From Janthinobacterium silvisoli (lineage in GTDB: Bacteria > Pseudomonadota > Gammaproteobacteria > Burkholderiales > Burkholderiaceae_D), in the NCBI RefSeq assembly GCF_014200725.1, contig NZ_JACHCL010000001.1, forward strand, positions 2,108,001-2,172,000: DNA of 64,000 bases, read 5' to 3'. Under the pieces are notes generated by a model. It did not search any database and was not told the origin of the DNA. It saw only the letters and a list, made by a program, of their open reading frames with translations. The translations under genes and the position numbers were made by a program. Position 1 is the stretch's first letter; the number at the start of each line of letters is the position of its first letter. Shown here in pieces: positions 1 through 64,000 of this stretch.

Positions 1-1080
1 GGCGTGCACATTGACCTGGTAACCAGCGCGCATGGCCTTGTCCATCTTGGCCCGCATCACATCATCCTTGTAGAACAGCAGGCCGCTGGTAGTCGGATCA
101 TCGCTATACGGCGCCAGCAAGGCCGCGCCACGGCTGCCCAGGGCGCCATCGGACAGCAGTTTCACGGCCCGCAGCGCATACAGGTCGTGCGCGTAGCTGT
201 TCAGGGGGCCGTTCTTGGACAGCGCATCAAAATCGTCCGTCGTATCCATGATCATGCCGTACACGCGCACCGTCAGCTTGCCGTGGTCGGCGTAGTCGCG
301 GAACAGCCTGTCCTGCAGTTGGCCTATGCCCGCGTCGTGCACGCTGGTCAGGCCCACTTGCGACAGCTGGACCAATGCGCCGTCGAGCGCAGCGCGGTTT
401 TCCGCGTCGCCGGGCTTGGGCAGCACGGCGTCCATCAGCTCCACCGCATTATCAACCAGCACACCGGTGGCGTTACCCTCCGCATCGCGTTCTATCTTGC
501 CGCCTACCGGATCAGGCGTGTCGCGCGTGATGCCAGCCAGCGCCAGCGCGCGGCTGTTGGCCCAACCCGCGTGGCCGTCGACCCGGCGCAGCCACACAGG
601 CCGCGTGCTTTCCGCCGCATCGAGTTCGGCGGCCGTAGGAAAACGTCCCAGCTTCCAGATTTCCTGGTTCCAGCCATTCCCCGTGATCCAGCTGCGTTCC
701 GGGTGCGCCCTGGCGAAATCGGCCACCGTCTGCACCGCGCCAGCCAGCGAGGTGGAACCGTACAGCAGCACGCCGCTGGCGATCGCCCCCAGGCCAAACA
801 CATGGCCGTGCGCATCGATCAGCCCCGGCAACACCGTCTTGCCCTGCGCATCGATCACCGTCGCGCCCTTGGCCGCCTTGCGCTGCACCTCAGACTGGGA
901 GCCGACGGCGATGATCTTGCCCGCATCGTCAAAAGCCAGCGCCGTGAAGCGGGCCACCTTGCCAGCATGATTGAGCGTATAGCCATTGGCATTGGCAATC
1001 ACCGTGTCGGCGTGGGCGTGGCCGATGGCGCCCAGGCAGGCAAGCGTGAGCAGGGTGCGGCGCAATGGCAGGGTGGGCAT
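1..1080 (-). CDS. Exported metal-dependent amidohydrolase (amidohydrolase_3/YtcJ-like), C-terminus off the window
   Basis: Partial gene: the first 360 residues are present and the C-terminus lies beyond base 1. The protein opens with a Sec signal peptide (Arg-rich start, hydrophobic core, AHA-type cleavage site near residue 24). It then shows the small beta domain and the metal-binding strand 'GLIDAHGHVFG' that begins the TIM barrel of the amidohydrolase superfamily. Later segments such as 'TSVHDAGIG' and 'YQVNVHA' fit the YtcJ/N-substituted formamide deformylase-like subgroup, which hydrolyses C-N bonds with bound metal. The substrate cannot be told from sequence. The ATG at 1080 has a GGAG 6-7 bases upstream. 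Export suggests action in the periplasm. Confidence 0.85.
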   Translation of the reverse strand, partial: MPTLPLRRTLLTLACLGAIGHAHADTVIANANGYTLNHAGKVARFTALAFDDAGKIIAVGSQSEVQRKAAKGATVIDAQGKTVLPGLIDAHGHVFGLGAIASGVLLYGSTSLAGAVQTVADFARAHPERSWITGNGWNQEIWKLGRFPTAAELDAAESTRPVWLRRVDGHAGWANSRALALAGITRDTPDPVGGKIERDAEGNATGVLVDNAVELMDAVLPKPGDAENRAALDGALVQLSQVGLTSVHDAGIGQLQDRLFRDYADHGKLTVRVYGMIMDTTDDFDALSKNGPLNSYAHDLYALRAVKLLSDGALGSRGAALLAPYSDDPTTSGLLFYKDDVMRAKMDKAMRAGYQVNVHA

Positions 1081-1146
1081 TTACATCTCCAGGTTTTTAT
1101 TAAAAAGACCAGTGTATAGAAATGCACAAAATGGTCAATCAACCAG

Positions 1147-1749
1147 CTATTTTGACGGGCGGACCATCAGCCAGTAATCGCAGCCGGTCACCGCTTCCGC
1201 ATAACGCCCCGCCACGGCAAAACCAAGCCGGCCATAAAACGGCAGGCTGCGTTCATTGTAGGTTTCAAGGAAACACGCGGCACCGGCCTGGTCGACGGCA
1301 GCCAGGCCAGGCGCCAGCACGGACGCGCCCAGTCCCCTGCCCTGCGCAGCCGGCGCCACACCGGCAATCGACAGATACCAGGCATCTTTCAGTTCGTGCT
1401 CAGACAGCACCTGTTCCATATTCCCGACGATGGCCGTGAAGTGGGCAAAGCCCTGCGGCCCCAGCAAGGTACGCAAGGCAGTCTCGCGCTGTGCATAAGC
1501 GGCCTGGCGCAAGGCAGCCGGCGTATCCGTGGTCCAGATGGCGGCGCCATTGCCATCAATATCGGCCAGGTCGACCCGCCCCGCCTGATGGCCTTCAGCC
1601 AGCGCCAGCTCAAAATACACCATCAGCATCTCCAGCCGCGCCGCTTCGTCATCACCGCAAGCCACCGTGACGGTGCGGTAAAACGGATCATCTATCAGGG
1701 CGGCAGCCAGGCTGCGGGCGGCTGGGGATTGCGGTACTGCGTTGAACAT
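1147..1749 (-). CDS. GNAT-family N-acetyltransferase
   Basis: 200 residues. The C-terminal half carries the acetyl-CoA binding signature of the GNAT fold: 'SIAGVAPAAQGRGLGASVL', with the Q-G-R-G-L-G pyrophosphate loop, then 'FLETYNERSLPFYGRLGF', the typical last strands. The N-terminal half is adapted to an unknown substrate. The ATG at 1749 is preceded by AGAAGAG at good spacing. A longer frame exists upstream but lacks a ribosome site and would run into the neighbouring gene. The gene lies on the same strand as the MscS gene, 85 bases downstream of it, so co-transcription is possible. The fold is secure and the substrate unknown. Confidence 0.85.
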   Translation of the reverse strand: MFNAVPQSPAARSLAAALIDDPFYRTVTVACGDDEAARLEMLMVYFELALAEGHQAGRVDLADIDGNGAAIWTTDTPAALRQAAYAQRETALRTLLGPQGFAHFTAIVGNMEQVLSEHELKDAWYLSIAGVAPAAQGRGLGASVLAPGLAAVDQAGAACFLETYNERSLPFYGRLGFAVAGRYAEAVTGCDYWLMVRPSK

Positions 1750-1834
1750 CGGTGTTCTCTTCTGAGTAAGTAAATAAAGGACAAGCATCTTAACGCAAGC
1801 ATCCACTACCGCGTGGCCGCTCCGCCGTCCCCAG

Positions 1835-3496
1835 TCACTGCGCCTCCGGCCCTTTCGCCGGCGCCCTGAACCATTCCTCGCGCGGCAGCACCTGCGATTC
1901 TTCCGGGTCGGCGATGTAGTGCGGCGAGGTGATCTGCACTTCGAACTCATTAAAGACGTCGATGATGTTCTGGTGCAGCCGGTTCAGCACTTCGGCGCGC
2001 TGGCGGGGGACTTCGGCGCTGGCGTAGGCGACCAGGCGGTATTGCACGTAGTAGTCGTGCAGGGCCAGTTGCATCACATACGGTTTGGGCGTGGTGGACA
2101 ATTCGGTGGTGCGGGCGGCCGCCAGTTCCAGCATGGCGTGCACCTGGCGCCAGGGCGTGGCGTAGCCGATGGTGACGCTGGCGTCCAGCACGAAGCCGCC
2201 GCCGGGCAAGGCGCGCGAATAATTCTTGGTCGTCTGCGACATCACCCAGGCGTTCGGCAAGGCCACTTCTTCGCCCAGGCCTGTGCGCAAGCGCGTCTCG
2301 AACATGCCCACGTCGACCACCGTGCCTTCGCTCTCGCCCACGCGCACATATTCTCCCTTGCGCAAGGCGCGCGTGTACATCAGGATCAAGCCGCTGGCAC
2401 CCTGGCCGACGATGCTCGACGCGCCGATCGACACCATCAGGCCAACCAGCACCGACAGGCCCTGGAAGGCGGCCGTGTGCGAACCGGGCAAATACGGATA
2501 CGCCATGGCCAGCGCAAACAGCCAGATCACGACGCTGGCGATGCGGCGCGTGGGCATGGCCGTGTCCTGGTCCAGCCAGCCTATCTGCAACTCACCGCTC
2601 TCCACGCGCTTGAACAGCGACGATGCAGTAGCCGCCACCAGGCGCGCAATGGCGAAGATCACGCACACCAGCACCAGGCCCGGCAAGGCGCCGATGACGG
2701 CGTGCAGCACGTCAGTCGCGACATCGAGCAGATAGCCGCTCAGGCGCTCGCCCCAGGCGCGCGTGTAGGGCAAGCGGCCCAGCACGAAAGCGACCCACAC
2801 ATACGTGGCCATCAGGCGCAGCGCCCACAGCACCACGCCCAGCAGTTGATAAGCGAAGGCGATGTAGTGTTCGGCATCGAGCACGCGCACGTTTTTCAGG
2901 CGCACATCGCGCAGGCGCGCGGCCAGCAGCACACCGCTGCGGCGCTTGGCCCAGCGGTGCAGCCGCGTCAAGCCGGCCCAGACCAGCCAGAACACCAGGG
3001 TGGCAACAGCGCACACGGCGGCGGCAATCGCCAGGTAGCGCCAGCTGCTTTGCTCGGTATAGTCGAGCAGCGACTTGCGCAATTCCCCGGCCGCCTCCTG
3101 CGCTACGCTATCGGTGGTGTCGCCGGCCAGCTGGTTGACGTCGCCGGGGATGACGACAAACAATTGCACGCCATCGAGCAGCACTTGCGTGCCTTCCGGG
3201 ATGGTGCGCGTACCCGTTTGCAGCGGGCCCTTCTTTGCCAGCACGCCTTGCAGCCGGTGCCGGGCGCCCGAGGCACGCTCATCGGGTGGATAGCCGGCCA
3301 GCGCGGCGCGGAAGACGAATATCTTGCGGTTAGTAAAAGTGAATGCCGCCGTCTTTGCCGCTTCGACGCTAGCCGATGTCGCGGCCGCGCTAGCATCAGG
3401 CAATGACGAAGCCGTATCGTCGGCCGCGTGGGCGCCAGGAAAAAGGAAAATCGTCAAAATCGTCAAAAAGCACAGCAGGCGAAAAAACGCGGACAT
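1835..3496 (-). CDS. MscS-family mechanosensitive ion channel with large periplasmic N-terminus
   Basis: 553 residues. It has a signal peptide (cleavage near 'AHAADD', residue 24) and a periplasmic region of about 125 residues, then several membrane helices. The pore-lining helix and MscS beta domain follow: 'LVGLMVSIGASSIVGQGASGLILMYTR' leads into 'GEYVRVGESEGTVVDVGMFETRLRTGLGEEVALPNAWVM', the classic MscS core. These channels open under membrane tension and release solutes on osmotic downshock. The extra N-terminal domain makes this longer than E. coli MscS (286 residues), as in the YbiO/YnaI subgroup. No strong Shine-Dalgarno sequence is seen before the ATG at 3496. Confidence 0.9.
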   Translation of the reverse strand: MSAFFRLLCFLTILTIFLFPGAHAADDTASSLPDASAAATSASVEAAKTAAFTFTNRKIFVFRAALAGYPPDERASGARHRLQGVLAKKGPLQTGTRTIPEGTQVLLDGVQLFVVIPGDVNQLAGDTTDSVAQEAAGELRKSLLDYTEQSSWRYLAIAAAVCAVATLVFWLVWAGLTRLHRWAKRRSGVLLAARLRDVRLKNVRVLDAEHYIAFAYQLLGVVLWALRLMATYVWVAFVLGRLPYTRAWGERLSGYLLDVATDVLHAVIGALPGLVLVCVIFAIARLVAATASSLFKRVESGELQIGWLDQDTAMPTRRIASVVIWLFALAMAYPYLPGSHTAAFQGLSVLVGLMVSIGASSIVGQGASGLILMYTRALRKGEYVRVGESEGTVVDVGMFETRLRTGLGEEVALPNAWVMSQTTKNYSRALPGGGFVLDASVTIGYATPWRQVHAMLELAAARTTELSTTPKPYVMQLALHDYYVQYRLVAYASAEVPRQRAEVLNRLHQNIIDVFNEFEVQITSPHYIADPEESQVLPREEWFRAPAKGPEAQ

Positions 3497-3570
3497 GGCA
3501 AGAAATTAAAGTGGTCAGGAGCGGCCATCATGCCATGTAATACGGGAAACTCAAGCGTTACGCATACGGC

Positions 3571-4260
3571 TCAGCTGGCATCATGAAAAATAATGCCCAG
3601 CGTATGGCGCAAGCCCGAGCGCAGCCGCGATACGCCATGACGCATCTGCACGCGGTAGCTGCCGCGCGTGCCGTTCACGGGGCGGTGAAACACGGGAAAG
3701 ATGACCGCGTCGCCCTGCGCCAGCGGCACCACTTCCGCGCGCGACTGCATGCGCGGGCGCTGTTCCGTCAGCACAAACTCGCCGCCCGTGAAATCGTCGT
3801 GCGGGTGCGACAGCAGCACGGCCAGTTGCAGCGGAAACACGTGCTCGCCATACAGATCCTGATGCAGGCAGTTGTAATCGCCTGCGCGGTAGCGCAGCAG
3901 CAAGGGCGTGGGCCGCACCTGCCCGGCCACATGGCAGCGGGCCAGGAAATCAGCATGCTCCAGCGGAAAGCGCGTTTCCAGTCCCATCTGCTCCTGCCAG
4001 CGGTTGGCAATCGCCGCCAGCGGGAGATATAGCGCCTGGCGCAGTTGCGCCACCACGGGCGGCAGCGGATACGAAAAATACTGGTACTCGCCACGCCCGA
4101 AACCGTGGCGCGCCATCACCACCCGGCTGCGGAAATGCGCTGCTTCATCGTAATGCGCGACCAGCGCCGCACACGTTTCAGCGTCCAGCAAACCGGGCAC
4201 GACGGCGCAGCCGTGCTGGTTCAACTCGTCTTCAAGCGCTTGCCAGTCCGGCGCCCTCAT
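3571..4260 (-). CDS. 2OG-Fe(II) oxygenase coupled to ada
   Basis: 229 residues. The double-stranded beta-helix core shows an iron-binding H-x-D pair (H133, D135 in 'CLHQDLYGEH'), a distal His (H208) and basic residues near 214-218 in 'SRLRSGLRHTLGIIFH' that would bind 2-oxoglutarate. Its ATG overlaps the ada stop codon (ATGA), so the two are almost certainly translationally coupled. That pairing suggests a role in repair of, or response to, alkylation damage. The sequence is not a canonical AlkB, however, and generic pipelines may label it a prolyl hydroxylase-like protein. Catalytic residues are seen; the repair role is inferred from context. Confidence 0.82.
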   Translation of the reverse strand: MRAPDWQALEDELNQHGCAVVPGLLDAETCAALVAHYDEAAHFRSRVVMARHGFGRGEYQYFSYPLPPVVAQLRQALYLPLAAIANRWQEQMGLETRFPLEHADFLARCHVAGQVRPTPLLLRYRAGDYNCLHQDLYGEHVFPLQLAVLLSHPHDDFTGGEFVLTEQRPRMQSRAEVVPLAQGDAVIFPVFHRPVNGTRGSYRVQMRHGVSRLRSGLRHTLGIIFHDAS

Positions 4261-5324
4261 TTGCCAGCCTCGCGGTCGAGCAGTGCCTGTTTGCGCTCGA
4301 CGCCCCAGCGGTAGCCGGACAAGGCCCCATCGTTGCGCACCACCCTGTGGCAGGGAATCGCCACGGCCAGCGCATTGGCTGCGCAGGCGCCCGCCACGGC
4401 ACGTGCGCCCTTCGGTGCGCCGATGCGCTTGGCTAACTCGGCATAGCTGACGGTGCTGCCGGCAGGAATTTCACGCAAGGCTAACCAGACGCGCTGCTGG
4501 AAGGCCGTGCCGCGCACATCGAGCGGCAGGTCCAGGCCGATTTGCGGCGCTTCCACCAGGCCGATCACCTGCGCCACCGTTTGCTCATAATCAGCTTCTG
4601 CGCCGCGCAGTTCGGCGCGGGGAAAGCGGTCCTGCAAGTCGCGCAGCAATACTTCCGGGTCGTCATCGATGAGGATGGCGCAGATGCCCTTATCCGTGCT
4701 GGCGACGAGAATCGCCCCCAGCGAGCAGGCGGCAATCGCAAAACGGATCACGGCGCCGCTGCCGCCAGCCCGAAAAGCGCCCGGCGTCATGCCCAGCAAA
4801 CCTGGCGTGGCGGCATAGAAACGGCCGCTGGAATTGAAGCCGGCCGCATACAAGGTATCGGTGACATTGCCATCCCCTTGCAGCCCCGCCTTGAGCCGTT
4901 CGCCGCGCCGCGCCGCCGCGTAGGCCTTGGGCGTGATGCCCGTGTGCGCCTTGAAGATGCGGTGAAAGTGGAAACGGCTCATGCCGGCAGCCAGCGCCAG
5001 GCTGTCGAGGTCAGGCAATTCTTCGCTGGCGTCGATCAAACGGCAGCTCTCGGCCACCATGGCGGCATGGCGTTCGGCCAGCGGCGGCTGGTCGGGCTTA
5101 CAGCGCAGGCAGGGACGGAAACCTGCCGCCTCCGCTTCGGCGCAGCTGGCGTGGAAAGCCACGTTGTGGCGCAAGGCCGGGCGTGCCCCGCAGGATGGGC
5201 GGCAATACACGCCGGTGCTGCGCACGGAATAATAAAAGACGCCGTCAGCGTCGGGCGCGCGCCGCTGCACGGCAGCCCAGCGTTCATCGTCATTCAAATA
5301 AACGGGTAAATTAATATGTTCCAT
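4257..5324 (-). CDS. ada: Ada: bifunctional methylated-DNA methyltransferase and AraC-type activator
   Basis: 355 residues, the usual Ada length. The N-terminal zinc domain has its four cysteines (C41, C45, C72, C75); C41 is the likely acceptor from methylphosphotriesters. An AraC-type helix-turn-helix follows at about 85-180 ('AAGMSRFHFHRIFKAHTGITPKAY'). The C-terminal O6-methylguanine methyltransferase domain has the 'IPCHRVV' active-site loop. Methylation of the N-terminal cysteine normally turns Ada into an activator of its own operon. The next gene, a 2OG oxygenase, overlaps by four bases and should be co-regulated. The start at 5324 has ACGGAG upstream; a longer frame exists but lacks a ribosome site. 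A divergent hutC-like gene lies 161 bases away. Confidence 0.95.
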   Translation of the reverse strand: MEHINLPVYLNDDERWAAVQRRAPDADGVFYYSVRSTGVYCRPSCGARPALRHNVAFHASCAEAEAAGFRPCLRCKPDQPPLAERHAAMVAESCRLIDASEELPDLDSLALAAGMSRFHFHRIFKAHTGITPKAYAAARRGERLKAGLQGDGNVTDTLYAAGFNSSGRFYAATPGLLGMTPGAFRAGGSGAVIRFAIAACSLGAILVASTDKGICAILIDDDPEVLLRDLQDRFPRAELRGAEADYEQTVAQVIGLVEAPQIGLDLPLDVRGTAFQQRVWLALREIPAGSTVSYAELAKRIGAPKGARAVAGACAANALAVAIPCHRVVRNDGALSGYRWGVERKQALLDREAGK

Positions 5325-5485
5325 GGCGCACTCCGTGCCTGTGATTGATAAGTATCGAGCATAGCCAGCGCCGCCGGCGAGCGCACTCCGGCGCTTGCTT
5401 TTGAATTCCATCGGCGGGCAATGCTAAAATCGCAGGCACGCCTCCGGCCGGAGGTGCGCCCCGCCCGCGCTTCGGAGAAACCGCA

Positions 5486-6205
5486 TTGGACGACCAGATT
5501 ACCCAAGAAAATACGCCCATTTTCCAGCGCATCAAGGATTTTTTGCTGGCAGGCATCGCCTCTGGCCGCTGGAAGGAAGGCGATGTGATCCCTTCCGAGC
5601 AGGCGCTGGTCAAGCAATTTGGCGTCTCGCGCATGACAGTCAACCGCGCCGTGCGCGAACTGACCAGCGAGCAGATACTGACCCGGCGCCAGGGTTCCGG
5701 CACCTATGTGGCGCAGCAAAAATACCAGGCAACCTTACTGGAAATCAAGAGTATCGCCGACGAAGTGCGCGCACGCGGCCATATCCACCGCAGCAGTCTG
5801 CAGTTGCTCGAACGCAGCAAGGCCTCGGACTTGCTGGCCAAGCAGTTTGGCCTGGCGCCTGAACAGCAATTGTTTCATTCGCTGATCGTGCACTTTGAAA
5901 ACGGCGTGCCGATCCAGGTGGAAGACCGCTGGGTCAACCCGGCTTGCGCGCCCGATTACATGATCCAGGATTTTTCCAGCATCACGCCGAATGAATACCT
6001 GATGGCCGCCGCGCCCCTGCAAGGGGCTACCTACAGCATCGAAGCGCTGTCTGCCCCGCGCGACATCGCCGAAATGCTGGCCATCGATACAAAACAGGCA
6101 TGTCTGGTGCTGCGCCGCCAGACGCGCTCGGGCGGCAAGGTGGCATCGATCGCCACGATGTGGCATCCGGGACACCGCTATCAATTCGCCGGCAGCTTCA
6201 GCTGA
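5486..6205 (+). CDS. hutC: GntR/HutC-family transcriptional repressor
   Basis: 239 residues. The N-terminal winged helix ('SEQALVKQFGVSRMTVNRAVREL', residues 30-55) is followed by a UTRA effector domain. Details such as 'NPACAPDYMIQDFSSITPNEYL' and the ending 'ATMWHPGHRYQFAG' are those of HutC, which represses histidine utilisation and is released by urocanate. Translation starts at a TTG (5486) with GGAG 8 bases upstream. No hut genes lie beside it: ada is divergent and a sensor kinase follows. It therefore acts in trans on a distant hut operon or has another effector. The family is secure; the regulon is inferred. Confidence 0.85.
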   Translation: MDDQITQENTPIFQRIKDFLLAGIASGRWKEGDVIPSEQALVKQFGVSRMTVNRAVRELTSEQILTRRQGSGTYVAQQKYQATLLEIKSIADEVRARGHIHRSSLQLLERSKASDLLAKQFGLAPEQQLFHSLIVHFENGVPIQVEDRWVNPACAPDYMIQDFSSITPNEYLMAAAPLQGATYSIEALSAPRDIAEMLAIDTKQACLVLRRQTRSGGKVASIATMWHPGHRYQFAGSFS

Positions 6206-6328
6206 TGCCGGCCGACGTCTGTCACTAGCATAAATTCGGCCCCCACTTTCTCACAGATACTCACAGGGCATGCTGAAAACCGCCATTTCTGGGGCGGGAA
6301 AAAGCCGTCCTGCAGAGCAGCATCCAAG

Positions 6329-6345
6329 TTAGCTACTCTAGCTAA
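6329..6345. promoter_or_regulatory. Perfect 7-bp inverted repeat upstream of the sensor kinase
   Basis: TTAGCTA-CTC-TAGCTAA is a perfect dyad about 95 bases before the kinase start. It lies in a 230-base gap that otherwise holds only AT-rich sequence and a possible -10 (TATAGT, 6357-6362). It could be an operator; no binding protein is identified. Confidence 0.35.
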
Positions 6346-6437
6346 ATATTCAATGCTATAGTTGCCGCCATACCGCGGTAACAGCGTTTGTGTCACCATG
6401 TCAGTCAGGTTCAATCAGGGCCCAGAAAGGGAAGCAT

Positions 6438-9400
6438 TTGTCGTATCGCAGCCACACCCGTATCAGTGCATTGCGCCCAGCGCGCCTTGCGGTGTACCGG
6501 CACGCGCGTACGATGCTGGCGACCGGCATGGTCCTGCCCTTGCCAGCCATGGCGCAGGCGGCCACGCCTGAAGTAAGCCAGGGCCAGCCTTGGCCATATG
6601 TGGCGATGGCGGCCAGCGCCCTGGCTGTCATTGCATGCTGGCAAGCCTGGCGCCAGCGCAGTGCCACGCCGAAAACGCCGGTGCAACAGCAAGCCGTACA
6701 GGCATTGCATGGCGCCGCCATGGCCAGCTGGACCTGGCAACGCAAGAATGACGGCCTGGTGATGTCCAGCCTGTATCAGGATATCCTCGGCGACAAGAAC
6801 GCCAGGCTGGAGCAACCGTTGAAAGACTGGCTGTCGCAAGTACACCGCGACGACCGCGCACGCATGAGCCAGGTATTCCGCCAGCATGTCGACGGCAAGG
6901 CGCCTGGCCCTGTCAGTTATGAGTTCCGATTGCGCCATAGCGATGGCCAATGGCGCTGGCTGCTGGCGCGCGGCTCGGTATTGAGCCGCGCTTCAGACGG
7001 CACGGCCACGCAGGCGGGCGGCATCATTTGCGACATCAGCGAACGCAAGGCGGACGAACAATGGCGCATGCGTTGCCTGCTGGAAGCCGCGCCGGAAGCC
7101 ATGCTGGTGGCCGATATCGATGGCAGAGTGCACTATGCCAACCAGATCGGCGCGCGCTGCTTCGGTTATCCACTGTCCGAGCTGGTCGGCCTATCCCTGG
7201 AACAATTGGTGCCGGAAAGCGCAGGCAGCCGCACCGTGGGCGACCCGCAAGGGCGGCACAGCCTGCCTGGCAGGGTGATGATGGCGCGCCGCCGCGACGG
7301 TTCGCAATTTCCGGCCAAGGTCAGCCTGTCACCGCTGCGTATGGCGGGCCATCTGTATTCCATCGTTTCACTGCGCGACATGACCCAGCGCCAGCGCGCA
7401 GAAGAGGCGCTGCACGCCAGCTCGGAACGCTACCGCCTGATCGTGCAGACGGCTGCCGAAGGCATCTGGATGACAGATGCAAAAGGCAAGACCACCTTCG
7501 TCAATCCGAAGATGGCGCATATGCTCGGCTATACAGTGCAAGACATGCTGGGCCGGCCCCTGCTCGATTTCATGGACCGCGACAGCCAGTTGCTGATGCA
7601 GCGGCGCCTGGCCAGCCACGGCCAGAAAGCCAGCCAGCCGGACCAGGTCGATTTCCGCTTCTTCCGCAAAGACCATTCCAGCCTGTGGGGCCTGGTGTCG
7701 AGTACCAGCATCCAGTCGGAAACCGGCGAGCCCGGCGGTACCCTGGCGATGATCACCGACATCACGGAACGGCGCCAGGCCTCGATTGCGCTCTCGAACT
7801 CCAGCCAGCGCATGGCCTCGGTCTTTGGCGCCGTCACCAATGGACTGGTGGTACAGGACAGCAACGGCCTCATTCTGGAAAGCAACGCGGCCGCCGAACG
7901 CATGCTGGCCGCCAGCCTGGGCAGCCATCATAGCCACAGCCTGTGGCGCGCCATCCGCGAAGACGGTTCCAGCTTCGACCAGCGCAGCCACCCCGTGCAC
8001 ATTACCCTGTCGACCGGGCAAGCCATGCGCGACGTGCTGATGGGCGTGCAGCAAAGCGATGGCAGCCTGTCGTGGCTGTCCGTGAATACCGAAGCCATCC
8101 GCGACGAATACGGCAAGGTCAGCATGGTGGTGGCCAGCCTGACCGACATCACCTATCACAAGCGTAGCGAAAGCGCCCTGCGCGAACTCAATGAACACCT
8201 GGAAGAGCGGGTGGCGCAGCGCACCGAACAGCTGGACCAGGCCAAGCAGGTGGCGGAGGAAGCCAGCCAGGCCAAGGGACAATTCCTGGCCAATATGAGC
8301 CATGAAATCCGCACGCCGATGAATGGCGTGATCGGCATGGCGTATCTTGCCCTGAAGACAGAACTGGAACCGCGCCAGCGCGATTACCTGGAAAAAATCC
8401 GTTTTGCCGGGGAACACTTGCTGGGCATCATCGACGATATCCTCGACATTTCCAAGATCGAAGCGGGCAAGCTGGAAATCGAACGCGTCAATTTCAGCTT
8501 TGACCATGTGCTGCAAACCCTGAGCACAGTGGTGGCGCCGCGCGCCGCCGGTAAAAACCTGGAACTGGTGTTCGAGATCGACCCGCAATTGCCGGCCGTG
8601 CTGGTGGGTGATCCGCTGCGCCTGGGGCAAGTGTTGATCAATTACACCAATAACGCCATCAAGTTCAGCGAGCAGGGCAGCATTACCGTCAAGGTGCACA
8701 AGGTGGTCAGCGATGCGCGCAACTGCCTGGTGCGCTTCGAAGTATGCGACCACGGCATCGGCCTGTCGCAAAATGAAATGAGCAAGCTGTTCCAGTCCTT
8801 CCAGCAGGCGGACACCTCCACCACGCGCGAATATGGCGGCACTGGCCTGGGCCTGGCCATCTGCAAGCAGCTGGCCCAGCTGATGGGTGGCGACGTGGGT
8901 GTCGACAGCCAGCCCGGCGCCGGCAGCACCTTCTGGTTTACCGCCCATCTGGGCATTTCCGACCAGACCGCCCCTGCCATGCTGGACAATATGGTACAAA
9001 CGGCAGCGGCCATGCGCGCCAGCGCCGACGCGGCCCTGGTGATGAGCACGCTCAAGCATGCCCGCATCCTGCTGGTGGAAGACAATCCCTTCAATCAGCA
9101 GGTGGCGCTGGAGTTGCTGGAAGAAGCAGGCGCCTCCGTCTGCCTGGCCAACAATGGCGTGGAAGCGCTCGATTTGCTGCGCCAGACACAGTTTGACTGC
9201 GTGCTGATGGATGTGCAGATGCCGCTGATGGATGGCCTGGAAGCAACGCGCCATATCCGCGCCGACCCGCAGCTGGCCAAGCTGCGCGTGCTGGCCATGA
9301 CGGCCACCGCCACCAGCGAAGACCGGGTGCGCTGCCTGGAGGCGGGCATGGACGATTTCATTTCCAAGCCGATCCAGCCAGCCATGATGTACCAGACCAT

Positions 9401-9845
9401 CGCCAGCTGGCTGCCCGAACGCGATGCGCCGCCGCCCGTGCGCAGCCGCAGCGTGCCCGCTTTCAAGACCACCTTGGCTGGCGATCCGCTGGTGATCGAC
9501 TTGTCCATCCTGGCCAAGCTGCTGGGCTACAACCCGCAAAAGGTACGCAAGTTTGCCTTCAAGTTCTTGCAGACCACGCAAGACGGCTTTGCCGAAATCG
9601 ATGCGGCGCTGGCGCGCGGGGACGTCAACCAGGTGCGCGAACTGGGCCACCGCATCAAGTCGTCGGCGCGCACCGTGGGCGCCCTGGGCCTGGCCGAGCT
9701 GTGCCACAGCCTGGAAGTGCTGGTGCCAGGCGAACCGGTTGACGAAGCGGAACGGGCCGGGCGCATCGTGGCCCGCTTATGGCCCTTGCTGGACCAGATT
9801 ACCGAACAGATCATGAACAACACCAGCTTTGCAAATGAGGATTGA
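6438..9845 (+). CDS. Hybrid sensor histidine kinase with four PAS domains, receiver and HPt
   Basis: 1135 residues from a TTG at 6438, chosen because AAAGGGAAG lies just upstream; a GTG at 6390 lacks a ribosome site. Order: signal-like segment (26-42, 'AMAQA' end), membrane helix (about 52-71), PAS domains near 95-210, 215-330, 330-450 and 455-580, coiled coil, HisKA with phospho-acceptor H622 in 'SHEIRTP', HATPase, receiver with D925, and a C-terminal HPt with H1071 in 'GHRIKSSARTVGA'. All elements of a full phosphorelay (His-Asp-His) are in one chain. The next step is probably the receiver-only protein encoded immediately downstream. The PAS domains sense an unknown signal, possibly redox state or a ligand. 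Confidence 0.93.
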   Translation: MSYRSHTRISALRPARLAVYRHARTMLATGMVLPLPAMAQAATPEVSQGQPWPYVAMAASALAVIACWQAWRQRSATPKTPVQQQAVQALHGAAMASWTWQRKNDGLVMSSLYQDILGDKNARLEQPLKDWLSQVHRDDRARMSQVFRQHVDGKAPGPVSYEFRLRHSDGQWRWLLARGSVLSRASDGTATQAGGIICDISERKADEQWRMRCLLEAAPEAMLVADIDGRVHYANQIGARCFGYPLSELVGLSLEQLVPESAGSRTVGDPQGRHSLPGRVMMARRRDGSQFPAKVSLSPLRMAGHLYSIVSLRDMTQRQRAEEALHASSERYRLIVQTAAEGIWMTDAKGKTTFVNPKMAHMLGYTVQDMLGRPLLDFMDRDSQLLMQRRLASHGQKASQPDQVDFRFFRKDHSSLWGLVSSTSIQSETGEPGGTLAMITDITERRQASIALSNSSQRMASVFGAVTNGLVVQDSNGLILESNAAAERMLAASLGSHHSHSLWRAIREDGSSFDQRSHPVHITLSTGQAMRDVLMGVQQSDGSLSWLSVNTEAIRDEYGKVSMVVASLTDITYHKRSESALRELNEHLEERVAQRTEQLDQAKQVAEEASQAKGQFLANMSHEIRTPMNGVIGMAYLALKTELEPRQRDYLEKIRFAGEHLLGIIDDILDISKIEAGKLEIERVNFSFDHVLQTLSTVVAPRAAGKNLELVFEIDPQLPAVLVGDPLRLGQVLINYTNNAIKFSEQGSITVKVHKVVSDARNCLVRFEVCDHGIGLSQNEMSKLFQSFQQADTSTTREYGGTGLGLAICKQLAQLMGGDVGVDSQPGAGSTFWFTAHLGISDQTAPAMLDNMVQTAAAMRASADAALVMSTLKHARILLVEDNPFNQQVALELLEEAGASVCLANNGVEALDLLRQTQFDCVLMDVQMPLMDGLEATRHIRADPQLAKLRVLAMTATATSEDRVRCLEAGMDDFISKPIQPAMMYQTIASWLPERDAPPPVRSRSVPAFKTTLAGDPLVIDLSILAKLLGYNPQKVRKFAFKFLQTTQDGFAEIDAALARGDVNQVRELGHRIKSSARTVGALGLAELCHSLEVLVPGEPVDEAERAGRIVARLWPLLDQITEQIMNNTSFANED

Positions 9846-9882
9846 TGATGCATGCAAGGCCGCACAGCACACTGAAAGACTG

Positions 9883-10338
9883 ATGATAATGAACATACTC
9901 TCCCCCCAAGCGAGCAATGCCGGCCTGGCGCCGCTGCGCGTGCTGCTGCTCGACGATGACGTTTTCATGCTCGACGTGCTCAGCGACATGCTGGAACACC
10001 TGGGCGAATTCGACATCCGCTGCGAATCGCACAGCGAACTGGCGCTGGCCAGCTTGCGCGAGCATCAACCTGACCTGCTCATTTGCGACCTGTCCATGCC
10101 CGACGTCGATGGCATCGAATTTTTGCGCATGGCGGCCGAAAGCGGCTTCCAGGGTGGCGTGGTTTTATTGTCGGGTTTGCACTCTGCCGTGCGCCTGGCC
10201 GCCGAACGCCTGGCCGTGGCCAATGGCCTGCATATATTAGGCACCTTCCGCAAGCCGCTGGAAAGTGCGGAATTGTTGCAGATGGTCAGCTTGCAGCGCC
10301 AGCATTCTGCCCGCCTGGCGGGCCGGACGGGCGCATGA
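9883..10338 (+). CDS. Receiver-only response regulator
   Basis: About 151 residues forming a single CheY-like receiver: acidic pocket 'LLLDDDVFM', phospho-acceptor D69 in 'LICDLSMPDVDG', and the conserved Lys in 'GTFRKPLES'. There is no output domain. It follows the hybrid kinase after 37 bases and probably takes phosphate from its HPt domain. Output could be by protein-protein contact. Two in-frame ATGs (9883 and 9889) are possible, neither with a strong ribosome site; an upstream frame overlapping the kinase end is unlikely to be the start. Confidence 0.85.
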   Translation: MIMNILSPQASNAGLAPLRVLLLDDDVFMLDVLSDMLEHLGEFDIRCESHSELALASLREHQPDLLICDLSMPDVDGIEFLRMAAESGFQGGVVLLSGLHSAVRLAAERLAVANGLHILGTFRKPLESAELLQMVSLQRQHSARLAGRTGA

Positions 10339-10615
10339 TGGCAAGCGCCAGAGCCAGCATCCATGCGGCTTTGGCGCCTTCTGTCGAGGCGGCAACAGAA
10401 TCTATCTCAAGTTTTTCTGCAATAATCTCCACGCTTTGAAAAAATGGGTTATTATTTCAGCCATCCCCGCCTGCATACCTCTGGTCGCACCTTCCAATAA
10501 TATTGAATTCGTGCCCATTGCCCCCATCTGCTAGCTGTACTCCAGGAAGCATGGATGGCAAACCAGCGTATGGTTGTTCCAGGCATTATTGACCCCACCC
10601 TCATTTGAGGAAAAT

Positions 10616-10942
10616 ATGAGCGAAAATATCAAACACATTAGCGATGCATCTTTCGATGCAGACGTCCTGAACTCCGAATTGCCTGTCCTGGTTGATTTCT
10701 GGGCAGAGTGGTGCGGTCCATGCAAGGCCATCGCGCCTATCCTGGAAGAAGTCGCCAAGGAATACGCCGGCCGCATCCAGATCGCCAAGATGGACGTAGA
10801 CGCGAACCAGGCAGTACCTGCCAAGTTCGGCATCCGTGGCATTCCGACCTTGATCCTGTTCAAAAACGGTGCTGCAGCTGCTCAAAAAGTAGGCGCCATG
10901 GCCAAAGGCCAGTTGACCGCTTTCGTCGACAGCAACATTTAA
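10616..10942 (+). CDS. trxA: Thioredoxin 1
   Basis: 108 residues with the thioredoxin fold and the redox-active '[13 protein letters not shown]' (WCGPC) motif, plus the cis-proline loop '[11 protein letters not shown]'. This is the general cytosolic disulfide reductase, reduced by thioredoxin reductase and serving ribonucleotide reductase, methionine sulfoxide reductase (an msrA is in this window at 56.3-56.8 kb) and others. The ATG at 10616 has TGAGGA 5-9 bases upstream; an earlier in-frame start would add an unconserved tail. It sits just upstream of rho, a common arrangement in proteobacteria. Confidence 0.97.
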
Positions 10943-10955
10943 TGTATGATAGGCA

Positions 10956-10973
10956 GCGCTGCGCCCGCAGCGC
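10956..10973 (+). other. GC-rich hairpin after trxA
   Basis: GCGCTGCG and CGCAGCGC form a perfect 8-bp stem with a two-base centre, 13 bases after the trxA stop. No T-run follows, so it is a poor intrinsic terminator. It may protect the trxA mRNA 3' end or be part of the rho leader. Confidence 0.4.
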
Positions 10974-11096
10974 CGCCTGATTGGATACACCGGGAAGCGG
11001 CCAGACACCATTCGTGCCACCCCTTCCCTGATAATTAAGCTAGCCACGCAGTTCCCTCCCCTACCTTTACATCCCGTCTCGGGACACTCAAGACAT

Positions 11097-12359
11097 ATGC
11101 ATTTATCTGAACTAAAGGCCTTACACGTATCCGCCCTGCTTGAAATGGCGATCGGTCTTGACATTGACAACGCAGCCCGCTTGCGCAAACAGGAGCTGAT
11201 GTTCGCTATCCTGAAAAAACGCGCCAAGTCCGGCGAACAGATTTTTGGCGATGGCGCCCTGGAAGTGCTGCCTGACGGCTTCGGCTTCCTGCGCTCGCCC
11301 GACGCCAGCTACATGGCGTCCACCGACGACATTTACATCTCCCCTTCGCAAATCCGCCGCTTCAATCTGCACACCGGCGATTCGATCGAAGGCGAGGTAC
11401 GGACCCCGAAAGATGGCGAACGCTATTTCGCTCTGGTCAAAGTAGACAAGGTCAACGGCGAATCGCCGGAAGCCTCGAAGCACCGCATCCTGTTTGAAAA
11501 CCTGACGCCGCTGCACCCGAACGAGCCGCTGCGCCTGGAACGTGAAATGAATGGCCAGGAAAACATTACCGGCCGTATCATCGACCTGATCGCCCCGATC
11601 GGCAAAGGCCAGCGCGGCCTGCTGGTGGCGTCGCCGAAATCGGGTAAATCCGTGATTCTGCAGCACATCGCGCATGCGATCACCGCGAATCACCCCGACA
11701 TCACCCTGATCGTGCTGCTGATCGACGAACGTCCGGAAGAAGTTACCGAGATGCAACGCTCGGTACGCGGCGAAGTGGTCGCCTCGACCTTCGACGAGCC
11801 AGCCACGCGCCACGTGCAAGTGGCTGAAATGGTGTTGGAAAAAGCCAAGCGCCTGGTCGAAATGAAAAAAGACGTGGTCATCCTGCTGGACTCGATCACC
11901 CGCCTGGCGCGCGCCTACAATACCGTAATCCCTGCCTCGGGCAAGGTGCTGACCGGTGGTGTCGATGCGAACGCGCTGCAACGTCCAAAACGCTTCTTCG
12001 GCGCCGCGCGCAATATCGAAGAAGGCGGCTCGCTGACCATCATCGCCACCGCGCTGATCGAAACCGGTTCGCGCATGGATGACGTGATCTTTGAAGAATT
12101 CAAGGGTACCGGCAACATGGAAGTGCATCTGGAACGCCGCCTGGCTGAAAAACGCGTCTACCCGGCCATCAACCTGAACAAATCGGGTACCCGCCGCGAA
12201 GAATTGCTGATCAAGCCGAACGAACTGCAAAAAATCTGGATCCTGCGCAAGTTGCTGTACTCGATGGACGAGATCGAGGCGATGGAGTTCATTCTCGACA
12301 AGATGAAAGCCACGAAAAACAACGCTGAGTTTTTCGACATGATGCGCCGCGGTGGCTGA
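11097..12359 (+). CDS. rho: Transcription termination factor Rho
   Basis: 420 residues, matching E. coli Rho (419). The N-terminal helical part and RNA-binding cold-shock-like domain ('[18 protein letters not shown]', '[15 protein letters not shown]') precede the RecA-type ATPase with Walker A '[11 protein letters not shown]', Walker B '[17 protein letters not shown]' and the Q/R-loop regions. Rho is a hexameric RNA helicase that ends unprotected transcripts. The 155-base leader contains a C-rich, G-poor stretch, the kind of sequence Rho itself binds, so autoregulation as in E. coli is plausible. A strong terminator follows, preceded by a REP-like palindrome. Confidence 0.98.
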
Positions 12360-12364
12360 TTTTT

Positions 12365-12391
12365 GGGGTCAGACCCGACGGGTCTGACCCC
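12365..12391. repeat. REP-like palindrome, copy 1
   Basis: Arms GGGGTCAGACCC and GGGTCTGACCCC flank the spacer GAC. It starts five bases after the rho stop codon. An element with identical arms and spacer GGC lies at 48334-48360, also just after a gene end. The two copies are 36 kb apart, which points to a dispersed intergenic palindrome (REP class). Confidence 0.8.
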
Positions 12392-12414
12392 AGCCCTCCG
12401 TTGATCATCACGCG

Positions 12415-12441
12415 AAAGCCGCTCACTGAGCGGCTTTTTTA
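12415..12441 (+). terminator. Rho-independent terminator of rho
   Basis: AAAGCCGCTC and GAGCGGCTTT pair as a 10-bp stem around ACT and run into a T-tract. It lies 55 bases after the rho stop. Confidence 0.85.
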
Positions 12442-12470
12442 TTGCCGCGGGCGTGAAAGCGCTATATAAT
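12442..12470 (+). promoter_or_regulatory. Sigma-70-type promoter of rpmE2
   Basis: TTGCCG (12442-12447), 17 bases, then TATAAT (12465-12470). It lies about 100 bases before the L31 start and directly after the rho terminator, so rpmE2 is probably transcribed separately from rho. Confidence 0.55.
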
Positions 12471-12573
12471 CTGCGGTTGCATTATTTTAAACCCTGGCAA
12501 GTGATCGGCAATCGGGTCAAGAAGCAAGACGACCGACGAAGTGCTGTTTGGCTACCAAACTAGAGAGAATCCC

Positions 12574-12843
12574 ATGAAAGCCGATACCCATCCAGATTAC
12601 CGCGAAGTTGTTTTCCACGACCTGTCGTGCGATTTCAAATTCGTTACCCGTTCGACCATCCAAACCCGCGAAACGATCAACCACGAAGGTAAAGACTACC
12701 CACTGGTGAAGATCGAGGTTTCGGCTGAATCGCACCCTTTCTACACGGGCAAACACAAAATCGTCGATACCGCTGGTCGCGTCGAGAAGTTCCGTCAGAA
12801 ATTCGGTTCCGTCGGTTCGAAAACCGCAGTCGCAGCAGGCTAA
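12574..12843 (+). CDS. rpmE2: 50S ribosomal protein L31, type B (zinc-free)
   Basis: 89 residues. It opens '[23 protein letters not shown]' in the manner of L31 and continues '[16 protein letters not shown]'-like and '[11 protein letters not shown]'. Only one cysteine remains where the zinc-binding paralogue has a CxxC pair, which defines the type B (C-minus) form. In many bacteria this paralogue replaces the zinc form under zinc limitation under Zur control; no clear Zur box was identified here. The ATG at 12574 is preceded by AGAGAG. Two hairpin terminators follow. Confidence 0.93.
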
Positions 12844-12912
12844 TTTTTGCCGCCTTGCGGCAAAAAGGCAGCTTCGGCTACCAGGAAAAAGGCAGCTTCG
12901 GCTGCCTTTTTT
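12844..12912 (+). terminator. Tandem hairpin terminators after rpmE2
   Basis: The first hairpin has 10-bp arms TTTTTGCCGC and GCGGCAAAAA (12844-12866). The second is AAAAAGGCAGC-TTCG-GCTGCC followed by six T (12886-12912). Part of the second (AAAAAGGCAGCTTCGGCT) is duplicated at 12862-12879, so this looks like a tandem duplication of a terminator arm. Confidence 0.8.
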
Positions 12913-13029
12913 GCCTTTGGCACTGATATGCACTCCCCCGCGCTTTCCCCTGTACTTTCCCTTATACTGCCGCTTACCCCGACGCAAGTTGGAATGCGTC
13001 TTACTATTTTTTACTGATACCAATTCCCG

Positions 13030-14754
13030 ATGAAGCCAGTCCGCCTTCCCGCTGCTGCCACACTCGCGCTGCCACGATGGGCCTTGTTTGCGCTTGGCCT
13101 GCTGTACATCCTGCCCGGCCTGATCGGCCGCGAACCGTGGAAGAACGATGACGCCGCCAGTTTCGGCATCATGTGGACCATGGCGCACGGCGGCCTCAAT
13201 GACTGGCTATGGCCGAATATCGCCGGCATGTCCATGCCCGAAGAAGGCCCGCTGGCCTTCTGGCTCGGCGCTATCTTCCTGAAAATATTCAGCTGGCTCG
13301 ATGGCGAAGTGTTTGGCGCGCGCATGTCCACCATCGGCATCTTCGCCATCGGCACCCTGTCTGTCTGGTACACGGCCTTCAACCTGGGCCGCCGCAGCGA
13401 TGCCCAGCCACTGCGCCTGGCCTTTGGCGGCCAGCCTGAACCGAATGACTTTGGCCGCACCCTGGCCGACGCCGCCGTGCTGATTTACCTCGGTTGCCTG
13501 GGCTTGCTGCAACACAGCCACGACATCACCGCCGAAGCGCTATATGTATCGCTGCTGGCCTACCTGCTGTACCGCGCCGTACGCTACGTGGAACTGGCGT
13601 CGCTGCGCAATGCCGCCCTGCTGGGCCTGGCGCTGGGCGGCTTGACCCTCACGCGTGGCTGGGTCACGCCGGTGGCGCTTACCATCGCCCTGTTCCTGTG
13701 TACCTTATTCCTGCGCCTGCCCTTGCTGCGCACCTTGCGCCACCTGGCGCTGGCAGTACTGATTGCCGCCGCGCTCACCTTGCTCTGGCTGCTGCCGGGC
13801 GAACTGGTGCAGCCATATGGCCATTCGCCCCTGCACGCCTGGATGGAATGGAATTTTCGCCAGATCAGCCTGCCAAGCCTGAAAAGCCTGCAATTCTTCT
13901 TCCGCGTCGGCATCTGGTTCTTCTGGCCAGCCTGGCCCTTCGCCGTGTGGGCCGTGTATGCCTGGCGCCGCCAGCACCACGTGCTGCATGTCGTGGTACC
14001 GCTGACCTTTGTTGCGATGCTGGCCATCTTGTCCTTGTGCCACCCCGACCCCGACCAGAGCCAGCTGCTCCCATTGCTGCCGCCGCTGGCCGTCATGGCC
14101 GCCTTCGGCCTGTTGACCATGAAACGCGGCGCCATCAACGCCATCGACTGGTTCTCCGTGATGGTGCTGACCATCTGCGCCGCCGCACTGTGGCTATTCT
14201 GGTTTGCCATCCTGACAGGCTGGCCGCCAAAACTGGCCCATAATGCCTTGAAGCTGGTGCCCGGCTTCAAACCCGAACTGGACCTGATCGGCTTCTTCGT
14301 TGCCGCTGCCGCCACCGCAGGCTGGGTAGCCCTTGTGCACTGGCGCATTTCGCGCCAGCCAGCCGTGCTGTGGCGCGCCGTGGTGCTGTCGTCGGGCGGC
14401 CTGATCCTGATCTGGGTGCTGATGATGACGCTGTTCTTGCAGGAACTTAATTACAGCAAGAGCTACGCCGGTGTCGCGCATCAGATTTCCGTCTCCCTGC
14501 CGCCTGGCAATGCCTGCATCAATACCAATGTCGGCGCCGCACAACGGGCTTCGTTCGCCTACTATGGCCGCCTGCCCTTTGCCAGCGTGGGCCAGAAGGA
14601 TTGCGACTTGCTGTTGCTGCAAGACAGCGTCAAGCTGCACGACAAGCAGGAACGCTTGCCTGATCACAATGGCGCAGAGTGGACGAAACTGTGGGAAGGC
14701 AGGCGCATTACGGATGATAGTGAGCGCTTCCGCCTTTACCAGCGAATCAAGTAA
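13030..14754 (+). CDS. GT-C-type membrane glycosyltransferase (ArnT/PMT-like)
   Basis: 574 residues with about 12 predicted membrane helices and a soluble C-terminal end of about 100 residues. The first extracytoplasmic loop carries acidic residues in 'GREPWKNDDAASFG', and a later loop reads 'MPEEGPLAFWLGA'. This is the pattern of ArnT and protein mannosyltransferase relatives, which move sugars from polyprenyl-phosphate donors to lipid A or proteins in the periplasm. The acceptor is unknown. It stands alone between the rpmE2 and PEP-CTERM genes with its own terminator, so it is probably monocistronic. No clear ribosome site precedes the ATG. Confidence 0.8.
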   Translation: MKPVRLPAAATLALPRWALFALGLLYILPGLIGREPWKNDDAASFGIMWTMAHGGLNDWLWPNIAGMSMPEEGPLAFWLGAIFLKIFSWLDGEVFGARMSTIGIFAIGTLSVWYTAFNLGRRSDAQPLRLAFGGQPEPNDFGRTLADAAVLIYLGCLGLLQHSHDITAEALYVSLLAYLLYRAVRYVELASLRNAALLGLALGGLTLTRGWVTPVALTIALFLCTLFLRLPLLRTLRHLALAVLIAAALTLLWLLPGELVQPYGHSPLHAWMEWNFRQISLPSLKSLQFFFRVGIWFFWPAWPFAVWAVYAWRRQHHVLHVVVPLTFVAMLAILSLCHPDPDQSQLLPLLPPLAVMAAFGLLTMKRGAINAIDWFSVMVLTICAAALWLFWFAILTGWPPKLAHNALKLVPGFKPELDLIGFFVAAAATAGWVALVHWRISRQPAVLWRAVVLSSGGLILIWVLMMTLFLQELNYSKSYAGVAHQISVSLPPGNACINTNVGAAQRASFAYYGRLPFASVGQKDCDLLLLQDSVKLHDKQERLPDHNGAEWTKLWEGRRITDDSERFRLYQRIK

Positions 14755-14768
14755 TATTTCTACACAGA

Positions 14769-14793
14769 AAAACCGGGGCAACCCGGTTTTTTT
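14769..14793 (+). terminator. Intrinsic terminator of the glycosyltransferase gene
   Basis: AAAACCGGG-GCAA-CCCGGTTTT stem followed by further T, 14 bases after the stop codon. Confidence 0.85.
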
Positions 14794-14858
14794 ACGTCCA
14801 GAATAATATTATCAAAAAACAATGTACAATTGCCAAAAGAAATGTTTTGTTATATTTA

Positions 14859-14887
14859 TTGAATGAAACTTGTTTTTTATATATAAT
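14859..14887 (+). promoter_or_regulatory. Strong-looking promoter of the PEP-CTERM gene
   Basis: TTGAAT, 17 bases, TATAAT, within a notably AT-rich stretch (14805-14890) that may serve as an upstream element. It lies about 70 bases before the start codon. Confidence 0.7.
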
Positions 14888-14955
14888 GCGTTTCTGCGTG
14901 ATGGCGGTCGTTCTGCTTTCCCGCCCATCCCACTACTCTTTATCCTGAGAAACCC

Positions 14956-15954
14956 ATGAAATCGTTTGCCGCACGCGTCTTGCCCGCCATCAGCGCCTCC
15001 CTGCTTGCCCTGTCCTTCGCCACCCCGGCCCAAGCCGCCGTGACGATGATCGACCTCGGCGCGGCCCAAGGCTATTCCGCCTTTATCTTCGGCAATGTCG
15101 GCAGCAGCACGGCCACCGGTTTCCATGATGTAGAAGGCCGTTTGGCCGTCGGCGGCGACGCCTGGCTCAGCGGTTTCTCGGTCGGACAAAAAAGCAAAGC
15201 TGGTTCCAGCGCCCCGAGCATCGTCACCGGCGGCAGCCTGAATATCGAATCGGGCGCCATCTACAATGGCGGCAGCTTGGGCAAGGCCGTGTATGGCGTC
15301 AACGACGCCAACGCCAAGCTCAGCAGCAAACAATGGTTTGAGCCAGGCACTTTCAGCAAGGGCAATGCCTCCACCCTGGACTTTGGCGCTGCCAAGCAAC
15401 AACTGACGGCCTTGTCGAACGATGTGTCCAAGCTGAAACCGACGGGCACCGTCGTGTTTGAAAACAGCGGCTACACCCTGCGCGGCGACATCAATGCCGA
15501 CGTGAACATTTTCAATATCGATTCGGCTTCGCTGCAAAACCTGACCCTGGACCTGTCGTCGATCAAGAGCACGGCCCACATCATCATCAATGACAGCGCC
15601 ACCACGATCAACCTGTCGGGCGGCTACAGCAGCTTCAGCGGTTTCGCCGACCGCACCCTGTTCAATTTCGCCAACGCCACCAGCACCAGCCTGACCACGT
15701 ATGCATGGGGCAGTATCCTGGCGCCAAACAGCGATTTCTCGGGTACCGGCCACCTGGAAGGCACGCTGGTCGCCAACTCCGTCAGCGCAAAAAACGCCTG
15801 GGGTTCACAAGTGGAAATCGGCGCCACCGGCTTTACTGCTGCCAACATCTCGGCCGTACCGGAACCAGGCACCTACGCCATGCTGCTGGCCGGCCTGGGC
15901 GTCTTGTTCCTGCGCCGCCGCAAACCGGCAAGCACGATGCTGCAAGCCGCTTAA
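14956..15954 (+). CDS. Choice-of-anchor A family secreted protein with PEP-CTERM sorting signal
   Basis: 332 residues. A Sec signal peptide (cleavage near 'AQAAVT', residue 27) is followed by the choice-of-anchor A beta domain ('YSAFIFGNVGSSTATGFHDVEGRLAVGGD'). The C-terminus is a textbook PEP-CTERM signal: 'VPEPGTYAMLLAGLG', a hydrophobic helix, then RRRK. Such proteins are exported and sorted by exosortase (EpsH/XrtA type), often together with exopolysaccharide or biofilm production. No exosortase gene is in this window. The 5' region has a near-consensus promoter, so expression may be high. An identical fold domain can be sorted by other anchors, hence the family name. Confidence 0.9.
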   Translation: MKSFAARVLPAISASLLALSFATPAQAAVTMIDLGAAQGYSAFIFGNVGSSTATGFHDVEGRLAVGGDAWLSGFSVGQKSKAGSSAPSIVTGGSLNIESGAIYNGGSLGKAVYGVNDANAKLSSKQWFEPGTFSKGNASTLDFGAAKQQLTALSNDVSKLKPTGTVVFENSGYTLRGDINADVNIFNIDSASLQNLTLDLSSIKSTAHIIINDSATTINLSGGYSSFSGFADRTLFNFANATSTSLTTYAWGSILAPNSDFSGTGHLEGTLVANSVSAKNAWGSQVEIGATGFTAANISAVPEPGTYAMLLAGLGVLFLRRRKPASTMLQAA

Positions 15955-15966
15955 GTCTCCCTCCAT

Positions 15967-16010
15967 AAAAAAACACCGGGCCAGCCTACGCTGCCCCGGT
16001 GTTTTTTTAT
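15967..16010. terminator. Bidirectional terminator
   Basis: AAACACCGGG (15971-15980) pairs with CCCGGTGTTT (15995-16004), flanked by A-run and T-run. It serves both the PEP-CTERM gene and the convergent acyl-CoA synthetase gene. Confidence 0.85.
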
Positions 16011-16018
16011 GTTGAATC

Positions 16019-17698
16019 TTATTGCGCGGCTAGTCCCAGATCCGTGGCCACCTGTTTGCGCAGCAGGTATTTCTGGATCTTACCCGTCACCGTCATCGGG
16101 AATTCCTCGACGAAACGCACGTAGCGGGGAATCTTGTAATGGGCGATCTGGCCCTGGCAGAATTCCCGCACTTCTTCCTGCGTAGCCTGCGTACCGGGAC
16201 GCAAGATAATGCAGGCGCACAGTTCCTCGCCATACTTGGCGTCCGGCACGCCCACGCACTGCACGTCCAGCACCTTAGGATGGCGGTATAAAAATTCCTC
16301 CACTTCGCGCGGATAAATGTTTTCGCCGCCGCGGATGACCATATCCTTAGAGCGACCCACGATGCTGCAAAAACCGTTGTCATCGATCACGGCCAGGTCG
16401 CCCGTGTGCATCCAGCGGGCTGCATCGATGGCTTCGGCCGTCTTTTCGGGATCGCCCCAATAGCCCTGCATCACGGAATAGCCGCGCGTCAGCAGTTCTC
16501 CCTTTTCACCGCGCGGCACGATACGCCCTTCCACATCGATGATCTTTACTTCCAGGTGCGGATGGACGCGGCCGATCGAAGCCACGCGCATTTCGCGCGG
16601 GTCATCGATGGAAGTCTGGAAACTGACGGGTGACGTTTCCGTCATGCCATAGGCGATCGTGATTTCCTCCATGTGCATCAATTCGATCACCCGCGTCATG
16701 ACTTCCATCGGGCACGGCGAACCGGCCATGATGCCGGTGCGCAAGCTCGACAGATCGTAGTGCTGGAAATCGGGATGGTCGAGGATGGCGATGAACATGG
16801 TCGGCACGCCATGCAAGCCCGTGCAGCGCTCGGCCTGCACCGTTTCGAGCACGGCTTTGGGATCGAAGCCTTCGCCCGGATACACCATGGCCGCGCCATG
16901 CGTGACGCAAGCCAGGTTACCCAGCACCATGCCGAAGCAGTGGTATAGCGGTACGGGGATGCATAGCCGGTCTTGCTGCGTCAACCGCATGGCCTCGCCG
17001 ATAAAAAAGCCGTTGTTCAGGATATTGTGGTGCGTCAAGGTAGCGCCCTTGGGCGCGCCGGTGGTGCCGGAAGTGAACTGAATGTTGACGGCGTCGTCAA
17101 ACTGCACGCCGGCGCTGACCTCTTCCAGGTGAGCCAAGTCGGCGCTGGTAATGCCTTCTAGCAAATTATCAAAGTTGTGCATGCCCGGCGTGGCCGCCGC
17201 CCCCAGGCGGATAATATGGCGCAACTGCGGCAAACGCGTCGATTGCAGGGCGCCGGCGCGGCTGCTGGCGATTTCCGGCACGACATCTTGCACGATGACC
17301 AGGTAATCGCTGAACTTGAAGCTGGGCGACAAAATCAGGGCGCTACACTGCACCTTGTCGAGCACATATTCGAGTTCCGAGCGGCGGTAAGCGGGGTTGA
17401 TATTGACCATGATCAAGCCGGCCTTGGCCGTGGCAAACTGGGTCAGCACCCATTCGGCACAATTTTGCGACCAGATGCCGACACGCTCACCAGGCTGCAA
17501 GCCCAGCTTCAGCAAGCCAGCCGCCAGGCGGTGTACGCGCTGCTGAAATTCGCTGTAAGTCCAGCGTATATTCTGATGCGCGACGACCAGGGCGTCATGC
17601 TGGCCGTGGCGGGCGGCGACGCCATCCAGATAAGCGCCGATGGTCTCGCCGATCAAGGGCGTCTCGTGGGCGCCGTGTACATAACTCAGTGCTTGCAT
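16019..17698 (-). CDS. Fatty-acyl-CoA synthetase (AMP-forming, ACSF2-like)
   Basis: 559 residues of the ANL superfamily. The P-loop-like motif '[16 protein letters not shown]' (about 210-225), '[12 protein letters not shown]', '[14 protein letters not shown]' and '[23 protein letters not shown]' are all present, and the catalytic Lys lies in '[12 protein letters not shown]'. It activates a carboxylic acid with ATP and CoA. Closest in style to medium/long-chain acyl-CoA ligases used in beta-oxidation. The ATG at 17698 has CTGGAG upstream. The gene stands alone, so substrate length cannot be deduced from context. Confidence 0.92.
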
Positions 17699-17857
17699 GC
17701 TGTCTCCAGGTGATGGCGCTGTGCGCTCTTGTATGGCTGATCGACAATGGATCGATTACAAAAATTATAGCCGCATCCGCTCCCACACTGGGGCGCCTTG
17801 CTGTAATGTGCAGTCCGGCGCCACGATATCCATGGCTACTTACGGCACAACATCAAC

Positions 17858-20224
17858 ATGACAGGCAACGACAATACGCGGCATCGACCGGAACAGGGGT
17901 TTATCCTGACCCGCCACTGGCGCGACACCAGCGCCGGTACGGAAGTCGATTTCTGGCTAGCAACGGAGGCCGGCCCCCGCCATGTATGCCTGCCGCTGCA
18001 AACTTCGGTGGCGTTCATACCGATGGAACAGCGCGAACAGGCCGAACAACTGCTGCGCGGCGAACGCCATGCCGAACTGCGGCCCTTGTCGCTGTCCGAC
18101 TTTCACCACCGGCCCGTACTGGGCCTGTATTGCAAGCAATACCGGCACTTGCTGAAGCTGGAAAAACAGTTGCGCGCGCAGGGCGTGGACGTGTACGAAG
18201 CCGATATCCGCCCGCCCGAGCGTTATCTGATGGAACGTTTTATCACGGCGCCCGTCAGCTTCAGCGATGGAGCATCAGAGGGGCAATTAAAACCCGCCCC
18301 CGGTTACCGGCCCACCTTGAAACTGGTGTCGCTCGATATCGAAACCACGGCCCATGGCGAGCTGTATTCGATTGCGCTGGAAGGCTGCGGCCAGCGCCAG
18401 GTGTATATGCTGGGGCCACAAAACGGCGGTGACGAAGTTCTCGACTTCGATCTGGAATACTGCGACAGTCGGCCCGCCATCCTGGAACGCCTGAATAGCT
18501 GGATGGTCGAGCACGATCCGGACGCCATCATCGGCTGGAACCTGGTGCAGTTCGACTTGCGCGTGCTGCGCGAACATGCCGAGCGCTATCAGGTGCCGCT
18601 CAAGCTGGGACGCGGCGGCGCCGTGATGGAATGGCGCGAGCATGGCGGCAAGCAGGAACATTACTTTGCCGCTGCGGCAGGGCGATTGATTATCGACGGC
18701 ATCGAAGCCTTGCGCTCGGCCACCTGGAACTTTCCCTCGTTCAGCCTGGAAAACGTGGCGCAAACCCTGCTGGGCGAAGGCAAGTCGATCGACAACCCGT
18801 ATCAGCGCATGGCCGAAATCGACCGCCGCTTCCGCGAAGACAAGCCGGCCCTGGCCCGCTACAACCTCAAGGATTGCGAGCTGGTCACGCGCATCTTCGC
18901 CAAGACGGAACTGCTGACCTTTTTGCTGGAACGGGCCAGCGTGACGGGGCTGGCGGCCGACCGCAGCGGCGGTTCGGTGGCCGCGTTCGAACACCTGTAT
19001 TTGCCGCTGATGCACCGGCAAGGCTATGTGGCGCCCAACCTGGGCGATATCTCGGGCGAAAACAGCCCGGGCGGCTTTGTGATGGATTCGCAGTCGGGGC
19101 TGTACGACTCGGTGCTGGTGCTCGACTATAAAAGCCTGTACCCGTCCATCATCCGCACCTTTTTGATCGACCCGGTCGGCCTGGTGGTGGGCACCAGCGG
19201 CGATGAAGCCGACACGGTGCCCGGCTACCGGGGCGCGCAGTTTTCGCGCCTGAAACACTGTTTGCCGGCCATCGTGCAACAGGTCTGGCAAGGCCGAGAA
19301 GCAGCCAAGCGCGAACGCAACGCGCCCCTGTCGCAAGCATTAAAAATCATCATGAATGCGTTTTATGGCGTGCTCGGTTCCAGCGGCTGCCGCTTTTTCG
19401 ACCCGCGCCTGGCCTCGTCGATCACCTTGCGCGGCCACGACATCATGCACCGCACGCGCGAGCTGATCACGCAGCAGGGTTACCAGGTGATTTATGGCGA
19501 TACGGATTCCACCTTCGTGTGGCTGAAAACGGCGCATAGCGATGAGGAAGCGGGCAAGATCGGCCGCGCCCTGGTGGCTCACGTGAACCAGTGGTGGGAC
19601 CGGCATCTGCGCGAAGAATTTGGTCTCGACAATGCGCTGGAGCTGGAATTCGAAACGCATTACCGGCGCTTCCTGATGCCGACTATCCGCGGCTCGGAAG
19701 AAGGCAGCAAGAAACGCTACGCGGGCCTGATAGGTAAAGCCGACGGCAGCGAAGAAATGGTCTACAAGGGCCTGGAAACGGTGCGCAGCGACTGGACGCC
19801 GCTGGCGCAGCAATTCCAGCAAGAGCTGTACCGGCGCATCTTCCAGCGCGCCGCCTACCAGGATTATCTGCGCGACTATGTGGCGCGTACCGTGCGCGGC
19901 GAGTTCGACGCGCTGCTGGTGTACCGCAAGCGCTTGCGCCGTCCGCTGGAAGATTACCAGCGCAATGTGCCGCCCCATGTGCGCGCGGCGCGCACGGCCG
20001 ATGCCTACAACCTGGCGCAAGGGCGTCCGCTGCAATACCAGAATGGCGGCTGGATCAGCTATGTGATCACGGTGGCCGGGCCGGAACCGCTGGAAACCCA
20101 GCGCTCGCCCATCGATTACAACCATTACCTGACGCGCCAGCTGCAGCCGGTAGCCGACGCCATCCTGCCCTTCCTCGGTGATGATTTTTCGCGGCTGGTT
20201 TCAGGACAACTCGATCTGTTTTGA
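17858..20224 (+). CDS. polB: DNA polymerase II (family B)
   Basis: 788 residues, the size of E. coli Pol II (783). Proofreading exonuclease motifs are intact: Exo I '[10 protein letters not shown]', Exo II '[12 protein letters not shown]', Exo III 'YNLKDCELV'. Polymerase motifs are intact: A '[13 protein letters not shown]', B '[14 protein letters not shown]', C 'YGDTDSTF'. Pol II restarts stalled forks and performs translesion synthesis. In E. coli it is LexA-controlled; no convincing LexA box was seen in the 159-base gap with the divergent acyl-CoA synthetase gene. The start has no clear ribosome site but matches the family N-terminus ('[10 protein letters not shown]'). Confidence 0.96.
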
Positions 20225-20378
20225 CTCGATAATGCTTATCAGCGCAGCCAAGCTGAGGTAATATCGGCGCCTGCCCAAGCCTGTCTGCAAGCGGCCTGCG
20301 GCAGGTCCATGCGGCGGCAGCGTAAAATACGCCATGGCGAAAGAATAAGCGCAGTACCGAAGAAGATGCCACTCAAGA

Positions 20379-20393
20379 CGAGAATCATTCTCA
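20379..20393. promoter_or_regulatory. Fur-box-like dyad
   Basis: The 15-bp sequence centred on 20386 has GAGAAT and ATTCTC arms around C, close to the 7-1-7 Fur half-site pattern and to the GAGAATCATTCTC form common in beta-proteobacteria. It lies about 110 bases before the FabMG-like gene. Iron control is inferred. Confidence 0.5.
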
Positions 20394-20500
20394 AGAAGAT
20401 TTTACGTCCTGAAATGGCGCATACTATATCCATGTTGAACCAGCAATCAATGCGGCCCGCACCTGCCGCTTGCTTGTTAATTTTTGAATGAATTGAAACC

Positions 20501-21823
20501 ATGACCGAGATCACGTCCTTAAGAGACATCCCGCAAAAAAATATCTTCCGCAAAGGCGATACCTTTGTCCTGTTTGGCGAGCTGTTCGGCCGGGGCTATG
20601 TCAATGGCTTGCTGGACGAAGCGCGCAAGGCGGGCATGAACATCATCGGCATGACGGTGGGCCGCCGCGATGAAAACCTGGCGCTGCGCCCATTGAACGC
20701 AGAAGAGCTGGCCGAAGCGGAAGCCAATCTGGGCGGCCGCATCATCAACGTGCCGCTGATGGCCGGTTTCGACCTGGACGCACCGGCCGGCGAACCGACG
20801 CCAACCGCCCTGCTGGGTGGCCTGACCCTGAAAAGCTGGCAGGAAGACAAACTGGACTGGGCTCAGATCGAACGCTGCCGCGAAGCCGGCATCGCCCGCT
20901 TCAGCGCTTCCGTGGCCAAAGCCATGGCTGAACTCGACAGCCTGATCCCTGACGGCAGCAATGTGTATTTCGCCCACACCATGGCCGGCGGCATTCCAAA
21001 AGTCAAAGTCTTCCTGGCGATTGCCAACCGCATCTACAAAGGCCGCGGCGAGCGTTTCATGTCTTCGCGCGCCCTGCTCGACAGCGACCTGGGCAAGCTG
21101 ATCCTGATGAACTTCGACGAAGTCACGGCCAACACCCTGCAACACCTGATCGACGGCAGCGCCGCCATCCGCGCCCGCATCGAAAAAACAGGCGGCCAGG
21201 TGCGCTACAGCGCCTACGGCTACCATGGCACCGAGATCTTGATCGACGGCAAATACCAGTGGCAAACCTATAGCAACTACACCCAAGGCCTGGCCAAGAA
21301 GCGCCTGGAAGACGTGGCCAAGGCCGCGTGGGAAAAAGGCATCAAGGCGACCGTGTTCAACTGCCCGGAAATCCGCACCAATTCCTCGGACATCTTCGTC
21401 GGCGTAGAACTGTCGCTGTTCCCGCTGCTGGACGCGCTGAAAAAAGAAAGCGGCGCGACCTGGGCGCAAGCGCAATGGGATGCATGCCAGGCGCTACTGG
21501 AAGACGGCACCTCGCTGCAAGACTTGCTGGACCGCATCGCCGCCTACAACGGCGACAGCACCAGCGTGCACTTCCGCAACTTCGAAGCCTGGCCGATGGA
21601 CAACACGCCAGAACTGGCGGAAGTCATGATCGGCACTTCCGACGACATCACCAAGCTGCACAAGGACCGCAAGGAACTGATCACCGACCACCTGAGCTCG
21701 CTGGTACTGGAAGGCACGGGCCCGCTGATGTTCCACGAAATGTCGGAACCGAAAGCGCCGGTGATCTGGCTGAACCACGACATCATCGCGCGCCAGCTGA
21801 ACACCGTGCATAACGCTGCCTGA
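20501..21823 (+). CDS. Conserved protein, probable FabMG-type enoyl-ACP reductase family
   Basis: 440 residues. The N-terminus 'DTFVLFGELFGRGYVNGLLDEARKAGMNIIGMTVGRRDEN' resembles a Rossmann nucleotide-binding strand-loop-helix of the short-chain reductase kind with an atypical glycine loop. The rest ('FAHTMAGGIPKVKVFLAIANRIYKGRGERF', 'RYSAYGYHGTEILIDGKYQWQTYSNYTQG') matches my memory of the enoyl-ACP reductase FabMG family, described as a trans-2-enoyl-ACP reductase distinct from FabI, FabK, FabL and FabV. That assignment is from memory and moderate. A Fur-like dyad lies upstream. The gene is followed by a hairpin and tRNA-Leu. It is not in a fatty-acid synthesis operon. Confidence 0.55.
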   Translation: MTEITSLRDIPQKNIFRKGDTFVLFGELFGRGYVNGLLDEARKAGMNIIGMTVGRRDENLALRPLNAEELAEAEANLGGRIINVPLMAGFDLDAPAGEPTPTALLGGLTLKSWQEDKLDWAQIERCREAGIARFSASVAKAMAELDSLIPDGSNVYFAHTMAGGIPKVKVFLAIANRIYKGRGERFMSSRALLDSDLGKLILMNFDEVTANTLQHLIDGSAAIRARIEKTGGQVRYSAYGYHGTEILIDGKYQWQTYSNYTQGLAKKRLEDVAKAAWEKGIKATVFNCPEIRTNSSDIFVGVELSLFPLLDALKKESGATWAQAQWDACQALLEDGTSLQDLLDRIAAYNGDSTSVHFRNFEAWPMDNTPELAEVMIGTSDDITKLHKDRKELITDHLSSLVLEGTGPLMFHEMSEPKAPVIWLNHDIIARQLNTVHNAA

Positions 21824-21844
21824 AGCTAGTTCATCCTTACCATC

Positions 21845-21878
21845 CACGGCCCGGCTCACCCCGGGCCGTGTGCGTTTA
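21845..21878 (+). terminator. Probable terminator
   Basis: CACGGCCCGG and CCGGGCCGTG form a perfect 10-bp stem around CTCACC, 21 bases after the stop. The T-tract after it is weak (TGCGTTTA). Confidence 0.55.
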
Positions 21879-21983
21879 CAGCGCACTTTTCCTCGCTGTC
21901 CGGCTCACGCCAGTAATGAAATAAACTATTCCGGCAAAAAACTTGCCGGATTGTGACAGATCAGTGATAATACGTCTCGCGTT

Positions 21984-22070
21984 GCCGGGATGGCGGAATA
22001 GGTAGACGCACGGGACTCAAAATCCCGCGCTGGAGACAGCGTGCCGGTTCGATTCCGGCTCCCGGCACCA
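21984..22070 (+). tRNA. tRNA-Leu(CAA)
   Basis: An 87-nt cloverleaf: the acceptor stem pairs GCCGGGA with TCCCGGC, followed by discriminator A and an encoded CCA. The anticodon arm CGGGA-CTCAAAA-TCCCG gives anticodon CAA. A long variable arm (CGCTGGAGACAGCG) marks it as a class II tRNA, as expected for leucine. The T-loop GTTCGATTC is normal. It reads UUG codons. Confidence 0.95.
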
Positions 22071-22092
22071 CCAAACATTGTAGTAGTAAAAG

Positions 22093-22127
22093 AAAGCCAC
22101 TAAATTCAGAATTTAGTGGCTTTTTTT
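22093..22127 (+). terminator. Terminator after tRNA-Leu
   Basis: AAAGCCACTAAAT-TCAGA-ATTTAGTGGCTTT, a 13-bp perfect stem, followed by more T. Confidence 0.9.
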
Positions 22128-22130
22128 ACG

Positions 22131-22461
22131 TCCATTAATTCTTTCACTCAACTTGTCGAAAGAAAGACACTGTCACTTTCATACCTAGTGACCAGCACGA
22201 AGAAATCTTATCGCCTAGCAAATAGGAAAAGAAAAGAATTATAAATTGTCAAATAAATTAATTTAACAATAATAATGTGTGGTTGTAAATTAAATTGTCT
22301 TCAAATCAATCTTTAATTTACATTTTTATGATGCATACTGATGTATATTAGTAATAATTTCATCTTCTTTCCTTTCCAGCAAGCATATAAGCGGCGCGAT
22401 GTCACGCATGAGGCATGGCAGCAGCACACTTATTAATCAGTCTATATCACACCCGGTGTTT
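22131..22461. other. AT-rich non-coding patch with a long inverted repeat
   Basis: About 330 bases without a convincing gene and markedly AT-richer than the rest of the window. It contains a perfect 10-bp inverted repeat, GTAAATTAAA (22285-22294) and TTTAATTTAC (22312-22321), with a 17-base loop. It lies between a tRNA terminator and a lower-GC three-gene cassette, a position typical of island borders and of silencing targets for H-NS/MvaT-type proteins. No integrase and no second copy of the tRNA 3' end were seen. The promoter of the cassette is probably here. Confidence 0.6.
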
Positions 22462-23523
22462 ATGAATTCCATATCTGAACTGTCTTCTTCCACGAGCCAA
22501 GGCAATTTCGCCTATTTCCGCGAACTGAATGCGCGCTTGGGCACCCTCAAGGCGGCTAATTACGATATTGTTTCGAAATGCAATTTGCGCTGTGAAGGCT
22601 GTTTGTTCTTTGAGGGCGAGGAAAACGAAGGACATGAGGATTGCCGTTCGCTCGCGGAATGGGATGCGCTGTTCGCCGCCGATGCTGCACGCGGCGTTAC
22701 GCTCGCCTATCTGGCCGGTGCAGAGCCTAGCCTGGTGCCGGAGCGGATACGCGCGGCCCAACGCAGCATCCCCCACGGGATAGTATTTACCAACGGTACG
22801 ATACGCTTACCCGACGATATTTTTTACCGTATCCATATTTCCTCGTGGGGTGTCGATGAAATCGGCAGCTCCTTGCGCGCCGGCGATGTGCTGACCAAGG
22901 CATTGAATAATTATCGCGATGATCCACGCGCTGTGTGCGTCTTCACCATCACGTCCCTGAATATCGGTCAGATCATGATCATGGCTGAGCTTGCCAATAG
23001 TCATGGCCTACCGCTCACCTTCAGTTATTTCAGCCCCACTACCCGTTATCTCGACAAATTGGAAAACAAGGTAGATAACGATAAAGCCTATTTCCGCATC
23101 AGCAGTGCCACGCAAAGCCTGGCCTTGACGCAAACCGACTTCGCCAAGGCCCGCGCAGAAATTGTGTGCGCCATGCAAGCTTATCCAGAAACGGTGCAAT
23201 ACTCCCTCAGTTATGACGACTGGGTCACGGGGAAGGAACTTTACGATATCGACCCTGTCACCAAGATCGCGAAAAATTGCGGCTTTCGCATCACAAAGCA
23301 AGTGCACGTCCATGTCGACCATCAGCCTGGCAAGGGTAAATGCTGCAGTTCGAATATCGATTGCAGCAACTGCCGCGCTTACGCGATGGGGCAATCGACC
23401 TACTTGTCGCGCATTCGCGACGCCGTCAGAAAACCGGAAGAGCTGGCGAAATGGATCGAAGTAAGAGAAATCTGGGCCAAACTGTTCCTGAACACCGATA
23501 AATCGACTGCCGCCAGCCTGTAA
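22462..23523 (+). CDS. Radical SAM protein with C-terminal cysteine cluster
   Basis: 353 residues if started at the ATG at 22462; an ATG at 22399 would add 21 residues, and neither has a good ribosome site. The [4Fe-4S]-SAM motif is C-x3-C-x2-C (C40, C44, C47 in 'CNLRCEGC'). A barrel follows with 'HISSWGVDEIGSS' and 'TFSYFSPTTRY'. A second group of cysteines (C273, C294, C295, C301, C304) resembles an auxiliary cluster such as SPASM. The substrate is unknown; the fold pattern recalls HpnH-like and peptide-modifying enzymes. It is first in a tight row with an MBOAT acyltransferase 4 bases downstream and an SGNH-like protein. GC content is lower than that of its neighbours outside the cassette. 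Confidence 0.85.
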   Translation: MNSISELSSSTSQGNFAYFRELNARLGTLKAANYDIVSKCNLRCEGCLFFEGEENEGHEDCRSLAEWDALFAADAARGVTLAYLAGAEPSLVPERIRAAQRSIPHGIVFTNGTIRLPDDIFYRIHISSWGVDEIGSSLRAGDVLTKALNNYRDDPRAVCVFTITSLNIGQIMIMAELANSHGLPLTFSYFSPTTRYLDKLENKVDNDKAYFRISSATQSLALTQTDFAKARAEIVCAMQAYPETVQYSLSYDDWVTGKELYDIDPVTKIAKNCGFRITKQVHVHVDHQPGKGKCCSSNIDCSNCRAYAMGQSTYLSRIRDAVRKPEELAKWIEVREIWAKLFLNTDKSTAASL

Positions 23524-23527
23524 TGTA

Positions 23528-24958
23528 ATGAGCTTTACCTCGTACTGGTTTACCCTGGCCTTCTTGCCATTATCGGTGTATGTCTTCCACCGCCTGATCT
23601 CAAAAAGCCAGCTCCATCTGCTGCTTCCGCTGCTCACTTCATTATTATTTTATTATTTAAATGATGCGCACAACCTGTTCTTGTTTTGCGCATCAATCGG
23701 CGTCAACTGGCTGATGGCCCGCGCCATTGCCAACAGCAATGAGAAAAAAATCTATCTGGCGCTGGCCATCGCTGGGAATTTATGTTTTCTCGCCTTCTAC
23801 AAGTACGCCAAAGTCTTCATGGTATCCGGGACGGCGATTCCAGCATTGCCCCTTGGTATCTCGTATTTCACGTTTACCCAAATAGCCTTCCTGGTCGATA
23901 CGGCACGGGGACAAGCCAGAAGCACCAATCCACTGGAATATGCCTTATTTGTCGCCTGGTTCCCCCATCTCCCGGCCGGCCCTCTGCTGTCGCACAAGGA
24001 TATGCTGCCACAATTCATGGCAGCGCCGGAAAAACTATCCGCCCTGCGTCCGGCGCCGCGTGATTACGCCGTCGGTATCACCCTGTTTGCGATCGGTCTA
24101 TTTAAAAAGGCTTGTATTTCCCCCATTTTCCAGAATGCGCAAGGCGATGTCTTCCTGCGCGCAGGCCAAGGTGATCCCATCGGACTGGTCGAGACCTGGA
24201 TAGCATGCCTGGGATTTTTGTTTGAAACCTATTATGACTTTTGCGGCTATTCGGAAATGGCGATGGGCATTAGCAGGATGTTCGGCATCCATCTGCCGGT
24301 CAATTTCCATGCACCTTTCAAATCTTCCAGTCCGGTGGAATTCTGGACCCGCTGGCATATCACGCTGGGCGCCTTCATGCGCGACTACCTGTATCGTCCC
24401 CTGACCAGAAAACGCCAGGTATGGCGCCATTATGCGGCCCTGTTCATAGTGATGATGGCCGTCGCAATCTGGCATGGCGCTACCATTCCACTGCTGATCT
24501 TTGGCGTCTATCAAGGACTGCTGGTCACGGGTAACCACGCTCTGCGGCGCCTGAATATCATTTCGCGCCAGGGAGGTAACTTACAGCATTGGGCTGGCCG
24601 TGTCTTTACGCTGGCGGCCATCGCCTTTTCCGTCAGCCTATGGGCGACACCGAATTGGGACGAGGCCTGGCACGTCATCCTTGGTTTGCTGGGTGCGGGA
24701 CAAGGTTCAGTATGGCCCTATAACCTCACCGGCATTATTGCCATTCCCGGTGCGATTGCCTTCAACTGGCTTGCTCCGTCGCTGATCGACTTAATGTCCA
24801 GGGAACTGCCTGCATGGAGCGTACAACTGAAAAAGGCAACTACCAGCAAGTGGATCTGGAAACCTAACCTGGCCTGGGCGGCAGCCGTTGCAGTCGCGCT
24901 CTGCCTGGCGCTCATTAATCTATCCGGCCTCAAAGAGTTCAAATATGCAGGTTTTTAA
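23528..24958 (+). CDS. MBOAT-family O-acyltransferase (AlgI/DltB-like)
   Basis: 476 residues with about 11-12 membrane helices. Family marks: 'FETYYDFCGYSEMAMGISRMFG', 'PVEFWTRWHITLGAFMRDYLY' (H277) and the catalytic histidine in 'AIWHGATIPLLIFG' (H316). Such enzymes carry acyl groups across the inner membrane to polysaccharides or other cell-surface acceptors, as in alginate acetylation (AlgI) or D-alanylation (DltB). The next gene overlaps its end by 14 bases and encodes an SGNH-like protein with a signal anchor, the usual partner class (AlgJ/AlgX, DltD). No polysaccharide polymerase or glycosyltransferase is next to it, and a radical SAM gene precedes it, so the acceptor is open. Confidence 0.93.
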   Translation: MSFTSYWFTLAFLPLSVYVFHRLISKSQLHLLLPLLTSLLFYYLNDAHNLFLFCASIGVNWLMARAIANSNEKKIYLALAIAGNLCFLAFYKYAKVFMVSGTAIPALPLGISYFTFTQIAFLVDTARGQARSTNPLEYALFVAWFPHLPAGPLLSHKDMLPQFMAAPEKLSALRPAPRDYAVGITLFAIGLFKKACISPIFQNAQGDVFLRAGQGDPIGLVETWIACLGFLFETYYDFCGYSEMAMGISRMFGIHLPVNFHAPFKSSSPVEFWTRWHITLGAFMRDYLYRPLTRKRQVWRHYAALFIVMMAVAIWHGATIPLLIFGVYQGLLVTGNHALRRLNIISRQGGNLQHWAGRVFTLAAIAFSVSLWATPNWDEAWHVILGLLGAGQGSVWPYNLTGIIAIPGAIAFNWLAPSLIDLMSRELPAWSVQLKKATTSKWIWKPNLAWAAAVAVALCLALINLSGLKEFKYAGF

Positions 24959-26021
24959 AAATAACTTGTCCATCGGCCGCTTTTTCGTCTCCATTTTTCT
25001 CATTGCCGCCGGATTGACATTCCTGATTGCCGGACTGATCTTTGTCGTAGACCCCTATGCCATCTGGCGCCATCAAGCAATCCAGCGGATCAATGAAATC
25101 AAGCTGGAAACCACTTCTGCAAGCCAGGTGGGCACGGCTGTCTTGCGCAGTGCGGTGCATCCCCCCGATGTCCTGATTCTCGGTTCTTCGCGAGTGCGGC
25201 GCGGTTTCAACGAAACGTTTGCATCCCAGCTTTACAGGAGCAGCGTCCAGGTGGCGGGAATCAATGCCCTGCAGCTATCGAATATCAAGGATCTATTTTC
25301 CACCTTCAGGCAACGTGCGCAGATCAAAAAACTGTATTTGGAAGTCAATTACTTCACTTCCAATGCCTGTACATTGAAAAATGAAGCTCTGGCAAATAAA
25401 AGTGATCTTGCTGATCCGCTGCATTATTTTTCACCGCAAGATGCTATCGTTCACAGTTTACGGACATTAAAAATAAATCTGTTCCCTCTGCGCTCTTTCG
25501 ATAACTATTTCGATGTGCAAGGACGTTACCATGACGACCCAAGCGAAGGGATGTCCCGCACAGGCGGTATGGAAACATATGAATCGCGCTACAACCGACT
25601 TTTTCAGAGCATGACAAGCCGCTGCCAACGCCAGGCAAGTAATGCTGCCGATACCAAAGATTTATCGGACATCATCAGACTGGCGCAAGCCAGACAGACA
25701 GAGATCATCTTGCTGATTTTACCGGTCAGCGCAAGGTGGCAAACACGCATCCAACAGGGGGGGCTTTCACCACAAGTTACACAATGGAAGAAAAATATTA
25801 TCTTGGTCGCATCACAATTTCACGTGCCGGTGCTCGATTATGAAGAGCATAGCGATGTGAATGCCCTCGCTGAAAATAGCAATCATGCAATGCCCATGTT
25901 TTGGGATGAAACTCATTTTTCCAACCGTTTGGGAGACTACATATTGCGCGACATGCAATACGCCAGCCATGTGGCCACGATACACAATAATCGCCAGGGC
26001 AGCCTAACGCCCCAGCCTTAG
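24945..26021 (+). CDS. SGNH/AlgX-like periplasmic protein, MBOAT partner
   Basis: 358 residues from the ATG at 24945, which overlaps the MBOAT gene and has CAAAGAG upstream. A single N-terminal membrane segment (about 15-37) would anchor it facing the periplasm. The nucleophile block reads 'LILGSSRVRRGF' (S81 or S82) and the distal block 'DETHFSNRLG' (D321, H324), so a Ser-Asp-His triad of the SGNH type is available. Sequences between are not recognisable. By analogy with AlgJ, AlgX, PatB and DltD it would take the acyl group delivered by the MBOAT protein and place it on a surface molecule. This is the least GC-rich gene of the cassette. Its 3' end overlaps the convergent GNAT gene by 18 bases. 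Confidence 0.8.
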   Translation: MQVFKNNLSIGRFFVSIFLIAAGLTFLIAGLIFVVDPYAIWRHQAIQRINEIKLETTSASQVGTAVLRSAVHPPDVLILGSSRVRRGFNETFASQLYRSSVQVAGINALQLSNIKDLFSTFRQRAQIKKLYLEVNYFTSNACTLKNEALANKSDLADPLHYFSPQDAIVHSLRTLKINLFPLRSFDNYFDVQGRYHDDPSEGMSRTGGMETYESRYNRLFQSMTSRCQRQASNAADTKDLSDIIRLAQARQTEIILLILPVSARWQTRIQQGGLSPQVTQWKKNIILVASQFHVPVLDYEEHSDVNALAENSNHAMPMFWDETHFSNRLGDYILRDMQYASHVATIHNNRQGSLTPQP

Positions 26022-26585
26022 TTCCAGCCCCGCCTTCACCGCTTCCCACTCCGTATCGATCATGCTGAAACGCACCGAGTTGCGCTTGCGGCCATCGGGC
26101 ATGATGCGCTCGTGGCGCACGATGCCTTCCTGGACGGCGCCCAGGCGCAGGATGGCGGCGCGCGATTTTTGGTTCAGTTCGTCGGTGGTGAATTGCACGC
26201 GCACGGCGTGCATGACTTCAAACGCATACGTCAGTAGCAATAACTTCGCTTCCGTGTTCACGCTGGAACGCTGCACCGAAGCGCTAAGCCAGGTGTGGCC
26301 GATTTCCATCTTGCGGTTAATCCTGTCGATCTTCCAGAAACGCGTACTGCCGACAATGGTTCCCGTGGCCAGTTGCACGATGACGAAAGGCATGACAGTG
26401 CCCGCGCGCTGGCCTTCCAGCGCGGTGGCGATGTAGCGGTCCATGGTGCCGGGACCGGGCACCACCGTCACGGTCATATTCCACAGTTCGCCATCGGCGG
26501 CCGCTTGCAATAGTTGCGGTCCATGTTCAAGCGACATGGGGATCAGGGCGACCGTGTTGCCGGTCAAGGTGGGTTGTTGGAGCAT
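26004..26585 (-). CDS. GNAT acetyltransferase, RimJ/RimL type
   Basis: 193 residues from the ATG at 26585; a TTG at 26606 is possible. The order 'GTIVGSTRFWKIDRINRKMEIGHTWLSASVQRSSVNTEAKLLLLTYAFE' and 'VQFTTDELNQKSRAAILRLGAVQEGIVRHER' is that of the RimJ/RimL branch, which acetylates protein N-termini or small amines; the acetyl-CoA loop is degenerate relative to QxxGxG, as is usual in this branch. The target is unknown. It converges on the SGNH gene with overlapping 3' ends, marking the right edge of the low-GC cassette. Confidence 0.85.
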   Translation of the reverse strand: MLQQPTLTGNTVALIPMSLEHGPQLLQAAADGELWNMTVTVVPGPGTMDRYIATALEGQRAGTVMPFVIVQLATGTIVGSTRFWKIDRINRKMEIGHTWLSASVQRSSVNTEAKLLLLTYAFEVMHAVRVQFTTDELNQKSRAAILRLGAVQEGIVRHERIMPDGRKRNSVRFSMIDTEWEAVKAGLELRLGR

Positions 26586-26612
26586 GGTTTTCCAGTCAAC
26601 GATCAATCCAGA

Positions 26613-27005
26613 TCAGCGTTCTTCGCGATAATACTCGCAGCCTTCGAAGGTGGTGCGCAGCGCCTGCTGCAACTGGGCAAACCGTTCTGGCGTGAAAATA
26701 AAACGCACGTCGATCTGGCCATCGTCATCCATTTGCATGGCCGCTTCCGCATCGAGCTGCACCGATAGCCGGTTAGGATGCAGTATCACCGCGTGCATAT
26801 GGCCATACCAGGCAAATTCCTGGCCGCCGAATTCGATATACGGCTCGTCCATGCCCAGCTCGGCATCCTGCTCGTCGTCAGTTTCTGCGCGCTGGAACAT
26901 CAGGTAGATCGGCTCGCTGCCAGCCGTGTTTGCTGCCAGGGTGGTGATCAGGGCCTCGTCTTCATTCAGGATGGATAGTTCGGTGGCGGTAAATCCTGCG
27001 GACAT
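26613..27005 (-). CDS. Imm10-like immunity protein
   Basis: 130 acidic residues. The pattern 'YLMFQRAETDDEQDAELGMDEPYIEFGGQEFAWYG' followed by 'LSVQLDAEAA' and 'VRFIFTPERFAQLQQAL' matches the Imm10 family of polymorphic-toxin immunity proteins as I recall it (LGMD...Q...YG signature). Immunity proteins bind and block a cognate toxin. No toxin gene with an RHS, LXG, CdiA or similar architecture is adjacent, so this is an orphan, perhaps protecting against neighbours' toxins. It sits 27 bases upstream of the GNAT gene on the same strand and may be co-transcribed with it. Confidence 0.6.
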   Translation of the reverse strand: MSAGFTATELSILNEDEALITTLAANTAGSEPIYLMFQRAETDDEQDAELGMDEPYIEFGGQEFAWYGHMHAVILHPNRLSVQLDAEAAMQMDDDGQIDVRFIFTPERFAQLQQALRTTFEGCEYYREER

Positions 27006-27076
27006 GGCGTGCTTTCATTTTGGGATCAATGACGCCACCATAACGCAACGGTAGCTGTCTTGCCAGCCTTCGCCGC

Positions 27077-27082
27077 TATAAT
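27077..27082 (+). promoter_or_regulatory. -10 element (TATAAT) of the GNAT gene
   Basis: A perfect TATAAT. Transcription from about 27089 would leave an ATG at 27097 almost leaderless, whereas the TTG at 27109 would have a 20-base leader with GGAG. No good -35 is visible. Confidence 0.45.
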
Positions 27083-27108
27083 CGGTCCAACCAACCATGG
27101 AGACCGTC

Positions 27109-27519
27109 TTGTCCAACGATTACACCACCTTGCTGGAAACACCGAACATCGCCACCTACCAGCACCTGCGCGTGGCTGCTGGCCTCAGCCCCAAATCGAT
27201 GGAGGCGGCGGCCCGTGGCTTGCCCAATTCCCTGTTCGCCGTGCAAATCCTGCACGGCAAGGAGGTGGTCGGCATGGGACGCGTGATTGGCGATGATGGC
27301 TGTTTTTACCAGGTGGTCGATATCGCCGTGCTGCCCGCCCATCAGGGCAAGGGACTGGGCAAGCGCATCATGCAAGAGATCCACCGCTACATCGATACCA
27401 GCGTGCCGAAAAGCGCGTATATCAGCCTGATCGCCGATGGCCAGGCGCAAGACTTGTACGCGCAGTTCGGTTTTACGCACACGGCGCCCGCCTCGGTCGG
27501 CATGTCCCTGAAGCGTTAA
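27109..27519 (+). CDS. GNAT acetyltransferase
   Basis: 136 residues from a TTG at 27109, preferred because GGAG lies 6 bases upstream; the in-frame ATG at 27097 has none. The acetyl-CoA loop is 'VVDIAVLPAHQGKGLGKRIM' (QGKGLG) and the chain ends with the typical 'YISLIADGQAQDLYAQFGF' strand-helix. It resembles small arylalkylamine- or polyamine-type acetyltransferases; the substrate is not known. It is followed after 3 bases by a membrane gene and probably shares its transcript. Confidence 0.85.
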   Translation: MSNDYTTLLETPNIATYQHLRVAAGLSPKSMEAAARGLPNSLFAVQILHGKEVVGMGRVIGDDGCFYQVVDIAVLPAHQGKGLGKRIMQEIHRYIDTSVPKSAYISLIADGQAQDLYAQFGFTHTAPASVGMSLKR

Positions 27520-27522
27520 GCC

Positions 27523-28182
27523 ATGCCAGCCTGGCTGCCGTCACGCCGCCGCTGGGTGTGGCTCTCGGCCATGGCCGTCTGGCTTGTGCTGTCATTGGTG
27601 CTATTGCCTGCCCCGTCTGCGCAATGGAAACTGGGCTGGGCCGTGTTGACGGTGGGAATGCTGTTGACTTTGGCTCTGCGTAGCGTGCAGCTGATGCTGC
27701 ACCGACGGCGCTGGCAAAAAAGCATGTTGCTGGGTACACCCGTGTACTTGAGCGCCTTTCTCGGTCCCTGCGTGGCGGGCTTGCTGCGGCACTGCATCGT
27801 GATGCCGGTTTGGCTGAGCATCATTCCAGCACAGGAACAAGCCTTGCTGCTGGCGCATGCACAGTGCCGGCTCGCCGCGCGCGACCCGCAATTGCTGGCC
27901 GCAGCCTATGCCTTGATCGTCTTGATGCCGTGGAATCTGCCGCTGTGGTGGATGCTGCACAAGCTGCGCTTTGCCATCGAGCTCGATGGCGATGCGCGCA
28001 TGCTGGCGCAGGGCCATACGTTGAAAGAGTATGCTGCCGTGCTGCGGCGGCATGGCCAGTATTATTCCGGCTTGACGGGCACCTCCCCTTTTGCTCAGGA
28101 CGATCCGCAGGCACTGCGCCGTCGCCGCCGCATCATGGCCAGGCATGTCCAATCCCGTACAGCAGCGGCTAACTTGCTATAG
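27523..28182 (+). CDS. M56 (BlaR1)-like membrane protein lacking the zinc motif
   Basis: 219 residues with helices near 13-29, 35-52, 75-100 and 122-145. The stretch 'GPCVAGLLRHCIVMPVWLS' matches the M56 lead-in (family: 'PFAVGLLRPRIVLP'). The expected HELAH reads HAQCR (112-116), while the trailing R-D (120-121) and 'ELDGDARML' (family: 'ELACDARVL') are kept. The catalytic Glu and second His are therefore missing, so it cannot be a normal zinc peptidase. BlaR1/MecR1 proteins are membrane proteases that inactivate BlaI-type repressors; no BlaI gene is nearby. It is a probable pseudo-enzyme, placed between a GNAT gene and a HIRAN gene. Confidence 0.6.
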   Translation: MPAWLPSRRRWVWLSAMAVWLVLSLVLLPAPSAQWKLGWAVLTVGMLLTLALRSVQLMLHRRRWQKSMLLGTPVYLSAFLGPCVAGLLRHCIVMPVWLSIIPAQEQALLLAHAQCRLAARDPQLLAAAYALIVLMPWNLPLWWMLHKLRFAIELDGDARMLAQGHTLKEYAAVLRRHGQYYSGLTGTSPFAQDDPQALRRRRRIMARHVQSRTAAANLL

Positions 28183-28248
28183 TAGCGGCGGCAACGCCAA
28201 TTGCCGGTTCGCCATCGGCTCATTCCACCCAGAAATCAGAGAGATACC

Positions 28249-28749
28249 ATGCTTTACCTGCTCGCCTTCGCGATCGTTTTCGGTCTGTTGTATTACGTTT
28301 TCAGCGGCCGCACGCCCGTCAAACCGCTGGAGCGGGCACTGATCTCGGTGCGCCAGTATGTGCCGGAAATTCCAGCTGGCACACCGGCCCATCACTGGAG
28401 CGATAACGGGCGCTATGCCTCGGAAGTGGAAAACGATTCGATCTACCAGAGCGCCATCGCCAGGCTGGCAGGCAACCATGGTCCGGGCAACGCCGATGAA
28501 AAGTGCCTGGCGCTGCTCGTTTGCGACGACGCCAACCCTTTCCAGGACAAGGCCATCGCCGTGTTTATCGACGGCCAGCTGGTGGGCTACCTCGCGCACA
28601 ACGATGCGCTGCGCCTGCGCCGCAACCTGGGCCGCCAGGACCTGGTGGGCCAGCTGACCTCGTGCGACGCCGTGATCCGCGGCGGTGGCTTGTGGAATGG
28701 CAAGCGTCTGGCTTACGCCGTGTGGCTGGACTTGCAGCCTTACAATTAG
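28249..28749 (+). CDS. Membrane-anchored HIRAN-domain protein
   Basis: 166 residues from the ATG at 28249 (AGAGAG upstream). One N-terminal membrane helix (residues 2-19) is followed by a soluble domain. 'CDDANPFQDKAIAVFIDGQLVGYLAHNDALRLRRNL' has the NP-x-D-x-x-A-I-x-V ... VGYL pattern of the HIRAN domain, a small beta barrel that binds DNA 3' ends in helicases such as HLTF and occurs alone in many bacteria. Attachment to the membrane is unusual for a DNA-end binder. It lies 66 bases after the M56-like gene, same strand. Confidence 0.65.
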   Translation: MLYLLAFAIVFGLLYYVFSGRTPVKPLERALISVRQYVPEIPAGTPAHHWSDNGRYASEVENDSIYQSAIARLAGNHGPGNADEKCLALLVCDDANPFQDKAIAVFIDGQLVGYLAHNDALRLRRNLGRQDLVGQLTSCDAVIRGGGLWNGKRLAYAVWLDLQPYN

Positions 28750-29012
28750 CAACTGCTGCAAGGAAAATGGCATCATGAATATAATTTATGCAACTACACG
28801 CCGCACGATATAGTTACAATTAATATATTTATTTCTAAAATCTGCTAAGGTTGGCCTATCGCCAGCGCCTCATTGCGGCTGCTCCCGGCATGAGAGCAGC
28901 CCGCATTCCATCAGCATCCCGTATTCCTGACGATCCGGCCCGGCACCAGCTCGGCCAGCCTGGCCAGCACTATCTGCTGGCATTCTGCTGAGATCATTGA
29001 TATGGAGTCCTC

Positions 29013-30047
29013 ATGCGTTTGCATCGCTACCCACAAGTGAAAATCAAGCCAGTGATACTGGCCGTCGATGACGAACCGTCCAATCTGCAGCTGCTGCGGC
29101 AGATATTGCAGGACGATTACACCTTGCTATTCGCCAAGCATGGCGAAAGCGCGCTGGCACTGGCGCGCGAGGAACGTCCCGCGCTGATCCTGCTCGACGT
29201 GATGATGCCAGGCATGAATGGCCACGCCGTTTGCCGCCGCCTGAAGGCCGAACCGCTGACAGCGGCCATTCCCGTCATCTTCGTGACGGCGCAGGGAGAG
29301 TTGGACGACGAATTGAGCGGCTTTGAAGCGGGCGCGGTCGACTACATTACCAAACCGCTCAGCCCGGCCATCGTGCGCGCCCGCGTGTCCAACCACCTGT
29401 CGCTGGTGCGCATCGAGGAATTAAAGCAAACGCGGCTGCAAATCGTCCAGCGCCTGGGGCTGGCGGCCGAATACAAGGATAATGAAACAGGGCTGCACGT
29501 GATACGCATGAGCCACTATGCGCGCCTGCTGGGCGTAGCCGCCGGCATGCACGAGGACGAGGCGGACGACCTGCTGCACGCTGCCCCCATGCACGACGTG
29601 GGCAAGATCGGCATTCCCGATCGCATCCTGCAAAAACAGGGCAAGCTCGATGACGATGAATGGCACACCATGCGCGCCCACGCAGTGATCGGCGGCGACA
29701 TCATCGGGATACACCCGGCCGGCGGCATGCTGGCGCTGGCCCGCGAAATCGCCCTGACCCACCATGAAAAATGGGATGGCAGCGGCTATCCGCGCGGCTT
29801 GGCCGGTGACAATATTCCGCTGGCGGGCCGCATCGTCGCCATCGCCGACGTCTTCGACGCACTGACCTCCAGGCGCCCGTACAAGCGGGCCTGGCCGATG
29901 GCGGATGCGCTTGCTTATTTGCAGGAACAGAAGGGCAGCCACTTCGATGCAGAACTGGTCGATCTGTTCATGAGTGAGCGGCATGCGATCGATGCGATCA
30001 GGACACGCTGGGCGGAAGGGGAAACGGCGTTGGAAGGGCCGCAATGA
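29013..30047 (+). CDS. Response regulator with HD-GYP domain (cyclic-di-GMP phosphodiesterase)
   Basis: 344 residues: receiver (D62 in 'LILLDVMMPGMNG', Lys in 'DYITKPLSP') then an HD-GYP domain with H194-D195 in 'MHDVGKIGIPD' and 'HHEKWDGSGYPRGL' (H250-H251, GYP 258-260). All metal ligands usual for activity are visible, so hydrolysis of c-di-GMP to GMP is expected, as for RpfG. The ATG at 29013 has GGAG 7 bases upstream. No partner kinase is adjacent. A 263-base AT-rich gap with the HIRAN gene probably holds its promoter. Confidence 0.93.
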   Translation: MRLHRYPQVKIKPVILAVDDEPSNLQLLRQILQDDYTLLFAKHGESALALAREERPALILLDVMMPGMNGHAVCRRLKAEPLTAAIPVIFVTAQGELDDELSGFEAGAVDYITKPLSPAIVRARVSNHLSLVRIEELKQTRLQIVQRLGLAAEYKDNETGLHVIRMSHYARLLGVAAGMHEDEADDLLHAAPMHDVGKIGIPDRILQKQGKLDDDEWHTMRAHAVIGGDIIGIHPAGGMLALAREIALTHHEKWDGSGYPRGLAGDNIPLAGRIVAIADVFDALTSRRPYKRAWPMADALAYLQEQKGSHFDAELVDLFMSERHAIDAIRTRWAEGETALEGPQ

Positions 30048-30225
30048 AGTGAACTCCCACCGCTGTCCATGTTGTTGCGTCACACAAAGGAGAGTCAACA
30101 CTGGGGTTGACGCCGATGAAGACCACGGGCAGAGCAAGGAGTTCCCGACTAGCTTAGCGCCTAAGGGGGAGAATAAATTTGATCGATATCAAATTGTGCT
30201 CAATCAACCATCCACTCCATGTAAA

Positions 30226-30259
30226 AAAAGCCGCCCTCCTTCCGGATGGGGCGGCTTTT
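30226..30259. terminator. Bidirectional terminator between the HD-GYP gene and maeB
   Basis: AAAAGCCGCC pairs with GGCGGCTTTT with A- and T-runs outside. The remaining 180 bases of this gap show no gene. Confidence 0.8.
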
Positions 30260-30298
30260 ATCGTTCAGCGGCCGCAGCCGCTGCTCTACGATTACATT

Positions 30299-32617
30299 TT
30301 ACACTTTACGTTGAGCAACAGCGTCCACCACGCACAGCGCGGTCATGTTGACGATACGGCGCACGGTAGCCGATGGGGTCAGGATGTGAACCGGCTTGGC
30401 GCAGCCCAGCAGGATCGGGCCCACGGCGATGCCGTTGCCAGCCGCCGTCTTCAACAGGTTGTAAGCGATGTTGGCGGACTCGATATTCGGCATGACCAGC
30501 AGGTTGGCATCGTTTTTCAATGACGAGTTCGGCATCATTTTTTGACGCAGCTTGCTGTCCAGGGCAGTATCGCCATGCATTTCGCCGTCGATTTCCAGCT
30601 CCGGTGCGCGTTCCTTGACGATAGCCAGGGTAGCGCGCATCTTTTGCGCCGAGGCGCTGTCGCTGGAACCGAAGTTCGAGTGCGACAGCAGGGCGGCGCG
30701 TGGCGACAGGCCGAAACGGGTCATTTCCTCGGCAGCCATGATGGTGATCTCGGCCAATTGATCGGCGTCCGGATTTTCATTGACGTGCGTGTCGACCATC
30801 ACCAGTTGGCGCTCAGGCAAGACCAGCACGTTCATGGCGGCGTAGACATTGCTGCCGGCGCGCTTGCCCAGCACCTGGTCGATGTATTTCAGGTGCAGCT
30901 GGGTGGTGCCGAAGGTGCCGCAGATCATGCCGTCGGCGTCGCCCTTGTGGATCATCATCGAACCGATCAGGGTGTGGCGGCGGCGCATTTCCAGCTTCGC
31001 GTATTCTTCGGTGACGCCCTTGCGGCTGGTCATGTCGTAATACGTGTGCCAGTAATCGCGATAGCGCTCGTCGGAATCCGGATTGATGACGTCGAAATCG
31101 ACGCCATGTTTCAGGCGCAGGCCGAATTTGGCGATGCGTGCTTCCAGCACGGCAGGACGGCCCACCAGGATAGGACGCGCCAGTTTCTCATCGACCACCA
31201 CTTGCACGGCGCGCAGCACGCGCTCTTCTTCGCCTTCGGCGTAGACGATGCGCTTCAGGTCGGCCGGCGTGGATTTTGCCATCAGGAACAATGGCTTCAT
31301 GAAGGTGCCGCTGCGGTAGACGAATTGCTGCAGGCTGTCTGCATAGGCTTGCAGATCCTTGATCGGACGCGTTGCCACGCCGGAATCTTCCGCTGCCTTG
31401 GCGACCGCTGGTGCGATCTTGATCAGCAAACGCGGATCGAACGGCATCGGGATCAGGTATTCAGGGCCGAACGACAGGTTGCTGATGCCGTAGGTGGTGG
31501 CTACGATGTCCGACTGCTCGGCGTGCGCCAGGTCGGCGATCGCGTGCACCACGGCGATTTCCATTTCGCGCGTGATCGTTGTCGCGCCGCAATCGAGGGC
31601 GCCGCGGAAGATGTAAGGGAAGCACAGCACGTTGTTGACCTGGTTCGGATAATCCGAACGACCGGTGGCGATGATGGCGTCGCTACGCACGGCCTTGACT
31701 TCTTCCGGCAGGATTTCCGGATTCGGATTGGCCAGCGCCAGGATCAATGGATTGGGCGCCATCTTGCGCACCATATCTTGCTTCAGCACGCCGCCGGCGG
31801 AGACGCCCAGGAAAATGTCGGCGTCCGGGATGATCTCGGCCAGGGTACGCAGTGGCGTATCTTGTGCGAAACGTTCCTTGTCCGGATCCATCAATTCCGT
31901 GCGGCCCTTGTAAACTACGCCAGCCAGGTCGGTGACGTAGATGTTTCTCAAAGGGAAGCCCAAGTCAACGATCAGGTCCAGGCAAGCCAGCGCTGCGGCG
32001 CCCGCGCCCGAGACCACCAGTTTGCAGTCCTCGATTTTCTTGCCGACAGCTTTCAAGCCGTTCAGGATGGCCGCGCCCACGATAATGGCGGTACCGTGCT
32101 GGTCGTCATGGAAGACAGGAATCTTCATGCGGTCGCGCAGCTGGCGTTCGATATAGAAGCACTCGGGGGCCTTGATGTCTTCCAGGTTCACGCCGCCGAA
32201 GGTCGGTTCCAGCGCGGCGATGATGTCGACCAGCTTGTCCGGATCCGATTCATTGATTTCGATGTCGAACACATCGATGCCGGCGAACTTCTTGAACAGT
32301 ACGCCCTTGCCTTCCATGACCGGCTTGGCGGCCAGCGGGCCAATGTTGCCCAAACCCAACACTGCAGTACCGTTGGTGATCACCGCCACCAGGTTGCCGC
32401 GCGCCGTATATTTATAGGCATTGGCTGGATCGATAACGATTTCTTCGCATGGCGCAGCCACGCCTGGCGAGTACGCCAGCGCCAGATCGCGCTGGTTGGT
32501 CAGTTGCTTGGTGGGCGTCACGCTGATCTTGCCGGGGCGCGGGCACTCGTGATATTCGAGTGCGGCCTGGCGCAATTGTTGACGCAATTCTTCTTTTTGG
32601 TCAGATGACGAATCCAT
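30299..32617 (-). CDS. maeB: NADP-dependent malic enzyme with phosphotransacetylase-like domain
   Basis: 772 residues. The N-terminal 430 are malic enzyme: '[12 protein letters not shown]', '[40 protein letters not shown]', '[21 protein letters not shown]' and a '[15 protein letters not shown]' nucleotide fold. The remaining 340 resemble phosphate acetyltransferase and act as a regulatory or oligomerising module in this class. The enzyme oxidises malate to pyruvate and CO2, making NADPH. ATG 32617 is preceded by AGGAAGG. Monocistronic, with a terminator 40 bases beyond the stop. Confidence 0.96.
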
Positions 32618-32822
32618 GCTGTGCTGCCTTCCTGTTTGGTCGATCGGGTAGTCTTCGATTTTATCAGACCGATTCTTTCAATTAGCTAGGTATTTTCCGC
32701 TAGCCACAGTCTGATATCACGAAAACGTATAACCCCACATTGTAAGCCTCCCTGTGGACGCCAACGAACAAGGCATTAAAAACTATCAAATTTAAATATT
32801 CGATTAATTTAAACAATCATCA

Positions 32823-34019
32823 CTATGCCGCAAGACGGACGCCAGGCCGGAAGCGCAAGGCGATCAGCAACAGGATCAGCACGCCACCTGCCATCACCAT
32901 CCACGCCTGCGCCAGGCTGGACGAATGCTGGCGGATCAAGCCGGCGATAAACGGCATGGCGCTGGCGATGATGTAACCACCGCCCTGCACGAAACCGAGC
33001 AGGGCGCCGGCGCTGGCCGGGTCAACCACATGGTCCATGCTGACGATCAGCGACAGCGGGAACAGCGCGCCGATGCCGATGCCAAGCAAGACCATCGCAG
33101 GGATCGCCAGCTGTGCGGGCGCCAGGATCAAACAAGCCAGCCCGCCCAGCACCGACAACAGCACCGTCAGCAGCAGGATGCGGCGGTCGGGAAAACGGTT
33201 GATGATGCTCGACACGACCAGGCCTGCCAGCACTTCCATCAGGGTCAGGCCGCCCAGCAGCAAGCCGCTTTCAGCCGCGCTCCAGCCCAGTTCCGTATAA
33301 AACGGTGGCAACCAGGCCAGCACCAGGGTGTAAGCGCCCGTGCCGATACCGAAAAACACCATCAGCAGCCAGGCGCGCGGCGCCTTCACGGGCAAGCTGG
33401 CGCCCGTGCCAGTCGACACATCGCGCCGCGAGGCGCTGGCACGGCGCCACAGCAGTGCAGCGGCTGCGGCCGGCAGCGCCCACAAGGCCAGCAGCACTTG
33501 CCAGCCCAGCGCTTGCGCCAGCGGCGAGGCGCTGGCGGCCGCAATCGCTGCGCCGCCCATGATGCCGGTAGTATAAAACCCCATCAGTTGGCCGGCCCGC
33601 CCGGGGAAATGGCGCTTGATAAAGGCAGGCAGCAAGGCTTGCACCAGGGCGATACCCAAGCCACCCAAAGCCGCCGTGGCGATCAGGCCGGCACTGCCAT
33701 GCAGCGGCCAGCGCAGCACGCAAGCGACGGCGATGATGGTAACGCCCAGGCCGATGCCGCGCACCACGCCCAGGCGTTTTTGCAATTGGGCGCCCAGCAG
33801 CGCACAAATCCCCATGGCAAACACGGGCACGGTGGTCAGCAAGCCTGCGTCGGCGCTGCTGATGCCGGTCGCCGCTTGTATGCTGTCGAGCAAGGGGCCG
33901 ATGGCGGCCAAAATGGGGCGCAGGTTCAGGCCCAGCAAGATGATGGCAGTCACCAGCAGCGCTGTCGACGTGGTATGTGTTGACGCAGCAACCGTTGTAG
34001 ATGAGGAATTAGTGCTCAT
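32823..34019 (-). CDS. MFS transporter, CynX/NimT type
   Basis: 398 residues with 12 predicted helices. 'ILLGLNLRPILAAIGPLLDSI' in the first helix is the hallmark of the cyanate/2-nitroimidazole transporter group (CynX, YeaN/NimT, YycB). No cyanase gene is nearby, so cyanate is not implied; small-molecule efflux is an equally good guess. Start at ATG 34019 (AAGGA upstream). It is divergent from a MarR regulator with a palindrome between them, so the MarR protein probably represses it. Confidence 0.88.
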   Translation of the reverse strand: MSTNSSSTTVAASTHTTSTALLVTAIILLGLNLRPILAAIGPLLDSIQAATGISSADAGLLTTVPVFAMGICALLGAQLQKRLGVVRGIGLGVTIIAVACVLRWPLHGSAGLIATAALGGLGIALVQALLPAFIKRHFPGRAGQLMGFYTTGIMGGAAIAAASASPLAQALGWQVLLALWALPAAAAALLWRRASASRRDVSTGTGASLPVKAPRAWLLMVFFGIGTGAYTLVLAWLPPFYTELGWSAAESGLLLGGLTLMEVLAGLVVSSIINRFPDRRILLLTVLLSVLGGLACLILAPAQLAIPAMVLLGIGIGALFPLSLIVSMDHVVDPASAGALLGFVQGGGYIIASAMPFIAGLIRQHSSSLAQAWMVMAGGVLILLLIALRFRPGVRLAA

Positions 34020-34097
34020 GGATAGTCCTTGCCTCGCCTGGAGGCGCATGGTTTAATGCTTTACGCGAAATTAACTCGATAGAAAGTATCTTAACAC

Positions 34098-34113
34098 AGA
34101 GATTAAAATCTCT
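34098..34113. promoter_or_regulatory. Palindromic operator between the MFS and MarR genes
   Basis: AGAGATT-AA-AATCTCT, a perfect 16-bp dyad in the 100-118 bases between two divergent starts. MarR proteins bind such dyads, so it is the likely autoregulatory site. Confidence 0.6.
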
Positions 34114-34137
34114 CTTGACGTGAAGATAAATGCAAAA

Positions 34138-34656
34138 ATGACAGATACGCCTCTGCAGCACAACCGCGCCCGCTACGCCGCCGAACAATGGCAGCGCGAA
34201 TTGCCGGACATGGATACGGGCGCCATGCAGCTGGTGGGCCAGCTGGGCACAGTGGCGCACCTGATGGCGCGCGACTGGCTCAATCCCCTGTTTGCGGAGC
34301 ATGGCTTGCAGCCGGGAGAGTTCGATGTGCTGGCCACCCTTCGCCGCTCGGGCGCACCGTATGCCTTGATGCCGACGGCCCTGTACGAAGCGGCCATGCT
34401 GTCTTCGGGCGGCATGACCAACCGCATCGACCGCCTGGAAACGGCTGGCCTGATCGAGCGGCAAAAACATCCGAGCGACCGGCGCGGCGTGCTGGTGGCC
34501 TTGACGGCCAAGGGACTGGAACTGATAGAAAAACTGGTGCGCCTGCACGTGGACAACGAACGCACCATGCTGGCGTGCTTGAGCGCGGACGAGCAGCGCC
34601 AGCTCGACCAGTTGCTGGCCAAACTACTGCAGGGAATGGCGCAGGCGAAGCGTTAG
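34138..34656 (+). CDS. MarR-family transcriptional regulator
   Basis: 172 residues from ATG 34138; GTG 34120 would add six residues. The winged helix includes 'GEFDVLATLRRSG', recognition region 'ALMLSSGGMTNRIDRLETAGLI'-like and the wing 'HPSDRRGVLVALTAKG', which are standard MarR features. It probably senses a phenolic or other small ligand and controls the divergent transporter. Its stop codon overlaps the stop of the convergent hypothetical gene. Confidence 0.9.
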   Translation: MTDTPLQHNRARYAAEQWQRELPDMDTGAMQLVGQLGTVAHLMARDWLNPLFAEHGLQPGEFDVLATLRRSGAPYALMPTALYEAAMLSSGGMTNRIDRLETAGLIERQKHPSDRRGVLVALTAKGLELIEKLVRLHVDNERTMLACLSADEQRQLDQLLAKLLQGMAQAKR

Positions 34657-35246
34657 GAAAGCAGGCGCGCCAGCTCACGCAGCGCCGCATGGCCGCGCCG
34701 CGCCCGCGTTGTCAAGGCATCCGGCGCATGACTGCCATACAGCGCCTGCACATGGCCGGCGCTGGCCGCGCGCAAATCGATGCCGCTCCCGGCAGGATCG
34801 GGCAGATGCCCCTCGACCAGTGTGAGGAAATAGTGGCGGGGCGCGCCGCGCAAGTTGGCGGCAAACTGCAGCACCAGGGCATTCTCGAACACCAGCGCGC
34901 CGCTGCGCGCGCCCGGCTCCAGCAGCAATCGATACGGCGGCAACGGGCGCCGCGCGGCGCGCAGGAACGATGCCAGGCGGAGTTGATAGCCCAGTTCCAG
35001 TCCATTCGCCAGCAGTCGTCCCTGTTGCAGATACACCTTGAACGACGCCTGCACGCTGTGGCGGCCATCATGGAACAGGCATGCATCCTCGTACAGGCAC
35101 AGCTGCCCGCCGTCGCACAGCTCATCAAAGCCGCACGCCAGCAGTGCCGGCGCGCCGAACGAATCCAGGCCGACGGTCTGCGGGTCGCGCAGCCAGCCAT
35201 CGTCAAGATACGCTTGCAGTACGGCATAGAGATCGCGGGTGGACAT
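34653..35246 (-). CDS. Uncharacterised protein
   Basis: 197 residues from ATG 35246 ('MSTRDLYAVLQAYLDDGWLRD'). No signal peptide or membrane helix is seen, and no family is recognised. It contains blocks such as 'ASFKVYLQQGRLLANGLELGYQLRLASFLR' and 'ALVFENALVLQFAANLRGAPRHYFLTLVEGHLPD', suggesting an alternating strand-helix fold. The amino-acid composition and framing look genuinely coded. A longer frame upstream would overlap the divergent thiL gene and is rejected. It sits between marR (convergent) and thiL (divergent). Confidence 0.65.
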   Translation of the reverse strand: MSTRDLYAVLQAYLDDGWLRDPQTVGLDSFGAPALLACGFDELCDGGQLCLYEDACLFHDGRHSVQASFKVYLQQGRLLANGLELGYQLRLASFLRAARRPLPPYRLLLEPGARSGALVFENALVLQFAANLRGAPRHYFLTLVEGHLPDPAGSGIDLRAASAGHVQALYGSHAPDALTTRARRGHAALRELARLLS

Positions 35247-35333
35247 ATTAAAATCAGCAACGGTGGCAAAGGCGCCCATTGTAGGCCAGCCTATAATAGC
35301 CGGGCCACACCCCACCCAACCAACACACTCGCC

Positions 35334-36314
35334 ATGGCCCCTCAAGACGCGCTTTCCGAATTCGACCTGATCAAACAATATTTTGTGCGCCAGCGGCCTG
35401 GCCGCGCCACCCTCGGCATCGGCGACGATTGTGCGCTGCTCACGCCCACGACGGGCAGGCAGATCGCCATTTCGTCGGACATGCTGGTCGAAGACCGGCA
35501 TTTTTTTGCCGGCGCCGATGCGCGCATGCTCGGACATAAAAGCCTGGCCGTCAATTTATCGGACCTGGCCGCCATGGGCGCGCGCCCGGTCGCTTTTACC
35601 CTGGCCTTGTCGCTACCGCAGGCCGACCGCCACTGGCTGGCCGGTTTTGCCGAAGGCTTGTTCGCACTGGCCGACGAACACGGCTGCGAATTGATCGGTG
35701 GCGACACCACCAAGGGACCGTTAAATATCTGCATCACCGTGTTTGGCGAACTGGCGCCTGGCCAGGCATTGCGCCGCAGCGCGGCCCGAGCGGGTGACGA
35801 TATCTGGATCAGCGGCACCCTGGGCGATGCGCGCCTGGCGCTGGCCGGCTACCGCATGGAGCAGAACTTGCCGCCAGCCGACCTGCTGACAGCGGCGGCG
35901 CGTATGCATACGCCCACGCCGCGCGTGGCCCTGGGCTGCGCGCTGGCCGAAGCGGGCATCGTCCACGCCGCCATCGATATCTCCGATGGCCTGGTGGGAG
36001 ATTTAGGCCACATCCTGAAAGCCTCGCAAGTGGGCGCCACGCTCGATGTCGACGCACTGCCGGCCGGCCCCGTGCTGGCCCGGCAAGACAAGGCGCTGCG
36101 CCGCCGCTACACGGCCGCCGGCGGCGACGATTACGAACTGTGCTTCACCGCCCCCGCTGCCTCGCGCGACGCCATCGCCGCGCTGGCGATCAGCTGCGGC
36201 ACGACCGTCACGCGCGTGGGCCGCATCGACACAGAAGCAGGCTTGCGCCTGGTCGATGCAGCCGGCTTGCCGCTCGATTTGCAGCTCGCCTCTTTCGACC
36301 ATTTCAGTGGATAG
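35334..36314 (+). CDS. thiL: Thiamine-monophosphate kinase
   Basis: 326 residues of the ThiL/PurM fold. 'LGIGDDCALL' and 'SSDMLVEDRHFF' form the Mg-ATP and substrate site; 'LIGGDTTKGP' and 'AIDISDGLVGDLGHI' follow; the C-terminal part has 'AAGGDDYELCFT'. It phosphorylates thiamine monophosphate to the active diphosphate. TATAAT lies at 35292-35297. The start ATG 35334 has no clear ribosome site; the same frame stays open far upstream across the convergent gene but that part is not coding. Other thi genes are not in this window. Confidence 0.96.
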   Translation: MAPQDALSEFDLIKQYFVRQRPGRATLGIGDDCALLTPTTGRQIAISSDMLVEDRHFFAGADARMLGHKSLAVNLSDLAAMGARPVAFTLALSLPQADRHWLAGFAEGLFALADEHGCELIGGDTTKGPLNICITVFGELAPGQALRRSAARAGDDIWISGTLGDARLALAGYRMEQNLPPADLLTAAARMHTPTPRVALGCALAEAGIVHAAIDISDGLVGDLGHILKASQVGATLDVDALPAGPVLARQDKALRRRYTAAGGDDYELCFTAPAASRDAIAALAISCGTTVTRVGRIDTEAGLRLVDAAGLPLDLQLASFDHFSG

Positions 36315-36320
36315 ACTGGA

Positions 36321-38882
36321 CTAGCGCACCCGCGCCAGCCCGGGCGGGTTGACCATCCAGTAATGCTGGAAGGCCAGGCGGATGTTGTCGCGCAGTTCGG
36401 TGTCGTCCCAGGGTTTGGTATAAAAACGGTAGATGGCGCCCCGGTTGATCGAATCGAGTACCGCTTCGAGGCCCGTATAGCCGGACAGGATGATGCGGAT
36501 GGTTTCCGGGTACAGCTCCTTGACCTTGCTGAGAAACTCGGTGCCGCTCATGCTGGGCATGCGCTGGTCGCAGACGATCACGTGCACGCGGTGCAGCGCC
36601 AGCATTTCAAAACCTTCCGATGGCGTGCTCGCAGTCAGGATCTGGTAGCCGTCGGGTCGGAACAGCCGGTGCAAAGATGACAGCACGTTGACGTCGTCAT
36701 CGACGATCAGCAAGGTTTGCGCCGCTTGTGCGGCCGGATCATGGCCGAGCGCCAGGCCAGCGCCGGCGGCGATCATCTGCCCCAGTTCCAGCGCGGGCAG
36801 GGCGCGGCTGAAATAAAAACCCTGGATTTCATCGCAGCGGTTGCGCCGCAGGTATTCCAGTTGCGGGCGTGACTCCACACCCTCGGCCACCACGCTCAGT
36901 TTCAGGCTGTGCGCCATGCTGATGATGGCCAGCGCGATGGCCGCATCGTTCGGATTATTGGTGATATTGCGCACGAAGGCGATGTCGATCTTCAGCTTGT
37001 CGATCGGGAAGCGCTGCAGATAGGCCAGACTGGAATAGCCGGTGCCGAAATCGTCGATGGTCACCTTCACGCCGATTTTTTTCAGTTTGCCCAGCACGAC
37101 GATGGTGCGCTCGGCATTCGACATCAGCGCCGTTTCCGTCAATTCGAGTTCCAGCAGCTCGGCCGGCACCTGGTGCAGCGCCAGCGCGCGCGTCACCTCG
37201 CCTTCCAGGTCGCCTTCGGCAAACTGGCGGCTCGACACATTCACCGCCACGTGCACAGGGCCCACCTCGCTATCGCGCCATTGCGCTATCTGGCGGCAGG
37301 CCGCCTGGATCACCCAGGCGCCCACGCGCACGATCAGGCCGGTGTCTTCCAGCACCGGCACGAATTCAGCGGGCGCGACCAGGCCATAACCGGGGCGCCG
37401 CCAGCGCAGCAGCGCTTCCACACCGCTGATGCGGCCCGTGCGCAAGTCCACCTTGGGCTGGTAGTACAGGATGAATTGCTGGTGTTCCAGTGCATGGCGC
37501 AAAGCCAGTTCCAGGTCCAGCCGCGCCAGCACCTGCACATTCATGCCGGCCGTGAAGAAGCGGTAGCCATCGCGCCCCGCCTGCTTGGCGCCGCCCATCG
37601 CCGTATTGGCGTACTTGATCAGCGTTTCCGGGTCAGTGGCGTCGTCGGGATATATGGCGATGCCGATACTGGCCGTCAAAGTAGCCGGGTGGCCGTGCAA
37701 GTCAAATGGCGCGCGCAATGCTTCGCGCACCTGGTTGGCTACCATTACCGCTTCCTGCTGGTTGCGGCTCATCGTCAGGATCAGCGCAAACTCGTCATTA
37801 CCCAGCCGCCCCACCGTATCGCGCAGGCGCACGCATCCGACCAGGCGGTTGCTGAACTGACGCAGCAATTCGTCGCCAAGCGCCGCGCCCAGGGTGTCGT
37901 TGATGCTCTTGAAGCGGTCAAGCGCGATGAACAGTACCACGATGCGCCAGGCTTTTTCCTGCGCCAGCTCGAGCGCCTGGCGCAAGGTCTGGTAAAACAG
38001 GCCCCGGTTCGGCAGCCCCGTCAGGCTGTCGTAGTGCGCCAGTTGCTTGAGCCGTTCCTGCGTTTGCCGCCGCTCGCTGATATCGCGCGCCACGGCGATC
38101 AGCAGCAGGCTGCGCGGACCGTCGAAACCCGCCTCCACCGGTGCCTGCGCATGCCAGTGCCAGCCCAGCTCCACGGGCACCATGCTCAGGTCACGCCGTA
38201 GCAATTCGCACTCGATCAGCTCGGGCGCCAGGTGCAACAGGCCATCAAGCGGCGCCGGCGGCGGTCTGGGCAGCAGCTCGCCTGGCGACAGCGACAACAG
38301 CTCGGCGCGCGTATGGCCCAGCAGGCGGCAAGCGCCATCGTTGACGTCGACCAGCGCCATGCCCATCACATCGATCAGGAAGATGGCGTCGCTGGTGGCG
38401 TCCATGGCGCCGCGGAAGCGCTGCAACTGCGCCGTACGCTGGGCCACGGTGCGTTCGAGCAGCCCGTTGTAATGGCGCGCGCTGCGGTGCAGCAGCCGCA
38501 CTTCGAGCATATTGCGGATGCGCGTAAGCACTTCCACGGCATCAAAGGGCTTGCTGAGAAAATCGCGCGCACCGGCCTCCAGCGCGGCCAGCTTGGCGTC
38601 GGGATCGGCGGCGATCACCAGCACTGGCAGATAGCCTTCCCGCTCGAACGGGCGCAGCGCATCCATGACTTCGTAGCCGCTCATGCCCGGCATCACCAGG
38701 TCGAGGATGATCAAGTCATACTGATGGTGCTGGTGCAGCCCGGCCACGGCGCGCGGGTCCAGCGTGCTGGTGACCGAGGTATAGCCGCCGCTTTCGAGCA
38801 AGTGTTCGAGCAGGCGCAGGTTCACTTCCTGGTCGTCGACGACGAGGATTTTTGCGCCATAGAGGTCGGCCTGGCTGATCAT
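36321..38882 (-). CDS. REC-PAS-GGDEF-EAL-REC cyclic-di-GMP signalling protein
   Basis: 853 residues. N-terminal receiver (D61), PAS (about 150-275), GGDEF domain with the altered motif GNDEF (361-365), EAL domain with E489-A490-L491, 'DDFGTGYSSL' (610-619) and 'ELTETALM', and a second receiver (D772) of the RpfG type at the C-terminus. The EAL residues look complete, so phosphodiesterase activity is likely; the substituted GGDEF may be inactive or act as a GTP sensor. Its ATG overlaps the stop of the upstream hybrid kinase (ATGA), so that kinase is the probable phosphate donor. Two receivers flanking the catalytic pair is uncommon. Confidence 0.93.
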   Translation of the reverse strand: MISQADLYGAKILVVDDQEVNLRLLEHLLESGGYTSVTSTLDPRAVAGLHQHHQYDLIILDLVMPGMSGYEVMDALRPFEREGYLPVLVIAADPDAKLAALEAGARDFLSKPFDAVEVLTRIRNMLEVRLLHRSARHYNGLLERTVAQRTAQLQRFRGAMDATSDAIFLIDVMGMALVDVNDGACRLLGHTRAELLSLSPGELLPRPPPAPLDGLLHLAPELIECELLRRDLSMVPVELGWHWHAQAPVEAGFDGPRSLLLIAVARDISERRQTQERLKQLAHYDSLTGLPNRGLFYQTLRQALELAQEKAWRIVVLFIALDRFKSINDTLGAALGDELLRQFSNRLVGCVRLRDTVGRLGNDEFALILTMSRNQQEAVMVANQVREALRAPFDLHGHPATLTASIGIAIYPDDATDPETLIKYANTAMGGAKQAGRDGYRFFTAGMNVQVLARLDLELALRHALEHQQFILYYQPKVDLRTGRISGVEALLRWRRPGYGLVAPAEFVPVLEDTGLIVRVGAWVIQAACRQIAQWRDSEVGPVHVAVNVSSRQFAEGDLEGEVTRALALHQVPAELLELELTETALMSNAERTIVVLGKLKKIGVKVTIDDFGTGYSSLAYLQRFPIDKLKIDIAFVRNITNNPNDAAIALAIISMAHSLKLSVVAEGVESRPQLEYLRRNRCDEIQGFYFSRALPALELGQMIAAGAGLALGHDPAAQAAQTLLIVDDDVNVLSSLHRLFRPDGYQILTASTPSEGFEMLALHRVHVIVCDQRMPSMSGTEFLSKVKELYPETIRIILSGYTGLEAVLDSINRGAIYRFYTKPWDDTELRDNIRLAFQHYWMVNPPGLARVR

Positions 38883-40918
38883 GGCGCACGCCCGCCTTTC
38901 TGCTGGCGCTGGCGGGCCACATAAGCGAGCGCGCTATTGATCGTCTCGCTGAATTCCTCCAGATTGATCGGCTTGGTCAGGTAGCGGTAAAAGCCCAGCG
39001 CCATGCTGCGTTCCACTTCGCCGGGCATGGCGTTGGCCGTCAGCGCAATCACCGGAATATGCGCCGTACGGTCATCGTCGCGCAGCAGCTGCAGCGCCTC
39101 GGTGCCGCTCACATCGGGCAGGTTGATATCCATAAGTATCAGTTGCGGCATATGCGTGCGCGCCATTTCCACACCCTGGCGTCCGTCTCGCGCCGTCAGC
39201 AGCCGCAGGCGCGGACAATAGCCGATGATTTCCTCGATCAGTGCCAGGTTGGCGGGATTGTCTTCCACGTACAGCACCGTCACAGGACCGCTGTTGTCAA
39301 ACAGCGCGCCAGCCAGGTCCGGCGGCACGCTCGATGACGACGGCCCGGGCAGGGCATCGACGGCGCGCAGTTCGATCCAGAAGGTGCTGCCCTCGCCCGG
39401 CTCGCTCGTCACGCCGATGCTGCCATCCATCAAATCCACCAGCCGCTTGGTCACTACCAGGCCGATGCCGCTACCCTCTTCCGTGCCGCCCTCCTGGCCC
39501 AGGCGGTTAAATGGCTGGAACAGCTGCGCCAATTGCTCGTCAGTGAGGCCGCTGCCCGTATCGTGCACGCTGATGCGCACCCGTCCACCGGCCTGCCCCT
39601 CGCCATCCCATTCACAATCGACGGACACGCGGCCATGCTCGCGGTTGTACTTGAGTGCATTCGACAGCAGGTTCAGCAATATCTGCTTGAGTCGCGTGCG
39701 GTCGGCCAGCACCGTCAGCGGACTCGCATCGGGAAACGTCATGGCGATGCCGCGCTGGCTAGCCAGCGGCGCGATCATGTCGCGGCATTCATCGAGGATG
39801 GCATGCAGGGCTACCGGTTCCAGCGACAGGGTGACGGTACCCGATTCCACCTTGGCCAGATCGAGGATTTCATTGATCAGGGTCAGCAGATGGCGGCCAG
39901 ACTTGAGGATATGCCCGGCGAATTCCTTCTTTTGCGCCAGGGTCGAAGGCAGGCGGTCGGAACTGAGGATTTGCGCAAAGCCGAGGATAGCGTTGAGCGG
40001 CGTGCGCAATTCATGGCTCATCGATGAAAGGAAAGCCGACTTGGCATAATTGGCGCTGCGCGCCTCCTCCATCGCCATCGCCAGCTCGCCATTGGTCAGT
40101 TCGAGCTGCATCGTGCGCTCATGCACGCGCACTTCCAGCTGCTGGTTCAGGCGCATGATTTCCTGCTGCGCCTGGGCGCGTTGCCCAGCTTCGCGCGCCA
40201 GTTCCACGTTCGAACTTTCCAGCGCATGCGTGCGCAGTTCGATTTCGGCCAGCATTTTATTGAATGAATCGACCAATTGCGCCACCTCGTCCGAACTGAG
40301 CTTGCGCGCGCGGCGCGAATAGTCGCGCGTCTCGATCACTTCCCGGGCCACGTCGGCGATATCGAGGATGGGCTGGGTAATCATGTAATCGAGGCGGCGC
40401 AGCAGCAGCAAGGCCACCAGCAGCGCCAGCACCGTCACGCCCAGCGCGATGGCCAGGTAGTCGGCCGTGCGGCCGGCCAGTTCGTAATCGGCGCGCAGGT
40501 AAACAGTACCCAGCAATTCGCCATTGTCGACGATAGACCTGAACAGTTCGACCGAATTGGCATCGATCCGTTCCCCTTCGATGCCGGCCCGTGCCGGCAA
40601 CGCTGCAGTGCGGTTATTGGCCTGGTAGCTGGCAAACAGGCTGCCGTCGGCACGGTACAGGGCGCCGGCTGTCACGCGTGGACGAATGCGCATCAGGTTC
40701 AGGTTCTCCAGCGCCAGGCGCTGGTCGTCGAAGGCCAGCGCGGCCGAACTCATATGCCCCAGCAGTTCGGCCTGGGTGCTGATGTCGGCCAGCAAGTTGC
40801 GGTGGTAGGCGCGCAAATCGAAGATGACGATGGTGCCCAGCGATATGACGAGCGCCACCAGGGTGGTCAGCAAGACCACCGACATCAGCTTGTGGCGGAT
40901 GGAGCGCAGGCGCAGCAT
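38879..40918 (-). CDS. Hybrid histidine kinase with CHASE8-like sensor domain
   Basis: 679 residues: membrane helix (11-33), periplasmic domain (about 35-150) with 'STQAELLGHMSSAALAFDDQRLALENLN' typical of CHASE8, second helix (155-173), HAMP, coiled coil, HisKA with H302 in 'SHELRTPLNA', HATPase, and a receiver with D597. CHASE8 is also the sensor domain of the diguanylate cyclase YfiN, which the periplasmic protein YfiR inhibits; a YfiR homologue is encoded 2 bases upstream. It is therefore reasonable that YfiR gates this kinase. Output probably passes to the REC-PAS-GGDEF-EAL-REC protein. Confidence 0.93.
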   Translation of the reverse strand: MLRLRSIRHKLMSVVLLTTLVALVISLGTIVIFDLRAYHRNLLADISTQAELLGHMSSAALAFDDQRLALENLNLMRIRPRVTAGALYRADGSLFASYQANNRTAALPARAGIEGERIDANSVELFRSIVDNGELLGTVYLRADYELAGRTADYLAIALGVTVLALLVALLLLRRLDYMITQPILDIADVAREVIETRDYSRRARKLSSDEVAQLVDSFNKMLAEIELRTHALESSNVELAREAGQRAQAQQEIMRLNQQLEVRVHERTMQLELTNGELAMAMEEARSANYAKSAFLSSMSHELRTPLNAILGFAQILSSDRLPSTLAQKKEFAGHILKSGRHLLTLINEILDLAKVESGTVTLSLEPVALHAILDECRDMIAPLASQRGIAMTFPDASPLTVLADRTRLKQILLNLLSNALKYNREHGRVSVDCEWDGEGQAGGRVRISVHDTGSGLTDEQLAQLFQPFNRLGQEGGTEEGSGIGLVVTKRLVDLMDGSIGVTSEPGEGSTFWIELRAVDALPGPSSSSVPPDLAGALFDNSGPVTVLYVEDNPANLALIEEIIGYCPRLRLLTARDGRQGVEMARTHMPQLILMDINLPDVSGTEALQLLRDDDRTAHIPVIALTANAMPGEVERSMALGFYRYLTKPINLEEFSETINSALAYVARQRQQKGGRAP

Positions 40919-40920
40919 GC

Positions 40921-41460
40921 TCAGGCGCCCCCCGTCTGTACGCGGTAGGCGGTCAGCAGCATGCGCGCGCTGATGCGGATATGCGCCTGCCCCACCGGTT
41001 TCAGGGCCACGTCGAAGCGTACCCGGTCGTCCGTCACCACAAAATTGATCATGCTGCCCATCGCATGGACCTCATCCGAATCGGACACCGTCAACAGCGC
41101 CAGGCCGCGGCTGGCGGCCAGCATCTCTTGTGCCAGCGCCTTGTCCAGCCCTCCCAGGTACAGCACATGCAGACCCGTCAGCGGCTCGCCGCGGCGGACT
41201 TTTTTTACTTGTACTACACGCCCGTTCACGCTATGCCCGGCCACGCTGGTTTCCAGCTGCTCGGCCAGCGCGGTGTCGCCGGCCACGCCGATCAGCAGCG
41301 GACTGTCGGGCCGCGCGAAACTGCCATCGGGCCACTCGACAAAACTGGCAAACTTGTACAGATAGTCAGCCTTGACCTGGCGCTCCTGCAGCGACGGCGC
41401 CTGTGCCCGCGCCACGGCACACGCCATGACCAGCAGAAAAAATAAGCAGCACAGCCGCAT
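40921..41460 (-). CDS. YfiR-family periplasmic protein (DUF4154)
   Basis: 179 residues from ATG 41460; ATG 41496 would add 12. A signal peptide ends near 'ARAQA' (residue 20). 'VKADYLYKFASFVEWPDG' and 'GLHVLYLGGLDKALAQEMLAASRGLALLTVSD' are the YfiR/DUF4154 hallmarks, and 'GSMINFVVTDDRVRFDV' closes the fold. In Pseudomonas YfiR binds and represses the CHASE8 cyclase YfiN; redox or envelope stress releases it. Here the partner is a CHASE8 hybrid kinase. First gene of a three-gene operon with 2-base and overlapping junctions. Confidence 0.88.
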   Translation of the reverse strand: MRLCCLFFLLVMACAVARAQAPSLQERQVKADYLYKFASFVEWPDGSFARPDSPLLIGVAGDTALAEQLETSVAGHSVNGRVVQVKKVRRGEPLTGLHVLYLGGLDKALAQEMLAASRGLALLTVSDSDEVHAMGSMINFVVTDDRVRFDVALKPVGQAHIRISARMLLTAYRVQTGGA

Positions 41461-41774
41461 GGGTATGCAGATGTGCAGGCGCACCCTGCCTTTCATATGA
41501 TCAGACAATTGCCGGCAGGTGCAGTTCAGAAGTGCCATGACAAACGCATCAAATCCTACGTTAGAGGCCCAGGGCAAGCCAGCGAACGGCCAGATGGGGC
41601 GATGCCGGCCAGCTTGCGACACCACAGCCGGCCGGTCAGGGTTTACTGTCAAATGCATAAAAGAGTGTACGCATTTTCGCTGTTAGCGGGGAAAGTTTCT
41701 TGTACCGCGCGCAAGCAGGGTGGGAGAGCCGTGATACAGTCTTGCTCCATCTTTCCCCGCTTCAGGAGCAACGC

Positions 41775-42257
41775 ATGCACAACGATATCTTCAGCCTGTC
41801 CAGCCAGGTGGGACTGGCCTTGCAGGCAAAAGGATGGCTGCTGGCAACAGCTGAATCGTGCACGGGCGGCGGCGTGGCGCAAGCCGTCACGGACATCGCC
41901 GGCTCGTCCGCCTGGTTCGAACGCGGCTTCGTTACCTATAGCAATGCCGCCAAGACAGACTTGCTGAATGTGCCGGCCGCCCTGATCGCCGAGGTGGGCG
42001 CCGTCAGCGAAGAGGTCGCCGCCGCCATGGCCGAAGGCGCGCTGGCCAATAGCGACACCCAGGTGGCCGTGTCCACCACCGGTATCGCCGGCCCCGGTGG
42101 CGCCGTACCGGGCAAGCCGGTCGGCACCGTATGTTTCGGCTGGGCCCATGGCGCCATCGTCCATACGGAGCGGCTGGTGTTTGCCGGCGACCGCCAGGCC
42201 GTGCGCGAACAGGCTATCGCCCATGCGCTGCAAGGTTTGCTACGGTTTATCAAGTAG
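41775..42257 (+). CDS. pncC: Nicotinamide-nucleotide amidohydrolase (CinA C-terminal type)
   Basis: 160 residues, equal to the stand-alone PncC/YgaD form. 'LATAESCTGGGVAQAVTDIAGSSAWFERGFVTYSN' holds the catalytic Ser-containing loop, and 'VSTTGIAGPGGAVPGKPVGTVCFG' is the second signature. It deamidates NMN to NaMN in pyridine-nucleotide recycling. ATG 41775 has CAGGAG at ideal spacing. Convergent with the GGDEF gene, separated by 2 bases. Confidence 0.93.
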   Translation: MHNDIFSLSSQVGLALQAKGWLLATAESCTGGGVAQAVTDIAGSSAWFERGFVTYSNAAKTDLLNVPAALIAEVGAVSEEVAAAMAEGALANSDTQVAVSTTGIAGPGGAVPGKPVGTVCFGWAHGAIVHTERLVFAGDRQAVREQAIAHALQGLLRFIK

Positions 42258-42259
42258 GT

Positions 42260-44110
42260 TTATTGCGCGGCCAGTGCCCGGTCGCGGCCGGCCAGCTTGG
42301 CCGCATACAGGGCGCTGTCGGCGCGCGTCAGCAAGGCATGGCGGTCAAAGCCGTGGCGCGGATATTCGGCAATGCCCGCTGAAAAGGTACAGCCAGACAG
42401 ACTGTGCGGCGCCTGCCGTATCTGCAGCCGGCGGTACAGCGCGGCGATCGCATCGACCTTGTGCGAGGCGATCACGCTGTCGGCGTCGCGCAGCAGCAAG
42501 CAGAACTCTTCACCGCCATAGCGGCACAGCATGTCGCTGCCGCGCAACTGGCTTTCCACCAGGCGCGCAAACTGGATCAGCACTTCATCGCCGAAGTTAT
42601 GTCCATAGGTATCGTTGACGCGCTTGAAGAAATCGAGGTCGATCAGCACGATGGCCAGCGGCACCTGTGCCCCCGCCTCCTGCAGGATAGCGTTCAGGCT
42701 GTTTTCAAAGTAGCGGCGGTTGTACAAGCCCGTCAGGTGATCGCGCATGGCCTGTTCCTTCAGGCTGTCTTGCAGCGCACTGACATGCAGGATCTGGTGC
42801 GCCAGCTCGCGGTTCAGATGTTCCAGCTTGGCATTTTCCGATTCGCGCGCAGCCTGCAGTTCCAGCGCCGTGTCGCGCTCGGCCTTCAGGCTGGACATTT
42901 CCTTTTCCAGATTGCGCATCAATATGCGCGAAGCGCGCGCCGACTTGCTGCTGGCCTCGTACGCGGCCTGGTATTGCTGCAGAAAACCATATGCCAGCTG
43001 CCACTGCCCCAGGCGGGCATTGATATCGGCCAGTCCCCGCAAGATCTGCTGCTGGTGAAACGGGTTGCGCGTCCAGCTCAGCAAGTCGTGCGCCTGCGTC
43101 AGCGAAACGATCGCGCGCGCCGGCTCGCCGCCCTGCAGGTCGAGCTTGCCGCGCACCAGCCAGGCATGCATCTGCTCTTCCAGGTCCTGGCCCTGGCGCG
43201 CATAGTCTTCGGCGCGCAGCAGCAATTGCTGGGCCTGTTCTGGCCGCTGCAGCAGGATGGTGGCATGGGCCGCGATGCAAAATAGAAAAGCGCGGATGGC
43301 CAGGTCTTCTTCGGGCCACTCATAAAACGGTTCGACCAGCGCCAGCGCTTCGGCCGGCTTGCCGGTGGTGAGCAGGCACATGGCCAGGTTGGCCGAGACG
43401 ATGGTTTGCTGGTATTTCAGCTTTTGCGTGCCGATGATGTCGAGCGCTTCAACCAGCAGGGGAATGGCGTCTTCATCATTGCCCAGGTCATGCTGCGACG
43501 AGGCCAGGTTCGACAGGCTGTTGACGCGGTGGGCGGATGTGCCAAAGCGTTCGGCAATATCGAGCGCCAGCAGGAAGTTGCGCGGCCCTTCCTGCGTATC
43601 GCCACGGTTCAGCGCATCGACACCAAGCCGGCCATACAGCATGAATTTATGCAGGGAATCGGGAATCTGCGCGGCCAGCTCGCGCGCCAGCAGGAAATGC
43701 TGTTCGGCGATGGCAAACTCGCCGCGCCGGCTGGCATACGCGCCTTGCAAGGTGGCCACACCCATGGCGCCTTCCAGGTCGCCGCACTGCAAAAAATGCG
43801 TTTGCGCCATATCGCACGGCGGCTCTGCTTCGCCTGCGTAGTACGCCAGCCAGCAGCGGTTGAGTTCGGCGTAAGCGCTGCCGCGCGCATACTGCCGCTG
43901 GCGCGCGGCAGCCAGCGCCATCTGCACCAGCCGCCGCGCCTGGCGGCGATTACCGACCAGGCAAGACAATCCCTGCAAATTCAAGCGGTCTATATCGGCT
44001 TTATCGAGACTGGATATCGGCACTGCATCCCCGTTCACATGCTGGTCACGCAAAAAATTGCCCTGCAACAATGGTATCCTCACTAACATCATAACCAGAT
44101 TCACTGGCAT
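42260..44110 (-). CDS. TPR-containing diguanylate cyclase
   Basis: About 616 residues; the start is uncertain among 44119 (TTG), 44110 and 44092/44089 (ATG), none with a good ribosome site. The N-terminal 370 residues form TPR-like helical repeats without membrane segments ('LLVEALDIIGTQKLKYQQTIVSANLAMCLLTTGKPAEALAL'). A coiled coil links to a GGDEF domain with the active 'RYGGEEFCLLL' and 'IDLDFFKRVNDTYGH'. It should make cyclic-di-GMP in the cytosol, with the TPR domain sensing a protein or peptide. Single-gene unit. Confidence 0.9.
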   Translation of the reverse strand: MPVNLVMMLVRIPLLQGNFLRDQHVNGDAVPISSLDKADIDRLNLQGLSCLVGNRRQARRLVQMALAAARQRQYARGSAYAELNRCWLAYYAGEAEPPCDMAQTHFLQCGDLEGAMGVATLQGAYASRRGEFAIAEQHFLLARELAAQIPDSLHKFMLYGRLGVDALNRGDTQEGPRNFLLALDIAERFGTSAHRVNSLSNLASSQHDLGNDEDAIPLLVEALDIIGTQKLKYQQTIVSANLAMCLLTTGKPAEALALVEPFYEWPEEDLAIRAFLFCIAAHATILLQRPEQAQQLLLRAEDYARQGQDLEEQMHAWLVRGKLDLQGGEPARAIVSLTQAHDLLSWTRNPFHQQQILRGLADINARLGQWQLAYGFLQQYQAAYEASSKSARASRILMRNLEKEMSSLKAERDTALELQAARESENAKLEHLNRELAHQILHVSALQDSLKEQAMRDHLTGLYNRRYFENSLNAILQEAGAQVPLAIVLIDLDFFKRVNDTYGHNFGDEVLIQFARLVESQLRGSDMLCRYGGEEFCLLLRDADSVIASHKVDAIAALYRRLQIRQAPHSLSGCTFSAGIAEYPRHGFDRHALLTRADSALYAAKLAGRDRALAAQ

Positions 44111-44381
44111 CCATGGCAACTTTGCAAATCATTGTGGTAAAAATGCACGTCACAGCGAACACAAGTGGTAGTGCAGCCATCATCGCTGCGGTTGCCTAAC
44201 AGATAAAAAAGACTTATTCTCAACAATCGCCAGCCGCCCGCCTGTCCCTATTCATGTCCCCTCGCTTTTTCTCTTCACCTTGCCTGCCAGCATTACGTCT
44301 GATGCGGCCAGCCGTGTGCGGACATGACAGGGACGGCACTGCTGGCACGTAAATTTGACGCAACAACTTGGAGTAGTCGCA

Positions 44382-45110
44382 ATGCAAAACACGGTACATT
44401 TCATCCTGCAGGGCAAAGGCGGCATCGGCAAGACGCTGGTCTCGACGCTGCTGGCGCAATGGATAGGCGGCAAGGATGGCGCGCCCCTGCGCTGCTACGA
44501 CACCGACCAGGAGAACGCCACCTTTTCGCGCTACAAGGCAATGAACGTCAAGCATGTGCCGGTGATGACCGATACGCGCAATATCGACCCGAAACGTTTT
44601 GACGCGCTGATGATCGATATCCTGGAAGAAGACGGCAACTGCGTGGTCGACAATGGCGCCAATACCTTTTCACCGCTGATGGGCTACCTGCTGGAAAACG
44701 ATTGCTTTTCGCTGCTGGAAGAATCGGGCCGCAAGGTGTATATCCACACCATCGTGGGCGGCGGCGACACCCTGCACGACACGGCCACCGGCTTTGTCGC
44801 CACGGCCCGCTCCACCAATGTGCCGCTGGTGCTATGGCAAAACGAACACTTCGGCCTGCTGCAATCGGCGTCGGGCAAGCAATTCATGGAATCGCAGTCG
44901 TATGCCGACAACCGCGCGCGCGTCAAAGGCAGTATTACCTTGAGTCAGCGCAATCCCGACACCTTCGGCGCCGATGTGAAAAAAATGAATACGGCGCGCC
45001 TGACGATGCAGGAAGTGCTGTCGAATGAGAAATTCAACATCATGGAAAAACAGCGCATCAAGGTCGTTTACCGCGACATCTTTGAACAACTCGACAAGGT
45101 GCAATGGTAG
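44382..45110 (+). CDS. TraL-like P-loop ATPase (ParA/MinD superfamily)
   Basis: 242 residues from ATG 44382 (GGAG 8 bases upstream). The deviant Walker A 'LQGKGGIGKTLVS' (11-18) and 'CYDTDQENATFSRYKAMNVKHV', 'CVVDNGANTFSPLMGYLLEND' and 'VYIHTIVGGGDTLHDTATGF' follow RP4/IncP TraL closely as I recall it. TraL is a non-essential ATPase of the IncP transfer region. Here no relaxase, coupling protein or mating-pair genes are near, so it is a chromosomal orphan or has a new job. The next gene overlaps and resembles TraM. Confidence 0.75.
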   Translation: MQNTVHFILQGKGGIGKTLVSTLLAQWIGGKDGAPLRCYDTDQENATFSRYKAMNVKHVPVMTDTRNIDPKRFDALMIDILEEDGNCVVDNGANTFSPLMGYLLENDCFSLLEESGRKVYIHTIVGGGDTLHDTATGFVATARSTNVPLVLWQNEHFGLLQSASGKQFMESQSYADNRARVKGSITLSQRNPDTFGADVKKMNTARLTMQEVLSNEKFNIMEKQRIKVVYRDIFEQLDKVQW

Positions 45111-45502
45111 TGGACCAGCATAAACTGCGCAGCCATGTGTTCGACAAGACGGGCATCAAGATCGACGTTGACGACCCGATATTTGCGCTGGTAGCGCTGA
45201 ACGAAGCCGTGCTGGCCGAAACCGTCACACGCCAGCTGGCCCAGCTTGATGCGGCCACGCAAGCGCTGGCGGCGCAGGCGCGCGCGGCGGGCGGCTTGCC
45301 GCCGCTGATAGACGGACCAGCGCCAGCCGCCACGCCCACGTCAACGTCCACGGCCTGGTTCACGCCGCGCGAATGGCGCTTGCTGGGTGCAGCGGCCATC
45401 GTTGCCATCAGCTGCTCGCTGCTGGTGCTGTGCGGCGCAGCTATGCTGTACCAGCCTTCCCCCGCATCGCCGGCAACACAAGTAAAAAATACCTCCTCCT
45501 AA
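45104..45502 (+). CDS. TraM-like small membrane protein
   Basis: 132 residues. The start 'LRSHVFDKTGIKIDVDDPIFALVALNEAVLAE' fits the TraM-type pattern of a KTG ... DDPxFALVxLN block found next to TraL in IncP-like transfer regions. A Pro/Thr-rich linker and one membrane helix (about 93-116) follow. It overlaps the TraL-like gene by 7 bases, so the two are translated together and probably interact: an ATPase and its membrane anchor. The M16 peptidase gene starts 19 bases later and could be in the same transcript. Confidence 0.65.
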   Translation: MVVDQHKLRSHVFDKTGIKIDVDDPIFALVALNEAVLAETVTRQLAQLDAATQALAAQARAAGGLPPLIDGPAPAATPTSTSTAWFTPREWRLLGAAAIVAISCSLLVLCGAAMLYQPSPASPATQVKNTSS

Positions 45503-45520
45503 CCCCACCTGGAAGCACGC

Positions 45521-48328
45521 ATGAAATCGATGAAACTGCTGGCCATTCCCGCCCTGATCCTGTCGCTGTACGGCGCCCCGCTCTCGCTCAGCTACGCCGC
45601 CGACGCGGCAGCATCCGCCACCGTGGTGCCGAATATTGCTTACGAAAAATACAACCTGCCCAATGGCCTGGAAGTGATCCTGGTGCAAGACCACAAGTTG
45701 CCGGTGACCGCCGTCAATATCTGGTACCACGTGGGACCGGCCAATGAAGCGCCTGGCCTGACCGGTTTTGCCCATTTGTTCGAACACATGATGTTTGCCG
45801 CTACCAAGCACGTGCCGCGCGGCCTGGCCGACCAGTTGCTCGAAGGCGCGGGCGCCACCGATTCGAATGGCAGCACCGATTTCGACCGCACCAATTATTT
45901 CGACACGGTGCCGTCTAACCAGCTGGAACTGGCCCTGTGGGCCCATTCCGACCGCATGGGCTACCTGCTCGACGTGCTCGACCAGACGGCGCTGACCAAC
46001 CAGCAAGACGTGGTGCGCAACGAACGCCGCCAGAGCGTGGAAAACCGCCCTTACGGCATCGTCGAAGAAGCCTTGTACCACCAGCTGTTTCCCAAGACCC
46101 ACCCGTATTACGCCAGCGTGATCGGCTCGCACGCCGATATCCAGAACGCCAAACTGGCCGATATCCGCGAATTCTTCACCAAATACTATGGCCCCAACAA
46201 TGCCAGCCTGGTGATCGCCGGCGACATCGACAAGGCGAAAACCAAGGAACTGGTCAACAAATACTTTGGCAGCTTCAAGAGCGGCCCGCCAGTGGCAAAA
46301 CCGAATGTGGTGACGCCGCCCATCACGCAGGAACGCCGCATCGTGGTGCAAGACCATGTGGAATTGCCACGCGTCTTCATGGCCTGGCTGACGCCATCGG
46401 CCTACCAGCCTGACGATGCAGAGTTGACGATTGCCGCGCAAATCCTGGCCGGCGGCAAGTCCAGCCGCCTGTACAAATCGCTGGTGTACGACAAGCAGAT
46501 CGCCCAGGACGTGAATGCCAACCAGAGTTCGAATGCCCTGACTTCCGTGTTTTCGGTCGACGTGACGGCCCGCCCCGGCCACAAGCCGGAAGAAATCGAA
46601 CAAGCGATGAATGCCGAGCTGGAGCAATTGCGGACCAGCGGCCCTACCGAGAAAGAAATCGAGCGGGCCCGCAACGGCATCGAAACGGGCATGCTGGGCC
46701 AGGTAGAAAAAGTCGGCAGCAATGCCAATATGATGAACCAGTACAACCAATACACGGGCGACCCTGGCTACCTGGCGAAAGATATCGAGCGCTACCGCAA
46801 GGTGACGGCCGCCGGCGTACAGCGCGCCGTCGACACCTACCTGAAAAACCAGGCGCGCGTGGTGGTGTATGGCGTACCCGGCACGCCGGACCTGGGACCG
46901 GAAGTGCCAACGCCGGCGCCAGGCAAGGTCAAGTCTGCACCGGGCACGGCGATCAATGCCGATGAAGCCTGGCGCAACAAGGTGCCGGCAGCCGGCCCCG
47001 CACCGGCCATCCATTTGCCGCAAGGCAAGTCGTTCACCCTGGCCAATGGCTTGACCGTGATCTACAACAGCAATCCGGGCGTGCCGCTGGTATCGACCCA
47101 GTTGGTGATCAAGAGCGGCTCGGGCGCCAATCCGCTGGCCCAGCCGGGCTTGTCCAGCTTCACGGCGCAGTTGCTGCAGGAAGGCACGGCCACGCGCACT
47201 GCGCCGCAGATCGCCGATGAAGTGGCGCAACTGGGTGCCTTCCTGGGCACCGGTTCCGGCGTGGATGCCTCGTTCGCCCAGCTGACCTCCTTGAAAGCGA
47301 CCTTCCCGCAAGCGCTGGACCTGCTGGCCGACGTGGTGCAGCACCCGCAATTCCCGCAAGCCGAAGTCGAACGCCAGCGCGCCAGCCGCATCGGCGAACT
47401 GGCGCAGCAGCGCGAAAACGCCGGCGCCGTGGCCGCCCGCGTGGAAGCGGCCGCCCTGTATGGTCCGAAACATCCGTACGGCAATATCCAGCTGGGCACG
47501 GAAGCGGCGCTGAAAGCCACCACCCGCGCCGACCTGCAAGCGTTCTGGCAACAGCACTATGTGCCGAACAATGCGGCGCTGATCGTCTCGGGCGATATCA
47601 GCGAGGCGGAACTGAAGGCGCTGGCGGAAGCGAAATTTGGCGCCTGGGAAGCCGGTACGGTGGCGCCCTCGGTGCACGCCACGCCGGAAACCACCAAGGC
47701 CAGGCTGATTCTGGTCGACAAGCCGGGCGCGCCGCAAACGGCCGTGCGCCTGTCGACGATTGCGGTCGACCGCAAGACGCCTGACTATGCTCCGCTGCAA
47801 GTGATGAACGCGGCGCTGGGCGGCTTGTTTACCAGCCGCCTGAGCAACAACTTGCGCGAAGAAAAGGGCTATACCTACGGCGTGCGCTCGCAATTCCAGT
47901 ACCGCAGCCAGCCAGGTCCATTCTCGATCGCGGCCGGCGTGCGTACCGACGTGACGGGCCCGGCCGTATCGGAAACGTTCAAGGAAATCCGCGCCATGAT
48001 CGCCAAACCGTTGACGGCCAAGGAGTTGTCGAATGCGCGCAATTCGCAAGTACTGTCCCTGCCGGGCCAGTTCGAAACGAATGCCAGCATCAGCGCCAGC
48101 ATGGCCAACACCTATATCTACGGCCTGGGCCTGGACTACTACAGCAGCTTGCCGCAGCGCTTTTCCAGCGTGACGGGCAAGCAGGTGCAAGAGGTGGTCA
48201 AGAAATATCTGCAGCCTGAAAAGCTGATCGTCATCGGCGTGGGCGACAAGGCGAAAATCGAACCGCAACTGTCCAAGCTGAAACTGGCGCCGGTGGAAGT
48301 GCGCGATACGGAAGGTAACGTGAAGTAA
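45521..48328 (+). CDS. M16-family zinc metallopeptidase (pitrilysin/PqqL-like), exported
   Basis: 935 residues, about twice the unit length: two fused M16 halves. A signal peptide ends near 'SYAADA' (residue 27). The N-terminal half has the inverted zinc motif HxxEH (H85, E88, H89 in 'GFAHLFEHMMF') and a distal Glu in 'YGIVEEALYHQLF'. The C-terminal half lacks the motif, as usual for the inactive partner. Such enzymes degrade peptides in the periplasm. The ATG at 45521 follows the TraM-like gene closely. A REP-like palindrome lies 6 bases after the stop. Confidence 0.93.
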   Translation: MKSMKLLAIPALILSLYGAPLSLSYAADAAASATVVPNIAYEKYNLPNGLEVILVQDHKLPVTAVNIWYHVGPANEAPGLTGFAHLFEHMMFAATKHVPRGLADQLLEGAGATDSNGSTDFDRTNYFDTVPSNQLELALWAHSDRMGYLLDVLDQTALTNQQDVVRNERRQSVENRPYGIVEEALYHQLFPKTHPYYASVIGSHADIQNAKLADIREFFTKYYGPNNASLVIAGDIDKAKTKELVNKYFGSFKSGPPVAKPNVVTPPITQERRIVVQDHVELPRVFMAWLTPSAYQPDDAELTIAAQILAGGKSSRLYKSLVYDKQIAQDVNANQSSNALTSVFSVDVTARPGHKPEEIEQAMNAELEQLRTSGPTEKEIERARNGIETGMLGQVEKVGSNANMMNQYNQYTGDPGYLAKDIERYRKVTAAGVQRAVDTYLKNQARVVVYGVPGTPDLGPEVPTPAPGKVKSAPGTAINADEAWRNKVPAAGPAPAIHLPQGKSFTLANGLTVIYNSNPGVPLVSTQLVIKSGSGANPLAQPGLSSFTAQLLQEGTATRTAPQIADEVAQLGAFLGTGSGVDASFAQLTSLKATFPQALDLLADVVQHPQFPQAEVERQRASRIGELAQQRENAGAVAARVEAAALYGPKHPYGNIQLGTEAALKATTRADLQAFWQQHYVPNNAALIVSGDISEAELKALAEAKFGAWEAGTVAPSVHATPETTKARLILVDKPGAPQTAVRLSTIAVDRKTPDYAPLQVMNAALGGLFTSRLSNNLREEKGYTYGVRSQFQYRSQPGPFSIAAGVRTDVTGPAVSETFKEIRAMIAKPLTAKELSNARNSQVLSLPGQFETNASISASMANTYIYGLGLDYYSSLPQRFSSVTGKQVQEVVKKYLQPEKLIVIGVGDKAKIEPQLSKLKLAPVEVRDTEGNVK

Positions 48329-48333
48329 ATGCT

Positions 48334-48360
48334 GGGGTCAGACCCGGCGGGTCTGACCCC
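48334..48360. repeat. REP-like palindrome, copy 2
   Basis: Arms GGGGTCAGACCC and GGGTCTGACCCC around GGC, identical in both arms to the copy at 12365-12391. It fills the gap between the ends of two convergent genes. Confidence 0.8.
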
Positions 48361-48364
48361 ACTG

Positions 48365-48766
48365 CTAGCGGCGCGTGAATAAAAGCAGCTTATCAACCAG
48401 CGCCGCGATCGCTATACCTACGGTGTAGGCGATCAGGTCAAGCCAGCCGAAGAAAGAACCGAGTACCAGATGCCCCAGGGTGTGCGCGCGGATCGCATTG
48501 ATCCACGGCGCCTGGTACAACTGGCTGAACTCGACGGCAAAGCAGATCAGCAGCGCCCAGGCTGCCAGCTTCCACGTCAGCAAGCGCGTGGCAACCATGC
48601 CCAGCGCAAAGAAGATCATCATGGCCCACAGGGCGTCGCCCGGATATTTGCCCAGCACCTCAGGCACGAAAGAGGGATAAGCACGCGAGGCCAGGCCCAG
48701 CGCAATCACGGCCACGGTCGCGCCCACCTGCAGCAGGCGGCGGCGTTCAGGTTTTACCAGGAACAT
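48365..48766 (-). CDS. DUF2809 membrane protein
   Basis: 133 residues with four predicted helices. The conserved elements of DUF2809 are visible: 'LGLASRAYP', 'KYPGDALWAMMIFF', 'CFAVEFSQLYQAPWINAIR' and 'GHLVLGSFFGWLDLIAY'. The function of the family is unknown; it is somewhat reminiscent of VanZ-type membrane proteins. It is convergent with the M16 gene and separated by the REP-like element. Confidence 0.88.
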   Translation of the reverse strand: MFLVKPERRRLLQVGATVAVIALGLASRAYPSFVPEVLGKYPGDALWAMMIFFALGMVATRLLTWKLAAWALLICFAVEFSQLYQAPWINAIRAHTLGHLVLGSFFGWLDLIAYTVGIAIAALVDKLLLFTRR

Positions 48767-48810
48767 AGTTTCACTTAAAGAGACGTGCCGAACGATTGCG
48801 GCGCGTTCCC

Positions 48811-49773
48811 CTATTGTACTGCGCCTGCCGGGCTTGCCTGGCCTGCCCCGGCTGACTCCCCGGGTGCGTCAAAAGCCACCTGCTCGGCCAGGAAATCAAG
48901 CAAGGCACGCACGCGCAGCGGCACTTGTCCGCCCGGCCCCACGAAGACGGCATGGACTTCTTCCTGGTCGCCGGGGTTGTACGCTTCCAGCACGGCTTGC
49001 AAGCGGCCCGCCGCGATATCGTCGCGGACCTGGAACTCGGCCAGCCGGGCCAGGCCCAGGCCAGCGAGCACCAGGCGCCGCAAGGCTTCACCATCGCTGG
49101 CCTGGACATTGCCCGTCACGGGCACGGTGATGTGCGTGCCGTCGGCCTGCCGCAGCGGCCAGCCCGTTTGGGCCCGCACATAGTTGGCGCCCAGCCGGTT
49201 GTGCCGTTCCAGCCCGGCCGGATCGAGCGGCGTGCCGTGGCGCGCCAGGTAGGACGGCGCGGCCACCAGCAGCATGCGCGTCTGGCCCAGCTTGCGCGCC
49301 ACCAGGCTTGAGCTTTTCAAAGGCCCCGCCCGCACCGCCACATCGGTGCGCTGCTCGAGGATATCGACCACCTCATCGGTCAGCACGATGTCCAGTGTCA
49401 TTTCGGGATAGCGTTCGAGGAAAGCCGGCACCAGCGGCAACAAAAAATGGTGGCCGAACGGCACGTTGGCATTCACCCTCAAGCGCCCGCGCGGGATACC
49501 CTGGATGCCGGCGCAACGCTCCGCCTCGTCGAGGGCGGCCAGCACGCGCACGCCCCGCTCATACAACTCGCAGCCTTCCGGCGTCAGTTTCAGCTGGCGC
49601 GTGGAACGGTTCAGCAAACGCGCTCCCAGGCGCTGCTCGAGCCGCGCCACCAGCTTGCTGACAGCCGATGGCGTCATGCCGCAGGCGCGCGCAGCGGCTG
49701 AAAATCCACCCAGTTCGATCACCCGCACGAAGATTTCCAGCTCGCCGGAACGGTTCACTTCCAGTCTGGCCAT
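48811..49773 (-). CDS. LysR-family transcriptional regulator
   Basis: 320 residues. The N-terminal helix-turn-helix is 'GGFSAAARACGMTPSAVSKLVARLEQRLGARLLNRSTRQLKLT' and a substrate-binding domain follows ('LRVNANVPFGHHFLLPLVPAFLERYPEMTLDI'). This is the subgroup of AaeR/DmlR-like regulators that commonly control a neighbouring enzyme gene. The SGNH hydrolase gene is divergent, 97 bases away, and is the best candidate target. The effector is unknown. Confidence 0.92.
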   Translation of the reverse strand: MARLEVNRSGELEIFVRVIELGGFSAAARACGMTPSAVSKLVARLEQRLGARLLNRSTRQLKLTPEGCELYERGVRVLAALDEAERCAGIQGIPRGRLRVNANVPFGHHFLLPLVPAFLERYPEMTLDIVLTDEVVDILEQRTDVAVRAGPLKSSSLVARKLGQTRMLLVAAPSYLARHGTPLDPAGLERHNRLGANYVRAQTGWPLRQADGTHITVPVTGNVQASDGEALRRLVLAGLGLARLAEFQVRDDIAAGRLQAVLEAYNPGDQEEVHAVFVGPGGQVPLRVRALLDFLAEQVAFDAPGESAGAGQASPAGAVQ

Positions 49774-49870
49774 TGTGAATTCAGCTCATAAATGTTCTTA
49801 GATGAGACAGTCTAGTACATAAACGGTTTTAAATTCATCATGCGGCATTCTCCACGATGAAGTTGATGCC

Positions 49871-51157
49871 ATGAAACGATTACCCACCCTCGCTGCCAGC
49901 GCCCTGCTGGCCTTTACCCTGAGCGGCGCAGCCCACGCCGATCCGGCATCAGGCTGGATTTCCAGCTGGACAGCGAGCCCGCAAGCTGTCTGGGGACAGG
50001 ATTTCCTGTTTCCCAGCAATGTGCCGGCCACGCTGGATGAACAAACCGTGCGCCAGGTGGCGCGTATCAGCCTGGGCGGCAAGCGCGTGCGCATCGTGCT
50101 GTCGAATGCCTATGGCCGCACGCCGTTGACCATCAAGAGCGCAACCGTGGCACTGGCCGGCGAGGCGTCGGCGATAGACCAGGACAGCCTGCGCGCCATC
50201 ACCTTTGGCGGGCAGGCATCGGCCACCATCGCAGCGGGCGCGCCGCTGGTCAGCGACCCCATCGCCTTGAGCGTGCCCGACCTGGCGCGGCTGACGGTCA
50301 GCCTGCACCTGCCGCGACACAGCGAGGTGAGCACCTTTCACTGGGATGGCCGCGCCACGGCCTGGATCGCGCCAGGCGATCAGACCCGCGCTACCCACAT
50401 CGACGCAGAACAAGCTGGCGTGCATACCACCACCGCACGCCTGGTCCTGAGCGCTATCGAAGTGGAATCCCCGGTAGCGGCACCGGCGGCGGCGCCCGTG
50501 GTGGCAGTGATCGGCGATTCGATCACCGATGGCGCCAGCGCCAGCCTGGATACGGATACCCGCTGGCCCGACGTGCTGGCCGCCCGCCTGGCGCCGCATG
50601 GGGTGGCCGTCATCAACGCCGGCATTTCCGGCGGCCGGCTGCTGGCTAATGGCATGGGAGACAATGCGCTGGCGCGCTTCGAGCGCGACGTGCTGGCGCA
50701 GCCGGGCGTGCGCACCGTCGTCGTATTGATAGGCATCAACGATATCAGCTGGCCCGGCACGGCATTCGAAGCGCACGCCTTGCGCCCCACGCTGGCGGAG
50801 TTAATCGCGGGCTACACGCAACTGATTGCGCGGGCGCATAGCCGTGGAGTGCGCGTGATCGGCGCCACCCTGACGCCGTTCGAAGGAGCGCTGCCCGGCA
50901 CGCCGCTGAGCGACTATTACCAGCCGGGCAAGGATGCGCTGCGCCAGCAACTCAATGCCTGGATACGCGGCAGCGGCAGCTACGATGCGGTGCTGGACTT
51001 CGACGCCTGGGCGCGCGATCCGGCGCACCCGCTGCGCCTGCAGGCGACCTATGATTCGGGCGACCATCTGCATCCGGGCGATGCCGGCAACCGGGCGCTG
51101 GCCGAGAAAATCGACCTGTCGCTGCTGTTGCCGGCGCTGGCGCTGGCGAAACCTTAA
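49871..51157 (+). CDS. Secreted SGNH/GDSL hydrolase
   Basis: 428 residues with a signal peptide ending near 'AHADP' (residue 24). An N-terminal beta domain (about 30-200) precedes an SGNH domain with '[11 protein letters not shown]' (Ser nucleophile), the Gly of '[10 protein letters not shown]', '[10 protein letters not shown]' and the distal '[12 protein letters not shown]' (Asp-His). It is an extracytoplasmic esterase of the same style as rhamnogalacturonan acetylesterase-like and lipase-like proteins; the substrate is not known. Probably under the divergent LysR regulator. The stop overlaps that of cysK (convergent). Confidence 0.92.
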
Positions 51158-52086
51158 TCGCCCAGGCCGGCGTACAGGGCCGTGCTCAGGTAGCGCTCGC
51201 CGAACGAAGGGATGATGGTGACGATGGTCTTGCCGGCGTTTTCAGGACGGCGCGCCACTTGCACGGCGGCCCACAGGGCGGCACCCGAGGAAATGCCGAC
51301 CAGCAAGCCTTCGCTGCTGGCGGCCAGGCGCGCCGTGGCAAACGCGTCGTCATTCTTGACGCAGATCACTTCATCGTAGACCGCCGTGTTCAGAATTTGC
51401 GGCACGAAACCGGCGCCGATGCCCTGGATCGGGTGCGGCCCCTTGGTCCCTTTCGACAGCATGGGCGAAGCGTCCGGCTCCACGGCAATCACTTGCAGTC
51501 CGGGCTTGCGTTCCTTCAACACTTCGCCCACACCGGTGATGGTGCCGCCCGTGCCCACGCCGGCCACGATGATGTCTACTTGCCCATCCGTGTCGCGCCA
51601 GATTTCCTCGGCCGTCGTCTGGCGGTGGATGGCAGGATTGGCGGGGTTGTTGAATTGCTGCAGCATCAAATAGCGCGGGTCGGTGGCCGCCAGTTCCTCC
51701 GCCTTGCGGATGGCGCCCAGCATGCCTTCGCTGCCTGGCGTCAATATCAGCTCGGCGCCATAGGCGCGCAGCAAGATGCGCCGTTCGCGGCTCATGGTGT
51801 CGGGCATGACCAGGGTGCAGCGGTAGCCGCGCGCCGCGCAGACCATCGCCAGCGCAATGCCGGTGTTGCCGCTGGTCGGTTCCACGATGATGGTGTCGGG
51901 ATGAATCTTGCCTGCGCTTTCGGCGGCCGCAATCATGGACAGGCCGATGCGGTCTTTGACGCTGTGGGCGGGATTATGGAATTCGAGCTTGGCCAGGATG
52001 GTGGCCACACTGCCGTCGGCGATGCGGTTGATGCGCACCAGGGGGGTGTTACCGATCAGTTCAGTAACGTTGTTCGCGATTTTCAT
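51154..52086 (-). CDS. cysK: Cysteine synthase A (O-acetylserine sulfhydrylase)
   Basis: 310 residues of PLP fold type II. The cofactor lysine is in '[11 protein letters not shown]', the substrate loop is '[12 protein letters not shown]', and phosphate binding is by '[16 protein letters not shown]'. It makes cysteine from O-acetylserine and sulfide. ATG 52086 has GGAGA upstream. A longer frame adds a non-conserved tail. Adjacent FKBP gene is on the same strand, 85 bases further upstream. Confidence 0.94.
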
Positions 52087-52170
52087 GAGGGGTCTCCACT
52101 GCAATGCCAGAAGACCCCAGTCTACCCTTTTTGGCGGCTGCGCAACAATACGCCTCCGCCCAATGGTCAA

Positions 52171-52641
52171 TTACTTCACATCAAGCAATTCGACATCGAA
52201 AATCAATGCCGAGTTTGGCGGAATATCGCCATTGCCAGCGCCGCGTGGACCGTAAGCGAGTTCGCCAGGAATGATCAGGGTGCGCTTGCCACCCACTTTC
52301 ATGCCAGCCACGCCTTGATCCCAGCCCTTGATGACCATGCCCTTGCCCAGCGGGAAATCAAACGGGCCACGGCCGACAGAGCTGTCGAACTGCTTGCCGC
52401 GCGAGTTTTTCGCCAGCGGACGGTACAGCCAGCCCGTGTAGTGCACGGTCACGTTATTACCGGCAGCGGCTTCCTTGCCCGTACCGACCTTGTTGTCGAT
52501 GATGATCAACTTATCGGCAGCAGGGCCAGGGCTCAGCGAGACTGCCGAAGCAGGTACGGGAGCCGGTACAGCGACCTGCGCCTGCGCCAGCGACGCGGCG
52601 ACGGAGCAGATCAGGGCAAACAAAACGGAGCTACGCGTCAT
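52171..52641 (-). CDS. FKBP-type peptidyl-prolyl isomerase, exported
   Basis: 156 residues. A signal peptide ends near 'AQAQV' (residue 22), then a short linker and one FKBP domain: 'VTVHYTGWLY', 'FDSSVGRGPFDFPLGKGMVIKGWDQGVAGMKVGGKRTLIIPGELAYG' and 'SALIFDVELLDV'. The drug-site aromatic residues are present, so proline isomerase activity in the periplasm is expected. It helps envelope protein folding. It may be co-transcribed with cysK. Confidence 0.93.
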   Translation of the reverse strand: MTRSSVLFALICSVAASLAQAQVAVPAPVPASAVSLSPGPAADKLIIIDNKVGTGKEAAAGNNVTVHYTGWLYRPLAKNSRGKQFDSSVGRGPFDFPLGKGMVIKGWDQGVAGMKVGGKRTLIIPGELAYGPRGAGNGDIPPNSALIFDVELLDVK

Positions 52642-52752
52642 GATGTATTCTTTCTATGAGTTTCGATAAGTGCCTGCCATGCCAAGCGGGCAGGCAATCC
52701 ACGAATAATAGCAAACCGCCGCGACGATAGGCTTAAGAACGCCTATCAAAAC

Positions 52753-53589
52753 CTACTGCGCTGCAGGCTGGCGTAAGGTTTTCAGCACGTGGGATGCGGC
52801 CACCATGCCGAAGCTGGCCGTGACCACCACACTGGAACCAAAACCGGCGCAGTTCAGGCCCGTCACGCCGGCGCCCGCACTATTGATGCTGCCATCGATG
52901 TCGCAGGCGTCAAGGTTCTCTGGTGTCGTCAGTGGTTCCATGGAAAACACGGCGTCGACATTGAACTTGTTTTTCACGCCGCGAGGGAAACCATATTCCG
53001 TGCGCAACAGCTTGCGCACACGCTTGAGCAAGGGTTCCTGTTCCGTCTTCGACAGGTCGCGCACGGCGATCAGGGTCGGGTCCGTCTGCCCGCCAGCACT
53101 GCCGATGCTCAGCATGGGCAGATTGCGTGCACGGCAATACGCGATCAGTGCCGCCTTGGCCTTGGCATTATCGATGGCGTCGACCACGTAATCGAAGTCG
53201 CGGCCACCCAGCAGTTGCTCCAGGTTATCAGGTGCGATGAAATCCTCGACCTCGGTCACCTGACAAAACGGATTGATCAGCGCGATGCGTTCGGCCAGCG
53301 CCGTGATCTTGGCCTGGCCGATGGTGTCGCTCATGGCCTGGATCTGGCGGTTGATATTCGATTCGGCAACATTATCCAGGTCGATCAGGGTCAGCCGGCC
53401 CACGGCGCTGCGCGCCAGCGCTTCGACGATCCACGAGCCGACGCCACCGACGCCGATCACGCACACATGCGCCGCGCGGAAACGGGCCAGCGCCGGTGGA
53501 CCATACAGGCGCGCGATGCCGCCAAAACGGCGGTCAAAATCGATCTCGGTCAAGTCCGGGGAAATAAGTTCATTGGTAGAAGTATGCAT
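52753..53589 (-). CDS. tcdA: tRNA threonylcarbamoyladenosine dehydratase (TcdA/CsdL)
   Basis: 278 residues of the E1-like ThiF/MoeB superfamily. The nucleotide fold 'HVCVIGVGGVGSWIVEALARSAVGRLTLIDLDNVAESNINRQ' and 'DYVVDAIDNAKAKAALIAYC' are clear. TcdA uses ATP to cyclise t6A to ct6A at position 37 of ANN-reading tRNAs. A tsaC/Sua5-type enzyme that helps make the t6A precursor is encoded at 60.0-61.0 kb. In E. coli the sulfur donor csdAE is linked; here it is not. Confidence 0.93.
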   Translation of the reverse strand: MHTSTNELISPDLTEIDFDRRFGGIARLYGPPALARFRAAHVCVIGVGGVGSWIVEALARSAVGRLTLIDLDNVAESNINRQIQAMSDTIGQAKITALAERIALINPFCQVTEVEDFIAPDNLEQLLGGRDFDYVVDAIDNAKAKAALIAYCRARNLPMLSIGSAGGQTDPTLIAVRDLSKTEQEPLLKRVRKLLRTEYGFPRGVKNKFNVDAVFSMEPLTTPENLDACDIDGSINSAGAGVTGLNCAGFGSSVVVTASFGMVAASHVLKTLRQPAAQ

Positions 53590-53703
53590 ACCGCCATTTT
53601 AACGGACACGGCGATGGCAAGTATTCTAAAATAGGCCCAGCATCTGGCGACTTGCCTGCATTGTCGCCGCGCCCCAACACTGCCCACCAAGAGAACCTAC
53701 GCC

Positions 53704-54906
53704 ATGACCGCGCCCCTGTTCGACACCGTTCCCGGCTTTGACCAGCCAATTGCCGTCCTCAAGCATTGCCACGACAAGATCCGAAAGCAGCTGAGCACCT
53801 TGCAAAACCTGCTCGTCCATTTATTGCAACAAGGCAATACGACCGAAGCGCAGCAGGCAGCCAAGGCCGTGTTGCAATATTTCGATAAAGCCGCCCATTT
53901 GCATCACGATGATGAAGAACAAGACTTGATGCCGATGCTGCAAGCGACGGCGATTGGCGACGACGCCGCCTTGCTGCAAACCCTGGTGCCGGAAATCCTG
54001 GCCGACCACCAGCGCATGGATGCTGCCTGGGCCACCTTGCGCCCGGAACTGGACACCATTGCCGCAGGTACCGGCAAGCAATTATCGGCCCATGGCGTGC
54101 GCGACTACGTAGCCGCTTACCAGGCCCATATGGCCAAGGAAGAAAGCCAGCTGGCGCCGATGGCCAAGCGTTTGTTCAGCGCGCAGCAGATGGCGCAATT
54201 GGGCACGGCCATGCAGCGCCGCCGCGGCATCGCGCCCGAGGTAGCCGAAGCACCCGACGCCGCCGCCTTGCTCGCTGCCATGCGCACCGATTACGCGCAT
54301 TCCAGCCTCAGCGAGTCCGATGTGCTGGCCGATCCCATCGCCCAGTTCCAGAAGTGGTTCGGCGAAGCCGTCAATGCGCAAGTGGGCGAACCAAACGCCA
54401 TGAGCCTGGCCACCGTCACGCCTGACGGCAAGCCCAGCTCGCGCATCGTGCTAATCAAGCAATTCGATGAGCGCGGTTTCACCTGGTACACGAATTACGA
54501 TAGTGACAAGGGCCAGCAACTGGCGCATAACCCGCATGCGGCCCTGCTGTTCTTTTGGCGCGAACTGGAGCGCCAGGTACGCATCGAAGGCACGGTGGTA
54601 AAAACCACGGCCGCCGAGAGCGACGAGTATTTCAATGTGCGCCCCCTGCTCAGCCGCCTGTCAGCAATTGCCTCGCAGCAAAGCGCGCCGATCAGCGACC
54701 GCGCCACGCTGGAAGCCAATTACGCAGCAGTGGCGGCTGCCGTCGGCGAGGAAGCCCACCCGCCACGCCCTGAGCACTGGGGCGGCTACCGTTTGCAGCC
54801 AGAACGCATTGAATTCTGGCAAGGCCGGCGCTCGCGCTTCCACGACCGTATCGTGTTTACACGTGATGCCGAGGGGCAATGGAATATGCAACGTTTGCAA
54901 CCTTAG
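53704..54906 (+). CDS. pdxH: Hemerythrin HHE domain fused to pyridoxamine 5'-phosphate oxidase
   Basis: 400 residues in one uninterrupted frame. Residues 1-165 form a hemerythrin-like four-helix bundle with H21, H23, 'HHDDEE' (67-72), H102, H142 and E146 as candidate di-iron ligands. Residues 185-400 are a complete PdxH: '[23 protein letters not shown]', '[25 protein letters not shown]' and the signature '[12 protein letters not shown]' (371-382). PdxH oxidises PNP and PMP to PLP with FMN and O2. The HHE part may deliver or sense oxygen or iron. An internal start at M193 could also yield free PdxH. The fusion is seen directly; its purpose is inferred. Confidence 0.9.
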
Positions 54907-54993
54907 CAGAAACGATACACGGGGCGCGCAGCAAGCAAGGCAATATAGGTGTAGGCTATCACGGTAGAGTGTTAATAACATGTTGCTCAATTT

Positions 54994-55013
54994 GCGGCCG
55001 TTACGACGGCCGC
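54994..55013 (+). promoter_or_regulatory. GC-rich leader hairpin before the cyclopropane synthase gene
   Basis: GCGGCCGT-TACG-ACGGCCGC is a perfect 8-bp stem-loop ending 6 bases before the GGAGG ribosome site. No T-run follows, so it is not a terminator of pdxH but a likely 5'-UTR structure. Confidence 0.5.
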
Positions 55014-55029
55014 GGCATTGGAGGCCATT

Positions 55030-56268
55030 TTGTTTGTACAAAACCAACTCAAGTCCTGGATTGCCGGCATGCGCAGCAAGACTGCCTTGCCACTGCGTAT
55101 AGAACTGTGGAACGGTCAGCACATCGACCTGTCCAGCGAAGCGCCCCGCGTCACCATCCGCCTGCCGACGGTGGCATCGGCCCGCTACCTGCTCAATCCC
55201 TCGCTGGCCAACCTGGGCTCGGCTTATGTGGAGGGCAATATCGAAGTCAAGGGCTCGGCCAGCGACATGATTTCGATCGGCAATGCGCTGGCCCGCAATA
55301 CCCTCAAGCAGGAAGGCAAGCTGGCGCGCATCGTGCGCAGCTTTACCCACGACAAGCGCAAGGATGCCGAGGCCATCCGCTATCACTACGATGTGTCCAA
55401 CGCGTTCTACCAGCAATTCCTCGATCCCGCCCTCGTGTATTCCTGCGCCTACTTTGAAAACGGCGATGAAACCCTGGAACAGGCGCAAGTCAAGAAGATC
55501 GACCATATCCTGCGCAAGATCCAGTTGCAGCAGGGCCAGACCTTGCTCGATATCGGCTGCGGCTGGGGCGCGCTGGTGATCCGGGCAGCGCAGCAATATG
55601 GCGCCCGCTGCGTGGGTGTGACCCTGTCGGAAAACCAGTTTGCACTGGCACGCGAAAGAGTCGCGGCAGCCGGCCTGGAACACCTGATTGAAATCCGCCT
55701 GCAAGACTACCGCGACGTGACGGGCCAGTTCGACCGCATCACCAGCGTAGGCATGTTTGAACACGTGGGCCTGAAACATTTACCTGACTATTTCGGCATC
55801 ATCAACAAACTGCTGGCGCCGGACGGCATGGCGATGAACCACGGCATCACCTCGACTGATCCCGACAATGGCGAAACGCCATACGGCGGCGGTGAATTCA
55901 TCGAAAAATATGTGTTTCCGCACGGTGAACTGGCGCATATCGGCAATGTGCTGAAAACCATGCAGCAAGGGGGGCTGGAGGTGCTGGACGTGGAAAACCT
56001 GCGCCGCCACTACGCGCGCACCTGCCAATTGTGGACGGAGAACTTCGAAGCCAACGCCGAGCAGATCCGTCCGCTGGCCGGCGAACGGCGCTTCCGTATC
56101 TGGCATGTGTACCTGGCCGGTTGCAGCTACGCGTTTGAACAGGATCTGATCAGCCTGTATCAAATCGTCTGCGTGAAGGCCGGGCGGCGCTCTTCCAGCC
56201 TGCCATGGTCGCGCAACTATATGTACCCGGACAAGCCGGCACAGGCAATGCCGGCGCTGGCTAATTGA
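55030..56268 (+). CDS. cfa: Cyclopropane-fatty-acyl-phospholipid synthase
   Basis: 412 residues from a TTG at 55030 with GGAGG five bases upstream. The family motifs are complete: 'YHYDVSNAFYQQFLDPALVYSCAYF', SAM-binding 'LLDIGCGWGALVI', 'SVGMFEHVGLKHLPDYF' with the bicarbonate-binding Glu, and the functionally important Cys in 'YLAGCSYAF'. It adds a methylene group from SAM across double bonds of membrane lipids, protecting against acid and other stress. It follows the HHE-PdxH gene after 123 bases with a leader hairpin. Convergent with msrA. Confidence 0.94.
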   Translation: MFVQNQLKSWIAGMRSKTALPLRIELWNGQHIDLSSEAPRVTIRLPTVASARYLLNPSLANLGSAYVEGNIEVKGSASDMISIGNALARNTLKQEGKLARIVRSFTHDKRKDAEAIRYHYDVSNAFYQQFLDPALVYSCAYFENGDETLEQAQVKKIDHILRKIQLQQGQTLLDIGCGWGALVIRAAQQYGARCVGVTLSENQFALARERVAAAGLEHLIEIRLQDYRDVTGQFDRITSVGMFEHVGLKHLPDYFGIINKLLAPDGMAMNHGITSTDPDNGETPYGGGEFIEKYVFPHGELAHIGNVLKTMQQGGLEVLDVENLRRHYARTCQLWTENFEANAEQIRPLAGERRFRIWHVYLAGCSYAFEQDLISLYQIVCVKAGRRSSSLPWSRNYMYPDKPAQAMPALAN

Positions 56269-56306
56269 AGCGTATGGATGCCTGATGCACGCGTCGGGTA
56301 TCCAAT

Positions 56307-56840
56307 TTATTTCAGCCGGTTCGCATGCATGGCGTAAAACTTTTCCAGCTTGGCCGCCACCACGCAGGCGCAATAGCTCTGCAAGGGATGGCGCTCGAAA
56401 TAACGCTGATGCTCCTCCTCGGCCTTGAAGTAAGGCTGGGCGGGCGATAACTCGGTAACGATGGGGGCATCCCACACATTGGCCATCTCGGCGATCACCT
56501 TGTGCGCCACTTTTTCCTGCTCGGCTGACTGGAAATAAATCACGGAACGGTATTGTGTCCCCACATCGTTGCCCTGGCGGTTCAGGGTGGTGGGATCGTG
56601 GATGGTAAAAAACATTTCCAGCAAGTCGTGGTAGCTGATGATAGCTGGATCGAATTCCAGGCGCACTACTTCCGCGTGCCCCGTGTCGCCGGCGCGCACT
56701 TGCGCATAGGTGGGAGCGGCCACCGTGCCGCCCGTGTAACCGGACTCGACATGCGTGACGCCGCGTACTTCCAGGAACACCGCTTCCAGGCACCAGAAGC
56801 AGCCACCGCCCAGTAGCGCGACTTCCGTCCGTGCATTCAT
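56307..56840 (-). CDS. msrA: Peptide methionine sulfoxide reductase A
   Basis: 177 residues. The catalytic Cys is in 'LGGGCFWCLEAVF' (GCFWC) and 'VESGYTGG', 'YHDLLEMFFTIHDPTTLNRQGNDVGTQYRSVIYF' complete the signature. It reduces methionine-S-sulfoxide in proteins, using thioredoxin (trxA is at 10.6 kb). ATG 56840 has GGAGAG upstream; the frame extends further but without conserved sequence. Confidence 0.96.
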   Translation of the reverse strand: MNARTEVALLGGGCFWCLEAVFLEVRGVTHVESGYTGGTVAAPTYAQVRAGDTGHAEVVRLEFDPAIISYHDLLEMFFTIHDPTTLNRQGNDVGTQYRSVIYFQSAEQEKVAHKVIAEMANVWDAPIVTELSPAQPYFKAEEEHQRYFERHPLQSYCACVVAAKLEKFYAMHANRLK

Positions 56841-57051
56841 GATGCTCTCCCGCAAATTTACGTCGAAGCAAAACAATGAGGGCAATGTAGTGCAATCACC
56901 CTGGCTGTTACACCACTGTAACGCAAAGCGGCATACGCTGCATTGCCGCTTGAAACGGAGCGCCTGAGGCACCATTTACAGGGCCTGCCAGCCATGATTG
57001 CGCTGGCCGTGCCGATTTTTGGCATAATGTCAGCAAACAGACAGGTCACCC

Positions 57052-57558
57052 ATGAACACACGCTCTCCCCGCGCACCAGCGCAAACATTCGATACGACGC
57101 ATTTCCGCCAAGCATTGTCGCAGTTTGCCACCGGCGTCACGGTGATCACCACGCGCCTGGCCGATGGCAGTTTCCGCGGCCTCACGGCCAGCTCCTTCAA
57201 TTCCGTCTCGCTATCGCCGCCGCTGGTGCTGTGGAGCCTGGGTTCGGTCGCCAACAGCATGCCCATCTTCAGCGGCAATTCCCATTATGTGATCAATGTA
57301 CTGGGCGCCGACCAGGCAGAGCTGGCGCAGCGTTTCGCCCGCCGCACGCCGAACCCGTTCGACGGTGTCGAGTACGAGCTGTCGCGCACGGGCCAGCCCA
57401 TCCTGAAAGGCGCATCGGCCTGGTTCGAATGCCACAACCGCAGCCGCTACCCGGAAGGCGACCATGTGATTTTCGTGGGCGAAGTGGAAGAATGTGCCTC
57501 TAACCCGCAAGCGCCGCTGATCTTCCACAACGGCCAGTTCAATACGCCGCCAGCCTGA
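57052..57558 (+). CDS. Flavin reductase (FMN-binding, HpaC-like)
   Basis: 168 residues. 'FRQALSQFATGVTVITTRLADGSFRGLTASSFNSVSLSPPLVLW' and 'HYVINVLGADQAELAQRFA' are the marks of the short-chain flavin reductase/HpaC family, which supplies reduced flavin to two-component monooxygenases. No monooxygenase gene is adjacent, so the partner is elsewhere. The ATG at 57052 lies about 200 bases from the divergent msrA start. A bidirectional terminator follows. Confidence 0.9.
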   Translation: MNTRSPRAPAQTFDTTHFRQALSQFATGVTVITTRLADGSFRGLTASSFNSVSLSPPLVLWSLGSVANSMPIFSGNSHYVINVLGADQAELAQRFARRTPNPFDGVEYELSRTGQPILKGASAWFECHNRSRYPEGDHVIFVGEVEECASNPQAPLIFHNGQFNTPPA

Positions 57559-57570
57559 TCCTGCCGGGAC

Positions 57571-57600
57571 AAAAAAAAATCCGCCAAGGCGGATTTTTTT
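57571..57600. terminator. Bidirectional terminator
   Basis: AAAATCCGCC (57576-57585) pairs with GGCGGATTTT (57588-57597) with flanking A- and T-runs. It serves the flavin reductase gene and the convergent ompW-like gene. Confidence 0.85.
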
Positions 57601-57613
57601 ATGGCTAGGCCAA

Positions 57614-58294
57614 TTAGAACTTGTAACCGATACCGACGCTGACTGCCAGCGGATTGAGCTTGATCTCCTGCGTCTGGCCCGTGGTGAAATGGGCGGTGGT
57701 TTTCAGCGGCGTCTTGACTACGGCAACGTCGGCAAACCAGCGCTCATTGAAGGCCCAGGTTGCGCCCACCTGGAAGCTGACCGTCAATTTATTGTCCAGC
57801 TTGTAAGTCTCACCCGAGCCACCCGTATTGAGCAAGGCGGTCATCTGGCCGGAACCGGTTTCCTTTTGGAAATAGGCATACGTGAGGCCGACGCCAGCGT
57901 ACGGACGTATCATCGCATTAGGCTGGAAGAAACGGTATTGGATGAACGCGGTCGGTGGCAAGACTTCGGCAGAACCCAGCTTGCCGGTACCGGAGATCGC
58001 GCCAGCGCCGATCAGGTCATGCTTATACGGTACGCCCAGGTCCAGTTCAGCCGAAACATTATCGGTCAGCATGTAGGCAAAGGTGAAGATAGGCTTGGTA
58101 TCGGATTTGACATCCGCCTTGGTGCCTGGCAATGCCGGCGCCGACAGATCGCCACTGTCGACTTTCGGTGTAATCTTGTTCAGTCCGATCTTGGCCGTCC
58201 AGGTACCTGCGCTTTGCGCCGATGCGCCCGACGCCGCCGCCATCGCGGCAGCCAGCGCCACCACTTTTAATGCACTGTTCAAACGAATTTTCAT
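57614..58294 (-). CDS. ompW: OmpW-family outer-membrane protein
   Basis: 226 residues with a signal peptide ending near 'ASAQS' (residue 27). The body is rich in alternating beta strands and shows OmpW landmarks: 'IFTFAYMLTDNVSAELDLGVPYKHDL', 'LPPTAFIQYRF', 'IRPYAGVGLTYAYF' and a C-terminal Phe after 'VSVGIGYKF', needed for Bam-mediated insertion. OmpW forms an eight-stranded barrel with a hydrophobic channel. Downstream of the GDSL lipoprotein gene on the same strand, separated by a palindrome. Confidence 0.93.
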   Translation of the reverse strand: MKIRLNSALKVVALAAAMAAASGASAQSAGTWTAKIGLNKITPKVDSGDLSAPALPGTKADVKSDTKPIFTFAYMLTDNVSAELDLGVPYKHDLIGAGAISGTGKLGSAEVLPPTAFIQYRFFQPNAMIRPYAGVGLTYAYFQKETGSGQMTALLNTGGSGETYKLDNKLTVSFQVGATWAFNERWFADVAVVKTPLKTTAHFTTGQTQEIKLNPLAVSVGIGYKF

Positions 58295-58345
58295 TATGTC
58301 TCCTGATTCATTATGTCCGGGATTACCCGTGAGTACTCTTTAGCG

Positions 58346-58367
58346 TGGGACCGGCATGCCGGTCCCA
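58346..58367. other. 22-bp perfect palindrome between the GDSL and ompW genes
   Basis: Arms TGGGACCGGCA and TGCCGGTCCCA meet without a spacer. It lies in the 84-base gap between two same-strand genes and has no T-run. It may stabilise the upstream mRNA end or be a binding site. Confidence 0.4.
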
Positions 58368-58378
58368 GGCGCAATGTC

Positions 58379-59767
58379 TTACAGCCAGCCCTTCACCACC
58401 ATGGCTTTGGACACATAACGCGCCAACAGCAGGTTGTTGAACGGGGTAGGATGCACATCATCGGCATACGAGTAATGACTCACGTCACCGGCTTTCAGGT
58501 TGCTGCCATTACAAACGAGCGAGCTGCCCAGGGGATTCTTGGCCGGGGTCAGGTCGCAGGCGGTGTCGGTCACATTGGTCAAGCCATACGGGGCTGGATT
58601 GGTGGCCTGGTCGTGACTGACGGCAAACACATCGACCACCAGCACTTTCGGCTCGCTAGACAGGGTATTCAATGCACCGTTGTAAGCGCTGACCATGGCA
58701 TTGATCAAAGCCTTGGTCGAGGCGTCCTTGCTCAGGCCGGAAGGCGTGTTGGCGATATCGGGCAGGTTATTGACCACCACGCGCGTCGCGCCATTCGCAA
58801 TGATCTGGTTTTTCACCAGCGCCACCAGATCGTTGCCAGCCGTTGCCATGGCGGCCACCAGTGCCGGGCCTTGGGCAGCAGCATAAGCAGCGCCGGCAGC
58901 AGCGCCAGCGGCGTTGCCGGTGGCGGTAGCGTCCGCTTGCGCCTTGGCGACCAGCGGGCCGTAACCGGCCGGCGTGCCGACGGCCGTATTGCCGGCGAGG
59001 ACGGCAGCTTGCACGGCAGCACCCACAATCGATGCAGAGGTTGCACCTGGCGCCGCGGCGGCCGCTGCCACTGCTGCACCGATGGATTGCGCAGCAGTCG
59101 CAGGATTAGGGGCACCGGCAGCGAAGGCCGCGACCAGATTGGCGGCAAAAGCTTGCGCGCCTGCCTGTGCGCCGGCAGCGGTACCGGCAGCGGTGGCACC
59201 AGACTGCAGGGCACCCAGCTGGAACAAGGCGTCATTACCGCCTGCCATCACGAAAACGATTTCATCGCCCTTGAACTTGCCGCCGACGGCTGCCAGGTGA
59301 TTGCTGATCTGGGTGACGACCGGCACGGTCAACGCGCCCAGCGCGCTACCCGTCAATTTATTATTAGGGCCAACCGGATTGGTCACGCGCGAACCGCCCA
59401 TGGCGTAGCCGTAGCAGCCGGTATTGAATTTGATGGGTACCGAGAAACCCTGGCTGGCGTCGCCATCGAGGCCAGTTTCCGCTGCGCACGGTGCTGGCAG
59501 GCTGAATTGCGCCGCCATCAGTTCGGTCCAGTTCTTGCCCGTCAGTTCAGGATTGATGGATCTGTTATCGCCATTGATGGTGAATTTGCCACCTTTCAAT
59601 GCAGCAACCGTGCCGACGGCATAGGAACCCACATCGGACAGGCTGTCGCCAAACGATACCTGGGCGCTGTATTTCACTTTCAGTGTCTGATCTCCGGCGG
59701 TCGAGCCACCGCAACCGGCCAGAACAGCCGCAGCCAATACGGCCAGCGCGAATTTTGTTTGATGCAT
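58379..59767 (-). CDS. GDSL-family esterase lipoprotein with Ala-rich insertion
   Basis: 462 residues. A lipobox 'LAAAVLAGCGG' (Cys19) marks it as a lipoprotein. Catalytic blocks: 'VSFGDSLSDVGSYAVG' (Ser near 41), 'YGYAMGGSRV', 'FVMAGGNDALF' and C-terminal 'YADDVHPTPFNN' (Asp-His). This is the autotransporter-esterase-like branch of GDSL enzymes. Residues of about 185-310 are an unusual Ala/Gly/Thr-rich insertion between the GGND block and the last strands. The true substrate is unknown; a lipid or polyester is usual. A divergent 240-base AT-rich gap follows toward tsaC. Confidence 0.9.
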   Translation of the reverse strand: MHQTKFALAVLAAAVLAGCGGSTAGDQTLKVKYSAQVSFGDSLSDVGSYAVGTVAALKGGKFTINGDNRSINPELTGKNWTELMAAQFSLPAPCAAETGLDGDASQGFSVPIKFNTGCYGYAMGGSRVTNPVGPNNKLTGSALGALTVPVVTQISNHLAAVGGKFKGDEIVFVMAGGNDALFQLGALQSGATAAGTAAGAQAGAQAFAANLVAAFAAGAPNPATAAQSIGAAVAAAAAAPGATSASIVGAAVQAAVLAGNTAVGTPAGYGPLVAKAQADATATGNAAGAAAGAAYAAAQGPALVAAMATAGNDLVALVKNQIIANGATRVVVNNLPDIANTPSGLSKDASTKALINAMVSAYNGALNTLSSEPKVLVVDVFAVSHDQATNPAPYGLTNVTDTACDLTPAKNPLGSSLVCNGSNLKAGDVSHYSYADDVHPTPFNNLLLARYVSKAMVVKGWL

Positions 59768-59984
59768 TTTGTCTCCTTGGGTCTTTTTCTGGTTTCTAAA
59801 CGAACGGGCGTGCTATTCGCTACCCACCTAATATGCCATCGTTCTGTAGACTTGTATAGAAATTATGTTTCAAAAATCAGCCAAATTACAACAATGTTGC
59901 CACCCATCGACGCGGGAGTTTGGGGCAGATTATGGCTTATTAACTATGTTTCGTGGCAAGCACTTCTATTGCGCTGCATCAAGA

Positions 59985-60009
59985 AAAAGCCCCGTGAGGG
60001 GCTTTTTTT
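59985..60009. terminator. Terminator at the tsaC end
   Basis: AAAAAGCCC-CGTGA-GGGCTTTTT with flanking T/A runs. Read on the minus strand it starts at the stop codon of the tsaC gene. Confidence 0.75.
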
Positions 60010-61042
60010 ATGCGTCGAGGAATTGCTGCAAGATACCACTTGAGCCGAAAGCGGCACGCCGCAGACGGTCATTGATGCCCAGCCAATCCGGGCCGGTGGG
60101 CGGTGCTTCCACCAGTATCAGCTCGGCGCCGACCTGGTCCATCGTGCGCAGCGAGGCATACAGCGCATGTGCGTAACCTTGCGGATCGGCAGTCAGGCGC
60201 ACGCTGGCGCTGGCCGGCGGCAAATCCGAGTAATGGATCAGGGCCACGCGACGGCCATCGTTCAGTAACCGGTTGAGCGTTTCGCCCAGATCATCCTTGT
60301 GTTGCATCGCAACAGGCGTATGCGGTGCGTAATGCGATTCCAACGTACCGGATGCGCGCGGCGCGGCCGCATCGGCCAGGGCGGGCGCGCGGCCAATCAC
60401 GGCAGCAATCTGTTCGCTGCTGATATGGCCAGGGCGCAACAGCACGGGACCATGCGTTGCCAGGCGTGACAAATCGACGATGGTCGACTCGATACCGACT
60501 TCGCTTTGGCCGCCATCGAGCACCGCGCCCAGCAAGCCGCTGGCGAGCTCATCGCTGAACTCATCGCGCACATGCTGCGCCGTAGTGGGGCTGACATTGC
60601 CGAATTTATTCGCCGACGGCGCCGCCAGGCCGCCCTTGCCGCCCTTGAATTCTTGCAGCAAGGCGATGGCCACCGGATGCGACGGGCAGCGCAAGCCCAC
60701 CGTATCTTGTCCACCGGAAACAGCGTCGGGGATATGCGCGGCGCGCTTGACGATCAGGGTCAGCGGGCCAGGCCAGAAGGCCGCCACCAGTTGCTGCGCT
60801 TCCTGCGGTAAATCATCGGACCAGTGTGTCAAATCTGCGCCCGGCGCCACGTGCACAATTACCGGGTGATCGGACGGACGGCCCTTCGCTTGATAAATGC
60901 GCGCCACGGCAGCCGGGTTTTCCGCGTCGGCGCCCAGGCCGTACACGGTTTCCGTGGGAAAAGCCGCCAGTGCGCCCTTTTCCAGCAGACGCGCGGCGGC
61001 CGCGATCGCGGCCAGGTCCAGTGTTTGTTCAGCCACACTCAC
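60008..61042 (-). CDS. tsaC: L-threonylcarbamoyladenylate synthase (Sua5 type)
   Basis: 344 residues, so the longer Sua5 form: a YrdC domain ('[43 protein letters not shown]', '[10 protein letters not shown]', '[21 protein letters not shown]') plus a C-terminal Sua5 domain. It makes threonylcarbamoyl-AMP from threonine, bicarbonate and ATP, the first step of the t6A tRNA modification that TcdA later cyclises. The start is GTG 61042, overlapping the purK stop codon (GTGA), so it is translated with purK. Last gene of the pur block. Confidence 0.94.
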
Positions 61043-62235
61043 GGCGCAATTCCCAGGATCAGGCAGGCGGCGTGCAACTGGGCTTGCGCCTCCTGCAGGC
61101 TGGCAGCGACAAACGTCAGATGGCCCATCTTGCGGCCCCGGCGCGGATCATTCTTGCCATACAGATGCAAATTTGCGCCTGGCAAGGCCAGGATGCGGTC
61201 CCAGGCCGGTTCGCGCGCCGTGTCGCTGTCGCCGTCAAACCAGACATCGCCGAGGATGTTGAGCATCACGGCTGGCGAGTGCTGGCGCACATCGCCCAGC
61301 GGCAGGCGCGCCATGGCCCGCACCTGCTGCGCAAACTGGCTGGTGACGCAGGCATCCATCGTGTAGTGGCCACTGTTATGCGGACGGGGCGCCATTTCAT
61401 TGACTACCAGGCTGCCATCGGTCAGCACGAAAAATTCGATGCACAGCACGCCCACATAGCCAAGCTCGGCCACAATGACTTGCGCCGCCTGCTGCGCGCG
61501 GGCGGCACTCTCGCCGGACACATTCGGCCCCGGCACGGTGGTGCTAAACAAGATGCCATCGCGGTGCACGTTCTCGGCAATCGGATACACCACCGACTGG
61601 CCATCCACACCGCGCGCCGTCAGCACCGAGACTTCATAGGCCAGCGGCAACATCTTTTCCAGCAGACAGACGACCTGACCCATTTCTTCAAACGCGGTCC
61701 GTACATCGTCGCGCGTAGACACGCGGTACTGGCCCTTGCCGTCATAGCCCATGCGCACGGTTTTCAAGATACCGGGCAACAAATCGTCGCCGATATCGTC
61801 GATATCCTGCACCGTGGCAATCACCTTGTGCGGCGCCGGCAACACGCCCGACTTGGCGGAACAATCGACAAAGAAACGTTTTTCGGCGATACGGTCTTGC
61901 GCCACCGATACGCCATGGGCGTTAGGCGCCACAAAGACGCTTTGCGCCAGGCGGAACAGGCTGTCGGCAGGAACGTTTTCAAATTCGGTGGTAACGGCAA
62001 GACACTGTGCGGCCAGCGCATCAAGGCCGGCCACATCGCTGTAAGCGGCCTCGACTACGCGCTGGGCAAGCTGTCCTGCAGGGCAGTCGCTGGCAGGTTC
62101 CAGCACCGCCACCTGATAACCCATGGCTTGCGCCGCCTGGGCAAACATGCGGCCCAGCTGGCCGCCGCCCATTACGCCCAGCCAGGCTGGCGGCGTGGCG
62201 GCTGGCAAAATAGGACTGAACTTCGGATTACTCAT
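61039..62235 (-). CDS. purK: N5-carboxyaminoimidazole ribonucleotide synthase
   Basis: 398 residues of the ATP-grasp fold: '[22 protein letters not shown]', '[13 protein letters not shown]', '[15 protein letters not shown]' and '[24 protein letters not shown]'-like sequence. It carboxylates AIR with ATP and bicarbonate to N5-CAIR, the substrate of PurE, encoded immediately upstream. ATG 62235 is taken as the start; the frame extends upstream into purE without conserved sequence. Confidence 0.96.
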
Positions 62236-62245
62236 TCGTGACTCA

Positions 62246-62749
62246 TTATGCAAGCGGCAGTGCCATGGCCTTGGCGGCCTCGGTTTGCGTGACGCGGAAT
62301 GCTTCCAGTTTGCCGGCCAGCGCGTCATCGGTGGAAGCGATCATGGCGACCGCCGTTAATGCCGCATTGGCAGCGCCTGCTTCACCGATGGCGAAGGTGG
62401 CCACCGGCACACCCTTGGGCATTTGCACGATGGACAGCAGCGAATCTTCACCGCGCAAATACTTCGACGGCACGGGCACGCCCAGCACCGGCACGATGGT
62501 CATCGCAGCCACCATGCCAGGCAGATGCGCTGCACCGCCAGCGCCGGCGATGATGGCGCGCAAGCCGCGCGCGCGGGCGCTCTTGGCGTAGGCATACATC
62601 TCGTCGGGCATGCGGTGCGCGGAAATGACTTGCGCTTCAAACGGCACGCCAAACTGTTTCAGGATGGCCACCGCGTTTTGCATCACGTCCCAGTCCGAAG
62701 ACGAGCCCATGATGATGCCGACCAGCGGCTGTTGTTGCAGATCACTCAT
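62246..62749 (-). CDS. purE: N5-CAIR mutase
   Basis: 167 residues, class I PurE. '[42 protein letters not shown]' and '[28 protein letters not shown]' are diagnostic; the His of 'SAHRMP' is the catalytic residue. It moves the carboxylate of N5-CAIR to the ring carbon. One base separates it from purC and 10 bases from purK, all on the same strand. Confidence 0.97.
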
Positions 62750-62750
62750 C

Positions 62751-63644
62751 TTATGCCTTCAGCTTTTCGCCCGTCAGGCGCTCGATGGCTTCGAAATACT
62801 TGGCCTGGGTTTTGTCGATCACGTCCGCCGGCAGCGCAGGCGCCGGTGCAGTTTTGCCCCAGGTCAACGTTTCCAGGTAATCGCGCACGAATTGCTTGTC
62901 GAACGATGGCGGCGACATGCCAGGCTGATACGAGTCAGCAGGCCAGAAGCGCGACGAGTCGGCCGTCAGCACTTCATCCATCAAATGCATCACGCCATTG
63001 TCATCGAGGCCAAATTCAAACTTGGTGTCGGCGATGATGATGCCGCGCGTAGCCGCATAATCGGCAGCCGCTTTATACAGTGCAATGCTGACGTCGCGCA
63101 TCTTGGCAGCCAGTTCGGCACCGATGCGGTTTTCCATTTCGGCAAAGCTGATGTTTTCATCATGCTCGCCCAGATCAGCCTTGGCCGCCGGGGTGAACAG
63201 GGGCTCAGGCAGCTTTTCAGCCTGCTGCAAGCCGGCTGGCAGTTGAATGCCGCAAATGCTGCCCGTATCCTGGTAATCTTTCCAGCCCGAACCGATGATG
63301 TAACCGCGCACCACCGCCTCGACCATGATGGGTTTCAGGCGCTTGGCGACCACGGCACGGCCTTGCACTTGTTCCACTTCCTCAGGCGCCACCACCGATT
63401 CCGGCGCCACGCCCGTCAAATGATTCGGCACGATATGGCCCAGTTTCTCGAACCAGAAGTCGCTCATCTGATTGAGGACCTTGCCCTTGCCTGGAATCGG
63501 CTCGTTCATGACGACATCGAAAGCCGACAGACGGTCGGTGGTGACGATCAGGATCTTGTCGTCGCCGACGGCATAGTTGTCGCGAACCTTGCCGTGGCCC
63601 AGCAATGGCAGGGAATGGATGGAAGTCTGATAGAGGCTGTTCAT
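62751..63644 (-). CDS. purC: SAICAR synthetase
   Basis: 297 residues. '[52 protein letters not shown]' and '[33 protein letters not shown]' are characteristic. It joins aspartate to CAIR. First gene of the run purC-purE-purK-tsaC. The start ATG 63644 has TCCTCC in antisense (GGAGGA upstream), a strong ribosome site. Confidence 0.96.
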
Positions 63645-63674
63645 AGCGGAGGAGGAATGATTTGATGAAACAAA

Positions 63675-63702
63675 ACCGGCAGGCAGGGGCTTGCCTGCCG
63701 GT
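63675..63702 (-). terminator. Terminator of the aldolase gene
   Basis: ACCGGCAGGCA and TGCCTGCCGGT form a perfect 11-bp stem around a six-base loop. On the minus strand it runs into TTTGTTTC. It lies between the class II aldolase gene and purC. Confidence 0.75.
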
Positions 63703-63751
63703 CAAGAATATCGGGCACGGACTGCGTTTGCAGCCCGCTCCAGACAGAATT

Positions 63752-64000
63752 TTACTTCACAATCTGCGACAGCTCGCCGGCCTTGTAGCGCTCAGCCATT
63801 TTTTCCATCGGGATGACCTTGATTTTCGACGCCTGGCCTTCGCAGCCGAACGCCTGGAAGCGGGCGCGCACGATCTGCTCGGCGGCGGCGCGGGCAGGCT
63901 TGAGGAAGTCGCGCGGGTCGAACTTCGATGGGTTTTCAAACAGGAATTTACGCGTCGCTGCCGTCATCGCCAGGCGGATGTCGGTATCGATATTGATCTT
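63752..64000 (-). CDS. Fructose-1,6-bisphosphate aldolase class II, C-terminus only
   Basis: The last 82 residues; the rest lies beyond base 64000. 'KINIDTDIRLAMTAATRKFLFENPSKFDPRDFLKPARAA' carries the NIDTD segment that binds substrate phosphate in class II (zinc) aldolases, and 'QASKIKVIPMEKMAERYKAGEL' is the usual end of the long Fba/CbbA-type enzyme of beta-proteobacteria. It splits fructose-1,6-bisphosphate in glycolysis and runs in reverse in gluconeogenesis. A terminator separates it from purC. Confidence 0.9.
   Translation of the reverse strand, partial: KINIDTDIRLAMTAATRKFLFENPSKFDPRDFLKPARAAAEQIVRARFQAFGCEGQASKIKVIPMEKMAERYKAGELSQIVK

Follow-up and report, generated by a model that had tools for sequence, protein, structure and literature searches.

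A radical SAM, MBOAT and SGNH gene cassette behind tRNA-Leu in Janthinobacterium silvisoli: a possible device for envelope acylation

Introduction

What might a radical SAM (rSAM) enzyme do beside an MBOAT acyltransferase and an SGNH protein? The question is raised by three genes in the window, the 64,000-nucleotide stretch of the Janthinobacterium silvisoli genome analyzed here (NZ_JACHCL010000001.1, positions 2,108,001 to 2,172,000). Characterized MBOAT–SGNH relays are described as transferring simple groups, acetyl or D-alanyl (PMC12148441). No report of a radical SAM–MBOAT–SGNH operon or of this rSAM family was found in the open-license PubMed Central literature. A preliminary description had proposed a dedicated three-gene system for surface acylation or peptide modification, with the rSAM enzyme acting on the acyl donor or acceptor.

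Results

Gene Order and Insertion Site

The packing of the three genes at 22462–26021, with low GC and behind tRNA-Leu, was confirmed. The features are as follows.

21984..22070, + strand: tRNA-Leu (CAA), from ARAGORN; anchor of the variable site
22140..22461, no strand assigned: AT-rich upstream region with short conserved blocks in the alignment of six carriers; presumed promoter region
22462..23523, + strand: radical SAM protein; CxxxCxxC (C40/C44/C47) and C273/C294/C301/C304
23528..24958, + strand: MBOAT acyltransferase; H277/H316 and the C-terminal acyl-shuttle hexapeptide FKYAGF (residues 471–476)
24945..26021, + strand: SGNH protein; N-terminal helix (membrane anchor), S82 and D321/H324

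Of 40 Janthinobacterium genomes, six carried the cassette at this same site, with identical gene order in all six carriers. The tRNA-Leu gene kept its position in the carriers, and the cargo behind it differed in other species, being an integrase-bearing island in one and integrase-like fragments with an AT3 acyltransferase in another. The cassette was under purifying selection, and its fastest-evolving member was the SGNH partner. ACP, acyl-ligase and P450 genes are absent from the cassette, which consists of three genes only. In the Rfam search of 21900–26200, the tRNA was the sole match reaching its gathering score, and no other known non-coding RNA was found.

Three kinds of mobile element were considered and rejected. 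For a tRNA-flanked element with an att repeat, no second copy of the 22 bases of the tRNA 3' end was found in the window at up to three mismatches. For phage cargo, the single viral match was weak (26% over residues 23–152), and for plasmid cargo, the 15 plasmid records reached 34% identity at best.

MBOAT and SGNH Proteins

PF03062 matched the window MBOAT with 75.1 bits, against a curated cut-off of 27. Its FKYAGF is an exact instance of FXYXXF, the acyl-shuttle hexapeptide of MBOAT–SGNH relays, for which a role is described in DltX and PatA (PMC12148441). The form FXYXX(F/Y) fitted all 15 rSAM-linked MBOATs found among 80 rSAM loci, three of which end in Y. The adjoining SGNH protein retains the catalytic Ser82 and Asp321-x-x-His324, and at the non-Janthinobacterium MBOAT loci a nearby protein carried the block-I Ser and the block-V DxxH in 11 of 11 cases. 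The SGNH profile had no match among PDB chains at E values up to 1. Given the FKYAGF ending of the MBOAT and the Ser82 and Asp321-x-x-His324 of the SGNH protein, the two very likely form an envelope acyl relay, as had been proposed; the relay is predicted to be active.

MBOAT genes are scarce, with three in the 5.9 Mb of the organism's own genome. Of the 80 rSAM loci, 15 had an MBOAT gene less than 3 kb from the rSAM gene, and none had one at a distance of 3–9 kb. Recruitments were not counted from the MBOAT tree, since its free relatives were only the best hits to the window MBOAT and its branches were long. The tree contains no characterized AlgI or WssI. The name 'AlgI' given by the source to some MBOAT relatives is an annotation.

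Radical SAM Protein

Both CxxxCxxC and the radical SAM fold place the first protein in the radical SAM superfamily. C273, C294, C301 and C304 were invariant in 35 of 35 sequences and are probably ligands of an auxiliary cluster of the twitch/SPASM type. In the fold search with the rSAM model, SkfB was the best match, with SuiB, anSME, BlsE and viperin-like enzymes all within about 2 Z units, and these matches give no pointer to an acyl substrate.

The likeness to SkfB bears on peptide modification, in which the rSAM enzyme would modify a peptide that is then acylated by the MBOAT–SGNH pair, as for a RiPP. An N-terminal RRE domain is a defining feature of a SkfB-like RiPP maturase, and an RRE-like domain was judged absent because only one helix (residues 5–26) precedes the first core strand of the model. 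The spaces between the cassette genes are too small for a precursor gene, and in the alignment of the six carriers no conserved small ORF was apparent by eye in the 320 bases upstream (22140..22461). We thus regard this part of the preliminary description as very improbable.

Partners of the Radical SAM Relatives

The neighbors of the rSAM gene were classified at the 80 loci. The largest class was a TPR protein with an alpha/beta-hydrolase (19 loci, three of them assigned by weak matches), followed by TPR with an LpxL-like protein (17) and MBOAT–SGNH (15). Ketosynthase and/or ACP was found at six loci, HlyC-type and LuxI-type partners at one each, the small proteins GNATa and GNATb at 10 together, and no recognized partner at 11. 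Loci with a partner other than an MBOAT had one partner class each. In a strict test of six modules, which counted matches at E ≤ 1e-40 no more than 5 kb away, exactly one module was found in 63 of the 80 loci, none in 17 and two in 0. These same loci supplied the recurrent neighbors from which the module models were built, so part of the enrichment around the rSAM gene follows from the design, and related loci do not count as independent. When six later loci were compared with the models, L167 and L169 matched one module each (L169 only at 4e-38, at a contig end). L153 had ACP together with TauD, whereas the models matched nothing in the distant L154, L155 and L162.

The assignments differ in firmness. 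PF03279 matched 6 of 13 whole LpxL-like proteins scanned at E up to 1 (best 3.6e-7); of four C-terminal pieces, one scored above the cut-off, one below, and two had no match. Hydrolase_4 was found in 2 of 14 alpha/beta-hydrolase partners scanned, no family was found for four C-terminal pieces, and the PDB profile search gave weak lipase hits (E 0.0013 and 0.0019); this class is a candidate acyltransferase. The TPR parts of both partners cross-matched each other's models with weaker E values. GNATa and GNATb, which are labels only, were given no acyltransferase class because no match was significant, the best hint being PF00583 at E 0.093 in one GNATa.

P450 and TauD oxygenases and carbamoyltransferases recurred at the rSAM loci; a set of rSAM, P450 and carbamoyltransferase accompanied TPR–LpxL at six loci and MBOAT–SGNH at two. 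More distant rSAM relatives adjoin ACP–TauD–NRPS genes (Methylomagnum plasmid), and others adjoin PaaA-type, PaaI or MaoC proteins.

In the preset test, 65 of the 80 rSAM loci had no MBOAT, and the claim of a dedicated three-gene system was therefore rejected, yet several branches of the rSAM tree carry MBOAT–SGNH, among them those of Pseudomonas and Brevundimonas/Erythrobacter. On this quick tree with SH-aLRT support, from which the fragmentary loci L081 and L091 were left out, the MBOAT label needed five changes, at least three of them forced by the starred branches. The count of 65 loci without an MBOAT suits a reading of the three genes as independent cargo at a tRNA insertion hotspot, with the MBOAT–SGNH pair performing ordinary O-acetylation and the rSAM enzyme having a separate role, and so does the variable site with its integrase-bearing island, integrase-like fragments and AT3 acyltransferase. 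The constant gene order in all six carriers and the association repeated on separate branches argue against it, and we consider it quite improbable.

Discussion

Beside the genes, catalytic motifs, shuttle motif, conservation pattern and recurrent pairing apparent in the sequences, we propose, at even chances, that the cassette serves to acylate the envelope. In the cytoplasm, the rSAM enzyme would tailor an acyl group held as a thioester on acyl carrier protein or CoA. The MBOAT would then take this group across the membrane and load it on Tyr473, in the FKYAGF peptide at its own C terminus. From there, Ser82 of the membrane-anchored SGNH protein would receive the group, and the SGNH protein would pass it to an extracytoplasmic acceptor. 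MBOAT, LpxL, ketosynthase/ACP, HlyC and LuxI have unrelated folds and acceptors and share an acyl-ACP or acyl-CoA donor. Since the acyl thioester is what the recognizable partners have in common, we infer an acyl thioester as the rSAM substrate, so that the enzyme would tailor the donor of the acyl group. The acceptor-side SGNH protein varies fast among strains and the donor-side proteins are conserved, as would be expected if the acceptor were a variable surface glycan. Counting against the model are the 19 loci whose alpha/beta-hydrolase is a candidate acyltransferase only, the 10 with GNATa or GNATb, the 11 with no recognized partner and the distant L154, L155 and L162, as well as the makeup of the cassette, which includes no ACP, acyl-ligase or P450, and the fold matches of the rSAM model.

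Alternatively, the rSAM enzyme could make the acceptor, a small amine or alcohol acylated by differing acyltransferases; the Janthinobacterium product would be an exported molecule that MBOAT–SGNH acylates, perhaps with plain acetate. The LuxI-type partner and the carbamoyl-, sulfo- and methyltransferases, the last two named by eye or from matches below the cut-off, suit the tailoring of a small core molecule, and BlsE and viperin-like enzymes, whose substrates are nucleosides or nucleotides, are among the fold neighbors. However, MBOAT–SGNH relays deliver outside the cytoplasm and LuxI and HlyC work inside, so that one donor shared by all is easier to picture than one shared acceptor. The cassette also has no exporter gene, and rapid divergence is seen in the SGNH protein but not in the rSAM protein. 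We consider this alternative unlikely. The proposal that the rSAM enzyme acts on the donor or acceptor is supported, with the evidence leaning to the donor side.

More tentatively, and on balance rather doubtfully, the rSAM family (Pseudomonadota, Myxococcota and a few other phyla) may remodel acyl chains bound to carrier proteins or to CoA, coupled to whichever acyltransferase the host has (MBOAT–SGNH, LpxL-like, HlyC-like, LuxI-like or ketosynthase), giving envelope polymers, lipids and signals with undescribed radical-made acyl groups. To our knowledge, all characterized MBOAT–SGNH relays transfer simple groups (acetyl, D-alanyl); if the rSAM enzyme is on the donor side, cell surfaces would carry custom-made acyl groups. 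The differing acyl-handling neighbors hint at hidden acyl-group chemistry, and the mutually exclusive partners offer a comparative handle on the role of the family. The donor-side model yields predictions testable in Janthinobacterium.

Comparison with Known Systems

The rSAM protein resembles SkfB, its best fold match, and other radical SAM/twitch-SPASM enzymes in CxxxCxxC and the C-terminal cysteines, whereas its identity to SkfB is 17% in the structural alignment, its model lacks an RRE-like domain and a precursor gene is not apparent. Lipoyl synthase and GDGT-MAS, which act on acyl or alkyl chains, were both among the fold matches; with Z scores of 12.4 and 14.1, below SkfB, they are not specifically closer to the rSAM protein. 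That radical enzymes can act on unactivated chains has been described for lipoyl synthase, and GDGT-MAS is a second precedent.

The MBOAT resembles that of the DltB–DltD–DltX system of teichoic acid D-alanylation: the only two solved sequences matching it are of the DltB type (E 1.3e-23 and 1.5e-23), and the NCBIfam DltB model matched with 153.7 bits. Membership in Dlt was rejected, as the cassette reached 153.7 of the 375 bits of the DltB cut-off and 22 of the 150 bits of the DltD cut-off. In contrast to Dlt, the cassette has three genes only and therefore no DltA, DltC or DltX, and the shuttle motif is fused to its MBOAT. Compared with PatA–PatB (Gram-negative peptidoglycan O-acetylation), AlgI and WssI-type MBOAT–SGNH systems, the cassette is additionally clustered with a radical SAM gene.

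Gene content of the cassette

Three tightly spaced genes, separated by a 4-base gap and then a 14-base overlap, were located downstream of tRNA-Leu(CAA).

22462-26021, +, three-gene cassette
22462-23523, +, gene 1, radical SAM protein (353 aa)
23528-24958, +, gene 2, MBOAT protein (476 aa)
24945-26021, +, gene 3, SGNH protein (358 aa)

The GC content of the cassette was 0.465-0.540 per kb versus 0.577-0.610 in the 2 kb on each side. The nearest named relative of the radical SAM protein was that of Janthinobacterium sp. S3T4 (97% identical). In an alignment of 35 sequences, taken from 120 matches listed of 215 found, four C-terminal cysteines (C273, C294, C301, and C304) were invariant in 35 of 35; the residues named in the preliminary description were otherwise correct, and only C295 was not conserved. 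Peptide modification, which that description had also considered, was not borne out by the structural model, in which one helix leads into the core and an RRE-like domain is missing. The cassette genes are packed too closely to fit a precursor gene between them, and no conserved ORF was found by eye in the 320-base leader when six carriers were compared.

Partner genes of the radical SAM family

The family was rare, being detected in 2 of 399 genomes sampled in the order (E cut-off of 1e-20), 4 of 369 in the class, and 4 of 398 in the phylum (1e-40 for both), each count including the window's own genome. One genome per species was scanned for relatives, the best 80 of 171 places were kept, genes were called and neighbours clustered, and one partner was assigned per locus.

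Partners assigned at 80 radical SAM loci
TPR and alpha/beta-hydrolase: 19 (matches weak at L037, L078, and L079)
TPR and LpxL-like: 17
MBOAT-SGNH: 15
Ketosynthase and/or ACP: 6
Small protein without family assignment, first: 5
Small protein without family assignment, second: 5
HlyC: 1
LuxI with PhyH: 1
None assigned: 11

Genes for P450 (20/80), NodU-type carbamoyltransferase (8/80), and TauD (4/80) also lay near the radical SAM gene. With matches strictly limited to E <= 1e-40 and a distance of 5 kb, exactly one of six module models matched at 63 loci, none at 17, and two at 0 of the 80, related loci not being independent. Because recurrent neighbours at these very loci were used to make the models, nearness to the radical SAM gene is partly built in; this bears less on mutual exclusion. 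Among six later loci that played no part in the models, L167 carried the TPR/hydrolase module (5e-82), L169 carried P450 and carbamoyltransferase together with a piece of TPR-LpxL at a contig end (4e-38), and L153 carried ACP and TauD, while L154, L155, and L162, containing only distant relatives, matched none of the six models.

On the radical SAM tree (79 rows, quick search, SH-aLRT support only), MBOAT-SGNH appeared on separate branches: Janthinobacterium, Pseudomonas, a Brevundimonas/Erythrobacter group, L041/L076, and the long-branched L090. The MBOAT label needed five changes, at least three of them forced by starred branches, and all labels together needed 18 versus 50.9 when shuffled, gains and losses not being separated by this tree. 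The radical SAM-P450-carbamoyltransferase set was accompanied by TPR-LpxL at six loci (L036, L044, L046, L053, L074, and L077) and by MBOAT-SGNH at two (L041 and L076).

Other arrangements were observed. In a Xanthobacteraceae MAG, one apparent operon (L047:6041-9233) combines a radical SAM relative with genes for a LuxI autoinducer synthase and a PhyH dioxygenase, and it possibly makes a radical-modified quorum signal. Two relatives stand in tandem in Myxococcota/deltaproteobacterial MAGs (L082-L087 and L089), with ACP nearby in 5/7 and ketosynthase in 4/7. In Brevundimonas (L031, L038, and L060), the P450-MBOAT-SGNH-radical SAM operon is adjoined by a B12-binding radical SAM gene in convergent orientation; PF02310 and PF04055 were identified in the L031 copy, and the other two were assigned by the same cluster.

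Candidate substrate of the radical SAM enzyme

LpxL-like proteins, LuxI, HlyC, MBOAT, and ketosynthase have unrelated folds and different acceptors, but in every case the acyl group comes from a thioester of a carrier protein or CoA. As partners of unrelated folds draw on the same donor, an acyl thioester would be the simplest common substrate, tailored further by P450, TauD, or PhyH oxygenases. We consider this proposal evenly balanced, because the TPR and alpha/beta-hydrolase pair (the most frequent partner) and two others are only putative acyltransferases, and because the fold matches pick out no single substrate (SkfB 18.6, SuiB 17.2, anSME 17.0, BlsE 16.9, and viperin-like 16.8, using the model of P0001, a near-identical homologue).

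The neighbours of distant relatives repeat the acyl-thioester theme: ACP-TauD-radical SAM-NRPS on a Methylomagnum plasmid (34% identical), PaaA-type protein-radical SAM-PaaI in Burkholderia stagnalis (26%), with an AHL synthase nearby, and PaaA-type protein-radical SAM-MaoC in Alteromonas (24%). Several of the domains in these three arrangements were checked. The distant branch L154, L155, and L162 adjoins PaaA-type proteins (PF05138 in L154 and L162, annotation in L155), with PaaI or MaoC at two of these loci; the copies from Burkholderia and Alteromonas are plasmid-borne.

Carriers and insertion site in Janthinobacterium

The radical SAM gene was present in 6 of 40 Janthinobacterium genomes, including that of the window; the other five have copies 89-97% identical and keep the order tRNA-Leu, radical SAM, MBOAT, and SGNH. 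A seventh genome, G034, had just a distant relative (34%, partial match). Against the other carriers, dN/dS was 0.05-0.06 for radical SAM and 0.08-0.16 for MBOAT, and it was 0.18-0.25 for SGNH against four carriers. A variable surface acceptor would give such a varying acceptor side and constant donor side. Compared with the nearest carrier, G012, synonymous change was saturated in SGNH though the radical SAM dS was only 0.28, and thus recombination probably swapped in one of the two SGNH alleles. Against the four other carriers, the radical SAM dS (1.1-1.2) exceeded that of two upstream genes (0.27-0.64), and therefore the cassette is older or was exchanged.

Twenty non-carriers were examined in all. 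The sites in G002 and G032 are empty, as the window's downstream GNAT gene starts approximately 70 and 150 bases past the tRNA; the remainder had different cargo at the tRNA site or no recognisable flanks. The 3' side of tRNA-Leu(CAA) (window 21984-22070; L130-L149) is a variable insertion site in the genus. An integrase-like gene heads an island in G020 (L144), and integrase-like fragments occur in G006 (L137), both recognised by eye only. At the same site, L137 carries an AT3-type acyltransferase (9482-10663, -; PF01757, E 1.9e-23), a different kind of acylation gene from that of the cassette, and the site may trade acylation genes.

Comparison with known systems

The MBOAT-SGNH relay, one half of the cassette, belongs to a known type. 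Among the open-licence papers listed in literature searches, none linked a relay of this type to the radical SAM family described here.
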